DNA from: Balneolaceae bacterium
Lineage (GTDB): Bacteria; Bacteroidota; Rhodothermia; Balneolales; Balneolaceae
Direction: 5' to 3'
DNA: 48,449 nt
NCBI GenBank assembly: GCA_007694095.1
Contig: RECI01000187.1
Coordinates: 1-48,449 of the forward strand
Shown here: positions 1 through 48,449 of the stretch, piece by piece
Layout of the letters: each line of letters begins with the position of its first letter
Position numbering within the stretch: the stretch's first letter is position 1
Notes under the pieces: generated by a model
What the model saw: only the letters and a program-made list of their open reading frames with translations
Databases searched by the model: none
What the model was told of the DNA's origin: nothing
Position numbers and translations under genes: made by a program

Positions 1-189
1 CGGAAGAGACTGAAAGGATAAAGATTCACGCTTCACAGCAAAGGCCGCTTTTCAGCCACCATGGCTAATTAAAACGTGATTTGGTTGAGATAATAATCCA
101 GAAGTGACCTTAAATTTCAGGACACAGTAACTGGCCTGTATGATATCCGACATAGATATCGTCAGGAAATACGATGGGTTGTGGATTTA

Positions 190-1197
190 CTATCCCTGCT
201 GTTCCCGTAACACCCTTGAATGGTAGGAACATCCATAGCCAGAGCTACTGTCTTTATAAAGCTCGGCCACGCCATCGGCCGCAGGATTTTTTGATGAAGC
301 GAGAAGCTCTTCAATTTTGCTCTCTGTGAGAGGTTCAAAATCACGTGCAATATCGATGCAAAGCTGCATTTCATCCATATTCTGCCAGCCACAAACCAGG
401 GTGCTCACAGGCAGCGACATGGAATACCTTCGGCAAAGCTCAGCCGAAACATCCACCCTTTCAGAGATGCGGTTGAATCTTCCTACCAGCGACTTCATAC
501 CAAGTGGAGCAATTTCACGATCAAGTAAAACGGGGAGTACTCTTTTCTGAAAACTGTTAAAATGTGCATCCATAATGTTCAGGGGCATCAGAACTGCGTC
601 CCATTCAAATGGCATATCAAGCATGTTAAGATGGATTTGCGGATCGCGATGGCCCGAAAAACCAATATACCGGAGTTTACCCTCATTTCTTGCATTAATC
701 AGTGCCTTTACGGCCCCGTTTTCCGGATCAAATACACGCTCCCTATCTCCATCGTATTGAATAGAGTGCAGCATTACCAGGTCAATGCAGTCGGTTTGTA
801 AACGACGCAGACCATCTTCCAGATGGTGCTTTGCCCCTTCATAATCGCGTGCACAAACTTTGCTCATCAGGAATACTTTATCGCGCAAATTGCCTGTTTT
901 GATAGCCTTTCCTACAACTTCTTCCGAGCGACCTCTGTTATATTCCCATGCATTGTCAATAAATGTAATTCCCTGATCCACACCACGATGGATCATCTCA
1001 ATAGCAAGCTTTTCATCAATAAACCCAAGATCCCAGCCACCAAAACCAATCATGGATATCCGTTCTCCGGTTTTTCCCATTAATCGAGTGGGAATAACCC
1101 CATTATTTGAGGATTGAAATAATGAAAGGTTCGGGGCCATCGCTAATCCGGCCATCAATGTTTGAATAAATTCCCTTCGGGTAAAATCGTGTTTCAT
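190..1197 (-). CDS. Tat-exported aldo/keto reductase
   Basis: A 335-residue aldo/keto reductase, an NADPH-dependent carbonyl/aldehyde reductase of TIM-barrel fold. The N-terminus has a twin-arginine motif (TRREFI, residues 6-11) followed by a short hydrophobic stretch, so folded export through Tat is likely. The family tetrad is visible: Asp81 and Tyr86 in FIDNAWEY, Lys113 in LMSKV, and His144 in VMLHS. The N-terminal GKTGERISMIGFG strand is also typical. The start is an ATG directly before the Tat signal. It stands alone, divergent from the small ORFs at 1419-1990. The substrate cannot be told from sequence; Tat-exported members in this phylum are often annotated only as oxidoreductases. Confidence 0.9.
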   Translation of the reverse strand: MKHDFTRREFIQTLMAGLAMAPNLSLFQSSNNGVIPTRLMGKTGERISMIGFGGWDLGFIDEKLAIEMIHRGVDQGITFIDNAWEYNRGRSEEVVGKAIKTGNLRDKVFLMSKVCARDYEGAKHHLEDGLRRLQTDCIDLVMLHSIQYDGDRERVFDPENGAVKALINARNEGKLRYIGFSGHRDPQIHLNMLDMPFEWDAVLMPLNIMDAHFNSFQKRVLPVLLDREIAPLGMKSLVGRFNRISERVDVSAELCRRYSMSLPVSTLVCGWQNMDEMQLCIDIARDFEPLTESKIEELLASSKNPAADGVAELYKDSSSGYGCSYHSRVLREQQG

Positions 1198-1418
1198 AAT
1201 CTCGGATTTGATTTATCAATAATTGAATGTAAAACTATTTTTATACTTTGCCGAATTCGATTGCCTCACACCCCCGGCATAAAATGCTTTCTTTCTGTAT
1301 CTGAACTGTTTTAGATGACATGTCTTTTATCACAATTCACCCCAAGAATAGTTCCTGTTGAGCCAAATAACAATAAAATATTGCATATAAAGGCAGTTTT
1401 TTAAGAAATCAGTATGCG

Positions 1419-1673
1419 ATGAAAAAATATCAAAAAAAATTCGTCATTTTATTATTCATTTTCATTTTTAAGCTTAATGGTAATGTTCATGCAGATATAA
1501 TTCCCGATGGAATGGAAGAAATACTCCCAATAATCAATCAGGAAACAATACCAGAACGTTCACGGTCATATCAGGGTAGTGCAATTTCCGAAATTTTATG
1601 GTATGTACTACTTCCAATATCTGCATTAGCAGGTATATTTTTTCTATTGGTTTTCAAAAAAAGAAAAAAATAA
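1419..1673 (+). CDS. Small secreted/membrane protein, unknown function
   Basis: An 84-residue protein that I do not recognise. It has a Lys-rich N-terminus and hydrophobic core (residues 1-25, ending near HADI) that looks like a signal peptide, a short polar linker, then a transmembrane stretch (about 59-78) closed by a basic tail, FKKRKK. This gives a short periplasmic loop with a single C-terminal anchor, a layout resembling sorting-type tails. The next ORF begins within a few bases of its stop, which suggests translational coupling. Coding status rests on the clear signal/anchor layout and the absence of a competing ORF. Confidence 0.5.
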   Translation: MKKYQKKFVILLFIFIFKLNGNVHADIIPDGMEEILPIINQETIPERSRSYQGSAISEILWYVLLPISALAGIFFLLVFKKRKK

Positions 1674-1675
1674 CC

Positions 1676-1990
1676 TTGCTGTATCTGTTACTACTTTCAC
1701 TGGTTGCCACAATTATCATAGAATACCTGGTTATTTTGATGCTGTACAGGAGTAATCCAGGTACATTATTACTTTATGTCATATTCATAAACTCTTTTAC
1801 CCAGCCAATAGCAACCTATGGATTCAATTATCTATCAGGTAATTTTTTTTTTATAGAATTTGCCGTAACAATATCAGAAAGTGTATTATTGATGCTTCTG
1901 CTGCAAATACCTTATAAAAAGGCTCTCCTCTATTCAATTGCTGCAAACTTGGTAACTGCATCGATTGGCTGGTATATCTTCTTATCATGA
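1676..1990 (+). CDS. Small integral membrane protein, unknown function
   Basis: About 104 residues and strongly hydrophobic, with two to three predicted membrane helices and no recognised domain. The frame is open from an ATG at 1598, but that start would overlap the preceding gene by 76 bases and give a polar, atypical N-terminus. I therefore prefer the TTG at 1676, two bases after the upstream stop codon; ATG 1739 is another option. It is likely co-translated with the 84-residue protein. It converges on galactokinase. Confidence 0.45.
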   Translation: MLYLLLLSLVATIIIEYLVILMLYRSNPGTLLLYVIFINSFTQPIATYGFNYLSGNFFFIEFAVTISESVLLMLLLQIPYKKALLYSIAANLVTASIGWYIFLS

Positions 1991-2042
1991 GCTACGGATT
2001 ATTTTCTGTAGGCAGAAATGAACGCGATATCAGCGCATGGCA

Positions 2043-3200
2043 CTAACCTGTCATTTCCTCTCCCGCTCCATTACTGATACTCACCTTGTAATAGACAGGT
2101 TCGGAGCCGAATGATTCATGAAATGCAGCCTGAGTGACTTTGATGTATTTATCGGTAGATGAAGTTTTCAAAAGCGTTATCGTACAGCCACCGAATCCGC
2201 CTCCCATCATGCGGGATCCAAGAACACCATCTACCGTGTTTGCGGTTTCTACAAGCAGGTCAAGTTCCGGGCAGCTAACACGGTATTTATCGCGCAGACC
2301 ACGGTGTGAAGCATTGATCAGGTGGCCAACTTTTTCAAGGTCATTTGATTCCAGAGCTTTTACAGTTTCAAGAACCCGTTCGTTCTCTTCTGTTACAAAC
2401 TCGCAGCAGAGAAATGTTTCTTCACCAAGTATATCTTTATATGGAAGAACATTTTTAGGCCTCAGGTCACGAAGGCTGTTTATGCTTGGCATATTAGAGG
2501 CAATAATCCTCACTCCTTCTTCGCATGCCGCCCTGCGGTGATTATACTCGGTTGATGCAAGGCTGTGTTTTACCCTGGTATCGGTAAGAATCAATTCATG
2601 CCCGCTGAGCTCTAAAGGTGCGTACTCGTAATCCAGTGACCGGCAATCGAGCCGGATCACATGGCCTGCTTTTCCATGCATGGATGCAAACTGGTCCATC
2701 AGTCCGCAACGTACTCCGGCATAGTTATGCTCGGCAAGCTGCCCCACTTTCGCAATTGTAAGTTTATCCAAACCAAAATCAAACAGGGAGTTCAGGGCTG
2801 TTCCAAAAACGCATTCGATTGCCGCTGATGAAGATAAACCGGCTCCATCGGGAATATCTCCTCCAAAAACAGCTTTAAAACCACCGGGATTGCAACCCTT
2901 TTTCTGAAGTTCTTTAACCACACCATACGGATAGAGTGCCCAGTGAGGTAATTCGGACATATCTCCGTCGAGATCGAAAGCTGAAGTCTCATCATAGTCA
3001 ACCGAATAGATAGATGCCTTACGCCCGTGTACAGGATGAATAGCCAGCCAAATTTTTTTATCGATAGCAGCAGGCATAACAAAACCCTCATTATAATCGG
3101 TATGTTCACCAATAATGTTAATGCGGCCCGGTGCTGAAAAGAGGCGAAATTCACCTCCAAATATCTCTTTAAATGATTGAATAATTTGATTTTTTTTCAT
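2043..3200 (-). CDS. galK: Galactokinase
   Basis: A 385-residue GHMP kinase that phosphorylates alpha-D-galactose to galactose-1-phosphate in the cytoplasm, the first committed Leloir step. All three GHMP signatures are present: the galactokinase motif GRINIIGEHTDYNEG (25-39), the ATP-binding GAGLSSSAA region (119-127) and the C-terminal MGGGFGGC motif. The catalytic Asp169 sits in LMDQF. The length is normal for bacterial GalK. It is the last gene of a same-strand group with a vSGLT-like symporter and a sugar nucleotidyltransferase, but 351 bases of repeat-containing DNA separate it from the symporter, so it may have its own promoter. galT, galE and galM are not in the window. Confidence 0.96.
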   Translation of the reverse strand: MKKNQIIQSFKEIFGGEFRLFSAPGRINIIGEHTDYNEGFVMPAAIDKKIWLAIHPVHGRKASIYSVDYDETSAFDLDGDMSELPHWALYPYGVVKELQKKGCNPGGFKAVFGGDIPDGAGLSSSAAIECVFGTALNSLFDFGLDKLTIAKVGQLAEHNYAGVRCGLMDQFASMHGKAGHVIRLDCRSLDYEYAPLELSGHELILTDTRVKHSLASTEYNHRRAACEEGVRIIASNMPSINSLRDLRPKNVLPYKDILGEETFLCCEFVTEENERVLETVKALESNDLEKVGHLINASHRGLRDKYRVSCPELDLLVETANTVDGVLGSRMMGGGFGGCTITLLKTSSTDKYIKVTQAAFHESFGSEPVYYKVSISNGAGEEMTG

Positions 3201-3551
3201 TGACTTCCTGATTAGTCATTATTGTATAATAAATTGGCTAAACAGCCATTTACCCTGACTCTGATAAACCGGCTCATTTTTTGAACCCCGACAGAATTAT
3301 TGGGACAGGTGTGATAACGAAATTCCAAAATACAAAATACAAATTCCAAATTGTTAGTAACTTTTTTATCTGACTTTTTAGGAACATCGAAACCTACATT
3401 ATGGGGTTAAAAAATGTTTGAAATTTGGTGCTTGGATATTGAAATTTCTGCCATTTTTGGTCAGAATTTAAATTTAAAGACTTTAATATTATTTACTCTG
3501 TAATACAGTGCTCACCATAAAGGTATCCGTCAAATATTACTGCTGAATATG
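3201..3551. other. Intergenic region with inverted repeat, no gene
   Basis: A 351-base AT-rich gap between the symporter and galactokinase. No credible ORF is visible on either strand. It holds an imperfect inverted repeat built of AAATTCCAAA-like units (annotated separately) and must contain the galK leader. I see no clear promoter or riboswitch. Confidence 0.6.
3320..3447. repeat. Imperfect inverted repeat, AATTCCAAA family
   Basis: Two 31-base arms (3320-3350 and 3417-3447) are imperfect reverse complements of each other, about 21 of 31 by eye, separated by 66 bases. Each arm is itself made of reiterated AAATTCCAAA / AAATACAAA-like units. This looks like a degenerate intergenic palindromic element rather than a terminator: the loop is long and the position is upstream of galK. 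Confidence 0.5.
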
Positions 3552-5192
3552 CTACCAAAATACCAGATAAATCACCAATAGAATGATCATTACTATATAC
3601 GACGCGATATTGAATTTATAACCGGTGTGGAAGAGTTCTTTCGGTATCGAAATAGCCTTCGGGTTTTCCTCATGGTCTGACGTAACAAGGCTCACCATCA
3701 CAATTATTGCCATGGTGATAAGGCAAGTGTACATCATCTGGTCAAGGAACGGCATCTCGAGTGGCAAAAATTTCAGCATCAGTGCTACAGGAATCGATAA
3801 TACAACACCGATCATCGCTCCTTTGCTGTTGCTTCGTTTCCAAAATAAGCCCATCAAAAATACTGCCAGTATACCCGGGCTCACTACCCCGGTATATTCC
3901 TGTATATACTGGAACATCTGAGGCATGGTTTCCAGGAAAGGTGCTACCAGCACAGCTACCAGCAGCGCTATTGCAAGAAATATGCGTCCCACGGATACAA
4001 GACCAGTATTTGATGTTTCACTACCAAAGTATGGCTTGAAAATGTCCATGGTAAAAATGGTAGCTGTGGAATTCAGCATGGATGCCAAAGATGAGACGAT
4101 GGCAGCCGTAAGTGCGGCAACAACAAGACCTTTAATGCCAGTAGGGATAAACTGGCCGATAAGCCAGGGGTATGAACTGTCGTAGTCGATACTTCCATCA
4201 GGCCGCTCGAAGGTTGTTCTGACCCCATCAATCACGGTAGTGCCGTCACCCTGCATGTAAAGTACGTAGGCGATAATTCCCGGTACAACTACAATTACCG
4301 GCAGCAAAAGCTTTAGAAATGCGGCAAACACAAGCCCTTTTTGTGCTTCTGCCAGTGATTTAGCCGCAAGTGCACGCTGGATAATATACTGGTTAAATCC
4401 AAAATAATAGAGGTTGGCGACCCAAAGGCCTCCGATTAAAACACCAATTCCGGGAAGATTTATATACTCCGGATTGTCTCTGCTCAGGATCATCTGGAAT
4501 TTATCCCCAGCCACTGAGTAGACATGATTTATCCCTTCCATGACTCCGCCTGCCGGAGTTACATGATGCAGTGCAATGATTGTGGTTATAAGGCCACCCA
4601 CAACAAGCAGGATTACCTGGATTACATCTGTCCAGGCTACAGCTGAAAGCCCGCCCCAAATCGAATATGCAGCAGCAAATAACGCCAGTCCGATAATCCA
4701 TGTCATCATCATGGAACCGTCCCCGTTTCCGAGTATGGTATCCAATGCTTTTGCTCCAAGAAACAATACAGAGGTTAGGTTCACAAAAATAAAAAGGCAG
4801 ATCCAGAATATGGCCAGGATCGTTTTAAGCTGGGTATTGAAACGGATTTCAATGAATTGTGGGATTGTAAACAGTTTGTTCTTTATAAAGATGGGCAGGA
4901 AAAATTTGGCAACAATGATCAGGGTCAGGGCTCCCATCCATTCATATGAGGCAATCGCAAGCCCAATGGCAAAACCTGAACCCGCCATACCGATAAACTG
5001 TTCCGCTGAAATATTCGCCGCGATCAGTGATGCACCTATTGCCCAGAAAGGCAGGCTTTTACCTGCCAGGAAATATTCCTCAGGGCTTTTCCCCTCCCCT
5101 TTTTTCCCCCTGGAAACCCACAGGCCAACAGACATTATCAGAATGGCATACGCCACAAATATAACCAGGTCAAGTGTTTCAAAAGTTCCCAT
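3552..5192 (-). CDS. Na+/galactose symporter (vSGLT-like, SSS family)
   Basis: A 546-residue inner-membrane sodium:solute symporter of the LeuT fold that drives sugar uptake with Na+. It is strikingly close to the Vibrio vSGLT sequence as I remember it. Conserved stretches include EEYFLAGKSLPFW (38-50), AANISAEQFIGM (58-69), GGLWVANLYYFGFNQY (254-269), AAIVSSLASMLNSTA and FQYIQEYTG (426-434). Residues matching known vSGLT sugar contacts are Gln65, Glu84, Asn260, Tyr263 and Lys294. Na+-site Ser367/Ser368 lie in the IVSSLAS motif. About 14 membrane helices are expected. Its neighbours galactokinase and the sugar nucleotidyltransferase make galactose (or glucose) the likely substrate. Confidence 0.95.
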   Translation of the reverse strand: MGTFETLDLVIFVAYAILIMSVGLWVSRGKKGEGKSPEEYFLAGKSLPFWAIGASLIAANISAEQFIGMAGSGFAIGLAIASYEWMGALTLIIVAKFFLPIFIKNKLFTIPQFIEIRFNTQLKTILAIFWICLFIFVNLTSVLFLGAKALDTILGNGDGSMMMTWIIGLALFAAAYSIWGGLSAVAWTDVIQVILLVVGGLITTIIALHHVTPAGGVMEGINHVYSVAGDKFQMILSRDNPEYINLPGIGVLIGGLWVANLYYFGFNQYIIQRALAAKSLAEAQKGLVFAAFLKLLLPVIVVVPGIIAYVLYMQGDGTTVIDGVRTTFERPDGSIDYDSSYPWLIGQFIPTGIKGLVVAALTAAIVSSLASMLNSTATIFTMDIFKPYFGSETSNTGLVSVGRIFLAIALLVAVLVAPFLETMPQMFQYIQEYTGVVSPGILAVFLMGLFWKRSNSKGAMIGVVLSIPVALMLKFLPLEMPFLDQMMYTCLITMAIIVMVSLVTSDHEENPKAISIPKELFHTGYKFNIASYIVMIILLVIYLVFW

Positions 5193-5245
5193 AGAATTAA
5201 TTCAGGTGCTTATGAGCAATGGTATATTAGTTAGTATTTACAAAA

Positions 5246-5314
5246 TTACAGGTAGTTGTAATACGGGATGCCGGCCGAAAGATAAAGACAGATGCTATGA
5301 ATGTTACAATTGTA
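5246..5314. promoter_or_regulatory. Candidate paired TTACA/TGTAA operators upstream of symporter
   Basis: The leader of the symporter gene holds two dyads: TTACA-N6-TGTAA at 5246-5261 and the perfect 10-base palindrome TACAATTGTA at 5305-5314. Both share the half-site TTACA/TGTA and sit 54-122 bases upstream of the symporter ATG. They could bind a dimeric sugar-responsive regulator. No regulator gene is adjacent, so this is only a candidate. Confidence 0.25.
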
Positions 5315-5319
5315 CAATC

Positions 5320-6228
5320 TTATTCCCAAAGACTTTTCGGGTAACTGTCTTTGCGTATAAGCTCCTCCAATCGTTCCTTCACAAGCTGCCGGTCTTCCGG
5401 ATTGGTAACTCCAAACCATTCGGACCCAGCCTGCAACACCTTTACACTGCACTCACCATCACGAATCATTTCGTCTACCAAACGCGGTATGTAAATCTCC
5501 TCTTTGAGGTGATGCAGATACGACCGGAGGAACATAGTAAATTTCTTTTCAATTATCTCAAAAATTGAAGGGTTAAATGCCCAAATATTCATCGAAACTG
5601 TCAGGCCGGGATCAAGGATTTCTGCCACATCACCTCCACTGCTTAAAATACGGCCTGAAGAATCTTTTTCGATGTGAAACTGCTCATCCACTGATTCAAG
5701 AAAACCCTCAGCGTTTATTTTACAAATTCCTCTGGTCACACTGCCGTAATCTGACAGTGTTTGATCCAGGCGATACCCGCACATGGCGTAATTTTCAGAT
5801 AGTTGACGCGGATGTTTCTCAATATGATCTGCAAGTGCCTTGTAGGCACCTGCTCCATAAAAATCATCAGCATTGATCACGACAAACGGTTCACTAACGG
5901 CATTCCGTGCCGCCCATAAAGCATGGCCCGTGCCCCAGGGTTTGATACGAGTTTCAGGACATGAAAATCCCGGCGGAAGCATGTCAACTTCCTGGAAAAC
6001 CAACTCATGGTGAATTCTATCAAGAAAACGGTGGCTGTACCGTTCGAGAAAATCCTGTTCAATATCCCTCCGTATTATAAAAACAAATTTATCAAAACCG
6101 GCATGAAGCGCATCGTAAACGGAGTAGTCGATGATTGTTTCACCGGACGGGCCCAGCGGATCAACCTGCTTTAACCCACCGTATCGGCTCCCAATGCCCG
6201 CTGCAAGAATTACCAGGGTGGGATTCAT
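5320..6228 (-). CDS. Sugar-phosphate nucleotidyltransferase
   Basis: A 302-residue GT-A-fold NTP transferase. It has the nucleotide-binding loop LAAGIGSRYGGLKQ (8-21), a conserved WGTGHALW (97-104) and the metal-binding NADDFYG segment (118-124). Such enzymes join a sugar-1-phosphate to a nucleoside monophosphate with release of pyrophosphate. It is the first gene of the galactose group, 127 bases upstream of the symporter, in the same direction. Inference: it may make UDP-galactose or UDP-glucose and could stand in for GalT, which is absent here. The sugar and base specificity are not shown by sequence. The start ATG lies directly before the first beta strand. Confidence 0.85.
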   Translation of the reverse strand: MNPTLVILAAGIGSRYGGLKQVDPLGPSGETIIDYSVYDALHAGFDKFVFIIRRDIEQDFLERYSHRFLDRIHHELVFQEVDMLPPGFSCPETRIKPWGTGHALWAARNAVSEPFVVINADDFYGAGAYKALADHIEKHPRQLSENYAMCGYRLDQTLSDYGSVTRGICKINAEGFLESVDEQFHIEKDSSGRILSSGGDVAEILDPGLTVSMNIWAFNPSIFEIIEKKFTMFLRSYLHHLKEEIYIPRLVDEMIRDGECSVKVLQAGSEWFGVTNPEDRQLVKERLEELIRKDSYPKSLWE

Positions 6229-6408
6229 AGTTCAGAGATTATTATTTTATTATGTTGAATTTTGTAGAGAAAATATCTGAAATTATGTCTGTTTTGGATC
6301 CACTATGTGTTAAGAACTGAAACATTTCTACCAAAATAAACATCAGACTCATATTCCAGTTATTAATTGTTCATTGATCATCCAATAAAATAGAATATAA
6401 CACTTGTA

Positions 6409-6960
6409 ATGCCCCGAAAACCATCTATTCAAAAACTCATTCAGGATTTGGAACCCAATGAACTTCGCGAAGTGATTAAGGAATTGTGCAATTTAGATCC
6501 AAAAAACAAGCAATTTCTCACTTTATATTTACAAAATTCACAATCATCAGATATAGACGGTGTTATAGAAGAAGCAAAAAAAAGAATTAACAAACATTTA
6601 TATGGACGTTCCATGTTTCCGAAAAGTGATCTCGCAGGAGCGCGTAAAACCGTTGTTGAATACACAAAAATTTTAAAAGATTATCCAATTCTGGCTGCTG
6701 ATTTAAAACTTTACTACGTAGAATCCGGAACAGAAATCATTAATGATTTTGGTGAAATGCATAAAGGATTTTATTCATCCATGGAATCGATGTTTTAGAG
6801 TTTCTGTGATGATATGAAGACTCATCCCACCGGTTTCAATAGTTACAAAGAGAGGGTTCATGTGCTTTTGGACAATTGCAGGGGTATCGGCTGGGGATAT
6901 ACCTATATCATCGAGGAGTGTGCCTATGATCTTTTTGATTTTCTGGATATCATTGAATAA
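6409..6960 (+). pseudogene. DUF6155-like protein interrupted by in-frame TAG
   Basis: The first ORF ends at a TAG (6796-6798) after 129 residues, right after SMESMF. The same frame continues open for 53 more sensible residues, including NCRGIGWGYTYIIEE, to a TAA at 6958-6960. Joined, the product would be about 182 residues, matching the DUF6155 family as I recall it (LYYVESG, a YxSMESMF core, then a C-terminal GIGWG motif). Family members commonly have Glu or Asp where the TAG lies, so one GAG-to-TAG change would explain it. Alternatives are a truncated but functional 129-aa protein, readthrough, or a sequencing error. The family's function is unknown. Confidence 0.65.
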
Positions 6961-6974
6961 GTAATTCCGTCTTT

Positions 6975-7160
6975 CTAATCGTCATGAAAATCTGAAAATT
7001 CATCATACCATACCTGAACTGTGTGATTTTTTAGTTCCTCAAAATAAGCGTCATTCACATTGCCGCTATTTTTTTCCTTCCTGCCAATTTTCCAGATGAA
7101 TTTGGCTAATATGCTTCCTACTGCGTGAATGGCATCGTGGCGATCCAGGCCCTCTTTCAT
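6975..7160 (-). CDS. Small protein with HDAIHAVG motif, unknown function
   Basis: A 61-residue protein and the last gene of a four-gene operon. Its ATG overlaps the stop of the preceding sulfotransferase-like gene in an ATGA arrangement, which strongly suggests it is translated. It is predicted helical and begins with GLDRHDAIHAVGSILAKFIW. Similar RHxAIHAIG helices occur as a short module in several uncharacterised bacterial proteins, from memory only. Two His residues and an Asp in the motif could bind a metal, but this is speculation. No signal peptide or membrane segment is seen. Confidence 0.6.
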   Translation of the reverse strand: MKEGLDRHDAIHAVGSILAKFIWKIGRKEKNSGNVNDAYFEELKNHTVQVWYDEFSDFHDD

Positions 7161-7924
7161 GAGCCTTGCTGAGGAATATTTCTTTTTCCTTTAACACATA
7201 TGGATAAACTTGCCAACTCTTCGTAATAAGGCATACATTCGGCAAGCAAAGGTTCCAGGTGTTCAGGAAAAGGATCGTTTTTTGGTTGATGCCGAATGAA
7301 ACCCGTTGATTGATGAACACTGTGATACCAGTATTTGGCCCAGGGACCATCTTCCGGCCGCGGCCCTTTTTTCCAGCGAAGCATCTTTTCATCAAAACGG
7401 ATTCCAATTTTCTGGGAAAGTTTTCGCAATGTTGTTGCCGGATCTTTCAGAACATTCTCTGATGTTAGTATAATAGGGGCATTCCCAATGCTTTTTAGAT
7501 ATTTGAGTAGTTCATGATGCTGGCGGTAACCAACATCTCTCATCGTTGGATTTGGTACTTCTTTGGCATAGGATGGCAGCATTTCTGTCGGATTTCGCGT
7601 CAGTATGATGTTGACCATTTCCTTCATAAATGATTGATCGATATTCACAAGATGGTGGGTCATCTGCTTAAAAAAAGCGACCGCTTTTCCATGATCACCA
7701 AGCATCATTTCAACAACTTTGGCGCCATCATTTTCCATTGCAGCCAGTACCTCATAAGCACCGGGATGATATTCATCTGCATTGCTGTTTGAAAGATAAT
7801 GGGCATAGAGCGGCTCGTCGTAAACCTTGGTATCCACCCGCTGTGCAAAAGAATACATGAGGGCGGTGGAAATATTTCGGGGGCCTGACCACAGGTTGAT
7901 CCGGATTTTTGTTTTGCTGGTCAT
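7157..7924 (-). CDS. Sulfotransferase-like P-loop protein
   Basis: A 255-residue cytosolic protein with the sulfotransferase 5'-phosphosulfate loop WSGPRNISTALMYSF near residues 12-26, a 3'-phosphate-type IILTRNPTEM segment, and a C-terminal WKKGPRPEDGPWAKYWY stretch. By family it should bind PAPS or a related nucleotide. From memory, the same region is fused to a class IV aminotransferase domain in plant proteins annotated as branched-chain aminotransferase-like. Here the aminotransferase gene ends 5 bases upstream, so the two are very likely co-translated and act together. The sulfated product is unknown. Its stop overlaps the start of the 61-aa gene. Confidence 0.8.
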   Translation of the reverse strand: MTSKTKIRINLWSGPRNISTALMYSFAQRVDTKVYDEPLYAHYLSNSNADEYHPGAYEVLAAMENDGAKVVEMMLGDHGKAVAFFKQMTHHLVNIDQSFMKEMVNIILTRNPTEMLPSYAKEVPNPTMRDVGYRQHHELLKYLKSIGNAPIILTSENVLKDPATTLRKLSQKIGIRFDEKMLRWKKGPRPEDGPWAKYWYHSVHQSTGFIRHQPKNDPFPEHLEPLLAECMPYYEELASLSICVKGKRNIPQQGS

Positions 7925-7929
7925 CCGCG

Positions 7930-8868
7930 TCAGGTTTTTGCCGATTCCACTTCACTCTTTATCAGGTTTTTGTAAAAATCATATAGCCTTCTGCTTACAG
8001 GGCCATAGGAACCGTCACCAATCACTCGGCCGTCAATTTTTGTGACTGGTGTCACGCCTCCAAAAGTACCGGTTACAAATGCTTCATCTGCACCATACAC
8101 ATCAAACAAAGAAAAGTTTTTCTCAAAACAAGGAATGCCATTTTCCCGGCACACCCGGATGATATTATGGCGGGTAATGCCATTCATACAGTACTGTCCG
8201 GTTGAGGTGAGTACCTGCCCATCCTTTACCATAAAAAAATTGGTGGCATTACAGGTGGAAACAAATCCGTTTATGTCGAGCATTAATGCTTCATCAGCAC
8301 CGGCATGCAGGGCCTGGATCAGGGCTTGTACCTCATGAAGTTTGCTGTGGCAGTTCAACCTCGGGTCAAGATAATCGGGTGAACCTCTTCGGATGGAACT
8401 TGTAAAGAGGGCAATACCTTTTTCCCGGGACTCTTCAGAAGCCATCTTGTATTCTGCAATGATTACTAAATTAGGGCCGCTAACAGTTAACCTCGGATCC
8501 TGTGACGGCGTTTTTTTAATGCCTCTGGTGAACATAAAACGCACATGAACTCCATCCTTCATATTATTGGCGTTCAGTGTTTTCCATATTTCTGTCGTAA
8601 GTTGAATCCTGCTCATTTTCAAGTCCATTCCAACTGTAGCTGCGGCATTCCAGAGCCGGTCGAGGTGTAGGTCAAGAAATACCAGGACGCCATCTACAAG
8701 CCTCACGGCTTCCCAGATGCCATCTCCAACAAGATATCCACTATCGAAAACGGATATTTTCGCCTCAGTTCTGTGCTTCAGTTCTCCGTTTATATAAACG
8801 ACGATACTTTCATTACGTGAATCATCCAACGCATTATGTGTTCCGTGTAAAAGGCCTTGTGAAATCAT
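7930..8868 (-). CDS. Class IV PLP-dependent aminotransferase
   Basis: A fold-type IV aminotransferase (BCAT/D-amino-acid aminotransferase/aminodeoxychorismate lyase group) of 312 residues from the ATG at 8868; a TTG one codon upstream is also possible. The 8868 ATG overlaps the previous stop as TGATG. It has the N-terminal YINGELKHR...ISVFDSGYLVGDGIWE block, the PLP-lysine region LNCHSKLHEVQALIQA (Lys176 from this start) and a DEALMLDINGFVS segment. The family Glu usually found in GxVxE before the Asn is replaced: here it reads GFVSTCNATN. That may shift substrate choice. It is operonic with a sulfotransferase-like gene. Confidence 0.85.
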   Translation of the reverse strand: MISQGLLHGTHNALDDSRNESIVVYINGELKHRTEAKISVFDSGYLVGDGIWEAVRLVDGVLVFLDLHLDRLWNAAATVGMDLKMSRIQLTTEIWKTLNANNMKDGVHVRFMFTRGIKKTPSQDPRLTVSGPNLVIIAEYKMASEESREKGIALFTSSIRRGSPDYLDPRLNCHSKLHEVQALIQALHAGADEALMLDINGFVSTCNATNFFMVKDGQVLTSTGQYCMNGITRHNIIRVCRENGIPCFEKNFSLFDVYGADEAFVTGTFGGVTPVTKIDGRVIGDGSYGPVSRRLYDFYKNLIKSEVESAKT

Positions 8869-9188
8869 CAAAGAAGACTATATAAACCTCTGATAAAAAG
8901 GAAAATGTAGATTGCAAATGTAACGTATCCGGCGTAAGTCCATCTTTTTTGAACCTGTTTAAAATGCTCAATGCTTTCCCATTTTTTATTACGCCATGCC
9001 CATTTATTGCCATTATACCCCAGTGCTATCAAAACAAAAATGTTAATAATGGGAACCAACACAAAAAAAGCCACATAGGTTTTGTTTCCAATTCCCCAAA
9101 TTAAACTCAAAAAAACTGCACCCCAGTTCCAATTATCGATTTCTTTGGGAACTGCTGAATCGTCACCTTGTCCTGATGTATTTTCCAT
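8868..9188 (-). CDS. Small membrane protein, unknown function
   Basis: A 106-residue protein, first gene of the four-gene operon running to 6975. It has a polar N-terminus of about 20 residues, then NWNWGAVFLSLIWGIGNKTY, a hydrophobic helix (about 38-57), a basic loop (NKWAWRNKKWESIEHFKQVQ) and a second helix (about 88-104). Similar NWGAFLLxWIWGIGNK proteins are widespread in this phylum as far as I recall, without known function. The stop shares a base with the next start (TGATG), indicating translational coupling with the aminotransferase. Confidence 0.7.
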   Translation of the reverse strand: MENTSGQGDDSAVPKEIDNWNWGAVFLSLIWGIGNKTYVAFFVLVPIINIFVLIALGYNGNKWAWRNKKWESIEHFKQVQKRWTYAGYVTFAIYIFLFIRGLYSLL

Positions 9189-9291
9189 GCGATATTTCTT
9201 ATTTAACAGTAGATTTGGGTTCTGAATTTAAACTGATGAACAATACTAAAGAAATTATTAATTTTTTATACATCAATTTGGTAAATATTTT

Positions 9292-9798
9292 ATGCAGCTA
9301 AATTTTCAACTGCCGGCAATATCAGCAATTTTATTCTTAATCTGTATTAGCTGTAGCCTCAATCAACACAACTTAACAGGAGAACAGATAGAGGCTATTG
9401 AAAATTACATTTTCTCAGACTGGCATGGAAATGAGTTTCCGGTTACTGATTTTGAAGGGGTTATAGTTGTGATTGATTTTTGGGAAAGCTGGTGCGGCCC
9501 CTGCCTGAGTGCCTTTCCGGGATTTCAAAGGGCTGTGAATGACTACCCTGACGATATTATCATCATCGCAGCAACGGCAGGATTATACGAAGGGCGTGCA
9601 GAAGCCCTTAAATTTAAAGAAAGCAGGAATTACGATTTTCTCTTTGTAGATGGAACCGGTTTGAGCAGAAAGCTTGGGGTGAATGGCATACCATATAAAA
9701 TTATCCTGGACAGAAACGGAAAAGTGGATAGCGTGCATACCGGTTCATTAGGCGCCGAGCACGAATACCAGCTGCTTACACGAAAAATCGGGTCTTGA
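9292..9798 (+). CDS. Thioredoxin-fold protein, TlpA/ResA-like
   Basis: A 168-residue thiol-disulfide oxidoreductase. It has an N-terminal hydrophobic signal ending at Cys21 (CISCS), so it is probably exported and perhaps lipid-anchored, although the -3 position is an unusual Cys. The redox motif WCGPC is at 67-71 in DFWESWCGPC, and the cis-proline loop GVNGIPYKII follows. It likely reduces or oxidises periplasmic thiols, for example in cytochrome c maturation. It is a single gene, divergent from the membrane-protein operon and convergent with cstA. Confidence 0.85.
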   Translation: MQLNFQLPAISAILFLICISCSLNQHNLTGEQIEAIENYIFSDWHGNEFPVTDFEGVIVVIDFWESWCGPCLSAFPGFQRAVNDYPDDIIIIAATAGLYEGRAEALKFKESRNYDFLFVDGTGLSRKLGVNGIPYKIILDRNGKVDSVHTGSLGAEHEYQLLTRKIGS

Positions 9799-9880
9799 CT
9801 GAAGTTGATTCCAATATATTTCAGGAATGTGATGGCAGCACATGCAGCTTGCTTAGCAGAATCAATCCTATAAAATCAGG

Positions 9881-9899
9881 TTTGGTTTATGGAACCAAA
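9881..9899. terminator. Possible hairpin terminator between convergent genes
   Basis: TTTGGTT-TATGG-AACCAAA forms a 7-base-pair stem with a 5-base loop between the convergent thioredoxin-like gene and cstA. It is AT-rich and followed by a weak A/T run, so it could end transcription in either direction. It is not a textbook rho-independent terminator. Confidence 0.35.
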
Positions 9900-9988
9900 T
9901 ATAAATCTTTATAAAGTATAATCTCTCGGCAGTGTTGAAGGTATCAGGCCCGGGAAACAAATCAACAAAGGATAAAAGATCGAAAAGA

Positions 9989-11710
9989 TTATTTTGACAC
10001 CTTTCTAAATAAAAATACTGCTTCAAGAACTATCCAGCATGCAAATCCCAAAATAATTGAGCCAAAGACAAATAGCAGAAGGTTTCCGTCACTACTTCCA
10101 AATCCGGACCAGTCAAAGAACACCTGGTTTATCATTGCCCACAACGTCATGAATAGCACAAAGATAAGGGGCAGCAATGTGTAGATTATATTTCTGCCAT
10201 TTTTCTTAAGCCAGATAGTAACGATTAATAAACTGATTGCTGCAAGTAACTGGTTAGAAGTACCAAAGAGTGGCCAGAGAAGGTAACCACCTGATCCAAG
10301 CCCCCTGGGCCCCTCAGGAAGCAGAACGAGTGCGGCACTTGCTCCTACTGCAAAAAATGTGGATGTGTGCATGTGTGTGAGCGGTTTTACATTGTAGGTT
10401 TGACCAAGCTCATTGATTATGTACCGCATAAGCCGAACCGATGTATCCAGCGTTGTGGCCGCAAAACTGATCACTATAATTGCAATGATGGTTTGAGCCG
10501 CCTCTATCGGGATGTATAAGCCTGTTGCAAGCTGGGCTGCCCCTTCAACAAATACATTAAGTCCGGTTGCACCTGCCTCCTCGAAAGAATGATAATGAGC
10601 CAGAAATTCACCCGTGGAATTAAAATAGGTAACAACTGCAACGATTGTTATCAACGCCAGCGCCCCCTCTCCCACCGCTCCAAGATAACCAATGAAACGG
10701 GCATCCGTCTCGTTGTTGAGTTGTTTTGCTGTGGTACCTGAAGAGACAAGACCATGAAAACCGGAGATTGCACCACAGGCAATGGTAATAAAAAGAAGCG
10801 GAAACCAGCTCACGTCATCAGCGGCAGCATTGGTTGGTGGCGCTGAAATTCCGGGATTTGTAATGAATAAACCAAGGTACAATATGAGTAACCCGAGAAG
10901 CAGCTGATATGAGTTGATCAGATCTCTCGGCTGCAGGAGCATCCAAACTGGCAATGTTGAAGCTATATATACATAGATCATTAAAATCATGATCCAGATA
11001 AAAAACGACATTTCGATACCGCTTAAGCCAAGTATTGTTATTGATTCTTCTCCGCCAAAATACCGGACAAGGTCAATCTGAAGTACCGGAACATAGCTGG
11101 CGATGATAGCTGTGAAATACATCACGAACAATACAACAATGGCCGGAATAATCATGTTGCCGGTTCCCTTGTAGGTTCGAAATCCAATCCAGACAGCCAA
11201 AGGTATCTGGATAAAAATGGAGAGTACACTGGCGGGAAAACTGATAAACAGGTTTGAGATTACCCACGCAAATACCGCATTAACCATCAATACAAGTATC
11301 AGAATGATAAACAAGAAAAGAATTTTTGCCCTTTTCCCAATGATTTTATCAGCCAATGTCCCGATGGATTTCCCTTCATTCCGCACCGATAACACCATAA
11401 CGCCGAAATCATGAACGCCAGCCGCAAAGATGGTACCAAAAACCACCCATAACATTGCGGGAAGCCAGCCCCAATAAACGGCAATGGCAGGGCCCACAAT
11501 GGGTGCTGCACCGGCAATAGAAGTAAAGTGATGCCCCCAAAGCACAAATTTATTAGCAGGCACATAATCCACACCATCTTTGAAGCGATGAGCCGGTGTT
11601 ATATAATTGGGATTTAGCCTGTAAATTTTTTCGGCAAGGAATTTGGAGTAATAGCGGTACCCGAGAAAAAACAGGACTAATGAAATTGCGGCAACAAGGC
11701 TACCCGGCAT
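9989..11710 (-). CDS. cstA: Carbon starvation protein CstA family transporter
   Basis: A 573-residue polytopic inner-membrane protein with some 14-16 hydrophobic helices. Family hallmarks are visible: PANKFVLWGHHFTSIAGAAP (51-70), the AGVHDFGVMVLSVRNEGKSIG block (97-117), and later SSGTTAKQLNNETDARFIGY and the C-terminal GSGGYLLWPLFGTSNQLLAA. CstA-type transporters take up peptides or pyruvate under carbon limitation. This is the short form compared with the roughly 700-residue E. coli proteins. It is monocistronic, with the thioredoxin-like gene converging on its 3' end and a glycosyltransferase gene downstream of its own start region. Confidence 0.93.
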   Translation of the reverse strand: MPGSLVAAISLVLFFLGYRYYSKFLAEKIYRLNPNYITPAHRFKDGVDYVPANKFVLWGHHFTSIAGAAPIVGPAIAVYWGWLPAMLWVVFGTIFAAGVHDFGVMVLSVRNEGKSIGTLADKIIGKRAKILFLFIILILVLMVNAVFAWVISNLFISFPASVLSIFIQIPLAVWIGFRTYKGTGNMIIPAIVVLFVMYFTAIIASYVPVLQIDLVRYFGGEESITILGLSGIEMSFFIWIMILMIYVYIASTLPVWMLLQPRDLINSYQLLLGLLILYLGLFITNPGISAPPTNAAADDVSWFPLLFITIACGAISGFHGLVSSGTTAKQLNNETDARFIGYLGAVGEGALALITIVAVVTYFNSTGEFLAHYHSFEEAGATGLNVFVEGAAQLATGLYIPIEAAQTIIAIIVISFAATTLDTSVRLMRYIINELGQTYNVKPLTHMHTSTFFAVGASAALVLLPEGPRGLGSGGYLLWPLFGTSNQLLAAISLLIVTIWLKKNGRNIIYTLLPLIFVLFMTLWAMINQVFFDWSGFGSSDGNLLLFVFGSIILGFACWIVLEAVFLFRKVSK

Positions 11711-11806
11711 AAACTGTTCCGTAAAGATTAATTATTTTTTACCACGTAGACTATTGAAAAATATGACAGATAAATGGGAAAGATATTTTGAATTAATAGA
11801 AAATTT

Positions 11807-12820
11807 TTAATTTTTTTTCCCAAAAAGCCGGTTTACCCTTCTATTGAAAAATCTAACTACAGGGTAATAAATGAATTTGAAGTGTATACCACGATAATAA
11901 AATTCTAAATGTGACCGTGATACCTCAAATATTTTGCGGTTTTTATTGGAATATCTATGCTCCTCGAGTGTTTTCCTAAGTGACTCGAGGCAGATTAATG
12001 CGCTTTTCTCATCATTCATTTCTAAGAAGTAATAATATAATCTCATTTTAAGAAAAAAATAATTATGCAACTTTGCTTTAGGATCTTGTGATTGCCATGC
12101 TCCGCCTGAATGATATCGATATACACCCGGTTTTATATCACCTAAAAATTTACATTTGCCGAATGTACCCAATAGGGCATTCATTGGGTAGTCATTATGA
12201 AATTTGTACAGAATTTTCACGTCCAGATCCTGGAAAATATTGATTACCATCTTTGTAAATGTTGGCATGCCGTGTGGGGTTTCCAAAAGTTCATCCCTTG
12301 AAAAATCTTTGGGTTTAACAGGTAAAATACGGTCACCAATAACCCCATCTTTTTTAATTTGATATGAATGATAGCACATAGAGAATTCGGGATTGGCTAC
12401 CATAAAATCGGCCTGTTTTTGAAGTTTTTGAGGATCCGTCCAGTAATCATCACCACTACAGATCGCGATATACTTCCCGCGGCATGCCAGCAGACAACGC
12501 ATGTGATTCGCCTGTTGCTGTACATTGTAATCTGCAGTAATTAACCGGATCAAATAAGGATAATTTTCAGCATACTGATACACAATCTCACGGGTGCCGT
12601 CTGTACTGAAATCCTCGCCAATAATCAGCTCAAAGGCGAAATCAGTTTCCTGCATAAGTATACTCTCTATGGCTTCACAAATATAATTTGCATGTTGATA
12701 AGTTGGCAGATATACACTAACCAATGGATCAGGCATAGAACTTATCACCTGATTTTCGATTTCATAGGAATCCCGGATTCGTTGATTAACTTCATCAAAA
12801 GAAAATTTTTCTCGTAACAT
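11807..12820 (-). CDS. Family 2 glycosyltransferase
   Basis: A 337-residue GT-A glycosyltransferase. It has the N-terminal strand SVYLPTYQHANYICEAIESI (35-54), the acidic IIGEDFSTDGT segment (66-76) that binds the nucleotide, and SGDDYWTDP (122-130) as the DxD-like metal site. Such enzymes transfer a sugar from a nucleotide donor to polysaccharide or lipid acceptors on the inner face of the membrane. The C-terminal third is basic and aromatic with no clear membrane helix. It is isolated, with no other polysaccharide genes nearby, so acceptor and donor are unknown. Confidence 0.88.
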   Translation of the reverse strand: MLREKFSFDEVNQRIRDSYEIENQVISSMPDPLVSVYLPTYQHANYICEAIESILMQETDFAFELIIGEDFSTDGTREIVYQYAENYPYLIRLITADYNVQQQANHMRCLLACRGKYIAICSGDDYWTDPQKLQKQADFMVANPEFSMCYHSYQIKKDGVIGDRILPVKPKDFSRDELLETPHGMPTFTKMVINIFQDLDVKILYKFHNDYPMNALLGTFGKCKFLGDIKPGVYRYHSGGAWQSQDPKAKLHNYFFLKMRLYYYFLEMNDEKSALICLESLRKTLEEHRYSNKNRKIFEVSRSHLEFYYRGIHFKFIYYPVVRFFNRRVNRLFGKKN

Positions 12821-12895
12821 AAAGATGCCTATTTAATATTGTGCAGAGTCAATTCTACGAATTTTGATTACCATTTCGAAATTGCCAATTTTCCG

Positions 12896-13318
12896 CTATT
12901 CATTCCCGACGACCTGCACAACCACGTGACGTCTCCTTGATCTGTTATCATGATCTATAACCACTATTTGCTGCCAGGTTCCTAAAATGCAGCGACTGTC
13001 TCTTACCGGAACCGTAATCCCCGGCCCCATAAACGTAGCCCGGATATGGGAAAAACCATTATCGTCGCCCCAGGTTTCCGAGTGGTGAGAACGCATATGT
13101 TTTGAGGCAAAATCTTCCAGTTTTTCTTTGATATCTTGCACAAGTGCCGGTTCAAATTCCATTGTTGAAACAGAAGCAGTTGAACCTACCACAAATACAT
13201 GGCAAAAACCTTCTTGAATTGCGCTGGTTTTGATGTATTTGTTTACCCGGTCAGTTATGTCATGGATATCTGAAAAACCTTTTGTATTGATAAACAAATC
13301 ATGTGTCTTAATTTCCAT
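12896..13318 (-). CDS. YjbQ (UPF0047) family protein
   Basis: A 140-residue YjbQ/UPF0047 protein of beta-barrel fold. Conserved pieces are EGFCHVFVVGSTASV (36-50), the HHSETWGDDNGFSHIRA stretch (78-94) with its metal-type His and Asp residues, and the LGTWQQIVVIDHD segment (112-124). Some family members can replace thiamine-phosphate synthase weakly, so the enzyme is often labelled secondary thiamine-phosphate synthase; its true role is unsettled. The length is typical. It is divergent from the collagen-like lipoprotein gene. Confidence 0.9.
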   Translation of the reverse strand: MEIKTHDLFINTKGFSDIHDITDRVNKYIKTSAIQEGFCHVFVVGSTASVSTMEFEPALVQDIKEKLEDFASKHMRSHHSETWGDDNGFSHIRATFMGPGITVPVRDSRCILGTWQQIVVIDHDNRSRRRHVVVQVVGNE

Positions 13319-13419
13319 TTTTTTAATTCATAATAGGATTAAAACTTTTTTTTTTTATTTCTTTTCGAGAACTGTTTTAGTAATGAAAAATTATAATCTT
13401 AACATTAATAAAATATACT

Positions 13420-14037
13420 ATGAAAAAATCATCATATAGTTTTATAATTGTTTATTTGTTGATTACATCGTTGATAATTGCCCTTGGTTGTGAAGGGCCG
13501 ACAGGTCCGGAAGGCCCTCAGGGGCAGCAAGGTGTTCAAGGCACAACCGGTGAAGCTGGCCCTGAAGGTCCACAAGGGCCTCCCGGGGTAGATGGCAATG
13601 CTAATGTCATCTATTCCGAATGGCTGGAATTGGATGAGGAGAATTGGTCGGATTCTTTTAATTTTTTTTCCCAGATTCGCAGAGAATATGATATAGAAGA
13701 GCCTGCTATTAATGAGGAAATTTTAAACAGAGGCACTGTAAATGTTTTCATTAGATTTCCTAATCTTTTGGATGATGATGTTGTGTTTTCACTACCAACA
13801 ATTTTAAATATCACAAAAACTGAATCACAATATCTTGGGGTTGATCTTGAAACAGGTTTTATTAATTTAGTTTTTCACGACCTAGATGGAGGCTCTGATC
13901 CAGGTATAATTCCATCGGATTTGGTAGAAATCCGCTATATCATTATACCGGGAGGCGTAGCGGCCAAAGCACTTTCTAAATACCCTGATCTGAATGATTA
14001 CAGCGCCGTGATAGAGTATTATGGTATAGATCCGTAA
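13420..14037 (+). CDS. Collagen-like (Gly-X-Y) lipoprotein
   Basis: A 205-residue putative surface lipoprotein. The signal peptide ends in the lipobox ALGC with Cys24. Twelve uninterrupted Gly-X-Y triplets follow (residues 26-61), rich in GPE, GPQ and GPP, then the DGNANV junction and a beta-rich C-terminal domain with RREYDI and a closing VIEYYGI. Bacterial collagen-like repeats form short triple helices, so the protein may be trimeric on the outer membrane. A clear paralogue with the same layout and junction lies at 45836-46510. Function is unknown. A strong hairpin follows the gene. Confidence 0.8.
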   Translation: MKKSSYSFIIVYLLITSLIIALGCEGPTGPEGPQGQQGVQGTTGEAGPEGPQGPPGVDGNANVIYSEWLELDEENWSDSFNFFSQIRREYDIEEPAINEEILNRGTVNVFIRFPNLLDDDVVFSLPTILNITKTESQYLGVDLETGFINLVFHDLDGGSDPGIIPSDLVEIRYIIIPGGVAAKALSKYPDLNDYSAVIEYYGIDP

Positions 14038-14063
14038 AGTCTTGTAATAAATTCGATTTCATG

Positions 14064-14101
14064 CAAACCGAAACCAAATACAAATATTTGGTTTCGGTTT
14101 G
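14064..14101. terminator. Perfect 17-bp-stem bidirectional terminator hairpin
   Basis: CAAACCGAAACCAAATA (14064-14080) and its exact reverse complement (14085-14101) flank a 4-base CAAA loop. It sits 27 bases after the collagen-like gene and 25 bases before the stop of the convergent GWxTD gene, exactly where a shared terminator is expected. There is no long T run, so the stability of the stem would have to do most of the work. Confidence 0.75.
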
Positions 14102-14125
14102 TTGTGACATTTAGGGAGTTCATTT

Positions 14126-16393
14126 TTACCGGTTAGATGCGGTCCTGTTACCGGTTTCAACTACTTCAAGTGTCAGGTTTTGAGTTGCATTTCTGCCGCT
14201 AACCAAATCCCTTACATGCCAGTTCAGCGTGTATTGCCCGGGCCTGAGTGATAATGTGTCGAATTCGATACTTTCCCTGAAGCGGTTTACTGTTGTTGAA
14301 AATTCGATGGTACCGGTTAGCCGGTCACGGTTTCTCCGAAATAACGCAAATGTACGACGGTCGGGTTCAAAACGATAATCAACCTCAAAGTGTGTAAATC
14401 CATCGGCGTCAGTTTGTAGGCCATACACCTCAAAATGTATAACGGGATTTTCCCCTTCGGGAATAGTTCTGTTATGGCTAACAATAAATGGAAACCTCGC
14501 TCTGTCATGCTGTATTCTGCCATATCCGGTAATCAGGTCACTAATCAAAAGCCGGTTATCCCAATCCGTGAAATGATCTGCTTGTTCAATTGTAATTTTC
14601 CCAAGCCCTCGAAGTTCATCCGGATACACAGATTCTTCCGGTGGTTCCGTATCAGGGTGATAATTGAACAATTTGGAATGAAATATCTGAACCGCACCTT
14701 CTTCTATCAATGGGATATCGGCAATAGAAATTGCAGGCAGTTCCCGTTCGTCTTCCAGTTCAAGGACTGGATTATCACGAATTCTGCCTCGCGGTTCCAT
14801 ATTTGCATTATATAAGTGCAAACCGTGTTCAAGCCCGTACCATTGTGTAATGTTTGCAAACATAGAATATTCATCCCCATCATTATTAGTATCCATTATC
14901 TCTTGGTGTGCAAGAAAATCGGTAATAAATGAAACTGTAGGCCTGCTTTCAATAAATGTGATAAATACCGGCTGATCATTGCTGCCAAGTGCCCTGTACT
15001 GGTATACACTCATTGGTATATCAGGGATTTTATTTTTCTCTGTTGAATGTTCCTCAGGGGCTGAAAAATGGCGTTGTGCTGTTGCCTGCTGGTGCCTTGT
15101 CCTTACGTTTGACGCCATATGTAATAACTGAGTCTCCGAACGCTCTACAGGATTATTAAAAATCCGGTTTTCAAGTTCATTATAGGCATCCATAAATTGC
15201 CTGTCGACATGCATTAGCCGCTGGTAAGCAAGATATTGCAGAGGGAGTGCCGGAGAAAAACTGGCATTGTATCCCCTCGATGATGGCCTGAACAACCCCT
15301 GTGGAATCCAGTCATCAAGTGATGCAATCTGCCTGAATACATTATTTTTTCCTTCTGCAAAATAAAAAATTAGATTTTCATTCATTTCCATATCAAATCG
15401 GTTATAAATCCAGATATTAAGGTTTGTATGGAACGGATTTCGATAAATGGTATCGATCAGGTCATCCGTTGTACGTGCTGCATCGAACTGTGAAGTTCCG
15501 GATGAGGAAGAGCCTGTAATTCTGAATGTTTGGCCATTATCGGAATCATCAGAAATCTCCTCCGCATCTTCGGTAACCATAAACCCTGTAAAATCACCTG
15601 CCGATGCAGTGATACCAAATGATTCTTTCATCTCCTGGAATTCCGAAACAAAAGCAAACAGCTCTCCCCTATTGAAATTAAAAGGCCGGTCATAGATTTT
15701 ATCGGGTTCGCCGTACCGGAGCCACGCCACGCCACGTGCATCAAGGCCGTGCGGCCGGTCTTCATCCGGAAATTTTTCTAATGCTTTCTGTATCCGGATG
15801 CGATGTTCAATCAACCGCTGGTTACCTGCAATCGAGGGGGTGGGGTCGAGGTGAACCCATTTTTTCCTGATTTCATCTGCCAGTGACCAGGTATCATCAT
15901 CTAACAATAAGGCCTTCATTCTCCGTTCCTCTTCCCTGCTTAATAGCGGGCTGAGCCTGTGATATTCAAGGATAAGCACGGCTTTATCATCCTCTTGAAA
16001 GTTCTGATTCGTAAGTGAGACAAGATACATGGTAGTCGCCTTATCAAACATCTCTTTTCTGTTTAATGAGGATACAAGATCGAGATAGGTGAGCGCATAT
16101 TTCAGGCCCGGACGACCGATTTTTTCTGTTGATTGATCCAGTAATTCCAAGGCTTCTTTTTTGCAGCCTTCATCAATAAGCTGATTGGCTATGTCAAGGA
16201 TGTGTACATCCGTAATAACTGTATCATCCTGAATATTTATCGCTTCAATAACTGTTTCAGTTTCACAAGGATGGATAAAAAGGTTTTCGGATTGCAACGG
16301 TGAAATAATTCCGCTGAGTACGAATCCCAATAAAATTACTGAAGTAAGCAGCAGATTTCTAAACTTTTTTATTGTCCAAAGGAGGTATATCAT
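14126..16393 (-). CDS. GWxTD-domain protein, secreted
   Basis: A 755-residue exported protein. An N-terminal basic and hydrophobic segment (about 9-30) is a signal peptide or anchor. Residues about 60-165 look like helical TPR-type repeats. The GWxTD region follows: DPTP (183-186), conserved Asn and Glu, GLDARG (216-221, in place of the usual GWxTDRG) and LRYGEPD (225-231). The C-terminal 300 residues are beta-rich and end in an ordered domain with VDYRF and GQYTLNWHV. GWxTD proteins are frequent in this lineage and in Gemmatimonadota; no biochemical role is established to my knowledge. The gene lies downstream of two phosphatase-superfamily genes on the same strand. Confidence 0.85.
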   Translation of the reverse strand: MIYLLWTIKKFRNLLLTSVILLGFVLSGIISPLQSENLFIHPCETETVIEAINIQDDTVITDVHILDIANQLIDEGCKKEALELLDQSTEKIGRPGLKYALTYLDLVSSLNRKEMFDKATTMYLVSLTNQNFQEDDKAVLILEYHRLSPLLSREEERRMKALLLDDDTWSLADEIRKKWVHLDPTPSIAGNQRLIEHRIRIQKALEKFPDEDRPHGLDARGVAWLRYGEPDKIYDRPFNFNRGELFAFVSEFQEMKESFGITASAGDFTGFMVTEDAEEISDDSDNGQTFRITGSSSSGTSQFDAARTTDDLIDTIYRNPFHTNLNIWIYNRFDMEMNENLIFYFAEGKNNVFRQIASLDDWIPQGLFRPSSRGYNASFSPALPLQYLAYQRLMHVDRQFMDAYNELENRIFNNPVERSETQLLHMASNVRTRHQQATAQRHFSAPEEHSTEKNKIPDIPMSVYQYRALGSNDQPVFITFIESRPTVSFITDFLAHQEIMDTNNDGDEYSMFANITQWYGLEHGLHLYNANMEPRGRIRDNPVLELEDERELPAISIADIPLIEEGAVQIFHSKLFNYHPDTEPPEESVYPDELRGLGKITIEQADHFTDWDNRLLISDLITGYGRIQHDRARFPFIVSHNRTIPEGENPVIHFEVYGLQTDADGFTHFEVDYRFEPDRRTFALFRRNRDRLTGTIEFSTTVNRFRESIEFDTLSLRPGQYTLNWHVRDLVSGRNATQNLTLEVVETGNRTASNR

Positions 16394-16507
16394 TCTGATA
16401 TCAGAAATTTAAATTCTGAACGAACGCAATAATTTTAAAATATCATATAAATATCATTAATTTTTTAACGGATAAACTCTCCACTTCTTTTATAAATGTT
16501 CATACTG

Positions 16508-18154
16508 TTAATTTTTCATATAATCGATCAATGGATTCCCGGTATTGCCACTTGGAAAAGGAGAATTCAAAAAAGTGGCAACAGTAGATGCTATATCGGT
16601 TATATAAGTTCGAACAGCGGAGTTGCCTGGCGATACAACACCTCCATACCAATGCATAGGAGCGTGTGTGTCATACACCCAGGGCGATCCGTGGCCGGTT
16701 CCGGTAGTGCCTCCGCTTGGGTATTTTTTTGGCTCAAGCCAGATCATCACATCACCAGATCGTTTTTTATTGAAACCTTCCTGTACTATTTTGGGAATGC
16801 CCCTCGTAAATTCTGTTGTTATGAGAGTTTCTGCTGCCAGCGCTCCTGCTACGCCATCAAAATGTAACAAGTAACGGGCAATATCTTTTTGAACCTCACC
16901 CAGATTTAATCCCTGGCTTGCAATGTAATCCCGGTCGAAAAACAGTTCATATGCACCGCCGGCGATGATAAAATTTTGGCCGTATGTAGATTCAACATAA
17001 TTACTCAAATCTGCCGCGTATTCTGAAAAATTGATACGGGCTGCGGGTATTTTTTGATCTGCCAAATATTCCGGAACATGTAGGCCTCCATGGTCTGAAG
17101 TAACAAATACCAGGAAATTTTCTTTACCGATATTCTCTTCAAGATAATCCAATAGTGTACCCAGGTAAGAATCAAGCCGGATAAAAGCGTCCTGAATTTC
17201 TTTGGAAGCCGGTCCGTAACGATGACCGATGGCATCGATTGCAGAAAATGAAATTGCAAGTATATCAGGTAAAGATTCCCCGCCAAGATTTTCACCTTCA
17301 ATCGCTGCAATGGCAAGTCTCATCAGGTGTTTATCGCTGAATGGAGTGTTTGATAATAACCCTAAGTTATGATCATGTTCTGCCATCAAACCGGGTAAAT
17401 CATGAGGAAATACCGGGGCTTCCTGCCCATAGATCAGGCCTTCATAAGAATTGTCATCATCTATACTTTCGATATAGGTTTCAATCGGGTAGAGTGTTTC
17501 CCAGGGTTCACTGAGGTACTGCTGCGGAAGATTCAGCGCGTTAAATTCTTTTAGCCAGTCAGGTAGTTCCTCGCGGTAATAGGTACTTGTTATGTAATGG
17601 CCAGTGCTGCTGTCGTACCAGTATGCGTCGCCCATGTGACCGGCGGGTAGTATCGCGCCCCTGTCTTTCCTTGAAATTCCAATTACCTTTGAACGGTTAT
17701 TTGTGTGCAACCGGAGTTCATCTCCGATCGTGGTGGTAAGCATATTACTCGGTGCCTTAGCCCCGTCAGAGTCCTCAGTACCACCAACTGCATCATAACC
17801 GGGTACTTCAATTACATTTATGCTTCTACTGAGCTCGCGTACAAACCAGCTATTCCCCATCACCCCATGAACGGATGGCGTGCTTCCTGCCCAAACTGAG
17901 GCATGTCCGGGACCTGTAGATGTTGGCATGTAGTTGAAGTGGGTATTGGTAAAGGTAAATCCATCATTCACCATCCTTTTAAATCCATTATCACCCAAGT
18001 GATCCCAAAACCGGTAAATATAATCGGGTCTCATCTGGTCAACCATGATGCCAACAACCAGTGTTGGTGTTTGAAATGTTTGTGATTTACCTGTGTAGTC
18101 TTCATCAGAAAAGTTCAGGTTTAAAATAAATAATAAGCTTAAAAGTAAATGCAT
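16508..18154 (-). CDS. pafA: PafA-type alkaline phosphatase
   Basis: A 548-residue secreted phosphomonoesterase of the alkaline phosphatase superfamily. It has a short signal peptide, metal ligand Asp39 in GIMVDQMRPDY, the nucleophile Thr80 in TSTGPGHAS, Asn101 in GNSWF, and the PafA-specific Lys163 and Arg165 in SRKDRGAILPAGH. These match the Thr, Asn, Lys and Arg that define PafA as a phosphate-irrepressible monoesterase. The downstream metal motifs IDAIGHRYGP and TSDHGG are intact. It likely releases phosphate from organic phosphates in the periplasm. It is 49 bases downstream of an NPP-like gene, so the two are probably co-transcribed. Confidence 0.88.
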   Translation of the reverse strand: MHLLLSLLFILNLNFSDEDYTGKSQTFQTPTLVVGIMVDQMRPDYIYRFWDHLGDNGFKRMVNDGFTFTNTHFNYMPTSTGPGHASVWAGSTPSVHGVMGNSWFVRELSRSINVIEVPGYDAVGGTEDSDGAKAPSNMLTTTIGDELRLHTNNRSKVIGISRKDRGAILPAGHMGDAYWYDSSTGHYITSTYYREELPDWLKEFNALNLPQQYLSEPWETLYPIETYIESIDDDNSYEGLIYGQEAPVFPHDLPGLMAEHDHNLGLLSNTPFSDKHLMRLAIAAIEGENLGGESLPDILAISFSAIDAIGHRYGPASKEIQDAFIRLDSYLGTLLDYLEENIGKENFLVFVTSDHGGLHVPEYLADQKIPAARINFSEYAADLSNYVESTYGQNFIIAGGAYELFFDRDYIASQGLNLGEVQKDIARYLLHFDGVAGALAAETLITTEFTRGIPKIVQEGFNKKRSGDVMIWLEPKKYPSGGTTGTGHGSPWVYDTHAPMHWYGGVVSPGNSAVRTYITDIASTVATFLNSPFPSGNTGNPLIDYMKN

Positions 18155-18203
18155 GTTTTCATTGGTATGTTTTGTGTTATATTAAATGTACTTCTTAAGG
18201 TAT

Positions 18204-19403
18204 TTATTTGAGAATTTCTTCAAGTATTGTACCATCAGCTGTATCGAAATCAAGGCCGAGTAATTTCGCTGCCGTTGGTGCAACAGACCGGTTATCAACC
18301 GTATCAAGGACAACGCCTTTTTTTATTCCTTTTCCGTATGCCACGAACAAGGTTTCCATCTGTTTATGATCCGTAAGAAATCCGTGATGGCCGTATGTAA
18401 GGCCATACTCAAGTGTGTTTACTATTGATTGATGCGCACGCATCGAACCATTCAGGGCATAGCCGTATTCGGCAGCGATAAAAAGATCGCCCATTTGTTC
18501 GTTGTTTTTGGGCAGAGGCAAACCATAAGCCGGGTAATCGGCGGGTTCAATCACCTTGTAAATTCCCTCGGTTTCTGAAAATATCCTGATAATTTCTTGC
18601 TGTAAATCTTCATCTTCAGGATTATCCAGATATATCATTGCTGATCCGCCAAGTGTTTGAGCCTGGGCGCGTCCTCCACTGAATAAACCTTCTTCATCAA
18701 CCTCCTGAAGATTGTGATTTTGAAGTATAACATTCGGGAGTACGGTTTTCTCAGTATTGATGAAGCCGTGGTCAGAGACGATAAATATGGTAGTCTGATC
18801 ATAGATACCCTCTTCCTTAAGGGTTTCAACCAGCATTTTAACATGGGCATCTGCCAGGCCCAATTCGATCAATTCATTGCGAAGACGGGGTGTGATGTGG
18901 GTTACGTTGTCGGGTGTATCGGGAAAACTGTCATGCAATGTTGGAGCGTTGCGGGTGCCCGGCCAGTTTACCTCTGCGGTGCGTAAACCGGCACTATAGG
19001 CAATATCGTACAGAGTTGGAACGGCTACCAGATCGGCTTTGTCCCTCCTGCCATCGCGAGATACGGGAATGCGCCCTTTTTCCGGCGTCAGGATTTTCGC
19101 GTTAAATAACAGAGAATGTTTTTCCGGGTGTACGCCTGTAACAAGAGATGTATGATTCGGCCATGTTACAGTGGGGTTTGACGGAATCATTGCTTGTGCC
19201 CATGCACCATTCAATGCCATAGACCTGATGAAAGGTATTGGTACTTCTATATTCCATAGTGCATCGGCAGGGAAACCGTCAATACTGATGATGATTACAT
19301 AACGATCAGGCTGATCTATTATATCAGAACCACGGACAGTTCCAGATATCATCAAAAAGCAAAGAAGTACTGCAATTAGGAACCGGCTAGAAATAAAATT
19401 CAT
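18204..19403 (-). CDS. NPP-like phosphodiesterase with internal deletion
   Basis: A 399-residue secreted alkaline-phosphatase-superfamily protein of the nucleotide pyrophosphatase/phosphodiesterase type. It has a signal peptide (1-25), metal Asp42 in IISIDGFPAD, a nucleophile Thr in NPTVTWPNHTS (76-86), an Asn at 101, and VSDHGF (209-214). The C-terminus (MGDLFIAAEYGY, GHHGF, VAPTAAKLLG) is intact. However, the usual segment of roughly 60 residues carrying the metal-binding D-x3-H and YGP is missing: the sequence jumps from NELIELGL to ADAHVKML at about residue 183. The reading frame is kept. It may be inactive or altered. It is likely operonic with the PafA-type gene. Confidence 0.8.
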   Translation of the reverse strand: MNFISSRFLIAVLLCFLMISGTVRGSDIIDQPDRYVIIISIDGFPADALWNIEVPIPFIRSMALNGAWAQAMIPSNPTVTWPNHTSLVTGVHPEKHSLLFNAKILTPEKGRIPVSRDGRRDKADLVAVPTLYDIAYSAGLRTAEVNWPGTRNAPTLHDSFPDTPDNVTHITPRLRNELIELGLADAHVKMLVETLKEEGIYDQTTIFIVSDHGFINTEKTVLPNVILQNHNLQEVDEEGLFSGGRAQAQTLGGSAMIYLDNPEDEDLQQEIIRIFSETEGIYKVIEPADYPAYGLPLPKNNEQMGDLFIAAEYGYALNGSMRAHQSIVNTLEYGLTYGHHGFLTDHKQMETLFVAYGKGIKKGVVLDTVDNRSVAPTAAKLLGLDFDTADGTILEEILK

Positions 19404-19711
19404 GAATTAACATTTGACTGAAATTAAAGGAATTGTGCATCCAATGTCTCAATAATAACAAATCATGTTTGCTAAACCCTTATATAGATTGTTCTAAGAA
19501 ATAGCAAATTACATATTTTTGCAAATCCTATTACGGTTGTAAGATACAGTGTATATTTAATTATCATGAATCATGAATAACTCCATAAAACATACATTCC
19601 TCACATAGATTATGCTGTTGTATTGCTGATTTGTATTCCTTATTGATTTCAAATCCAAAAAACAGGCATTAACTTTATACTATAACTATATTTAGGGGAT
19701 AAATATAATTT
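19404..19711. other. AT-rich intergenic region
   Basis: A 308-base, strongly AT-rich stretch between two same-strand genes, with no credible ORF. It should hold the promoter of the NPP-like gene and the 3' end of the sulfotransferase transcript. A short dyad lies at its upper end and is annotated separately. Confidence 0.6.
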
Positions 19712-19726
19712 TTATATATAGTTATA
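19681..19726 (-). terminator. Weak hairpin overlapping the sulfotransferase stop
   Basis: TATAACTATAT (19681-19691) pairs with ATATAGTTATA (19716-19726). The second arm is formed by the last codons of the sulfotransferase gene. The 11-bp stem is all A/T apart from one G-C pair and the loop is 24 bases, so it would be weak. It may help define the 3' end of that transcript. Confidence 0.25.
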
Positions 19727-20584
19727 AGTTTGAAGAACTGATTCAAAACTTTGATTTAATATGTCTATTGTTTCTCTTTTTAATTTTTCATTATAATCTC
19801 CCGGCTTCGCCCTTCTAATATGTCTTTCAATATTTTCATTATCAGGAATAAGTTTTACGTTTTCTTTGATTAATTTGTTAAATAGATTTTTGCTGATTTC
19901 AAGTTCGCAAAATTCTAATATTTGGCTAAGCCATAACGGAAATTCAGATACCATTTCTTCGTATTTCGATAAATACATATTAGAATATTTTGACACTAAT
20001 ACCCTTTCATACCTTGAGAAAACGGAAAGAAGTGAATCACTTTCTGACAACACAAATTCATCTAACGTCATCTTTTTTACCTGACTCCTGCGTTCCATGA
20101 AATATTGATTCTTTTCTTCATTTTCATATTCTGTAGATCTGCTGTAAGCCACAGAAAAATATTTAGACACAAGAATATCCCTGGGGTCACGAATCATAAG
20201 TATAATTTTATACTTATGAAGCTCTTCAATGCCATCAATCATTCCGCCAAAAACACTATACAGATATCCATTCGGTTTGAAAAGATGACTATATTTTTTC
20301 ATTTCATCTTTGCTAATCTGATCGAGATATGGAAAGTGTGACTGAAAAGCATACCCATGTAAATGAATCGGTGTCAATCCATTTTCAACTGAACAGCTTG
20401 TTAGAATTTTTTTTACATATTGAGTCGCAGATTTATTGATTGAAAAGTGTATGATACTTGATTTTTCACAACTTGTATTATGCAGGCCTTTAATTAGCTG
20501 TATTTCATTTTTAAATTTCAATTGAATTGCGAGGTTGCTTATCCCCGGTAATGAATGAATGAATCTGCTGAAAACCTTCCTCAT
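19712..20584 (-). CDS. Sulfotransferase family protein
   Basis: A 290-residue protein with the two sulfotransferase signatures: an N-terminal 5'-PSB-like strand-loop (IIHFSINKSATQYVKKIL, about 44-61) and the 3'-phosphate-binding IILMIRDPRDILVSKYFS (about 126-143). These families transfer sulfate from PAPS to carbohydrates, lipids or proteins. A nearby HLHGYAF (about 74-80) could supply the catalytic His. No signal peptide is seen, so it is cytoplasmic. It is distinct from the sulfotransferase-like protein at 7157 and lies 35 bases downstream of a response-regulator gene, probably in one transcript. The acceptor is unknown. Confidence 0.85.
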   Translation of the reverse strand: MRKVFSRFIHSLPGISNLAIQLKFKNEIQLIKGLHNTSCEKSSIIHFSINKSATQYVKKILTSCSVENGLTPIHLHGYAFQSHFPYLDQISKDEMKKYSHLFKPNGYLYSVFGGMIDGIEELHKYKIILMIRDPRDILVSKYFSVAYSRSTEYENEEKNQYFMERRSQVKKMTLDEFVLSESDSLLSVFSRYERVLVSKYSNMYLSKYEEMVSEFPLWLSQILEFCELEISKNLFNKLIKENVKLIPDNENIERHIRRAKPGDYNEKLKRETIDILNQSFESVLQTYNYI

Positions 20585-20619
20585 AAAATGAAAACTGGTG
20601 AAATTATGTTTATTTAATT

Positions 20620-21135
20620 TCAGCTATGTGAGTTAATTTCAGACAGTGTCTGAATAATGATATTTTTTTGAAATGGCTTTTGCAGATATGCGTTTACTTT
20701 TAATGCAATACACTTATCCCGGACATAATCGTACTCAAAAACGGTTAATACAATTACTGTTGTTTTTTTGTACTTATTATGTGCACGAATTTTTTTGATA
20801 AGATCAAATCCATCTAAACCGCTACCAAGATTAATATCGATAAGAAATGCATCATATGACTCATTTTCAATCAGCTCATCAAAATTTTCAATGTTATCAA
20901 TGCTTGTAACATCATAGAACTGTTTTAAATAAACCGACACAAGCATTCTTATCTGGCTAAGATCTTCAATATGCAGCAGTTTAGGTTTTGTTTTGGCCCT
21001 GATCTTGCTAAAAGAACGGGAACTGAAAGAAAAATTACTTTTTCCAGCACCAGAACCTTTTGCCTCCTCCCATATATCGTGTTCAGAGACAATACCTGAG
21101 AGGTATGAAAGTATTACTGCCTTTTTTTGATTCAT
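20620..21135 (-). CDS. Stand-alone response regulator receiver protein
   Basis: A 171-residue protein with a 50-residue N-terminal extension of low complexity (Ser, Lys and Gly rich) and one CheY-like receiver domain (about 51-170). The active-site set is intact: Glu57/Asp58, phospho-acceptor Asp100 in FLIDINLG, Thr131 in VLTVFE and Lys153 in LQKPF. There is no output domain, so it would act by protein-protein contact or as a phosphorelay intermediate. No histidine kinase is in the window. It precedes a sulfotransferase gene by 35 bases. Confidence 0.88.
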   Translation of the reverse strand: MNQKKAVILSYLSGIVSEHDIWEEAKGSGAGKSNFSFSSRSFSKIRAKTKPKLLHIEDLSQIRMLVSVYLKQFYDVTSIDNIENFDELIENESYDAFLIDINLGSGLDGFDLIKKIRAHNKYKKTTVIVLTVFEYDYVRDKCIALKVNAYLQKPFQKNIIIQTLSEINSHS

Positions 21136-21875
21136 GAAGATGACCTGAATTGTTCTACAATTATTTCAATCAGATAAATTTGACTTATCCAAGGTGAATC
21201 TTGTGGGTTATAAATTGTTATTAATGCAGTAAAAAAACTTCCTTTTTCAAAGGCTGTTAGAACATTATGAAATAAGCAGAATACAAAATCGTGTTTTGGT
21301 GTAACAATTTATTGACGATTATTTTGATAATGTACTTTCTCACAACCATTATTGCGAAGACTTAATGTTTCTCATAATAACAATCATCCACACATTGTAA
21401 CACAGAACAAATTTAACTCCTTTATAAAAACTATATATGATCTAAATTATTTTAAATTAAAATAATATTATTGAATATGTAGTAAAATGATGAACAACAT
21501 GTTTGTATTTACGGTGCTCTAAGCGACTAAAAAATTATCTCAGAATTTTGATCTACATTCTTAGATTATTTTTACACTACTTAAAGTAAAAAAAACTCTG
21601 AAAAAGTTGCAAAGCCATCGATTTCCAGGGATATAATTTTCAGGTTGCACACAGTTTAAGAAATAGTTCAGCCATTTTTTTTCATTGGGTTTAATTGGGC
21701 TTTTGTCTCACCGTCCCGTAAGTAACCTCACACTTTTAAATATCCGAATGATGACTTTACTATGGCACCAGATGCCAAACAAAAATTATTGGTTATTAAG
21801 CCGTATCAAGATATTTTTGATATTGAGATAATGATATAAGACAATTAACCTCTTCATAATAGATCAAATTATAAA
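21136..21875. other. Large AT-rich intergenic region, no gene seen
   Basis: A 740-base divergent gap, the longest in the window, strongly AT-rich with many stops in all frames. I see no tRNA, repeat array, terminator or convincing ORF. One TCATCCACA near 21384 is a single near-match to a DnaA box and is not significant on its own. A small RNA or long leader cannot be ruled out. Confidence 0.55.
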
Positions 21876-21884
21876 TTGAATGCC

Positions 21885-22703
21885 ATGAACTCAATTATGA
21901 TGAAAACCCTTTTCTCAATACTGGCTATTTTGTTGATCTTTGTTTACCCGGATCAGTTTAAAAGTGATACGGACAACGATATACACGAAGGTAAAACATT
22001 GATGGCCGTATTTGCGCATCCCGATGATGAATCGCTTGTAAGCCCGGTACTTTATCAATATGCCAGCCGTGGTGCAGAAGTAATTTTGGTTATTGCCACC
22101 GATGGAAGGCTTGGATTCACTGATTTTACCGATTATGATGATGAGGCTGAGCTTGCTTCTGTACGTCGCGATGAATTAAAATGCGCTGCTGATCTGCTTG
22201 GTGCAGAGTTAATCCACCTCGATTATGAAGACCAGTTTGGAATTTCACAAGGTCTTGGTAATCTGATCACTCAAACCAGGGGGCTTTTGGGTGATTTAAT
22301 CAGGATCATAGAAGATCGAAAACCGGATGCCATCATAACGTTTGGCCCCGATGGTTTTTCGAACCATATGGATCATCGGTTAGTTGGGATATCTGTTACA
22401 CAGGCTGTTTTAAGCCGCAACTGGGAAAAAACACCATCAATCTATTACTATGGAGTTCCGTCTTCAGTTTTAGATGAAGACGGCCAGATGTTTATGGGTG
22501 TTCATGATCGTTACCTGAATGTTCAAATACCATTCACAGAGCAGGAAGCCGAAGTAGCAAAACAGGCTGCTCTTTGCCACGCATCACAATTTACACCAGA
22601 ATTTGTGCAAAACTGGATGGATACGATGAAGGAATGGGGTAATACCATACATTTAAGAGAATTTGTTCCACCTCTCGATGAGAAAAAATCCAAGCTTTTT
22701 TAA
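21885..22703 (+). CDS. PIG-L family deacetylase, exported
   Basis: A Zn-dependent N-acetylglucosamine deacetylase-like protein of about 272 residues. Its signature AHPDDES lies about residues 44-50, with the second metal motif HMDH about 161-164 in GPDGFSNHMDHR. The N-terminus has a hydrophobic signal or anchor (TLFSILAILLIFVYP). The frame opens at a TTG (21876), but the ATG at 21885 or 21900 is the more likely start. Substrates in this family range from GlcNAc conjugates to mycothiol and bacillithiol precursors. Export argues for a cell-surface or environmental GlcNAc substrate. It is monocistronic and converges on leuS. Confidence 0.85.
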   Translation: MNSIMMKTLFSILAILLIFVYPDQFKSDTDNDIHEGKTLMAVFAHPDDESLVSPVLYQYASRGAEVILVIATDGRLGFTDFTDYDDEAELASVRRDELKCAADLLGAELIHLDYEDQFGISQGLGNLITQTRGLLGDLIRIIEDRKPDAIITFGPDGFSNHMDHRLVGISVTQAVLSRNWEKTPSIYYYGVPSSVLDEDGQMFMGVHDRYLNVQIPFTEQEAEVAKQAALCHASQFTPEFVQNWMDTMKEWGNTIHLREFVPPLDEKKSKLF

Positions 22704-22736
22704 AAAGCCCGGTTGGCTACACTATTTATATAATCA

Positions 22737-25322
22737 TTACTGCTTAACAACAAGGTTCAGAATTCGTCCCGGTATGTAAATTTCCTTGATAATGGTTGTG
22801 TCTTCGAGATACCGTATGATATTTTTCTGTTGTTTGGCCAGGCCGATTACAAAATCTTTATCCGTCACTTTATCAGATGGAACTGAGATATTGGCACGCA
22901 CTTTTCCGTTCACCTGCACAGCCATTTCGATGGAGTCACTTATTAGGTATTCTTCTTTATAGGCCGGCCATTCCTCGTAAGCAAGTGTATTGTAATTACC
23001 GAGTCGGTTCCAAAGTTCTTCCGCCATATGTGGTGCAAAAGGTGAAAGCAAGAGCACAAAAGTTTCTGCCACGGATTTTGGTACACTTTCCCAACTGTTG
23101 GCTTCATTTACAAAAATCATCAGTGCGGAGATGGCCGTATTGAAGCGCATGTTTTCAATATCTTCCGTCACTTTTTTGATGGTTTCATGCAGAATTTTAA
23201 GCTGGTTTTTGTCCGGTTCAGAATCGGAAATATTGAACTTCACGGTTTCACCGTCACCGAAAAACAGTCTCCATGAACGGTTTAGAAAACGGTTTACCCC
23301 TTCCACGCCTTTTGTACTCCAGGGCTTTACTTGTTCCAGCGGGCCCATAAACATCTCGTATAACCGCAACGAATCAGCACCATAGTTTTTAACAACATCA
23401 TCGGGGTTTATTACATTTCCGCGGGATTTTGACATCTTATAAGCTTTCGCGTCAACATTGATTTCGGTCCCTTTCATAAAAAACCTCTCCCCTTTTTTTT
23501 CGACATCGGTTTCAGAGAGCGGAATTCTTGTCACCCCTTCAATCTGTGCGGCTTCATCTGCAGAAATTATCTTGCCATCCAATTCATAGGCAGAATATTC
23601 CATTTCACCCAAAATCATACCCTGGTGAACAAGTCGCTGGAATGGTTCTTTTGTGGATACCACACCACAATCGTACAGTACTTTGTGCCAGAACCGTGCA
23701 TAGAGCAGATGCAACACTGAATGCTCAGATCCGCCTACGTACAGGTCAACAGGCATCCAGTATTTTTCTTTTTCCTGGTCAACAGGCCCTCCTTCATAAT
23801 CGGGGCTGATATACCTGAGGTAATACCAACATGATCCAGCCCATTGTGGCATCGTATTCGTCTCGCGAAAGGCTTTTTTCCCTGTTTCAGGATCGGTGGT
23901 TTCAACCCAATATACTGCCTGTGCGAGTGGTGGCTCACCTGATTTGGTTGGTTGAAAGTTTTTTATATCCGGCAGGGTAACGGGCAAATCTTTATCTGGA
24001 ACAGCTTTCGGTTTACCATCAACATGAATTACAGGGAATGGTTCGCCCCAATAACGCTGTCTTGAAAACAACCAGTCGCGCAATTTATAGTTCACACTTT
24101 TATTGCCAACTCCGTTTTCCTCGAGCCAATTGATAATTTTAGTTTTCGCATCGGTGATATGAAGTCCGTCCAGGAAATCGCTGTTTATTGACGGGCCGTC
24201 TCCCGTGTATGCTTTGCCATCAAAATTATCGGGTGGCTGAACCGTACGTATAATTGGTAAATCATATTTTTCTGCAAATTCCCAATCCCTTTCATCTTCC
24301 CCTGGAACAGCCATGATGGCACCCGTTCCGTAATGAGCCAATACGTAATCTGCAATCCAAATAGGAATTTCTTTATTATTTACAGGATTGATTGCAAAAG
24401 CTCCTGTAAAGACACCAGTTTTCTCCTTGGATAATTCCTGGCGTTCCAGGTCTGATTTTTGACCGGCAGCTTCCTTGTATTTTTCAACTGAGGTTTTATG
24501 CTCCTCTGTAGTTAAGACATCTACGAGGTTATGTTCTGGAGCAAGCACCATGTAGGTTGCCCCGAAAAGCGTATCGGGCCTTGTTGTGAAAACCCGGATT
24601 TTTTCATTAAGATCTGGAACATTAAAATCTACTTCAGCACCGATCGATTTGCCAATCCAGTTTCTTTGCATCTCTTTGGTCGATTCCGGCCAGTCGAGGC
24701 CATCAAGATCCTCGAGCAACCTGTCGGCATAGGCAGTAATTTTTAGTACCCATTGGCGCATCGGCTTTCGTATTACCGGGTAACCGCCCACTTCACTTTT
24801 TCCATCGATCACTTCTTCATTCGCCAGAACAGTGCCTAACTCCGGACACCAATTCACTGGTTGTTCATCCTCATATGCAAGGCCTCTTTCAAATAATCTC
24901 AGGAATATCCATTGAGTCCACTTGTAATAATTTGGATCGGTCGTATCCACCTCACGGTCCCAGTCATATGAAAAACCAAGCATTTGAAGCTGTTCACGGA
25001 AACGAATGATGTTTCTCTCTGTAGTGATGCGTGGATGTGTCCCCGTTTTTACGGCGTATTGCTCTGCCGGCAGCCCGAAAGCATCCCAACCTATCGGATG
25101 CAAAACATTAAAACCTTTCATTCGCTTGTAACGCGCCAGTATATCGGTTGCGGTATAACCCTCCGGGTGGCCTACATGGAGCCCTGAACCGCTGGGATAC
25201 GGAAACATATCCAGGATATAATATTTGGGTTTGTCAGTATTTTCCGGTGTCTTGAACGTTTTATTCTCCAGCCAGTATTTTTGCCATTTCTTCTCAATTT
25301 TGGAGGAATCGTAAAAGCTCAT
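22737..25322 (-). CDS. leuS: Leucyl-tRNA synthetase
   Basis: An 861-residue class I aminoacyl-tRNA synthetase that charges tRNA-Leu. It shows the HIGH-type motif HVGH (49-52) in [20 protein letters not shown], the CP1 editing domain with [13 protein letters not shown] (245-257) and a [15 protein letters not shown] block, and the KMSKS loop (629-633). The anticodon-binding C-terminal domain ends in a normal LeuS tail. The length matches typical bacterial LeuS of about 860. It is a single gene between convergent and divergent neighbours. The start ATG precedes [14 protein letters not shown], the usual N-terminus. Confidence 0.98.
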
Positions 25323-25519
25323 CTGTATTCAATCTATTTTAAATTTATACCGTGTAATGATATATGTTGATAACCAAAAAAGATAAACAAAAATGGCGTG
25401 GGAATCAGGATTTCAGGTAGAGATGCCATAATACAACTATTTTTTCCTGAATTAACCGGTTATAACTTGTATCATAATAAATAACTATTAGAAATCAGCA
25501 AATAAGCAGTGAGGTTTTC

Positions 25520-26437
25520 ATGTTTGAAGGATTAAGTTCATTAGAAGACAGGCTGGCGATATCGGAAACTTTGTTAGGTTTATTGATCAGCACGACTATC
25601 TTCGTTTTGGTGATTATCATCATCCGTGCCGTAATTGCACGGTTTATCCGAAGGAATATTTCTTCCATCGAACTTCAGCGGCGCTGGCTCGTTCAAACGC
25701 GCAACGGCCTGGCTTTCATTCTGCTTCTTGGCCTGGTGATTATCTGGGGGGAAGAACTGCGCACCCTCGCCCTTTCCATCGTTGCAATCGCCGTCGCATT
25801 TGTCGTAGCCACCAAAGAACTTATTTTATGTGTAACCGGATCGATTCTGAAAACAGGTGCAGGTTCTTTTAATATTGGCGACCGCATCCAGATTAAAGAT
25901 TTCCGTGGCGATGTAATCGATCAGAACTTACTGGCGACCACTATACTGGAAGTTGGGCCGGGGAAAATTACCCACCAGCGTACTGGAAGGATGGCAGTAA
26001 TACCGAATGCACTCTTCGTATCGGAGCCTGTAATTAACGAAAGTTATACTCATGATTACGTACTGCATGTTTTTACCGTGCCATTAAAACGAGAAGATGA
26101 CTGGCAGACCGCCCAAAAAGTATTCCTGGAGTCAGCAAAAAAACATTGCAAACCGTATCAGAAGGAAGTCCATAAATACATGGAACAGCTGAGCAAACAA
26201 AAAGGTCTGGACATGCCCACAGTTGAACCCCGTGTTTCTATACAGGTACCTGCCGCCGGTGAAATACACCTGATCATCCGGGTGCCGGCAAAATCCGGGC
26301 AAAGAAGTTATATTGAACAGTCTATCCTGTTTGACGTATTAACCAACCATGATTTTATCAGGAAAAAAGATGGCAAAACAATGCCTTCTTCCCCTGAGTC
26401 TGAACAAAAAAAAATGACCATTAATTATAATAAGTAA
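25520..26437 (+). CDS. MscS-type mechanosensitive channel (1)
   Basis: A 305-residue small-conductance mechanosensitive channel. Three membrane helices are seen (about 20-36, 62-77 and the pore helix 82-112, LSIVAIAVAFVVATKEL), then a beta-domain starting FNIGDRIQI and a C-terminal alpha/beta domain. The beta-domain is longer and less canonical than in classic MscS. It opens under membrane tension to release solutes in hypo-osmotic shock. The next MscS-type gene begins 9 bases after its stop, so they form one operon. Confidence 0.85.
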   Translation: MFEGLSSLEDRLAISETLLGLLISTTIFVLVIIIIRAVIARFIRRNISSIELQRRWLVQTRNGLAFILLLGLVIIWGEELRTLALSIVAIAVAFVVATKELILCVTGSILKTGAGSFNIGDRIQIKDFRGDVIDQNLLATTILEVGPGKITHQRTGRMAVIPNALFVSEPVINESYTHDYVLHVFTVPLKREDDWQTAQKVFLESAKKHCKPYQKEVHKYMEQLSKQKGLDMPTVEPRVSIQVPAAGEIHLIIRVPAKSGQRSYIEQSILFDVLTNHDFIRKKDGKTMPSSPESEQKKMTINYNK

Positions 26438-26446
26438 ATCTGTCTG

Positions 26447-27352
26447 ATGAATTTGCTTGAATTTGCATCCGAATGGCCGCTTCTTTATCGAATCCTGATG
26501 ATAATTGCAATCGCGGGTGGAGCCCATATCATTGTTACCATTATCAGGCGAATATCCCAGTATTTTTTACTGGGACAAAACCAGCATCCACAACAAGTGG
26601 GTTCCGAATTCACAAGGCGCTTTCCACGTACCGCCACCATTATAACTATTCTCGAAAGTACCCTGACTTTCATCATTTACTTTATGGCTATAGGATTGAT
26701 ACTTCAGGAGTTCAATCTGTCGTTAAGAGCGTATCTTGCCAGTACAACTGTTATTGGGCTGGCTATCGGTTTTGGTTCACAGGGTCTCGTTCAGGATATA
26801 GTAATCGGTCTTACACTCATCTTCTCTAATTTGCTTAAGGTAGGCGATATTGTGGAAGTATCGGGACAGGTAGGTCGGGTGGAATCGGTTGGGATGAGAT
26901 TTACCGTGCTGATAAATCTGCATGGCCAACGCGTGCATTTGCCAAACCGTAATATAGCCGTTATAAGTCAATTTCGTGGTGGTTGCATCAGGGCGTATGT
27001 TGATTTCCAGATTCCTGAAGGAGAATCAGGCAGGAGTATTAGCCAGATCATAAACCCGCTTGCTGAAGCACTTTTCATCCAGCATAAGGCAATTGTAATG
27101 GAAGAGCCTGAAAATTTCGGGATTCAGAACACAACAAGAAACGGATGGAAATACATACGCTATAAATTCAAACTGTGGCCGGGACAGGGTGCTCTCATCG
27201 AAACCAATTTCAGACAGATGGCACTGGCCAGGCTGCGGACTGTTTTACCGGAATATGCTGACTGGATGATAAACATCACATATAGATCAGAACGGCTCAT
27301 CATCAAAGATGGCGGGCTTATTGATGAAACCGATAGTGATGAGGATTTATAA
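26447..27352 (+). CDS. MscS-type mechanosensitive channel (2)
   Basis: A 301-residue channel with helices about 15-36 and 64-86 and the pore helix 96-127 (STTVIGLAIGFGSQGLVQDI), followed by the beta-domain KVGDIVEVSGQVGRVESVGMR and LPNRNI. The glycine-rich pore helix matches MscS well. It is the second gene of a pair with the channel at 25520. The two differ enough that they may form separate or mixed heptamers. It converges with a third channel gene at 27475. Confidence 0.88.
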   Translation: MNLLEFASEWPLLYRILMIIAIAGGAHIIVTIIRRISQYFLLGQNQHPQQVGSEFTRRFPRTATIITILESTLTFIIYFMAIGLILQEFNLSLRAYLASTTVIGLAIGFGSQGLVQDIVIGLTLIFSNLLKVGDIVEVSGQVGRVESVGMRFTVLINLHGQRVHLPNRNIAVISQFRGGCIRAYVDFQIPEGESGRSISQIINPLAEALFIQHKAIVMEEPENFGIQNTTRNGWKYIRYKFKLWPGQGALIETNFRQMALARLRTVLPEYADWMINITYRSERLIIKDGGLIDETDSDEDL

Positions 27353-27474
27353 AAATTTTAGTGGTGTACCAGAAGTCTTTTCTTTTATTGCTTCATTCGG
27401 GTTTACATCAATAGTTCTATAATTAATTGTTGAGATTTACGATGCGGTATGCGCCACGCGGGCAGGTGCAGCCG

Positions 27475-28344
27475 CTAAGTGTTGCCGTTTGGTGATTCCA
27501 GGTAACTGATGGTTCTTTGGGGGAATGGAATTACGATGCCCTCTCTGTCAAATCTTTTTTTGATGCTTTCCAATACATCACAAGTCATTACAAAAGCATT
27601 GGGCGCATCTTCTGCCCAGGCCCATGCCCTGAGATTTACGGAAGAATCAGCAAATTCGATTACCCGTACCATCACTTTCGGGGTACCCTTTTCGATATCT
27701 TCCGGCGTACGGTTGTCAAAACTTAACGGATGATTTTCGATTTCTTCACGGATAATTTGTTTGGATAGATCAAGATCCGAACCGTAACTGATTCCAATAT
27801 CAATCAAACGGCAAATTTTTGTATCCGTATAATTGGAATTAATGATCATTTGATTACTGATAATGGAGTTTGGAATAATTATTCTTTGATTTTCAAAATT
27901 GCGGATAACAGTGTGCCGCAGGCTGATATCTTCCACTACCCCTCTTAAACCGTCATTGAATGATATCCTGTCATTTATCTGGAAAGGTTTTGAGATCACA
28001 ATAAAAATGCCGCTGATAATATTTCCAAGTGCCTGCTGAGCAGCAAAGCCAATTGCGATAGCCATTATACCTGCTGCACCCAAAATACTTTGGGCAACGG
28101 GTTTTAAAAATGGAATCATCGAAATTGCGAAACTGATACCTATCAGGTAAAGTACAACAGAAATGGAGTGTTCAAGGAATTTATAAGTGGTAAGATTTTC
28201 ATCTCCTTTTTTTGCACTTCTTTCTATAAACCGATGATAAATTCTGTTTACAATGCGCACCAATAGATAGGTGATCAAAAGAACAATGAGGATTTCTACA
28301 AAAAGTGCAAATTCACCAAAATAGGATTCGAGTCGTTCGCTCAT
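27475..28344 (-). CDS. MscS-type mechanosensitive channel (3)
   Basis: A 289-residue channel closest of the three to canonical MscS. Helices lie about 12-30, 57-80 and 85-115 (ILGAAGIMAIAIGFAAQQAL), followed by the beta-domain FQINDRISFNDGLRGVVEDI and the IIIPNS loop. Its ATG lies 5 bases downstream of the stop of an Ig-like lipoprotein gene on the same strand, so they are probably co-translated. With the two channels on the other strand it forms a cluster of three MscS homologues within 2.9 kb. Confidence 0.92.
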   Translation of the reverse strand: MSERLESYFGEFALFVEILIVLLITYLLVRIVNRIYHRFIERSAKKGDENLTTYKFLEHSISVVLYLIGISFAISMIPFLKPVAQSILGAAGIMAIAIGFAAQQALGNIISGIFIVISKPFQINDRISFNDGLRGVVEDISLRHTVIRNFENQRIIIPNSIISNQMIINSNYTDTKICRLIDIGISYGSDLDLSKQIIREEIENHPLSFDNRTPEDIEKGTPKVMVRVIEFADSSVNLRAWAWAEDAPNAFVMTCDVLESIKKRFDREGIVIPFPQRTISYLESPNGNT

Positions 28345-28349
28345 GGTAA

Positions 28350-30098
28350 TTATTGGTTTGATGGATCAGGTTCTCCGTTTAGTATTGGTATTTCTATGGG
28401 GGGGTCTTCACTAATTTCATCAGGCTGATCAGTTTCAAGTAAAACCGGAATATCATCCAAAGGAGGAAAGATCAGTTCAATTTCAGTTGTAAACCCTTCT
28501 CGCACAGGAATGGTACGCCGGATCGCATATGGTTCGGGCCTTTGAAATGGCTCAACAATTCCGGGATCCCATCTGCCATTTCCGTTTACATCTTCAAAGA
28601 CAATTGCCTTAAACTCCAGCGGTGGCAAATTGTCTATCGTAACTGATTCTGTGAAAGTGGTATCAATCCGGATGCTGTTATCTTTATCGGTAAGAGTCAA
28701 ATAGTTCAGAATTTCAGGATCATTATTTTGTAAAGTAATCTCTATGCTGCCAAGCTGGTTTCGCTGCCATATGTCAGGTTCAATTTGTTCCCTTTCTTCT
28801 TCCCATGGGTTCCAGACGCGGAACTGATAACGAATACCTGCCTGCCACTGGCCTTCGGGCTTAATCCTTAATATATGTCGGTCTATTTCAATGTGCGGCC
28901 ACTCTTCAGCTACCCGGTCACCTTCAATAATCTGGAGTGAGTCTTTTACAGCAGGGTCATCAATAAATTTAGAATAGGAAATTTCGAGTGCCTCATCTGG
29001 AAAGAGTCCGCTTCCCGCATTATGTGAAATAGTTCGGAGTATGCTTGTATCCCGGACTGCGGATCCTGGAAATGGGGGAAAATCAACCCGAAGTGCATTT
29101 CCTGCCCTATCTGTAATGCCTATCGGTTTTAATGTATACACACCTTCTTCCGGTAAAGGCAGTTCAGACTGTGCAAATATAACCGTTGGGTCCTGGTCAG
29201 ATTCATATAATGGAAATGCCCTGGTGAATTCATTATCGAGTGTATCCGTTACAATTATCTCTGAATGGGGTTTCCAGATAACTTCTTCAGATAATCTTAA
29301 CCTGAGCCGGGTCTCAGAAAGCAAGCCTACCCCATCAATACGGGGTGAGACTGTATCGGGCATAGAAACAAAGAGGGTTCCAAGGTCTAGAGAATCTCCA
29401 TATGCAACATCGAAGGTTTCAAAGCGAAAGGGCTGCGCCCTCTCCCGTTCCTTGTCCCAGACCCGGTTTCTGTTCACATCATTCACCCAAAACGCTTTGT
29501 AGGTACCTTCCGCTATATAACCAAAAGCCAGGCTGCCGGATGTATCCGTTTGGGCAATGTAATTAGCTCTATTCGTTAAATCGAACGGTTCCCGGTATAA
29601 AAAAACCCGCCTGCCACTCTCTCCCCTGCCTGTTTCTGAATCAAGTATTCGTGCAATAATGGTTGCGTTATCCAGAACATCTCCTGTTGAGATGGCAATT
29701 TCGTACGGGCGATCCATTTTGTTCCGATTGGTATCGGTAATATCAGTACCGGCCTGTATAATAATAGTGGTATTTTCCGGCAATGGAGATTTAAACTCAA
29801 CGATACCGGTTCGGCGCCTGAAATCAATTTCAAACTCTATCCCAAGGTCCGGTTCCACACTTATATTTCTTCTGAATGAATTTCTGTCTATGAATTTGTC
29901 GAAATGAAATCGCACTTCTTTCCCTCTGAAATTGGTAGTGCCGGTTGCCGGTTCTGTACTAAGAACCCGGGGAGCGGTTCTGTCGGGTTCACCACCAGTA
30001 GGAGCCACTGGTGTTGCACAGCTTTTAAAAATAGCCAGCGCAACAATAAGCGATAAAATAGCGGCTAAAATTTTTAAGATGTGAATTCTATAAATCAT
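28350..30098 (-). CDS. Ig-like (Big_5) lipoprotein
   Basis: A 582-residue lipoprotein from the ATG at 30098; a TTG at 30107 is also open. The signal peptide ends near FKSC with Cys27, followed by the family hallmark ATPVAPTGGEPDRTAPRV. A bacterial Ig-like domain (Big_5/SbsA type) with TTNFRGKEVRFHFDKFID occupies about 45-130, and further beta-rich modules lie to about 540. The tail is Pro/Glu/Asp rich (DQPDEISEDPPIEIP). Such proteins are widespread in Bacteroidota and relatives; no activity is known. It is directly upstream of an MscS-type channel. Confidence 0.82.
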   Translation of the reverse strand: MIYRIHILKILAAILSLIVALAIFKSCATPVAPTGGEPDRTAPRVLSTEPATGTTNFRGKEVRFHFDKFIDRNSFRRNISVEPDLGIEFEIDFRRRTGIVEFKSPLPENTTIIIQAGTDITDTNRNKMDRPYEIAISTGDVLDNATIIARILDSETGRGESGRRVFLYREPFDLTNRANYIAQTDTSGSLAFGYIAEGTYKAFWVNDVNRNRVWDKERERAQPFRFETFDVAYGDSLDLGTLFVSMPDTVSPRIDGVGLLSETRLRLRLSEEVIWKPHSEIIVTDTLDNEFTRAFPLYESDQDPTVIFAQSELPLPEEGVYTLKPIGITDRAGNALRVDFPPFPGSAVRDTSILRTISHNAGSGLFPDEALEISYSKFIDDPAVKDSLQIIEGDRVAEEWPHIEIDRHILRIKPEGQWQAGIRYQFRVWNPWEEEREQIEPDIWQRNQLGSIEITLQNNDPEILNYLTLTDKDNSIRIDTTFTESVTIDNLPPLEFKAIVFEDVNGNGRWDPGIVEPFQRPEPYAIRRTIPVREGFTTEIELIFPPLDDIPVLLETDQPDEISEDPPIEIPILNGEPDPSNQ

Positions 30099-30590
30099 AA
30101 TCTTCAATAATTCTGAATATATGCAAATTTAAAGCCGGATTAAGCATTAGACAACGTGTAATTGGTATGATACTTAATTTGTCAGGAGTTTTTTGAGCCA
30201 GGCGAGACACACCGCGCTAAGCGCATTGCAATCAGATAATAAAATAACCCAAAGTTCATAAACCTGTTGCGTAATTTGGGTTTAAATCTTGCTGTGACAT
30301 TTTTTTATTGTTAACGGGTCATCCCAATCAAAATGTTATGATCCTTGAATTATTCTTCACGTAATCTCTTTCTCATTCATTAATGCATTCGTTATTTTAC
30401 TACCCGGATTTCAATTTGAATGAATTCATCTCCACATGTGACCTGTATATTGGAGTAATGTTATTCCATATGTTGTACTTAGAATATATTTATTGAAAAG
30501 CGCCAATTTTTCTTGTTTTTTATTGGGTTAATGATACAAATATCCGATGATCAGGAATTCGCGCAGACTTAAAAAATCAAACCGTTTTTT
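30099..30590. other. Divergent intergenic region with hairpin
   Basis: About 490 bases between the divergent Ig-like lipoprotein and pncB genes, so it must carry both promoters. No credible ORF is seen. A GC-richer patch (about 30193-30285) includes an 8-base dyad, AACCCAAA (30246-30253) with TTTGGGTT (30275-30282), around a 21-base loop. It may be a decayed mobile-element end or a regulatory structure; I cannot decide which. Confidence 0.5.
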
Positions 30591-31997
30591 ATGTATATCG
30601 ATCACCCGGCATCATTTACTGACTATTATGAACTAACGATGGCACAGGGCTATTTCCTTGCAGGAATGCACAGTAAGACAGCCAGTTTCGACTATTTTTT
30701 CAGGAAAGTGCCATTCGACGGTGGTTATGTAATTTTTTGCGGGCTAAAAGAACTTATTGAAACCATCAAACACTTTCGGTTTAGTGAAGAAGAGATTGAA
30801 TATCTGGTAAAAGAAGGTTTTTCTGATGATTTTATCACATTTTTAAGAAATTTTGAATTCAGGGGAAATATTTGGTCGGTAAAAGAGGGAGAAATCGTTT
30901 TTCCAAATCAACCCATTGCAAGGGTTGAAGGAAATCTGCTGGAAACTCAGCTCATCGAAACGCTGCTGTTGAACATTCTGAACTTTCAATCACTTATTGC
31001 AACCAAAGCGGCCAGAATAAAATACGCGGCTGGTGAAGAATCCATTGTACTCGATTTTGGCCTTCGCCGGGCACAAGGGCTGGCGGGCATTCATGCAACA
31101 AGAGCAGCAATGATAGGTGGTTTTGATGGTACTTCTAATGTGTACTCTGCACAACGGTTTTCCATTCCTGCGGGCGGAACCATGGCCCATTCATGGATTC
31201 AATCGTTCGATGATGAACTCACGGCTTTTCGAACCTATTGTGAATTTTATCCCAAATCGGCACACCTTCTTGTGGATACATATGACACTCTTGGAAGCGG
31301 AGTGCCGAACGCTATTATTATTGCAAAAGAACTTCGGGAAAAAGGGTATGAACTGAAAGGAATTCGTCTCGATAGCGGTGACCTCGCCTATTTTTCCAAA
31401 CAGTCCCGTAAATTACTTGATGACGCCGGTTTTCAGAATGTCAAGATTGCCGCATCAAATCAGCTCGATGAAAGGGTGATTGCAAGTTTACGTACTCAAA
31501 ATGCCCCAATCGATATTTACGGAGTGGGAACCCGCCTGGTAACCGGTGATGAAACTCCGGCACTTGACGGGGTATATAAACTGAGCTCCGTAAATAAAAT
31601 ACCTACTCTCAAAATTTCAGAAAATATTGAGAAAATCACCCTGCCCGGGATCAAGAAAATTTTCCGTTATCTGAATGAAGATGGCAGTTTTTATGGCGAC
31701 GCTATTCTTTTGAATGAAGAAAGAATTCTTGAACGGATGCACCACCCAACTTTCCCGGCAAAAAAAAGTTATCTGAATAACCGGAATAGCGAGGAAATTT
31801 TGGAACAAGTTATCAGCAATGGCGAACAGACATTTGAAATGCCTGCTGTTGAGGAAATTGTACAATACAAAAAACAGCGTTTTGCAAAACTGCATCCCGA
31901 GTATAAACGCTTCGATAACCCGCATATATACAAAGTTGGGATCAGTTCGAGGCTTCTTGAAACAAGGGATAATCTCCTGAACATTTTAAAGCCTTAA
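30591..31997 (+). CDS. pncB: Nicotinate phosphoribosyltransferase
   Basis: A 468-residue enzyme that converts nicotinate and PRPP to nicotinate mononucleotide, the entry to the Preiss-Handler NAD salvage route. Family blocks include TDYYELTMAQGYF (10-22), FDYFFRKVPFDGGYVIF, VEGNLLETQLIETLLLN and the PRPP/substrate region DFGLRRAQGLAGIHATRAA. The later RLDSGDLAYFSKQSR and VGTRLVTG motifs are intact. It is the first gene of an operon with nicotinamidase (4 bases after its stop), which feeds nicotinate to this enzyme. Confidence 0.96.
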   Translation: MYIDHPASFTDYYELTMAQGYFLAGMHSKTASFDYFFRKVPFDGGYVIFCGLKELIETIKHFRFSEEEIEYLVKEGFSDDFITFLRNFEFRGNIWSVKEGEIVFPNQPIARVEGNLLETQLIETLLLNILNFQSLIATKAARIKYAAGEESIVLDFGLRRAQGLAGIHATRAAMIGGFDGTSNVYSAQRFSIPAGGTMAHSWIQSFDDELTAFRTYCEFYPKSAHLLVDTYDTLGSGVPNAIIIAKELREKGYELKGIRLDSGDLAYFSKQSRKLLDDAGFQNVKIAASNQLDERVIASLRTQNAPIDIYGVGTRLVTGDETPALDGVYKLSSVNKIPTLKISENIEKITLPGIKKIFRYLNEDGSFYGDAILLNEERILERMHHPTFPAKKSYLNNRNSEEILEQVISNGEQTFEMPAVEEIVQYKKQRFAKLHPEYKRFDNPHIYKVGISSRLLETRDNLLNILKP

Positions 31998-32001
31998 TAT
32001 C

Positions 32002-32616
32002 ATGAAAGCATTGCTAATTATAGATATTCAAAACGATTTTTGTCCGGGCGGCGCACTTGCCGTACCTGGCGGGGATACCATTATCCCGGTTGTGAACAGG
32101 TTGATTGACCGTTTCGACATCATCATACAAACCCAGGACTGGCACCCTGCCGGCCATTCTTCTTTTGCCTCATCGCATCAGGATAAAAACCCGTATGAAA
32201 CAATTGAAATGGAGTATGGAACACAGGTTCTTTGGCCCGATCACTGCGTACAGGGCACTCACGGCGCCGATTTTCATCCAAGCCTGATAACCCAAAAAAC
32301 CCAGGTTATCATCCGTAAAGGCTTCAGGAAAGAGATAGACTCATATTCTACCTTTTACGAAAACGACCAGAAAACAGCCACAGGTCTAACAGGGTATTTA
32401 AACCGGTGCAGCGTAACCGACATTTATGCCGTTGGGCTTGCCACCGATTTTTGTGTGAAATGGTCGGTACTCGACGGAATAGATGAAGGGTTTTCGATGC
32501 ATGTGGTAAAAGATGCGGTTCAGGGCATTGACCTGGATGGATCGGTTGAGAAGGCATGGGTTGAAATGGCCCAAAAAGGCGCAAATATCTTAACCTCCGA
32601 AGAGATTTTGAGTTGA
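32002..32616 (+). CDS. pncA: Nicotinamidase
   Basis: A 204-residue isochorismatase-fold hydrolase that deamidates nicotinamide to nicotinate. The catalytic triad is clear: Asp8 in IIDIQNDF, Lys106 in IIRKGF and Cys151 in ATDFCVK. The metal site is Asp46, His48 and His81 (TQDWHP and WPDHC). It is the second gene of the NAD-salvage operon. Its stop overlaps the TTG start of the following FAD oxidoreductase. Confidence 0.96.
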   Translation: MKALLIIDIQNDFCPGGALAVPGGDTIIPVVNRLIDRFDIIIQTQDWHPAGHSSFASSHQDKNPYETIEMEYGTQVLWPDHCVQGTHGADFHPSLITQKTQVIIRKGFRKEIDSYSTFYENDQKTATGLTGYLNRCSVTDIYAVGLATDFCVKWSVLDGIDEGFSMHVVKDAVQGIDLDGSVEKAWVEMAQKGANILTSEEILS

Positions 32617-33713
32617 TCCTGCCCGAATCATTTGATGTGATTGTTCTCGGAGCCGGTATTTCAGGGCTTTCGGTAGCAGATGCCGTTCTTCAGCAGGGTA
32701 AAAGTTGTGTGATCATTGACCCGAATGAGCCGGGAGGTGGTGCCTCAGGAGCACCTTCAATGCTGATCAATCCAGCAACCGGCCGCAGGGCAAAAAAAGC
32801 CTGGAATGCTGAAAAAGCCTTCGAATTGGTTGGCAGTTTGCTGCATCGCATACAAAATCAATCCCGACAACCCTTTTATGAACAAAATGGTGTTCTGAGG
32901 CCTGCACTTACTGAAGAAATTGCCAAAGATTTTAAACGATCTCTCACCAAATACGAATGGGATGACGGGTGGTTGGAATGGATCGATAAAACGGAATTTT
33001 CAAGACGTTTTCCATTAATCGGAAATCATTATGGTGGCTTGCTGGTGAAGAAGGCAATCACCCTTTTAGGCAACGTTTTTATGAGAAGTTATTCCCGTTT
33101 TTTAAAAAAAAACTTCCTTCAAACGGATTATGGCCGACAGCCGCAGCTATTCAGAATAAGGGAGAATTGGTATGTTGATTTAGGCGGCGGAGCAGAATAT
33201 ACGTCATCAATTGTTGTAGATGCCACCGGCCGGTATCAAACTGAAAGCGAATATTGGAAATTTTTACCTCTTCACCCCGTAAAAGGCCAGCTTGCTACCT
33301 ATTTCTTCCAGAACTCTTTGGAGCTTGATTACTCTATATCAAGCCTTGGTTATATGGCTGTAACAAAGATCCTTCCTAAACAAATTACGGTTGGCAGCAC
33401 CTATGAACATGATTTTGACAGCCTGAAAACCACACCACAGGCATCCGCTGCCCTTCAAAAAAAATTTGAAAAGACATTACCCGGCTTATTGGGAAAATCA
33501 ATCCGTACAAGGCAGTGGGCATCCGTGCGGGTAAGCCTGCCGGATAAAATGCCTGTTATAGGTGTCCATCCTGAAGAACCAGGCCTTTACATTATCGGGG
33601 CACTAGGCTCCAGGGGAATGCTCCTTGGCAGATTGGCAGCTGAGCAGCTCGTTCAGCAAATGTTTCATGGAATATCACCGGATAAAGAAATCTCTGTTGA
33701 CCGGTATGTATGA
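32613..33713 (+). CDS. FAD-dependent oxidoreductase (DAO family)
   Basis: A 366-residue flavoprotein of the glycine/D-amino-acid oxidase (DAO) superfamily. The Rossmann motif GAGISG (13-18) is close to the N-terminus and is followed by IIDPNEPGGGASGAPSM. The C-terminal IGALGSRGMLLGRLAAEQL closes the FAD site. The only start before the Rossmann strand is a TTG overlapping the pncA stop (TTGA), so it is translationally coupled to the NAD-salvage genes. The ASGAPSMLINP stretch recalls the MnmC oxidoreductase domain and thiazole-type amine oxidases. The substrate is unknown. Linkage suggests a cofactor-related or amine substrate, but that is inference. Confidence 0.8.
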   Translation: MILPESFDVIVLGAGISGLSVADAVLQQGKSCVIIDPNEPGGGASGAPSMLINPATGRRAKKAWNAEKAFELVGSLLHRIQNQSRQPFYEQNGVLRPALTEEIAKDFKRSLTKYEWDDGWLEWIDKTEFSRRFPLIGNHYGGLLVKKAITLLGNVFMRSYSRFLKKNFLQTDYGRQPQLFRIRENWYVDLGGGAEYTSSIVVDATGRYQTESEYWKFLPLHPVKGQLATYFFQNSLELDYSISSLGYMAVTKILPKQITVGSTYEHDFDSLKTTPQASAALQKKFEKTLPGLLGKSIRTRQWASVRVSLPDKMPVIGVHPEEPGLYIIGALGSRGMLLGRLAAEQLVQQMFHGISPDKEISVDRYV

Positions 33714-33800
33714 CCCGGCCCCAAATGAAAAGTACCAAACATTGTATCCCGGCAAATTTACCCTCCGAAGTATCAACGCAGGTGGGCCGTTCCTCGAAGC

Positions 33801-33841
33801 TTTAGCGTAGTGGGGTTGCCTTTTTCCCCGGCTGCGCTAAA
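33801..33841 (+). terminator. Possible hairpin after the pncB-pncA-FAD operon
   Basis: TTTAGCG and GGGG (33801-33815) pair with CCCC and CGCTAAA (33826-33841), forming a stem with an internal bulge and a T-rich loop, 88 bases after the FAD oxidoreductase stop. It may end the operon. There is no T run after the stem, so it could instead be part of a decayed repeat. Confidence 0.35.
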
Positions 33842-33955
33842 CTCCATATTTGAATTGCCCAAATTTTCTACTCATCATGGGCAGGCTATTCGTTCATTCC
33901 TGACATTCACCCACAGCAGATATAACTTAAACAGTATCATTTTACGTGAACATTA

Positions 33956-33970
33956 TGTACATTTTGTACA
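33956..33970. promoter_or_regulatory. TGTACA-type operator of toxin-antitoxin operon
   Basis: TGTACATTTTGTACA holds two perfect TGTACA hexamers 3 bases apart, 24 bases before the antitoxin ATG. TGTACA is the known core bound by YefM and YefM-YoeB in E. coli autorepression. The first encoded gene here is a YefM/Phd-type antitoxin, so this is very likely its own operator. The centre-to-centre spacing is 9 bases. Confidence 0.7.
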
Positions 33971-33994
33971 ACAGTTACTTAGATAAATTTATTC

Positions 33995-34252
33995 ATGGAT
34001 GTGAAAACCGTAAATAGTGCCGATGCCCGAAAATCGTTTTCCAATCTGCTCAACGAAAGTGGATTTGGAGGCCGTCGTATAATCGTAACCCGAAAAGGCA
34101 AAGCTGTAGCTGCCGTTGTGCCTATTGAAGACCTTGAAGCGATACAGGCCATGGAAGACCAGAAGGATAGTACAGAAGCCAATCGTATTCTTTCTGATCC
34201 AAAAAGCGAGTACATCCCCTGGGAACAAGCCAAAAAAGAACTTGTCAAATAA
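33995..34252 (+). CDS. Type II antitoxin, Phd/YefM family
   Basis: An 85-residue antitoxin. Its N-terminal Phd/YefM DNA-binding and dimer domain (VNSADARKSFSNLLN, then RRIIVTRKGKAVAAVVPIEDLEAI, about 6-50) represses its own promoter. The acidic, probably disordered C-terminus (from about 53, ILSDPKSEYIPWEQAKKE) would wrap the toxin. It overlaps the toxin start by one base (TAATG), and a TGTACA operator lies directly upstream. This gene order, antitoxin first, is classic for the family. Confidence 0.92.
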   Translation: MDVKTVNSADARKSFSNLLNESGFGGRRIIVTRKGKAVAAVVPIEDLEAIQAMEDQKDSTEANRILSDPKSEYIPWEQAKKELVK

Positions 34253-34515
34253 TGAGCTGGAAGGTTGAGATTGAGCGCAATGCTCAAAAAGCTCTTAAAA
34301 AAATTCCAAATCCCTACAAATCAAATCTCATTAAAACCATCGACAGCCTTACTGAGGATCCCCGCCGGGAGGGATGTAGGAAATTAAAAGGCCAATCAGA
34401 GTTATGGCGCATTCGCGTAAATACCTACAGAATCATCTATCAAATCAAAGACAATCAGCTCAGAATACTGATTATCCGTATCGGTCATCGAAGTGACATT
34501 TATGAAGGTTTATGA
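34252..34515 (+). CDS. RelE/ParE-family toxin
   Basis: An 87-residue toxin of the RelE/ParE superfamily with the usual helix-pair and beta-sheet pattern: IERNAQKALKKIPNP (7-21), then CRKLKG and LWRIRVNTYRIIYQI and a closing IIRIGHRSDIYE. RelE members cleave mRNA on the ribosome, while ParE members poison gyrase. The Lys and Arg residues in KLKG, WRIRV and GHRSDIY suggest an RNase-type RelE, but that is not proven. It is coupled to its antitoxin by a one-base overlap. Confidence 0.92.
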   Translation: MSWKVEIERNAQKALKKIPNPYKSNLIKTIDSLTEDPRREGCRKLKGQSELWRIRVNTYRIIYQIKDNQLRILIIRIGHRSDIYEGL

Positions 34516-34678
34516 GCAGATCCACACCCGAAAATCTGACATGACCTTTCGAGCGGTTTACTCATTGTTAACCTGCTATCTTCAGATATAAGTTGGATTT
34601 CTTTTATCATGAGATTGAAGAACTCTTATTTTTTCTCTATTGTCTTTCTGACAATTGAACAACCTGACTTTTTAATTT

Positions 34679-36028
34679 ATGTCTGCCACATTCCTGCTCT
34701 CTCTAACAGTTATCAGTATTCTCGTACTGCTTGTGCTCATCATTAAATTACGAATGCAGGCGTTTATCGCACTTCTGGTTGTGAGTATGATTGTGGCTGT
34801 AATTGGCGGCATCCCGATCGGTGAAGTTATCGATACCATACAGCAAGGGATGGGAGGAATTCTCGGTTACATTGCCATTGTGATCGGGATTGGCACCATG
34901 ATCGGGGAAATTTTGCGGGTTTCAGGCGGCGCCAGGCAGATCGCCGGGACGCTTCTGAAAAAGTTCGGCGAAAAAAAAGCACCCTGGGCTCTGTCACTAA
35001 TCGGCCTCATTGTTGCTATCCCGGTTTTCTTCGAGGTGGCACTTATCCTGTTCATCCCTTTGGTTTATGATCTGACCAAACGCACCGGGAAATCGATCTT
35101 GTTTTACGGGATTCCACTGGTTGCCGGAATTGCTGTGGCACATGCCTTTATTCCGCCCACCCCGGGACCTGTAGCCGTTGCTGCCCTGATAGGTGCAGAT
35201 CTTGGATGGGTCATTTTCTTCGGCCTTATAGCCGGTGTTCCTTCAGCCATAGCAGGAGGTATTTTTTTCGGTCGCTATATCGGTAATAAAATCATCGTTG
35301 GCGTTCCAGAACACATGATCCCGCAAACCGATGATATCGAAACAAACCTGATGAAAATTCCGGGATTTGCAATTTCAGTGAGTGTAATTATTGTGCCGCT
35401 TCTCTTAATCCTGATGAATACCGCTTCCGGGATATTTTTCCCTGAGGATCATGTCGCTGCCATATGGATGTCGTTTATCGGCCATCCTTTTACCGCACTT
35501 ATCATTGCCTGCCTGATGGCATTCCACTTTTTGGGAACACGACTTGGTTTTACACGAGAACAGGTTCAGCAGGTAGCCACAAAATCGATGCAGCCCGTGG
35601 GTATGATCATCCTTCTGACCGGTGCAGGTGGTGTTTTCGGACGGGTACTTGTAACTGCCGGTGTTGGTGAAGTGCTGATTGATGTGATGGCATCTACCGC
35701 CCTGCCAGTTGTGCTATTTGCCTTTATTGTAGCCACGGTGATCCGCGTAGCGCAAGGTTCGGCAACCGTTGCCATGGTCACGACAGCCGGTTTGATTGCT
35801 CCAATTATCGAAGTTGCCGGCTACTCACCTCCTCTGATCGGGTGTGTAACAATAGCCATCGCGTGTGGCGCCACCGTGCTGTCTCACGTAAACGACTCCG
35901 GTTTCTGGCTGGTAAAAGAGTTCTTCGGTATGACTGAAAAAGAGACGCTCACTTCCTGGACCATTATGGAAACCATCATCGGTGTAACCGGGGTTTCCAT
36001 TGTGCTTGTGATTAGTTTGTTTTTGTGA
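34679..36028 (+). CDS. GntP family permease
   Basis: A 449-residue inner-membrane transporter of the gluconate:H+ symporter (GntP) family with about 12-14 helices. Family marks are the GGIPIGEVIDTIQQGMGGIL block, GEILRVSGGARQIA (about 76-89), FIPPTPGPVAVA and the C-terminal HVNDSGFWLVKEFFGM segment. Substrates in this family are gluconate, related sugar acids, D-serine or glycerate. No catabolic kinase lies next to it, so the substrate is unknown. It stands alone between the toxin-antitoxin pair and a tRNA gene. Confidence 0.93.
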   Translation: MSATFLLSLTVISILVLLVLIIKLRMQAFIALLVVSMIVAVIGGIPIGEVIDTIQQGMGGILGYIAIVIGIGTMIGEILRVSGGARQIAGTLLKKFGEKKAPWALSLIGLIVAIPVFFEVALILFIPLVYDLTKRTGKSILFYGIPLVAGIAVAHAFIPPTPGPVAVAALIGADLGWVIFFGLIAGVPSAIAGGIFFGRYIGNKIIVGVPEHMIPQTDDIETNLMKIPGFAISVSVIIVPLLLILMNTASGIFFPEDHVAAIWMSFIGHPFTALIIACLMAFHFLGTRLGFTREQVQQVATKSMQPVGMIILLTGAGGVFGRVLVTAGVGEVLIDVMASTALPVVLFAFIVATVIRVAQGSATVAMVTTAGLIAPIIEVAGYSPPLIGCVTIAIACGATVLSHVNDSGFWLVKEFFGMTEKETLTSWTIMETIIGVTGVSIVLVISLFL

Positions 36029-36045
36029 ATCAAAACAACGGTGCG

Positions 36046-36154
36046 TAGAATATCGAATATTGAACGCCCAATGTTGAATATCGAATTTTCAGTAGATTTT
36101 GAGAAATACAATACTTCGATATTCAACATTCAGTATTCATTATTCGATATTCAA
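36046..36154. repeat. Strong inverted repeat, GAATATCGAA family
   Basis: Two 40-base arms (36046-36085 and 36115-36154) are reverse complements at about 34 positions, separated by 29 bases. They are made of reiterated GAATATCGAA / TTGAATATTGAA-like words. The right arm ends 4 bases from the 3' end of tRNA-Ser. It lies between the convergent gntP and tRNA genes, so it could terminate transcription, but its length and word-like make-up suggest a REP-like intergenic element. Confidence 0.75.
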
Positions 36155-36158
36155 AGAG

Positions 36159-36247
36159 CGGAGAGGGAGGGATTCGAACCCTCGGTGCCGTTTTCACGAC
36201 ACACTCGCTTTCCAGGCGAGCCCGTTCGACCACTCCGGCACCTCTCC
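36159..36247 (-). tRNA. tRNA-Ser (anticodon GGA)
   Basis: An 89-base tRNA with the long variable arm of serine tRNAs. The acceptor GGAGAGG (5' at 36247) pairs with CCTCTCC (36166-36160), with discriminator G at 36159. The anticodon stem CTCGC/GCGAG frames the loop CTGGAAA with anticodon GGA (36211-36213 on the complement), which reads UCC and UCU. The T-arm GGTTCGAATCC is intact. CCA is not encoded: CTC follows the discriminator. Confidence 0.97.
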
Positions 36248-36333
36248 TCTGGAAGGAGGCTAAAGATAGATGTTTGCCGGGCTACATTCAATCAGAATGG
36301 TTAGAGAATTTGTCGATTATCGATTGAAAATTT

Positions 36334-37074
36334 TTAATAATTAAATCGCTGCCGGGTAAAAGCCTTAACCCTCTCTCCATCCTGTCGGGCCGGCCTGAAT
36401 CGCCATTGCATAGCGGCTTTCAATACGGCATCCATCAAACCGTACTGAACAAACGGCAACTGTTCAAAGCTGCCATCTTCACTGTATAACCTTATTTCCA
36501 TAATACTCACTTCTTCAACTTCACCATTCTCGTCCACAAGAAAATTTACAATCATTTCAAGCTTGCCGCGCAATTCATCCGGAACCTGTTCCGGGGCCGA
36601 AGCTTCAACTATCCTGACAACTGTGGGAGGTATTTGCGGATTGCTTACAATCCGCGCCTCGTTACCGGCTAAACCGGTTCCAAAACCAGGATCAAGAAGC
36701 GGTAAATCGGGAAGATTTAGATCCAGATCGATATCTATCTCAATCTCTATAATTTCATCATCCGGTACAGGAACAGGAAGCTGCGGCCTTGGAGGGGCCG
36801 GCGGTGAGGTCTGCTGCCGTGTTACTTCAATATCATCGAGCAGCACCGCCTCCTGCTCAACTATCTCAAAATCAAGGCTTGCTACATACTCTGTTACAGG
36901 CCAAAACCTGAACGCAGCGATGGCAAGAAGCTGAATCACAACAATACAACCCATCACCAGGTTGCGGTATGCATGATCAGGCAACCTTCTATTTTTTTTG
37001 ATTTTTGACACTGTAGTAGCCTCTGTAACTGCAGAAAGCAGGATTTTAACTTTATTTGCAATAATAACGGACAT
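36334..37074 (-). CDS. TonB family energy transducer
   Basis: A 246-residue periplasm-spanning protein. A basic N-terminus is followed by one membrane helix (about 39-56), a Pro-rich stretch (PPAPPRPQLPVPVP, about 91-104), an alternating acidic segment (IEIEIDIDLDLNLPDLP) and a TonB-type C-terminal domain (about 160-246) ending AMQWRFRPARQDGERVKAFT. TonB couples the proton gradient to outer-membrane receptors. No exbB, exbD or receptor gene is next to it, so it may be one of several TonB paralogues. Confidence 0.82.
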   Translation of the reverse strand: MSVIIANKVKILLSAVTEATTVSKIKKNRRLPDHAYRNLVMGCIVVIQLLAIAAFRFWPVTEYVASLDFEIVEQEAVLLDDIEVTRQQTSPPAPPRPQLPVPVPDDEIIEIEIDIDLDLNLPDLPLLDPGFGTGLAGNEARIVSNPQIPPTVVRIVEASAPEQVPDELRGKLEMIVNFLVDENGEVEEVSIMEIRLYSEDGSFEQLPFVQYGLMDAVLKAAMQWRFRPARQDGERVKAFTRQRFNY

Positions 37075-37101
37075 GCATTAACAAAATGATAAGCAGAATC
37101 G

Positions 37102-38037
37102 TTACATTTTTATATTATCCAACTCTTGTAAAACACGCCGGATAAAACCATCATGTTGTTCAAGTAAAAGCTCAGCATTTTCTTTATTCATGCCGGACAG
37201 AGCCATCAGAAGGGCAGTTTTTACATGATGGTCTGCTTTATTAAGCAGTTCAGAAGCTTCATCGTAATGGATTCCTGAAAGCAGCATAACAATTCGTTTT
37301 GCCCTCTCCTCGAGTTTTTTATTTGTAAGCTGAAGGTCAACCATCACATTTTCATACACTTTACCAAGTCGAATCATTGCACCTGTGGTAAACATGTTGA
37401 GAATCATTTTTTGGGCTGTTGCACTTTTCATACGTGTACTTCCCATGATCACTTCCGGCCCAACGGGAACATCAATCAGAATATCCACATCTACATCTAC
37501 CTGCACGGCAGAAACAGTAGTCACCAATACGGTTTTACAACCTTTTTCTGAGGCTTTTTTAAGTACTCCATGTACATATGGTGTGCGTCCGCTTGCTGCA
37601 AGACCCACAACAATATCATGTGGCGAATGGATTTTACTGCTGGCTTCATCCTTGCCATACTCCTCAAGGTCTTCAGCTCCTTCCTGTGCCCTGAACATCG
37701 CTTTATCGCCACCAGCTATAAATCCTTGTACAGTTTCAGGGTCCGTTCCGAATGTCGGCGGACATTCGGCCGCATCGAGAACTCCCAGCCTGCCACTAGT
37801 TCCGGCACCAAAATAGAGAAGCCTCCCCCCTTTTTTCAGCCCTTCAACAATAAGGTCAATCGTCTCAGCAATTTGATCCAATCTTTTTGAAACGGCATCG
37901 GCAACATATCTATCTTCATTATTGATGATTTCTACAATAGTACGGGAATCAGCGAGGTCAATCTCCATGCTATTGGGGTTGCGCTGTTCCGTAAGCAGTT
38001 TTTCGAGTTTATGAAATAATTCCTTGTCAGCTTTCAC
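37102..38037 (-). CDS. murQ: N-acetylmuramic acid 6-phosphate etherase
   Basis: A 311-residue SIS-domain enzyme that removes the lactyl ether from MurNAc-6-phosphate to give GlcNAc-6-phosphate, for cell-wall sugar recycling. It has FGAGTSGRLGVLDAAECPPTFG, including the phosphosugar loop and catalytic-type Glu, and a second SIS half with GSTRMKSATAQKMILNMF. The start is GTG: the GTG at 38037 overlaps the biotin carboxylase stop as GTGA. A GTG three codons upstream (38046) is also open. No MurP or NagA gene lies nearby. Confidence 0.93.
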   Translation of the reverse strand: MKADKELFHKLEKLLTEQRNPNSMEIDLADSRTIVEIINNEDRYVADAVSKRLDQIAETIDLIVEGLKKGGRLLYFGAGTSGRLGVLDAAECPPTFGTDPETVQGFIAGGDKAMFRAQEGAEDLEEYGKDEASSKIHSPHDIVVGLAASGRTPYVHGVLKKASEKGCKTVLVTTVSAVQVDVDVDILIDVPVGPEVIMGSTRMKSATAQKMILNMFTTGAMIRLGKVYENVMVDLQLTNKKLEERAKRIVMLLSGIHYDEASELLNKADHHVKTALLMALSGMNKENAELLLEQHDGFIRRVLQELDNIKM

Positions 38038-39530
38038 GTATTCCACTGTCTTTTAGTCCACCAGTTACTTGAATGGTTAACCGGGGCGGATTCCTTGTTT
38101 GGGTGCTTTTTATATTTATTATCCAATAAGATTGAAGATACCAGTGCAGCCACTTTATTATCACTGTTTTCAGTAATAATTTGTGGCTGATAGTAGTTTG
38201 GTATAAAATGCGTATCGTAATTCCCTTCCCGGAAATGAGGCTCATTCATCACAAATTTACAAAATGGAATCGTTGTTTTAACACCTGAGACCGTATATTC
38301 ATCCAATGCCCGGATCATTTTTTGAATGGCTGATTTCCTGTCGGTGGCATGCACACAGAGTTTTGATATCATCGGGTCATAGTAAATGGATATTTCCTGC
38401 CCTTCATCGATTCCTGAATCAACACGTACACCATTTCCAGATGGTATTCGGTGCCTGGAGAGTTTCCCGGTACTGGGGAGAAAGTGATCAAACGGGTCTT
38501 CAGCATAAATCCTGCATTCAATGGCATGTCCGTTCCTGGTAACCTGATCTTGTGTAAAGGGCAGTTTTTTCCCTTCGGCAATGTCAATCTGGAGGGATAC
38601 GAGGTCAATCCCGGTGATAAGCTCCGTCACAGGATGTTCTACCTGCAATCGTGTATTCATCTCAAGAAAGTAAAAACTCCTGTGTTTATCGACTAAAAAC
38701 TCAACGGTGCCGGCCCCATAATAACCGCAGCTTTTTGCGGCTGCCACGGCAGCCTCAGCCATTAACTTTCGCAAGTCATCAGTCATAAATGGAGAAGGAG
38801 CTTCCTCTATCACTTTTTGATGCCGTCGCTGAATGGAGCATTCTCGTTCGAACATATGTATCACATTTCCATGTGTATCGCCAAATACCTGGAATTCAAT
38901 ATGGTGTGGTTCATCGAGGTATTTTTCAAGAAATACACGCCCGTCACCAAATGCATTTTGAGCTTCAGAACGTGCGGCTTTAATACTATTTTCAAAATCA
39001 TCTTCGTCATGAACGATTCTCATACCTTTACCTCCGCCACCAGCCGCAGCCTTGATCAAAACGGGGAATCCAATTTCTCTTGCAACAATTTTTGCTTCCG
39101 AAAGACTTTCGATATCAGATTCGGTGCCAGGCGGAAGTGGTACATTCGCTTTTTTTGCCAGTTCTCGTGCCTTTGTTTTATCACCCATCAATTCAATTGC
39201 ACGGGGCGAAGGGCCGATAAAAATGATATCATTATCAATACAAAGTTTTGCAAAAGCAGCATTTTCACTTAAAAATCCATACCCGGGATGAATGGCATCG
39301 GCCCCGGTAAGTTTGGCCGCATCAATTATTTTTTGATGAACAAGGTAACTCTCAGAAGACGCTGCATTACCAATATGCACCGACTCATCAGCAAAAAGAA
39401 CATGTGGTGAAGTATGGTCAACACTTGAAAATACCGCAACTGTTTTTATGCCCCTTTCCCGGCATGTTCGTATTACACGTAATGCAATTTCACCCCGGTT
39501 GGCGACCAGGATTTTATTAATATTGGCCAT
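38034..39530 (-). CDS. accC: Biotin carboxylase subunit (acyl-CoA carboxylase)
   Basis: A 498-residue ATP-grasp biotin carboxylase that carboxylates biotin on a carrier with ATP and bicarbonate. Visible are the N-terminal NRGEIALRVIRTCRERG (11-27), the glycine-rich ATP loop AAAGGGGKGMRIV (161-173), ERECSIQRRHQKVIEE and EMNTRLQVEHPVTE (290-303). The tail beyond about 450 (IAA-like helix, SNWW) is longer than in housekeeping AccC and resembles propionyl-CoA-type alpha subunits of this phylum. No biotin-carrier or carboxyltransferase gene is adjacent. Its stop overlaps the murQ start, which is unusual for this gene. Confidence 0.92.
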   Translation of the reverse strand: MANINKILVANRGEIALRVIRTCRERGIKTVAVFSSVDHTSPHVLFADESVHIGNAASSESYLVHQKIIDAAKLTGADAIHPGYGFLSENAAFAKLCIDNDIIFIGPSPRAIELMGDKTKARELAKKANVPLPPGTESDIESLSEAKIVAREIGFPVLIKAAAGGGGKGMRIVHDEDDFENSIKAARSEAQNAFGDGRVFLEKYLDEPHHIEFQVFGDTHGNVIHMFERECSIQRRHQKVIEEAPSPFMTDDLRKLMAEAAVAAAKSCGYYGAGTVEFLVDKHRSFYFLEMNTRLQVEHPVTELITGIDLVSLQIDIAEGKKLPFTQDQVTRNGHAIECRIYAEDPFDHFLPSTGKLSRHRIPSGNGVRVDSGIDEGQEISIYYDPMISKLCVHATDRKSAIQKMIRALDEYTVSGVKTTIPFCKFVMNEPHFREGNYDTHFIPNYYQPQIITENSDNKVAALVSSILLDNKYKKHPNKESAPVNHSSNWWTKRQWNT

Positions 39531-39538
39531 AGTTGAAA

Positions 39539-40252
39539 TCAGAACAAATTATCCTTAAGCATGTGTGGAGCTAACGTCCAAAGGTCGTTTGTCTCCTGAT
39601 CCCACACATAATGCTCATGCTCGATGAATTTTAGCCAAAGCAGGTCGCTCATTTTCCGGGTTTCGTCTTTTGTCGGGTCATTTTTGTAATTCAAAAGTCG
39701 AATATCAACCGAACTAATCAGTTTAAGTAATTTATCATCGTTTAAATTTGGTATAAATTCAACCGGGTTATTAAAATATATACTGTCATCGATCACATTA
39801 TCCATATGCACCCTGATATCAAAGTAACCACAAATACCAACTACCTTCTGAAAATTTGTGGGATATTTTAGTGCCATTAAAAGTGCTGCATACGCTCCAA
39901 TTGCCACACCTGTGGTGATGATAAAAGGATTGGAATTGATATCAGAAATAAAAGGTAGGAGCTCATCCATGATGTATTCCTGGTATTGTTCAAACCTCCG
40001 TATCCGTAAGAGTGGTTCAATTTCATGATTCATAAAACTTTCATCCGAAAAGTTATCAATCAAAAATAACTGGTTAAATCCGTCATCAATTTGCTGCTGC
40101 AATATGTGTACTGCGTGTTTATCTTCCCACTCTTTAAAATTTCCGTGTGCACTTGGAAAAACGATAACCGGTGTACCCTCATCACCGTAGATCAATAAAT
40201 CCATTTCTTTGCCCATACTAGGGCTATTCCACGACTTAAAGACTCGTTTCAT
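39539..40252 (-). CDS. Esterase-fold protein lacking catalytic Ser and His
   Basis: About 237 residues from the ATG at 40252; the frame is open 37 codons further upstream, but that part is not family-like. The layout is that of the small esterase (EstA/YbbA-like alpha/beta hydrolase) family: KSWNSPSMGKEMDLLIYG, VFPSAHGNFKEWED and NPFIITTG. The nucleophile elbow reads GVAIG (115-119), with Ala117 where the family has Ser in GxSxG. The C-terminal AHDWxxW-type motif reads TNDLW, so the His is also lost. The protein is probably a pseudoenzyme or binding protein. It lies 8 bases upstream of the biotin carboxylase, probably in one operon with it. Confidence 0.75.
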   Translation of the reverse strand: MKRVFKSWNSPSMGKEMDLLIYGDEGTPVIVFPSAHGNFKEWEDKHAVHILQQQIDDGFNQLFLIDNFSDESFMNHEIEPLLRIRRFEQYQEYIMDELLPFISDINSNPFIITTGVAIGAYAALLMALKYPTNFQKVVGICGYFDIRVHMDNVIDDSIYFNNPVEFIPNLNDDKLLKLISSVDIRLLNYKNDPTKDETRKMSDLLWLKFIEHEHYVWDQETNDLWTLAPHMLKDNLF

Positions 40253-40385
40253 ATTACTCCTGCTTTGATTTAATTGTATACTTATCCCCCACCTTTCAAT
40301 AAGATATATAATTTTTTCAGAAGTGAAAGCAGAAACAATCAACAATACTGATGAAGAACACAAAATAAGAGTATAAAGAGGTAAC

Positions 40386-41360
40386 TCAGCCCTGCTGCCT
40401 CATACCTAGCAATACTCTTGGCAGAATCGAGAATTTTTCAGTTGAATTGAGAAAAGCACGGGAATTGAACACCTCGTAATTATTCTTTTCGATCTTATCC
40501 AAAATTCTGCTGTAATTTTCGCGAGCAAGCTTAACCGGAAGCCAGCTGTCTCTGCTTAGCATAGGAATACCTTCATCCGAACTTATATAATACTCACGGG
40601 TACGCTGGATCTGAAAAATCATCATATCAATAAATTTGCCGGTAACCTTTTTTTCGAAGAGTTCAGCTTCGGTGATATTGAAATTATTGAGGTCTTCAGC
40701 AGGCAGGTAAATCCGGTTTCTATCAAGATCCTCCCCGATGTCTCTTAAAATATTTGTAAGCTGCATGGCTATGCCAAGATCCACGGCGTGATCGAGTGCT
40801 TTTGGGTCATTATATCCAAAAACTTCGCTTGTCATTAGACCAACCACTGAAGCTACTTTATATGAATACTGATAAAGCTCATCGAAGGTGTCGTAACGGT
40901 TCTTCGTCAAATCCATGGTTACACCATCAAGCAGGGTTAACGGGTATTCGATGGAAATGTGAAAACGTTTAAGTACGTCTGCGAAAGCAAGCAAAATAGG
41001 ATTATCGTGCTCTACTCCCCTGTAAGTGCTGATTAACTTTATTTTAAATAATTCGGTTCTTTCGGTGATTTCAGCATAACTGATTTTCTCATTATTTATC
41101 AGGTCTTCAGTTTCATCTACAAGGTCATCCAAATACCGGCACAGGGCATATATGGCGAATATACTTCGTTGTTTATGGTAAGGCAGAAACCGCGTAGCCA
41201 TATAAAACGTTTTCGCATACTTACGGGTTACAGCCCTGCAGTGAGCATAGGCGGATCTCAAGGCCGAATCTTCAATCTCAGAAATTACAGCCTGATGAAA
41301 ATTCGTTTTTTCATAGATTGGCCTCAAAAAGGTATAAGGTATGCGTAGGATATTAGACAT
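40386..41360 (-). CDS. crtB: Phytoene/squalene synthase family protein
   Basis: A 324-residue prenyl synthase that joins two prenyl diphosphates head to head, making phytoene (C40) or squalene/dehydrosqualene (C30). The two Asp-rich motifs are YLDDLVDE (77-84) and NILRDIGEDLDRNRIYLP (203-220); the aromatic TFYMATRFLP (51-60) is typical. Phytoene for carotenoid pigment is the usual role in this lineage, and the symbol crtB follows that view, but no crtI, crtY or other carotenoid gene is in the window. It is divergent from the LacI-type regulator. Confidence 0.88.
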   Translation of the reverse strand: MSNILRIPYTFLRPIYEKTNFHQAVISEIEDSALRSAYAHCRAVTRKYAKTFYMATRFLPYHKQRSIFAIYALCRYLDDLVDETEDLINNEKISYAEITERTELFKIKLISTYRGVEHDNPILLAFADVLKRFHISIEYPLTLLDGVTMDLTKNRYDTFDELYQYSYKVASVVGLMTSEVFGYNDPKALDHAVDLGIAMQLTNILRDIGEDLDRNRIYLPAEDLNNFNITEAELFEKKVTGKFIDMMIFQIQRTREYYISSDEGIPMLSRDSWLPVKLARENYSRILDKIEKNNYEVFNSRAFLNSTEKFSILPRVLLGMRQQG

Positions 41361-41559
41361 AAAAGTTTATATCGTTTATTTTAATGAATCTTAAACTACC
41401 CTCAAATAGTTCCGGATAATTTATATTTAGGCTATAATTCTTTTTTTCTGTTATTTTAAATTCGTAAATAAGGACTGAATAAGCCTGTTCTCGAAAAAAT
41501 AATGAAGATGAGCATTGCTGTCACAATTAATAATCAGTGATGTGCTTGAAATACACTAC

Positions 41560-41577
41560 TTCCTGTTAAACCAGGAA
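41560..41577. promoter_or_regulatory. Candidate operator upstream of LacI-type gene
   Basis: TTCCTGTTAAACCAGGAA has perfect 6-base arms (TTCCTG/CAGGAA) around a 6-base centre and ends 16 bases before the LacI-type ATG. LacI proteins bind such dyads and often repress themselves. It could equally be a leader hairpin. The match to known LacI operator centres (a central CG) is poor. Confidence 0.35.
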
Positions 41578-41593
41578 ACAAAATATTACCAAA

Positions 41594-42619
41594 ATGAAAA
41601 CAAAAGGAAAAAAAATCACAATATACCAGGTTGCCCAGAGAGCCGGAGTTGCCATTTCCACCGTTTCAAGAGTATTGAATAATTCACCAAATGTATCGGA
41701 AAAAACAAAAGACAAGGTAAATGAAGCAATTACAGCTCTCAATTTCAGGCCCCAGGTAAGTGCAAGAAAACTGGCGAGCCGTGAACCGCAAATGCTTGCC
41801 ATTGCAGTACCTTCTTTTACCACTCCATATTATAATGAAGTGTTGAAAGGTGTTAAAGATGAAATTTCCGATCTTGATCTGGATATTGTGATTTACAATA
41901 CCGGTTCAAAAAATCCAAAAGAAGGAATTGAAAATTTCTTTTATCGCGGTACGGCCGATGCAGTTATCGCCATTAGTATCGATATCACTGATACTGTTCA
42001 CCACCAGCTTCAGTCATCTGAAATACCTATTGTACTTGTTGGGAGTGCACACCCGGCTTACGATTATTTTGAATTAAATAACAGAAAGGGAGGATTTTTA
42101 GCTGGCGAACACCTGATCAAACAAGGTTATGAGAAGCTTGGAATGATTAAACCAATCCTCAATACAGGTTCTTCTGTTGAACGGGAAGAAGGATTTATTG
42201 AAGCTATGCGACAATTCAAAATTCCGGTTCACAAGAAATTTTTTATTACAGGAGAAAGTACAAAACATGCCGGTTATACCGAAGAAGCGGGTTTTGAAGC
42301 GATCTTTCAGTACGACAGAATGGGTGAGTTTCCCGATGCTATCTTTTGTTCGAATGATACCCAGGCAATCGGTGCTTATCACGCATTAAACAAACTTGGC
42401 ATTAAAATTCCAGATGATATTGCCATCATGGGTTACGATAACATCAAATTTACCCGATATCTCGATCTTACCACAATAGATCAGAAAATGTATACCGTGG
42501 GTGTTAAAGCCATTCGGCGGCTGGCAGATCTGATCCGGCATTCTCAGGAAGGTAAAGTCCAGGAAATCATTGATCCAATCCTTGTTCCCAGGGAATCAAC
42601 CAAAAAGCCTAAATCGTGA
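41594..42619 (+). CDS. LacI/GalR-family transcription regulator
   Basis: A 341-residue repressor or activator. The N-terminal LacI helix-turn-helix and hinge are clear (ITIYQVAQRAGVAISTVSRVLNNSPNVSEKT, about 8-38, then FRPQVSARKLAS), followed by a periplasmic-binding-protein-like effector domain (from about 60; LAIAVPSFTTPYYNEVLKG). The effector is unknown. purC starts 3 bases after its stop, so this regulator is co-transcribed with a purine gene. That raises the possibility of a PurR-like role, as in enterobacteria, without proof. Confidence 0.93.
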   Translation: MKTKGKKITIYQVAQRAGVAISTVSRVLNNSPNVSEKTKDKVNEAITALNFRPQVSARKLASREPQMLAIAVPSFTTPYYNEVLKGVKDEISDLDLDIVIYNTGSKNPKEGIENFFYRGTADAVIAISIDITDTVHHQLQSSEIPIVLVGSAHPAYDYFELNNRKGGFLAGEHLIKQGYEKLGMIKPILNTGSSVEREEGFIEAMRQFKIPVHKKFFITGESTKHAGYTEEAGFEAIFQYDRMGEFPDAIFCSNDTQAIGAYHALNKLGIKIPDDIAIMGYDNIKFTRYLDLTTIDQKMYTVGVKAIRRLADLIRHSQEGKVQEIIDPILVPRESTKKPKS

Positions 42620-42622
42620 TAT

Positions 42623-43573
42623 ATGCATCAAAAAGAAGCATTCGAAAGATGCATTACTACAACAAATGCCGGGGGGTTTGGAGAGCCATATAAGGGGAAG
42701 GTGCGGGATGTTTACAATCTGAATAATAAAACGATCGGTATTGTTGTTACCGATCGCATTTCTGCTTTTGATTATATTATGAAGCAGGCTATTCCATACA
42801 AGGGGCAGATTTTAAACAAACTGTCTGCATTCTCTTTTAATATCGTAAAAGATATTTTACCCACACATGTGATTGATGTCCCCCATCCTAATGTGACAAT
42901 TGCAAAAAAATGCCTACCCATTCCTGTAGAAATTGTGGTTCGCGGTTACCTGACCGGTCATGCATGGCGTGTATATAAAAACGGCAGCCGTACCTTGTGC
43001 GGAGTTCGGTTACCAGACGGCATGAAGGAAAATCAGCCATTCAAAGAACCTATATTAACACCAGCTACAAAAGCCACATCCGGCCATGATGAAGATATAT
43101 CAGAGGAAGAAATTTTGGACCGTGGACTCGTAAGTCCGGAAAATTGGCAACTTATCCGAAAGAAAGCATTTGAGCTTTTTGATCGCGGAACAAATATTGC
43201 TCAAAAACAAGGGCTTATCCTTGTTGATACTAAGTATGAGATGGGATTTTATAATAATAAACTTACACTGATTGATGAGGTGCATACCTCCGATTCTTCC
43301 AGGTATTTTTATAGACAGGGTTTTGAACAGAGGTTGAAGGAAGGTTTGCCACAGCGACAGCTCTCGAAAGAATTTTTACGGGAATGGCTGATGGAAAAAG
43401 GATTCCGTGGCCTTGAAGGGCAAATACTCCCGGATCTCACAGACTCATTCAGATGGAGTATATATCAGCGTTATTCCGAGCTTTACGAGATTTTGACAAG
43501 TACACAATTTAAGCCTGCGTTGATTAAAGATATCAACAAAGACCTGGAAAATATCTTTCCGCAATACTGTTGA
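42623..43573 (+). CDS. purC: Phosphoribosylaminoimidazole-succinocarboxamide synthase
   Basis: A 316-residue SAICAR synthase: CAIR, aspartate and ATP give SAICAR in de novo purine synthesis. Visible motifs are GEPYKGKVRDVYNL (20-33), TDRISAFDYIM, the VVRGYLTGHAWRVYK block and LTLIDEVHTSDSSRYF. This is the longer, yeast-Ade1-like form of about 300 residues, rather than the 240-residue E. coli type. It is 3 bases downstream of the LacI-type gene and converges, with a 9-base gap, on a DUF4837 gene. Confidence 0.97.
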   Translation: MHQKEAFERCITTTNAGGFGEPYKGKVRDVYNLNNKTIGIVVTDRISAFDYIMKQAIPYKGQILNKLSAFSFNIVKDILPTHVIDVPHPNVTIAKKCLPIPVEIVVRGYLTGHAWRVYKNGSRTLCGVRLPDGMKENQPFKEPILTPATKATSGHDEDISEEEILDRGLVSPENWQLIRKKAFELFDRGTNIAQKQGLILVDTKYEMGFYNNKLTLIDEVHTSDSSRYFYRQGFEQRLKEGLPQRQLSKEFLREWLMEKGFRGLEGQILPDLTDSFRWSIYQRYSELYEILTSTQFKPALIKDINKDLENIFPQYC

Positions 43574-43582
43574 TAGATCGCA

Positions 43583-44683
43583 TCAACCCGGATAGAGTAA
43601 AGTAAGCGGACGGTTATTTTGGTTCCATGTTGAATCTGATTCAAATGTGCGCCCCATTGCACGGAACTGCCTCACAAAACGGCGTTTAGTTACACTTGGG
43701 GCAAACTGTCCGTATTCTATCATAAACAATCGTTGTGTTTCCGGATCGTGGTAAAAGAAATTAACAAATGGCCCGCCCATAAAATCATTGGTCATTCTCC
43801 AGGTACCGAGAGTTTCAAAACCAACAATCCGGTCATCCCGGGTTACCTCATCTGTTATGACAGCTCTTCTGTATTCGGTAGTAACATACGAGCCCTCTCT
43901 ATCTCCCTGAATATATCTTTGTAATAATGAATCTCTAGTTGCATTAATCCATTCATCATTGATAAAATCGATATTATCAACATTATCTTTCCACCAGGCT
44001 AAAATCCACCGATCGTTTTCAGCAAGATACCTGCGAAAAACTGCCGCATTGTCTTCCCTGATTGTCCAGTTATAATCATGCTGCATGCGTACTTTCCAGC
44101 CATAATTTTGCCACAGTGAGTCATTTATTGCAACTTGCTCACCCCTTCGGTAAACCTCATTTATTCTTCGGATAAATTCCCTTTCCAGTAAATTTCCGAC
44201 AAGCGATTTCTCTGAATTGATAATTTTTTCGGCCAGTGCTTCATCATCAGTCGATGTTAAAATCAACACCCATTGATCCCGCACCCAACGGTCAGAAATC
44301 GGAAAGGCGAAACTTTCACCTTGCCTAACCCGGTTTTCGATATCCTCGCTTAAAATAGCGCGTATAAGGGAAGCAGTATTTGTGTTATCATCTATAGGGG
44401 CAGCAAAAATCACGTTTTTATGCCTTCTTAAATCTTCGAGTTCTGAATTGGTCCTGAAATCCCTGAATATCAGCCGATAGGTAGGCTCATAACCAGGAAG
44501 TGTTTCAATTCCTTTGCCAAATGTTTCTTCGATAGCCATTGCTGTTTCACTGGTCCACTGTGTGGAATCCATCACTACAATTACATCGTCAATAGCACCG
44601 ATCGACATCGGCCGATAATCGCCTCCACAGGCAGAAAATAAAAATAACAGGATCAGGGGTAGCGTCGGGACAAAATATTTCAT
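43583..44683 (-). CDS. DUF4837 lipoprotein
   Basis: A 366-residue lipoprotein of the DUF4837 family, common in Bacteroidota and relatives. The lipobox LFSAC gives Cys19. The mature part begins GGDYRPMSIGAIDDVIVVMD and shows family blocks such as RRHKNVIFAAPIDD and SDRWVRDQWVLILTSTDD and a C-terminal MGGPFVNFFYHDPETQRLFM. Function is unknown. It follows trpA on the same strand, 24 bases after the trpA stop, so it may be in the same transcript. Confidence 0.9.
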   Translation of the reverse strand: MKYFVPTLPLILLFLFSACGGDYRPMSIGAIDDVIVVMDSTQWTSETAMAIEETFGKGIETLPGYEPTYRLIFRDFRTNSELEDLRRHKNVIFAAPIDDNTNTASLIRAILSEDIENRVRQGESFAFPISDRWVRDQWVLILTSTDDEALAEKIINSEKSLVGNLLEREFIRRINEVYRRGEQVAINDSLWQNYGWKVRMQHDYNWTIREDNAAVFRRYLAENDRWILAWWKDNVDNIDFINDEWINATRDSLLQRYIQGDREGSYVTTEYRRAVITDEVTRDDRIVGFETLGTWRMTNDFMGGPFVNFFYHDPETQRLFMIEYGQFAPSVTKRRFVRQFRAMGRTFESDSTWNQNNRPLTLLYPG

Positions 44684-44707
44684 GTAGATGTAAGGTATTT
44701 TTTTGGG

Positions 44708-45523
44708 TTAAAGATTCCCAAATTTTAGCTTTTTAACAAAATTAAAAACGTGTTCTTTCCAATCTTTATTGGGATAGTTTTCCCTGATGATATCAATTAA
44801 TGCACTTCCAACGATAAATCCGTCTGCATCTTTGGCAATAAGTTTTGCGTCTTCGTGGCTTTTGATGCCAAATCCAACCAGTGTTGGATTTTTTGTTATG
44901 TTCGATTTAACTCTTTCTATGAATTTCCCGACAGATTGCGCTACTTCATTACCACTCCTGGCTCCCGTAACACCTGTTACAGAAACACAATAGACAAAAC
45001 CACTGCTGAGTTTGTCAACTAATTGCATTCGCTTGTCGGAACTGTTTGGGGCAACAAGATATATCATGTTAAGTCCATGCTTTTCGGCTGCACCGGCAAT
45101 AATGGATGATTCTTCTGGCGGAGCATCAGGGATAATCAATCCGTCAACACCACAATTTGATGCTTCTTCACAAAATGACTCTACCCCGTATTTGAAAACC
45201 GGGTTTATATAACCCATTAAAATAACCGGTATTTCAGAACTTTTTCGCAGTTCACTGACTATTTCAAAGATTTTTTTCATGGTGATTCCATTCCCGATTG
45301 CCACATTGCTGGCATATTGAATGGTTGGCCCATCTGCAAGCGGATCACTGAAGGGCATACCGAGTTCGATAAGGTCAGCCCCGTTTTTTTCAAAGCCGAG
45401 AATAAGATCCACTGTAGATTCCAGATCCGGGTAACCGGCAGTGATAAAAAGCGACATTACCTTTTCACCGGATTTCTTATTTCTAAAAACCGAATGTATT
45501 CGTGATATTTTGGTTGTTGTCAA
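44708..45523 (-). CDS. trpA: Tryptophan synthase alpha chain
   Basis: A 271-residue TIM-barrel enzyme that cleaves indole-3-glycerol phosphate to indole and glyceraldehyde-3-phosphate and channels indole to TrpB. The catalytic Glu53 and Asp64 sit in ELGMPFSDPLADGPTIQ (53-69); the phosphate loop GFGI and a C-terminal GSALID follow. The start is a TTG at 45523, with an in-frame stop two codons upstream. The next ATG (codon 23) would cut off the first helix. It is separated from trpB by a collagen-like lipoprotein gene. Confidence 0.95.
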   Translation of the reverse strand: MTTTKISRIHSVFRNKKSGEKVMSLFITAGYPDLESTVDLILGFEKNGADLIELGMPFSDPLADGPTIQYASNVAIGNGITMKKIFEIVSELRKSSEIPVILMGYINPVFKYGVESFCEEASNCGVDGLIIPDAPPEESSIIAGAAEKHGLNMIYLVAPNSSDKRMQLVDKLSSGFVYCVSVTGVTGARSGNEVAQSVGKFIERVKSNITKNPTLVGFGIKSHEDAKLIAKDADGFIVGSALIDIIRENYPNKDWKEHVFNFVKKLKFGNL

Positions 45524-45835
45524 AGTTTATGTTTATTTAGAAAATTTAAAAAGAAGATAGACACGCTCGAAGTCAGTGAAATGGTAATGGAAAAAAGAGC
45601 CTGAACGTTATTTGCTATATTAGTCTTATTCACAAAGTTTCGAACTTCATTCTCCTAAAGATGCGCAATATACTTTTGTTTGTTACACTTCTAAAAAAGA
45701 AATCGCTAGCATTATGGATATGGATCGTTCAGATCGTTCTCTTTGACGGGACTGGCAACGCGCACGAACCTGGATCTTTTCGGCTATGCAATGACAATTT
45801 ATAGTCCTTCATCGAATTAATTTGCTGTTTTCTTA
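45524..45835. other. Intergenic region upstream of trpA
   Basis: A 312-base gap between trpA and the collagen-like gene. No credible ORF is seen. A patch at about 45718-45795 is GC-richer than its surroundings and carries a 9-base tandem repeat GATCGTTCA/GATCGTTCT (45723-45740). It looks like a decayed repeat or mobile-element remnant. The trpA promoter or leader probably lies here. Confidence 0.5.
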
Positions 45836-46510
45836 TTACTGGTTTTTATTCTCAATACCAAAGAACTCCAGCACCGAAATCATATCTTCCTGATCGATTC
45901 CGGCTTCTGCCATCTTTCCAAAGCTGGTATTTTCAATAAAGATCATCCGGTAATCTACAGAATCAGGTAAATTATCTTCTGCAATACTTATGTGATCCCA
46001 ACCGCTGGTGGTGCGTGTGATAGCTACCGAGCCGCGCCCGACTAAAAATATCAGTTTTACTCCGATACCGTCAACCGAACGGTACATATACGGGAGAAGA
46101 TGCCACCCTCCAAGAGATCCACCTCCCGTATGATTGGCATTGGCATAGATCACAATAGCTCCACCGGCTTCAAAAAAAGTCGATGTTTCGATCCCGCCTG
46201 TTACCTCAGATGGAATGAAATACTCACGGAAAATATTATTGGATCCATAGTGGAGATTATTGCTCCAGTCACTTGCAGCAACTGTAAAATTAAAAGTTTG
46301 TACATTCGCATTTCCATCCTGACCATCCTGACCATCCTGACCATCTTCTCCGTCTTGTCCAGAAGGGCCTTCGGGACCTGGCGTACCCTGTGTACCCGTT
46401 AACCCTTGTTCACCGGGTGGTCCTTGCGGACCTGCAGGCCCCTCGCAAGCAATGCCTGCCAATACAAGTGTAAGTACTGTAATGAAAACTATATAGATTT
46501 TGATTTTCAT
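45836..46510 (-). CDS. Collagen-like (Gly-X-Y) lipoprotein
   Basis: About 224 residues from the ATG at 46510, which opens a normal lipoprotein signal peptide; the frame is open 16 codons further upstream. The lipobox Cys22 is followed by Glu and then fifteen Gly-X-Y triplets ending in a run of GQD. Next come the DGNANV junction and a beta-rich C-terminal domain with FREYFIP and ending VLEFFGIE. The layout and junction match the paralogue at 13420-14037. It is probably a trimeric surface lipoprotein. It is oddly placed between trpB and trpA. Confidence 0.78.
46314..46340 (-). repeat. Three 9-base tandem repeats encoding GQD
   Basis: Three exact copies of CCATCCTGA on the plus strand encode Gly-Gln-Asp triplets within the collagen-like domain; a partial fourth copy follows. 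Being in frame, slippage would change the number of GQD triplets without breaking the gene. Confidence 0.7.
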
Positions 46511-46687
46511 ACCATTATATAATATAGTTAAAGGTAAAGTTTTCAGAAATTTACTCAATTGAAACCAGAACCACTAACCGGTTTAAATATTGAGTTCAAC
46601 TAAGTATCTAAAACGGATTAAGAATCTGGTAGCATGTTATCCCACATAAAACAGGAGTATCTTGTCTATCTTGCGGCGCATAAGTTA

Positions 46688-47887
46688 TTAAAAGGGATTT
46701 TTTTTAAACCATTCCGAAATGGTTTTCATATCTTTGTCCCCTCGTCCCGAGCAGTTCACTACAACAATCTCATCTTTTTGAGTAAGAGGCATGAGAGTCT
46801 CGAGGTATGCAAATGCATGAGCTGTTTCGATTGCCGGAATAATACCTTCTTTCTCCGAAACCAGTTTCACCGCATCCATTGCCTGCTTGTCTGTTACACC
46901 ATAGTAATGAACTCGCTTGCTATCATGCAGGTAAGAGTGTTCCGGGCCTATACCCGGGTAATCAAGTCCGGCACTAATTGAGTGTGCAAGCTGTATTTGG
47001 CCTTCGCTGTTATGCAGCAGGTAGCTCATGGAGCCATGCAGGATGCCCGGTGTACCAATGGTGAGTGTGGCTGCGGTCTGATCTGTATCAGCACCTAGTC
47101 CTGCGGCTTCTATGCCGATCATTTTTACATCCTCATCTTCAATAAACGGGTAGAAAAAACCTATTGCATTACTTCCGCCACCAACACATGCAATAAGATA
47201 ATCAGGTTTTTTACCTTCCATGTGCTTGAGCTGATCCTTTGTTTCCTCACCGATAACACGATGAAAATTCCTTGTCATCATTGGATACGGATGCGGCCCA
47301 ACCACAGATCCTATGATGTAGAACGTATTTTCTACATTGGTAACCCAGTCGCGAATAGCCTCATTTGTAGCATCTTTAAGGGTTTTAGAACCACTTTCAA
47401 CAGAGCGGACTTCAGCACCAAGCAATTCCATACGGTCTACATTCAGCTTCTGGCGCTCCATATCCTCCGCACCCATGTAGATCACACATTCAAAACCGAA
47501 TTTGGCACAGGCTGTAGCCGTTGCAACTCCGTGCTGACCGGCCCCGGTTTCAGCAATGATCCGGGTTTTGCCCATTTTTCTTGCCAGAAGCAGCTGACCA
47601 ATTGCATTGTTAATTTTATGAGCTCCGGTATGACAAAGATCTTCACGTTTAAGATAGATTTTTGCCCTGCCATAATGTTTGCTCAGGCGGCCGGCGTAGG
47701 TTAATTTTGTTGGCCTGCCAACATATTCCCGCAGTAAATCGTGGTACTCTTTCTGAAACAGTGGATCGCCCTGTACTTCATTGTACGCTTCCTCAAGCTC
47801 TTCAAGGGCAGGAATAAGAATCTCAGGCACAAACTTGCCGCCATATTTACCGAAGTAACCTTTTTTATCTGGTGCTGTGTATTTCAT
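46688..47887 (-). CDS. trpB: Tryptophan synthase beta chain
   Basis: A 399-residue PLP enzyme that condenses indole with serine to give tryptophan. The PLP lysine Lys91 lies in [15 protein letters not shown], the phosphate-binding GGGSNAIG motif is present, and the N-terminal [14 protein letters not shown] is standard. I use the ATG at 47887: the frame is open 17 codons further, but those codons run through a heptamer repeat and are not family-like. trpF precedes it by 73 bases. The expected partner trpA lies 1.2 kb downstream, beyond an inserted lipoprotein gene. Confidence 0.97.
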
Positions 47888-47896
47888 TTTTTTGTG

Positions 47897-47917
47897 AGTC
47901 TTGGGTCTTGAGTCTTG
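47897..47917. repeat. Three 7-base tandem repeats (AGTCTTG-type)
   Basis: AGTCTTG, GGTCTTG and AGTCTTG lie head to tail in the spacer between trpF and trpB, just upstream of the trpB ATG. A related CTCAAGG follows at 47934. Such AAGACTC-type words are typical of low-complexity intergenic repeats in this group of bacteria, as far as I recall. Confidence 0.5.
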
Positions 47918-47960
47918 AGGTTCTTCAAAATAACTCAAGGCTGATGACTATTTTTCTAAA

Positions 47961-48449
47961 TTAATGTTCTTTTTTCTGCCATATCTCACTCATTACTTCA
48001 AAAAAGTGTTCGACCTTATCAAAATTTTTGATGCCGGGAGATTCCTCAAGTCCGCTTGAAAGATCAACGGCAAAAGGGTTTGCGGTTTTGATGGCATAGC
48101 GGATATTATCAGAATTCAACCCTCCGGAGAGAAAAAATGGCTTGTCATATCCCAGGTTTTTAAGGATAGTCCAGTCAAATGTTTTACCCGTACCGCCCCA
48201 CAATCCATCCGTTTTTGTATCGAACAAATAATAGTCAACCACATCGCTGTATGGTTCAATTTCACTCAATAACACATCACCGTTTTTTTCCTCGTTGATG
48301 TGGAAAACCTTTATTACCGGTTTCTCCACAAGTGCGCAGTACCCCGGCGATTCATTACCATGAAGTTGTACCAGGTCTATGCCGGTATTACGCGCAATAC
48401 TATTCACATCATCGAGGGGCTGGTTTACAAACACTCCCACTTTCTGAGG
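47961..48449 (-). CDS. trpF: Phosphoribosylanthranilate isomerase (partial)
   Basis: The C-terminal 162 or so residues of TrpF, which isomerises phosphoribosylanthranilate in tryptophan synthesis. It has the VGVFVNQPLDDV strand, LVQLHGNESP, the FLSGGLNSDNIRYAI phosphate loop and AVDLSSGLEESPGIKNFDKV, all strongly typical. The reading frame runs off the window edge, so the N-terminal quarter is missing and no start is given. It is the first visible trp gene, followed by trpB on the same strand. Confidence 0.95.
   Translation of the reverse strand, partial: PQKVGVFVNQPLDDVNSIARNTGIDLVQLHGNESPGYCALVEKPVIKVFHINEEKNGDVLLSEIEPYSDVVDYYLFDTKTDGLWGGTGKTFDWTILKNLGYDKPFFLSGGLNSDNIRYAIKTANPFAVDLSSGLEESPGIKNFDKVEHFFEVMSEIWQKKEH

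Follow-up and report, generated by a model that had tools for sequence, protein, structure and literature searches.

The PF00756 esterases, among them the CE1 feruloyl esterases, FrmB/esterase D and antigen 85, carry the alpha/beta-hydrolase fold over nearly their full length, with glycines at the nucleophile elbow and an acid Asp. MPT51 (FbpC1) of Mycobacterium tuberculosis (PDB 1r88) is secreted and belongs to the same alpha/beta-hydrolase group without being catalytic. Homologues of an enzyme family that lack its conserved catalytic motifs are defined as pseudoenzymes (PMC10211241). We analysed a stretch of 48,449 nucleotides from a Balneolaceae bacterium (contig RECI01000187.1 of assembly GCA_007694095.1; "the window") that encodes a 237-aa protein sharing the fold, the elbow glycines and the acid Asp with these esterases. 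Unlike them, it lacks both the nucleophile Ser and the base His, and its identity to them in structural alignments is 8-19%. In the literature on pseudoenzymes of this fold, on MPT51 and on the ligase operon described below we found nothing describing this Ser-less family.

A first-pass annotation had proposed an esterase fold. This is supported by the PF00756 score of 35.8 bits (curated cut-off 22), which places the protein in the family, by an AlphaFold2 model (mean pLDDT 88.4, pTM 0.89, weakest at approximately residues 151-170) and by the best PDB structure matches, which are CE1 feruloyl esterases, FrmB/esterase D and antigen 85 with Z of ~19-24 over ~200-225 residues. The predicted fold is that of an alpha/beta-hydrolase of the CE1/esterase D type, and a nearly identical order of elements is predicted for a Ser-type relative from Leadbetterella (L052). 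Searching the PDB sequences with phmmer gave no significant relative. MPT51 matches with a Z of 20.3 over 213 residues at 12% identity, but its gene context is different and, whereas it is secreted, no signal peptide is evident from the sequence of the 237-aa protein, which thus appears to be cytoplasmic. Open reading frame, strand and start had been assigned correctly, the ATG at 40252 being preceded by AGGAG a few bases upstream and the MKR start being conserved in homologues. The coordinates of the gene, its key codons and its neighbours are given in Table 1.

Table 1. Coordinates in the window of the esterase-fold gene, its diagnostic codons and the adjacent genes
Feature	Position	Strand	Basis or remark
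Ser/His-less esterase-fold protein, 237 aa, PF00756 type	39539..40252	-	ORF, Pfam, AlphaFold2
Ala117 codon, nucleophile position of elbow (GVAIG)	39902..39904	-	Ser in 46/46 Ser-type relatives
Asp223 codon, catalytic His column	39584..39586	-	Residue number (40252-3*222); His in 46/46 Ser-type relatives
Asp192 codon, triad acid column, kept	39677..39679	-	Residue number; Asp in 58/62 Ser-less members
Biotin carboxylase (BC), 8 nt downstream of the pseudo-esterase	38034..39530	-	Pfam
murQ-like gene, next in row after BC	37102..38046	-	Position; MurNAc-6-P etherase is the name given in the first-pass annotation
Squalene/phytoene-synthase family gene (PF00494, PSY), upstream in row	40386..41360	-	Pfam

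No biotin-carrier domain was found in the BC by Pfam, and the genome of the window has two biotin carboxylases, this being one of them. At E<=1e-20 no second gene like PSY is matched in this genome. Elsewhere in the window an ORF on the minus strand (45836-46558) combines a lipoprotein-like start with collagen-like GPQGPPG and DGQ repeats.

Both motifs on which the annotation had based a loss of catalytic residues are present, GVAIG at residues 115-119 and TNDLW at residues 221-225. The loss of Ser at position 117 and the loss of His hold, but the replacement of the latter by Asn (Asn222) does not: gapless alignment to Ser-type relatives from the same order (..KHDWPWW) puts the His column at Asp223, making the change His-to-Asp. 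Ser-type relatives from the order of the window have a GASFG (or GCSFG) elbow together with HDWP(W/A)W or close variants, and in the class-wide sample Ser117, His223, Asp224, Trp225 and Trp228 are found in all 46 Ser-type members. Of the features of an active serine esterase, the protein has neither the Ser of GxSxG nor the catalytic His of the HDW motif, while the triad acid, Asp192, is retained. Among the 62 Ser-less members the nucleophile position is occupied by nine residues (A, G, D, H, N, E, F, Q or R), and positions 223, 224 and 228 each vary among many residues. Checking the invariant residues for an alternative Ser/His pair, by topology deduced from predicted secondary structure rather than from coordinates, gave no plausible candidate. 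One Ser-less relative (L099, genome G069) has Asp117, His223 and Asp192 together, an Asp-His-Asp arrangement resembling dehalogenase-type hydrolases; its sisters lack the His.

Homologues were searched for in 58 related genomes, a genome collection and 244 genomes of the class, and were read in the fetched regions, which cover part of the matches from the 244 genomes. This gave 108 distinct homologous proteins, 62 without the nucleophile Ser and 46 with Ser and His. All 62 Ser-less proteins stem from the order of the window, where they occur in three families (f1, which is the window's family, f3 and f4), and all homologues fetched from outside the order have Ser and His. The closest named records are MAGs of Balneolaceae, and many of these bear the name CSSed. 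In the genomes sampled, f1 has the Ser-less form only and f2 and f5 have the Ser-type only, and in many f4 genomes both forms coexist. The Ser-type paralogues from the same order are the closest homologues with an intact Ser-His-Asp site, sharing structural motifs with the Ser-less proteins at ~38-45% identity. Since 62 distinct homologues lack the Ser, sequencing error is excluded as the cause of its loss. The Ser-less genes are free of internal stops in the searches of the 58 related genomes and of the 244 genomes of the class, with the match in G103 being in two pieces. In several lineages the gene is missing, indicating that its function is dispensable there.

The catalytic columns (elbow and His-loop) were left out of the 66-row and 60-row trees. 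The first set contained 44 Ser-less proteins, and the careful tree of 66 rows unites them in one clade with a support of 100/97. A quick tree of 108 rows placed two long-branched Ser-less proteins of G124 outside the remaining Ser-less proteins; in the tree of 60 rows they lie inside the Ser-less clade (support 94, not starred). Both this placement and the gene order at the G124 loci, EST-BC-murQ as in the Ser-less clade, argue for one origin, and a single origin is thus the simplest reading. The homologues collected, as had been suggested, as a check for a conserved Ser/His-less clade hence group as one in two of three trees.

The two forms reside in different gene contexts. The row with a biotin carboxylase and murQ, to which the annotation had drawn attention, is present in the window and recurs among the Ser-less genes, 61 of 62 loci lying in the row purC-lacI / PSY-EST-BC-murQ or part of it. 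Ser-type genes are followed by an ATP-grasp-type gene in 37/46 loci and are found in a PSY-BC-murQ row in 0/46. The ATP-grasp-type gene owes its name to its operon position and to Pfam matches that are weak or lacking altogether; usually the next gene codes for a ligase, either a circularly permuted ATP-grasp or GCS2, and often a class-I glutamine amidotransferase comes after that, as in the EST-ATP-grasp-CP_ATPgrasp-GATase operons of the same-order paralogues; the GCS2 variant occurs in Bacteroidota outside the class. This row (e.g. L069:3345-7388, L052:5965-9728) is conserved in the class and in some Bacteroidota and encodes a putative ligase pathway. Among the 58 relatives the ligase operon is absent from all f1 genomes and from those of f3 except G042, so that the Ser-less protein does not serve it there. 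We considered the operon as a partner in trans in the family of the window and rejected it because of its absence from all f1 genomes.

In f1 genomes the BC gene follows the Ser-less gene closely, mostly after 6-18 nt, which suggests co-expression, and in some f3 genomes the two genes overlap slightly. Where the Ser-less gene is absent from a genome, the PSY-BC-murQ row persists with a joining stretch of 61-197 nt, so that the gene was either inserted into, or lost from, an older row. Where it is missing at L138 and L139 the PSY-BC gaps measure 193-197 nt, and the search for a gene remnant in the PSY-BC gaps yielded only a doubtful MKRVK start at L139, possibly a remnant and possibly chance. 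In G055 PSY and BC are separated by ~5.3 kb (L145), and the Ser-less gene (L074) is located on another contig without PSY or BC neighbours.

Pairs of Ser-less genes gave dN/dS values of 0.016-0.12, a range that excludes several pairs saturated at synonymous sites, for which dS or the YN00 estimate failed. These values indicate purifying selection and are similar to those of the two usable Ser-type pairs. When Ser-less were compared with Ser-type members without weighting, entropy increased most at five residues, 224, 228, 223, 35 and 117, which belong to the catalytic machinery or neighbour it; with sequence weighting and closer Ser-type members, the same positions stayed high, mixed with 45, 194, 38 and further ones in neighbouring loops. 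As the Ser-less proteins have diverged more from one another (mean identity 0.44 vs 0.60), their entropy is raised everywhere (mean 1.87 vs 1.16 bits), and the contrast between regions therefore matters more than absolute values. Loops were assigned to the active-site side or the opposite side on the basis of the secondary structure prediction and the typical fold topology rather than of coordinates. Conservation drops by 1.2-2.1 bits in five loops of the active-site side (oxyanion, after strand 4, elbow, acid and His loops) and changes less in the strand 1-2 turn and in the cap; loops on the opposite side change by only -0.5 to +0.5 bits. For the oxyanion loop and the His loop, comparisons within groups go in the same direction. 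Both copies conserve residues away from the old active site, namely W8-x-S10-P11, N60, R83, E97-x-x-P100, Y159-x-x-N162-P163 and D183-x-R185, although these may be purely structural. No residue was found to be gained throughout the Ser-less clade as compared to Ser-type members of the same order. D183 and R185 had been candidates for such a gain, but the signal vanished against the same-order Ser-type members, which keep both. The conserved clade, the low dN/dS and the loss of conservation mainly around the old active site bear out the earlier suggestion of a pseudoenzyme under selection: conserved catalytic motifs are absent from a homologue of an enzyme family that is under purifying selection. 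It is thus very probable that the protein has lost its activity and is a pseudoenzyme.

Other readings differ in how well they fit these data. A decaying pseudogene or an assembly error would agree with the gene being missing in several lineages, but is barely conceivable given 62 distinct Ser-less members with open reading frames and low dN/dS in three families. That the protein has remained an enzyme, its active site having migrated or become non-standard, we regard as improbable. Pseudoenzymes with migrated catalytic residues have been noted in a review (PMC10211241), all Ser-less members retain S10 and 61/62 retain H212, and Asp is present at the elbow in a small f1 subclade, in L099 together with His223 and Asp192. 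However, the elbow residue varies freely, the sisters of L099 are without the His, and S10 closes strand 1 while H212 precedes the last strand, which by predicted secondary structure and the usual topology of such folds would put them at opposite edges of the sheet, so that they are not expected to pair. A ligand sensor, whose old pocket would bind a small molecule (e.g. an acyl compound) and signal or sequester, is a possibility that we doubt but rate above a surviving enzyme. Fold and acid residue are kept, and several pocket-loop residues are invariant in the genus of the window (P33, G37, E41, W42, Y121, D145, N191, D192 and W225), but across the clade residues as different as Gly, Asp, His, Phe and Arg occupy the pocket floor, and the pocket loops are the most relaxed regions, making a clade-wide ligand site unlikely.

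The annotation had also tied the protein to the adjacent biotin carboxylase, and a dedicated accessory or regulatory subunit of this enzyme would explain why the two genes are adjacent in most carrier genomes, with the short gaps in the window's family and the slight overlaps in some f3 genomes. The co-occurrence expected of a subunit was not observed, though, as protein and carboxylase repeatedly occur without each other, and we consider this role unlikely. In G036, G039, G047 and G054 the Ser-less protein is kept without this BC, the one carboxylase that they hold scoring as the second, unlinked copy elsewhere (the absence being less certain for G047, which is 88% complete); L105 and L106 (G127, G126) also have no BC at the locus. 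Conversely, eleven genomes have the carboxylase without the Ser-less protein (G005, G016, G028, G030, G031, G032, G034, G035, G038, G041 and G046). PSY is absent as well from G036, and in G051 and G053 murQ is only distant, on another contig. Within the limits of MAG completeness these exceptions imply that no neighbour is an obligatory partner.

On balance we favour an ancient duplicated and relocated pseudoenzyme that acts as a non-catalytic, partner-binding protein. The esterase gene would first have served the ATP-grasp/glutamine-amidotransferase ligase operon and would have been duplicated early in the order of the window. One copy would then have been relocated between the phytoene-synthase-like gene and the biotin-carboxylase/murQ pair, where it would have lost the catalytic Ser and His and the surrounding residues while keeping the fold and the triad acid; tree, synteny and alignment point to these historical steps. 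The product would be a non-catalytic alpha/beta-hydrolase-fold protein that most probably binds a partner (rather a protein than a small ligand) and serves as its adaptor or regulatory subunit, with the contact probably being made by those surfaces away from the old active site that are conserved in both copies. Partner binding is the most economical mode of action because the pocket is relaxed while other positions are kept, but taken by itself we give it only an even chance. As no neighbour is needed in every lineage, the partner is probably encoded elsewhere or lineage-specific. More speculatively, and rather doubtfully, the dead esterase, recruited at an early stage of the order, could have become a lineage-wide regulatory or adaptor protein for the metabolism of the locus, i.e. 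isoprenoid/carotenoid synthesis, acyl-CoA carboxylation or cell-wall recycling. As far as our searches show, such a non-catalytic use of the hydrolase fold would be new for these bacteria.

Proteins of this kind are already known, as the comparison with MPT51 illustrates, and the Ser-less clade is a clean, newly delimited one. With intact and dead copies together in f4, it provides a clean natural case of the change from enzyme to pseudoenzyme, in which catalytic loss coincides with relocation to a new gene row and the relaxed constraint can be followed from site to site. Identification of a partner would define a new non-catalytic role of this very common fold, and would do so in a group of bacteria that has been little studied.
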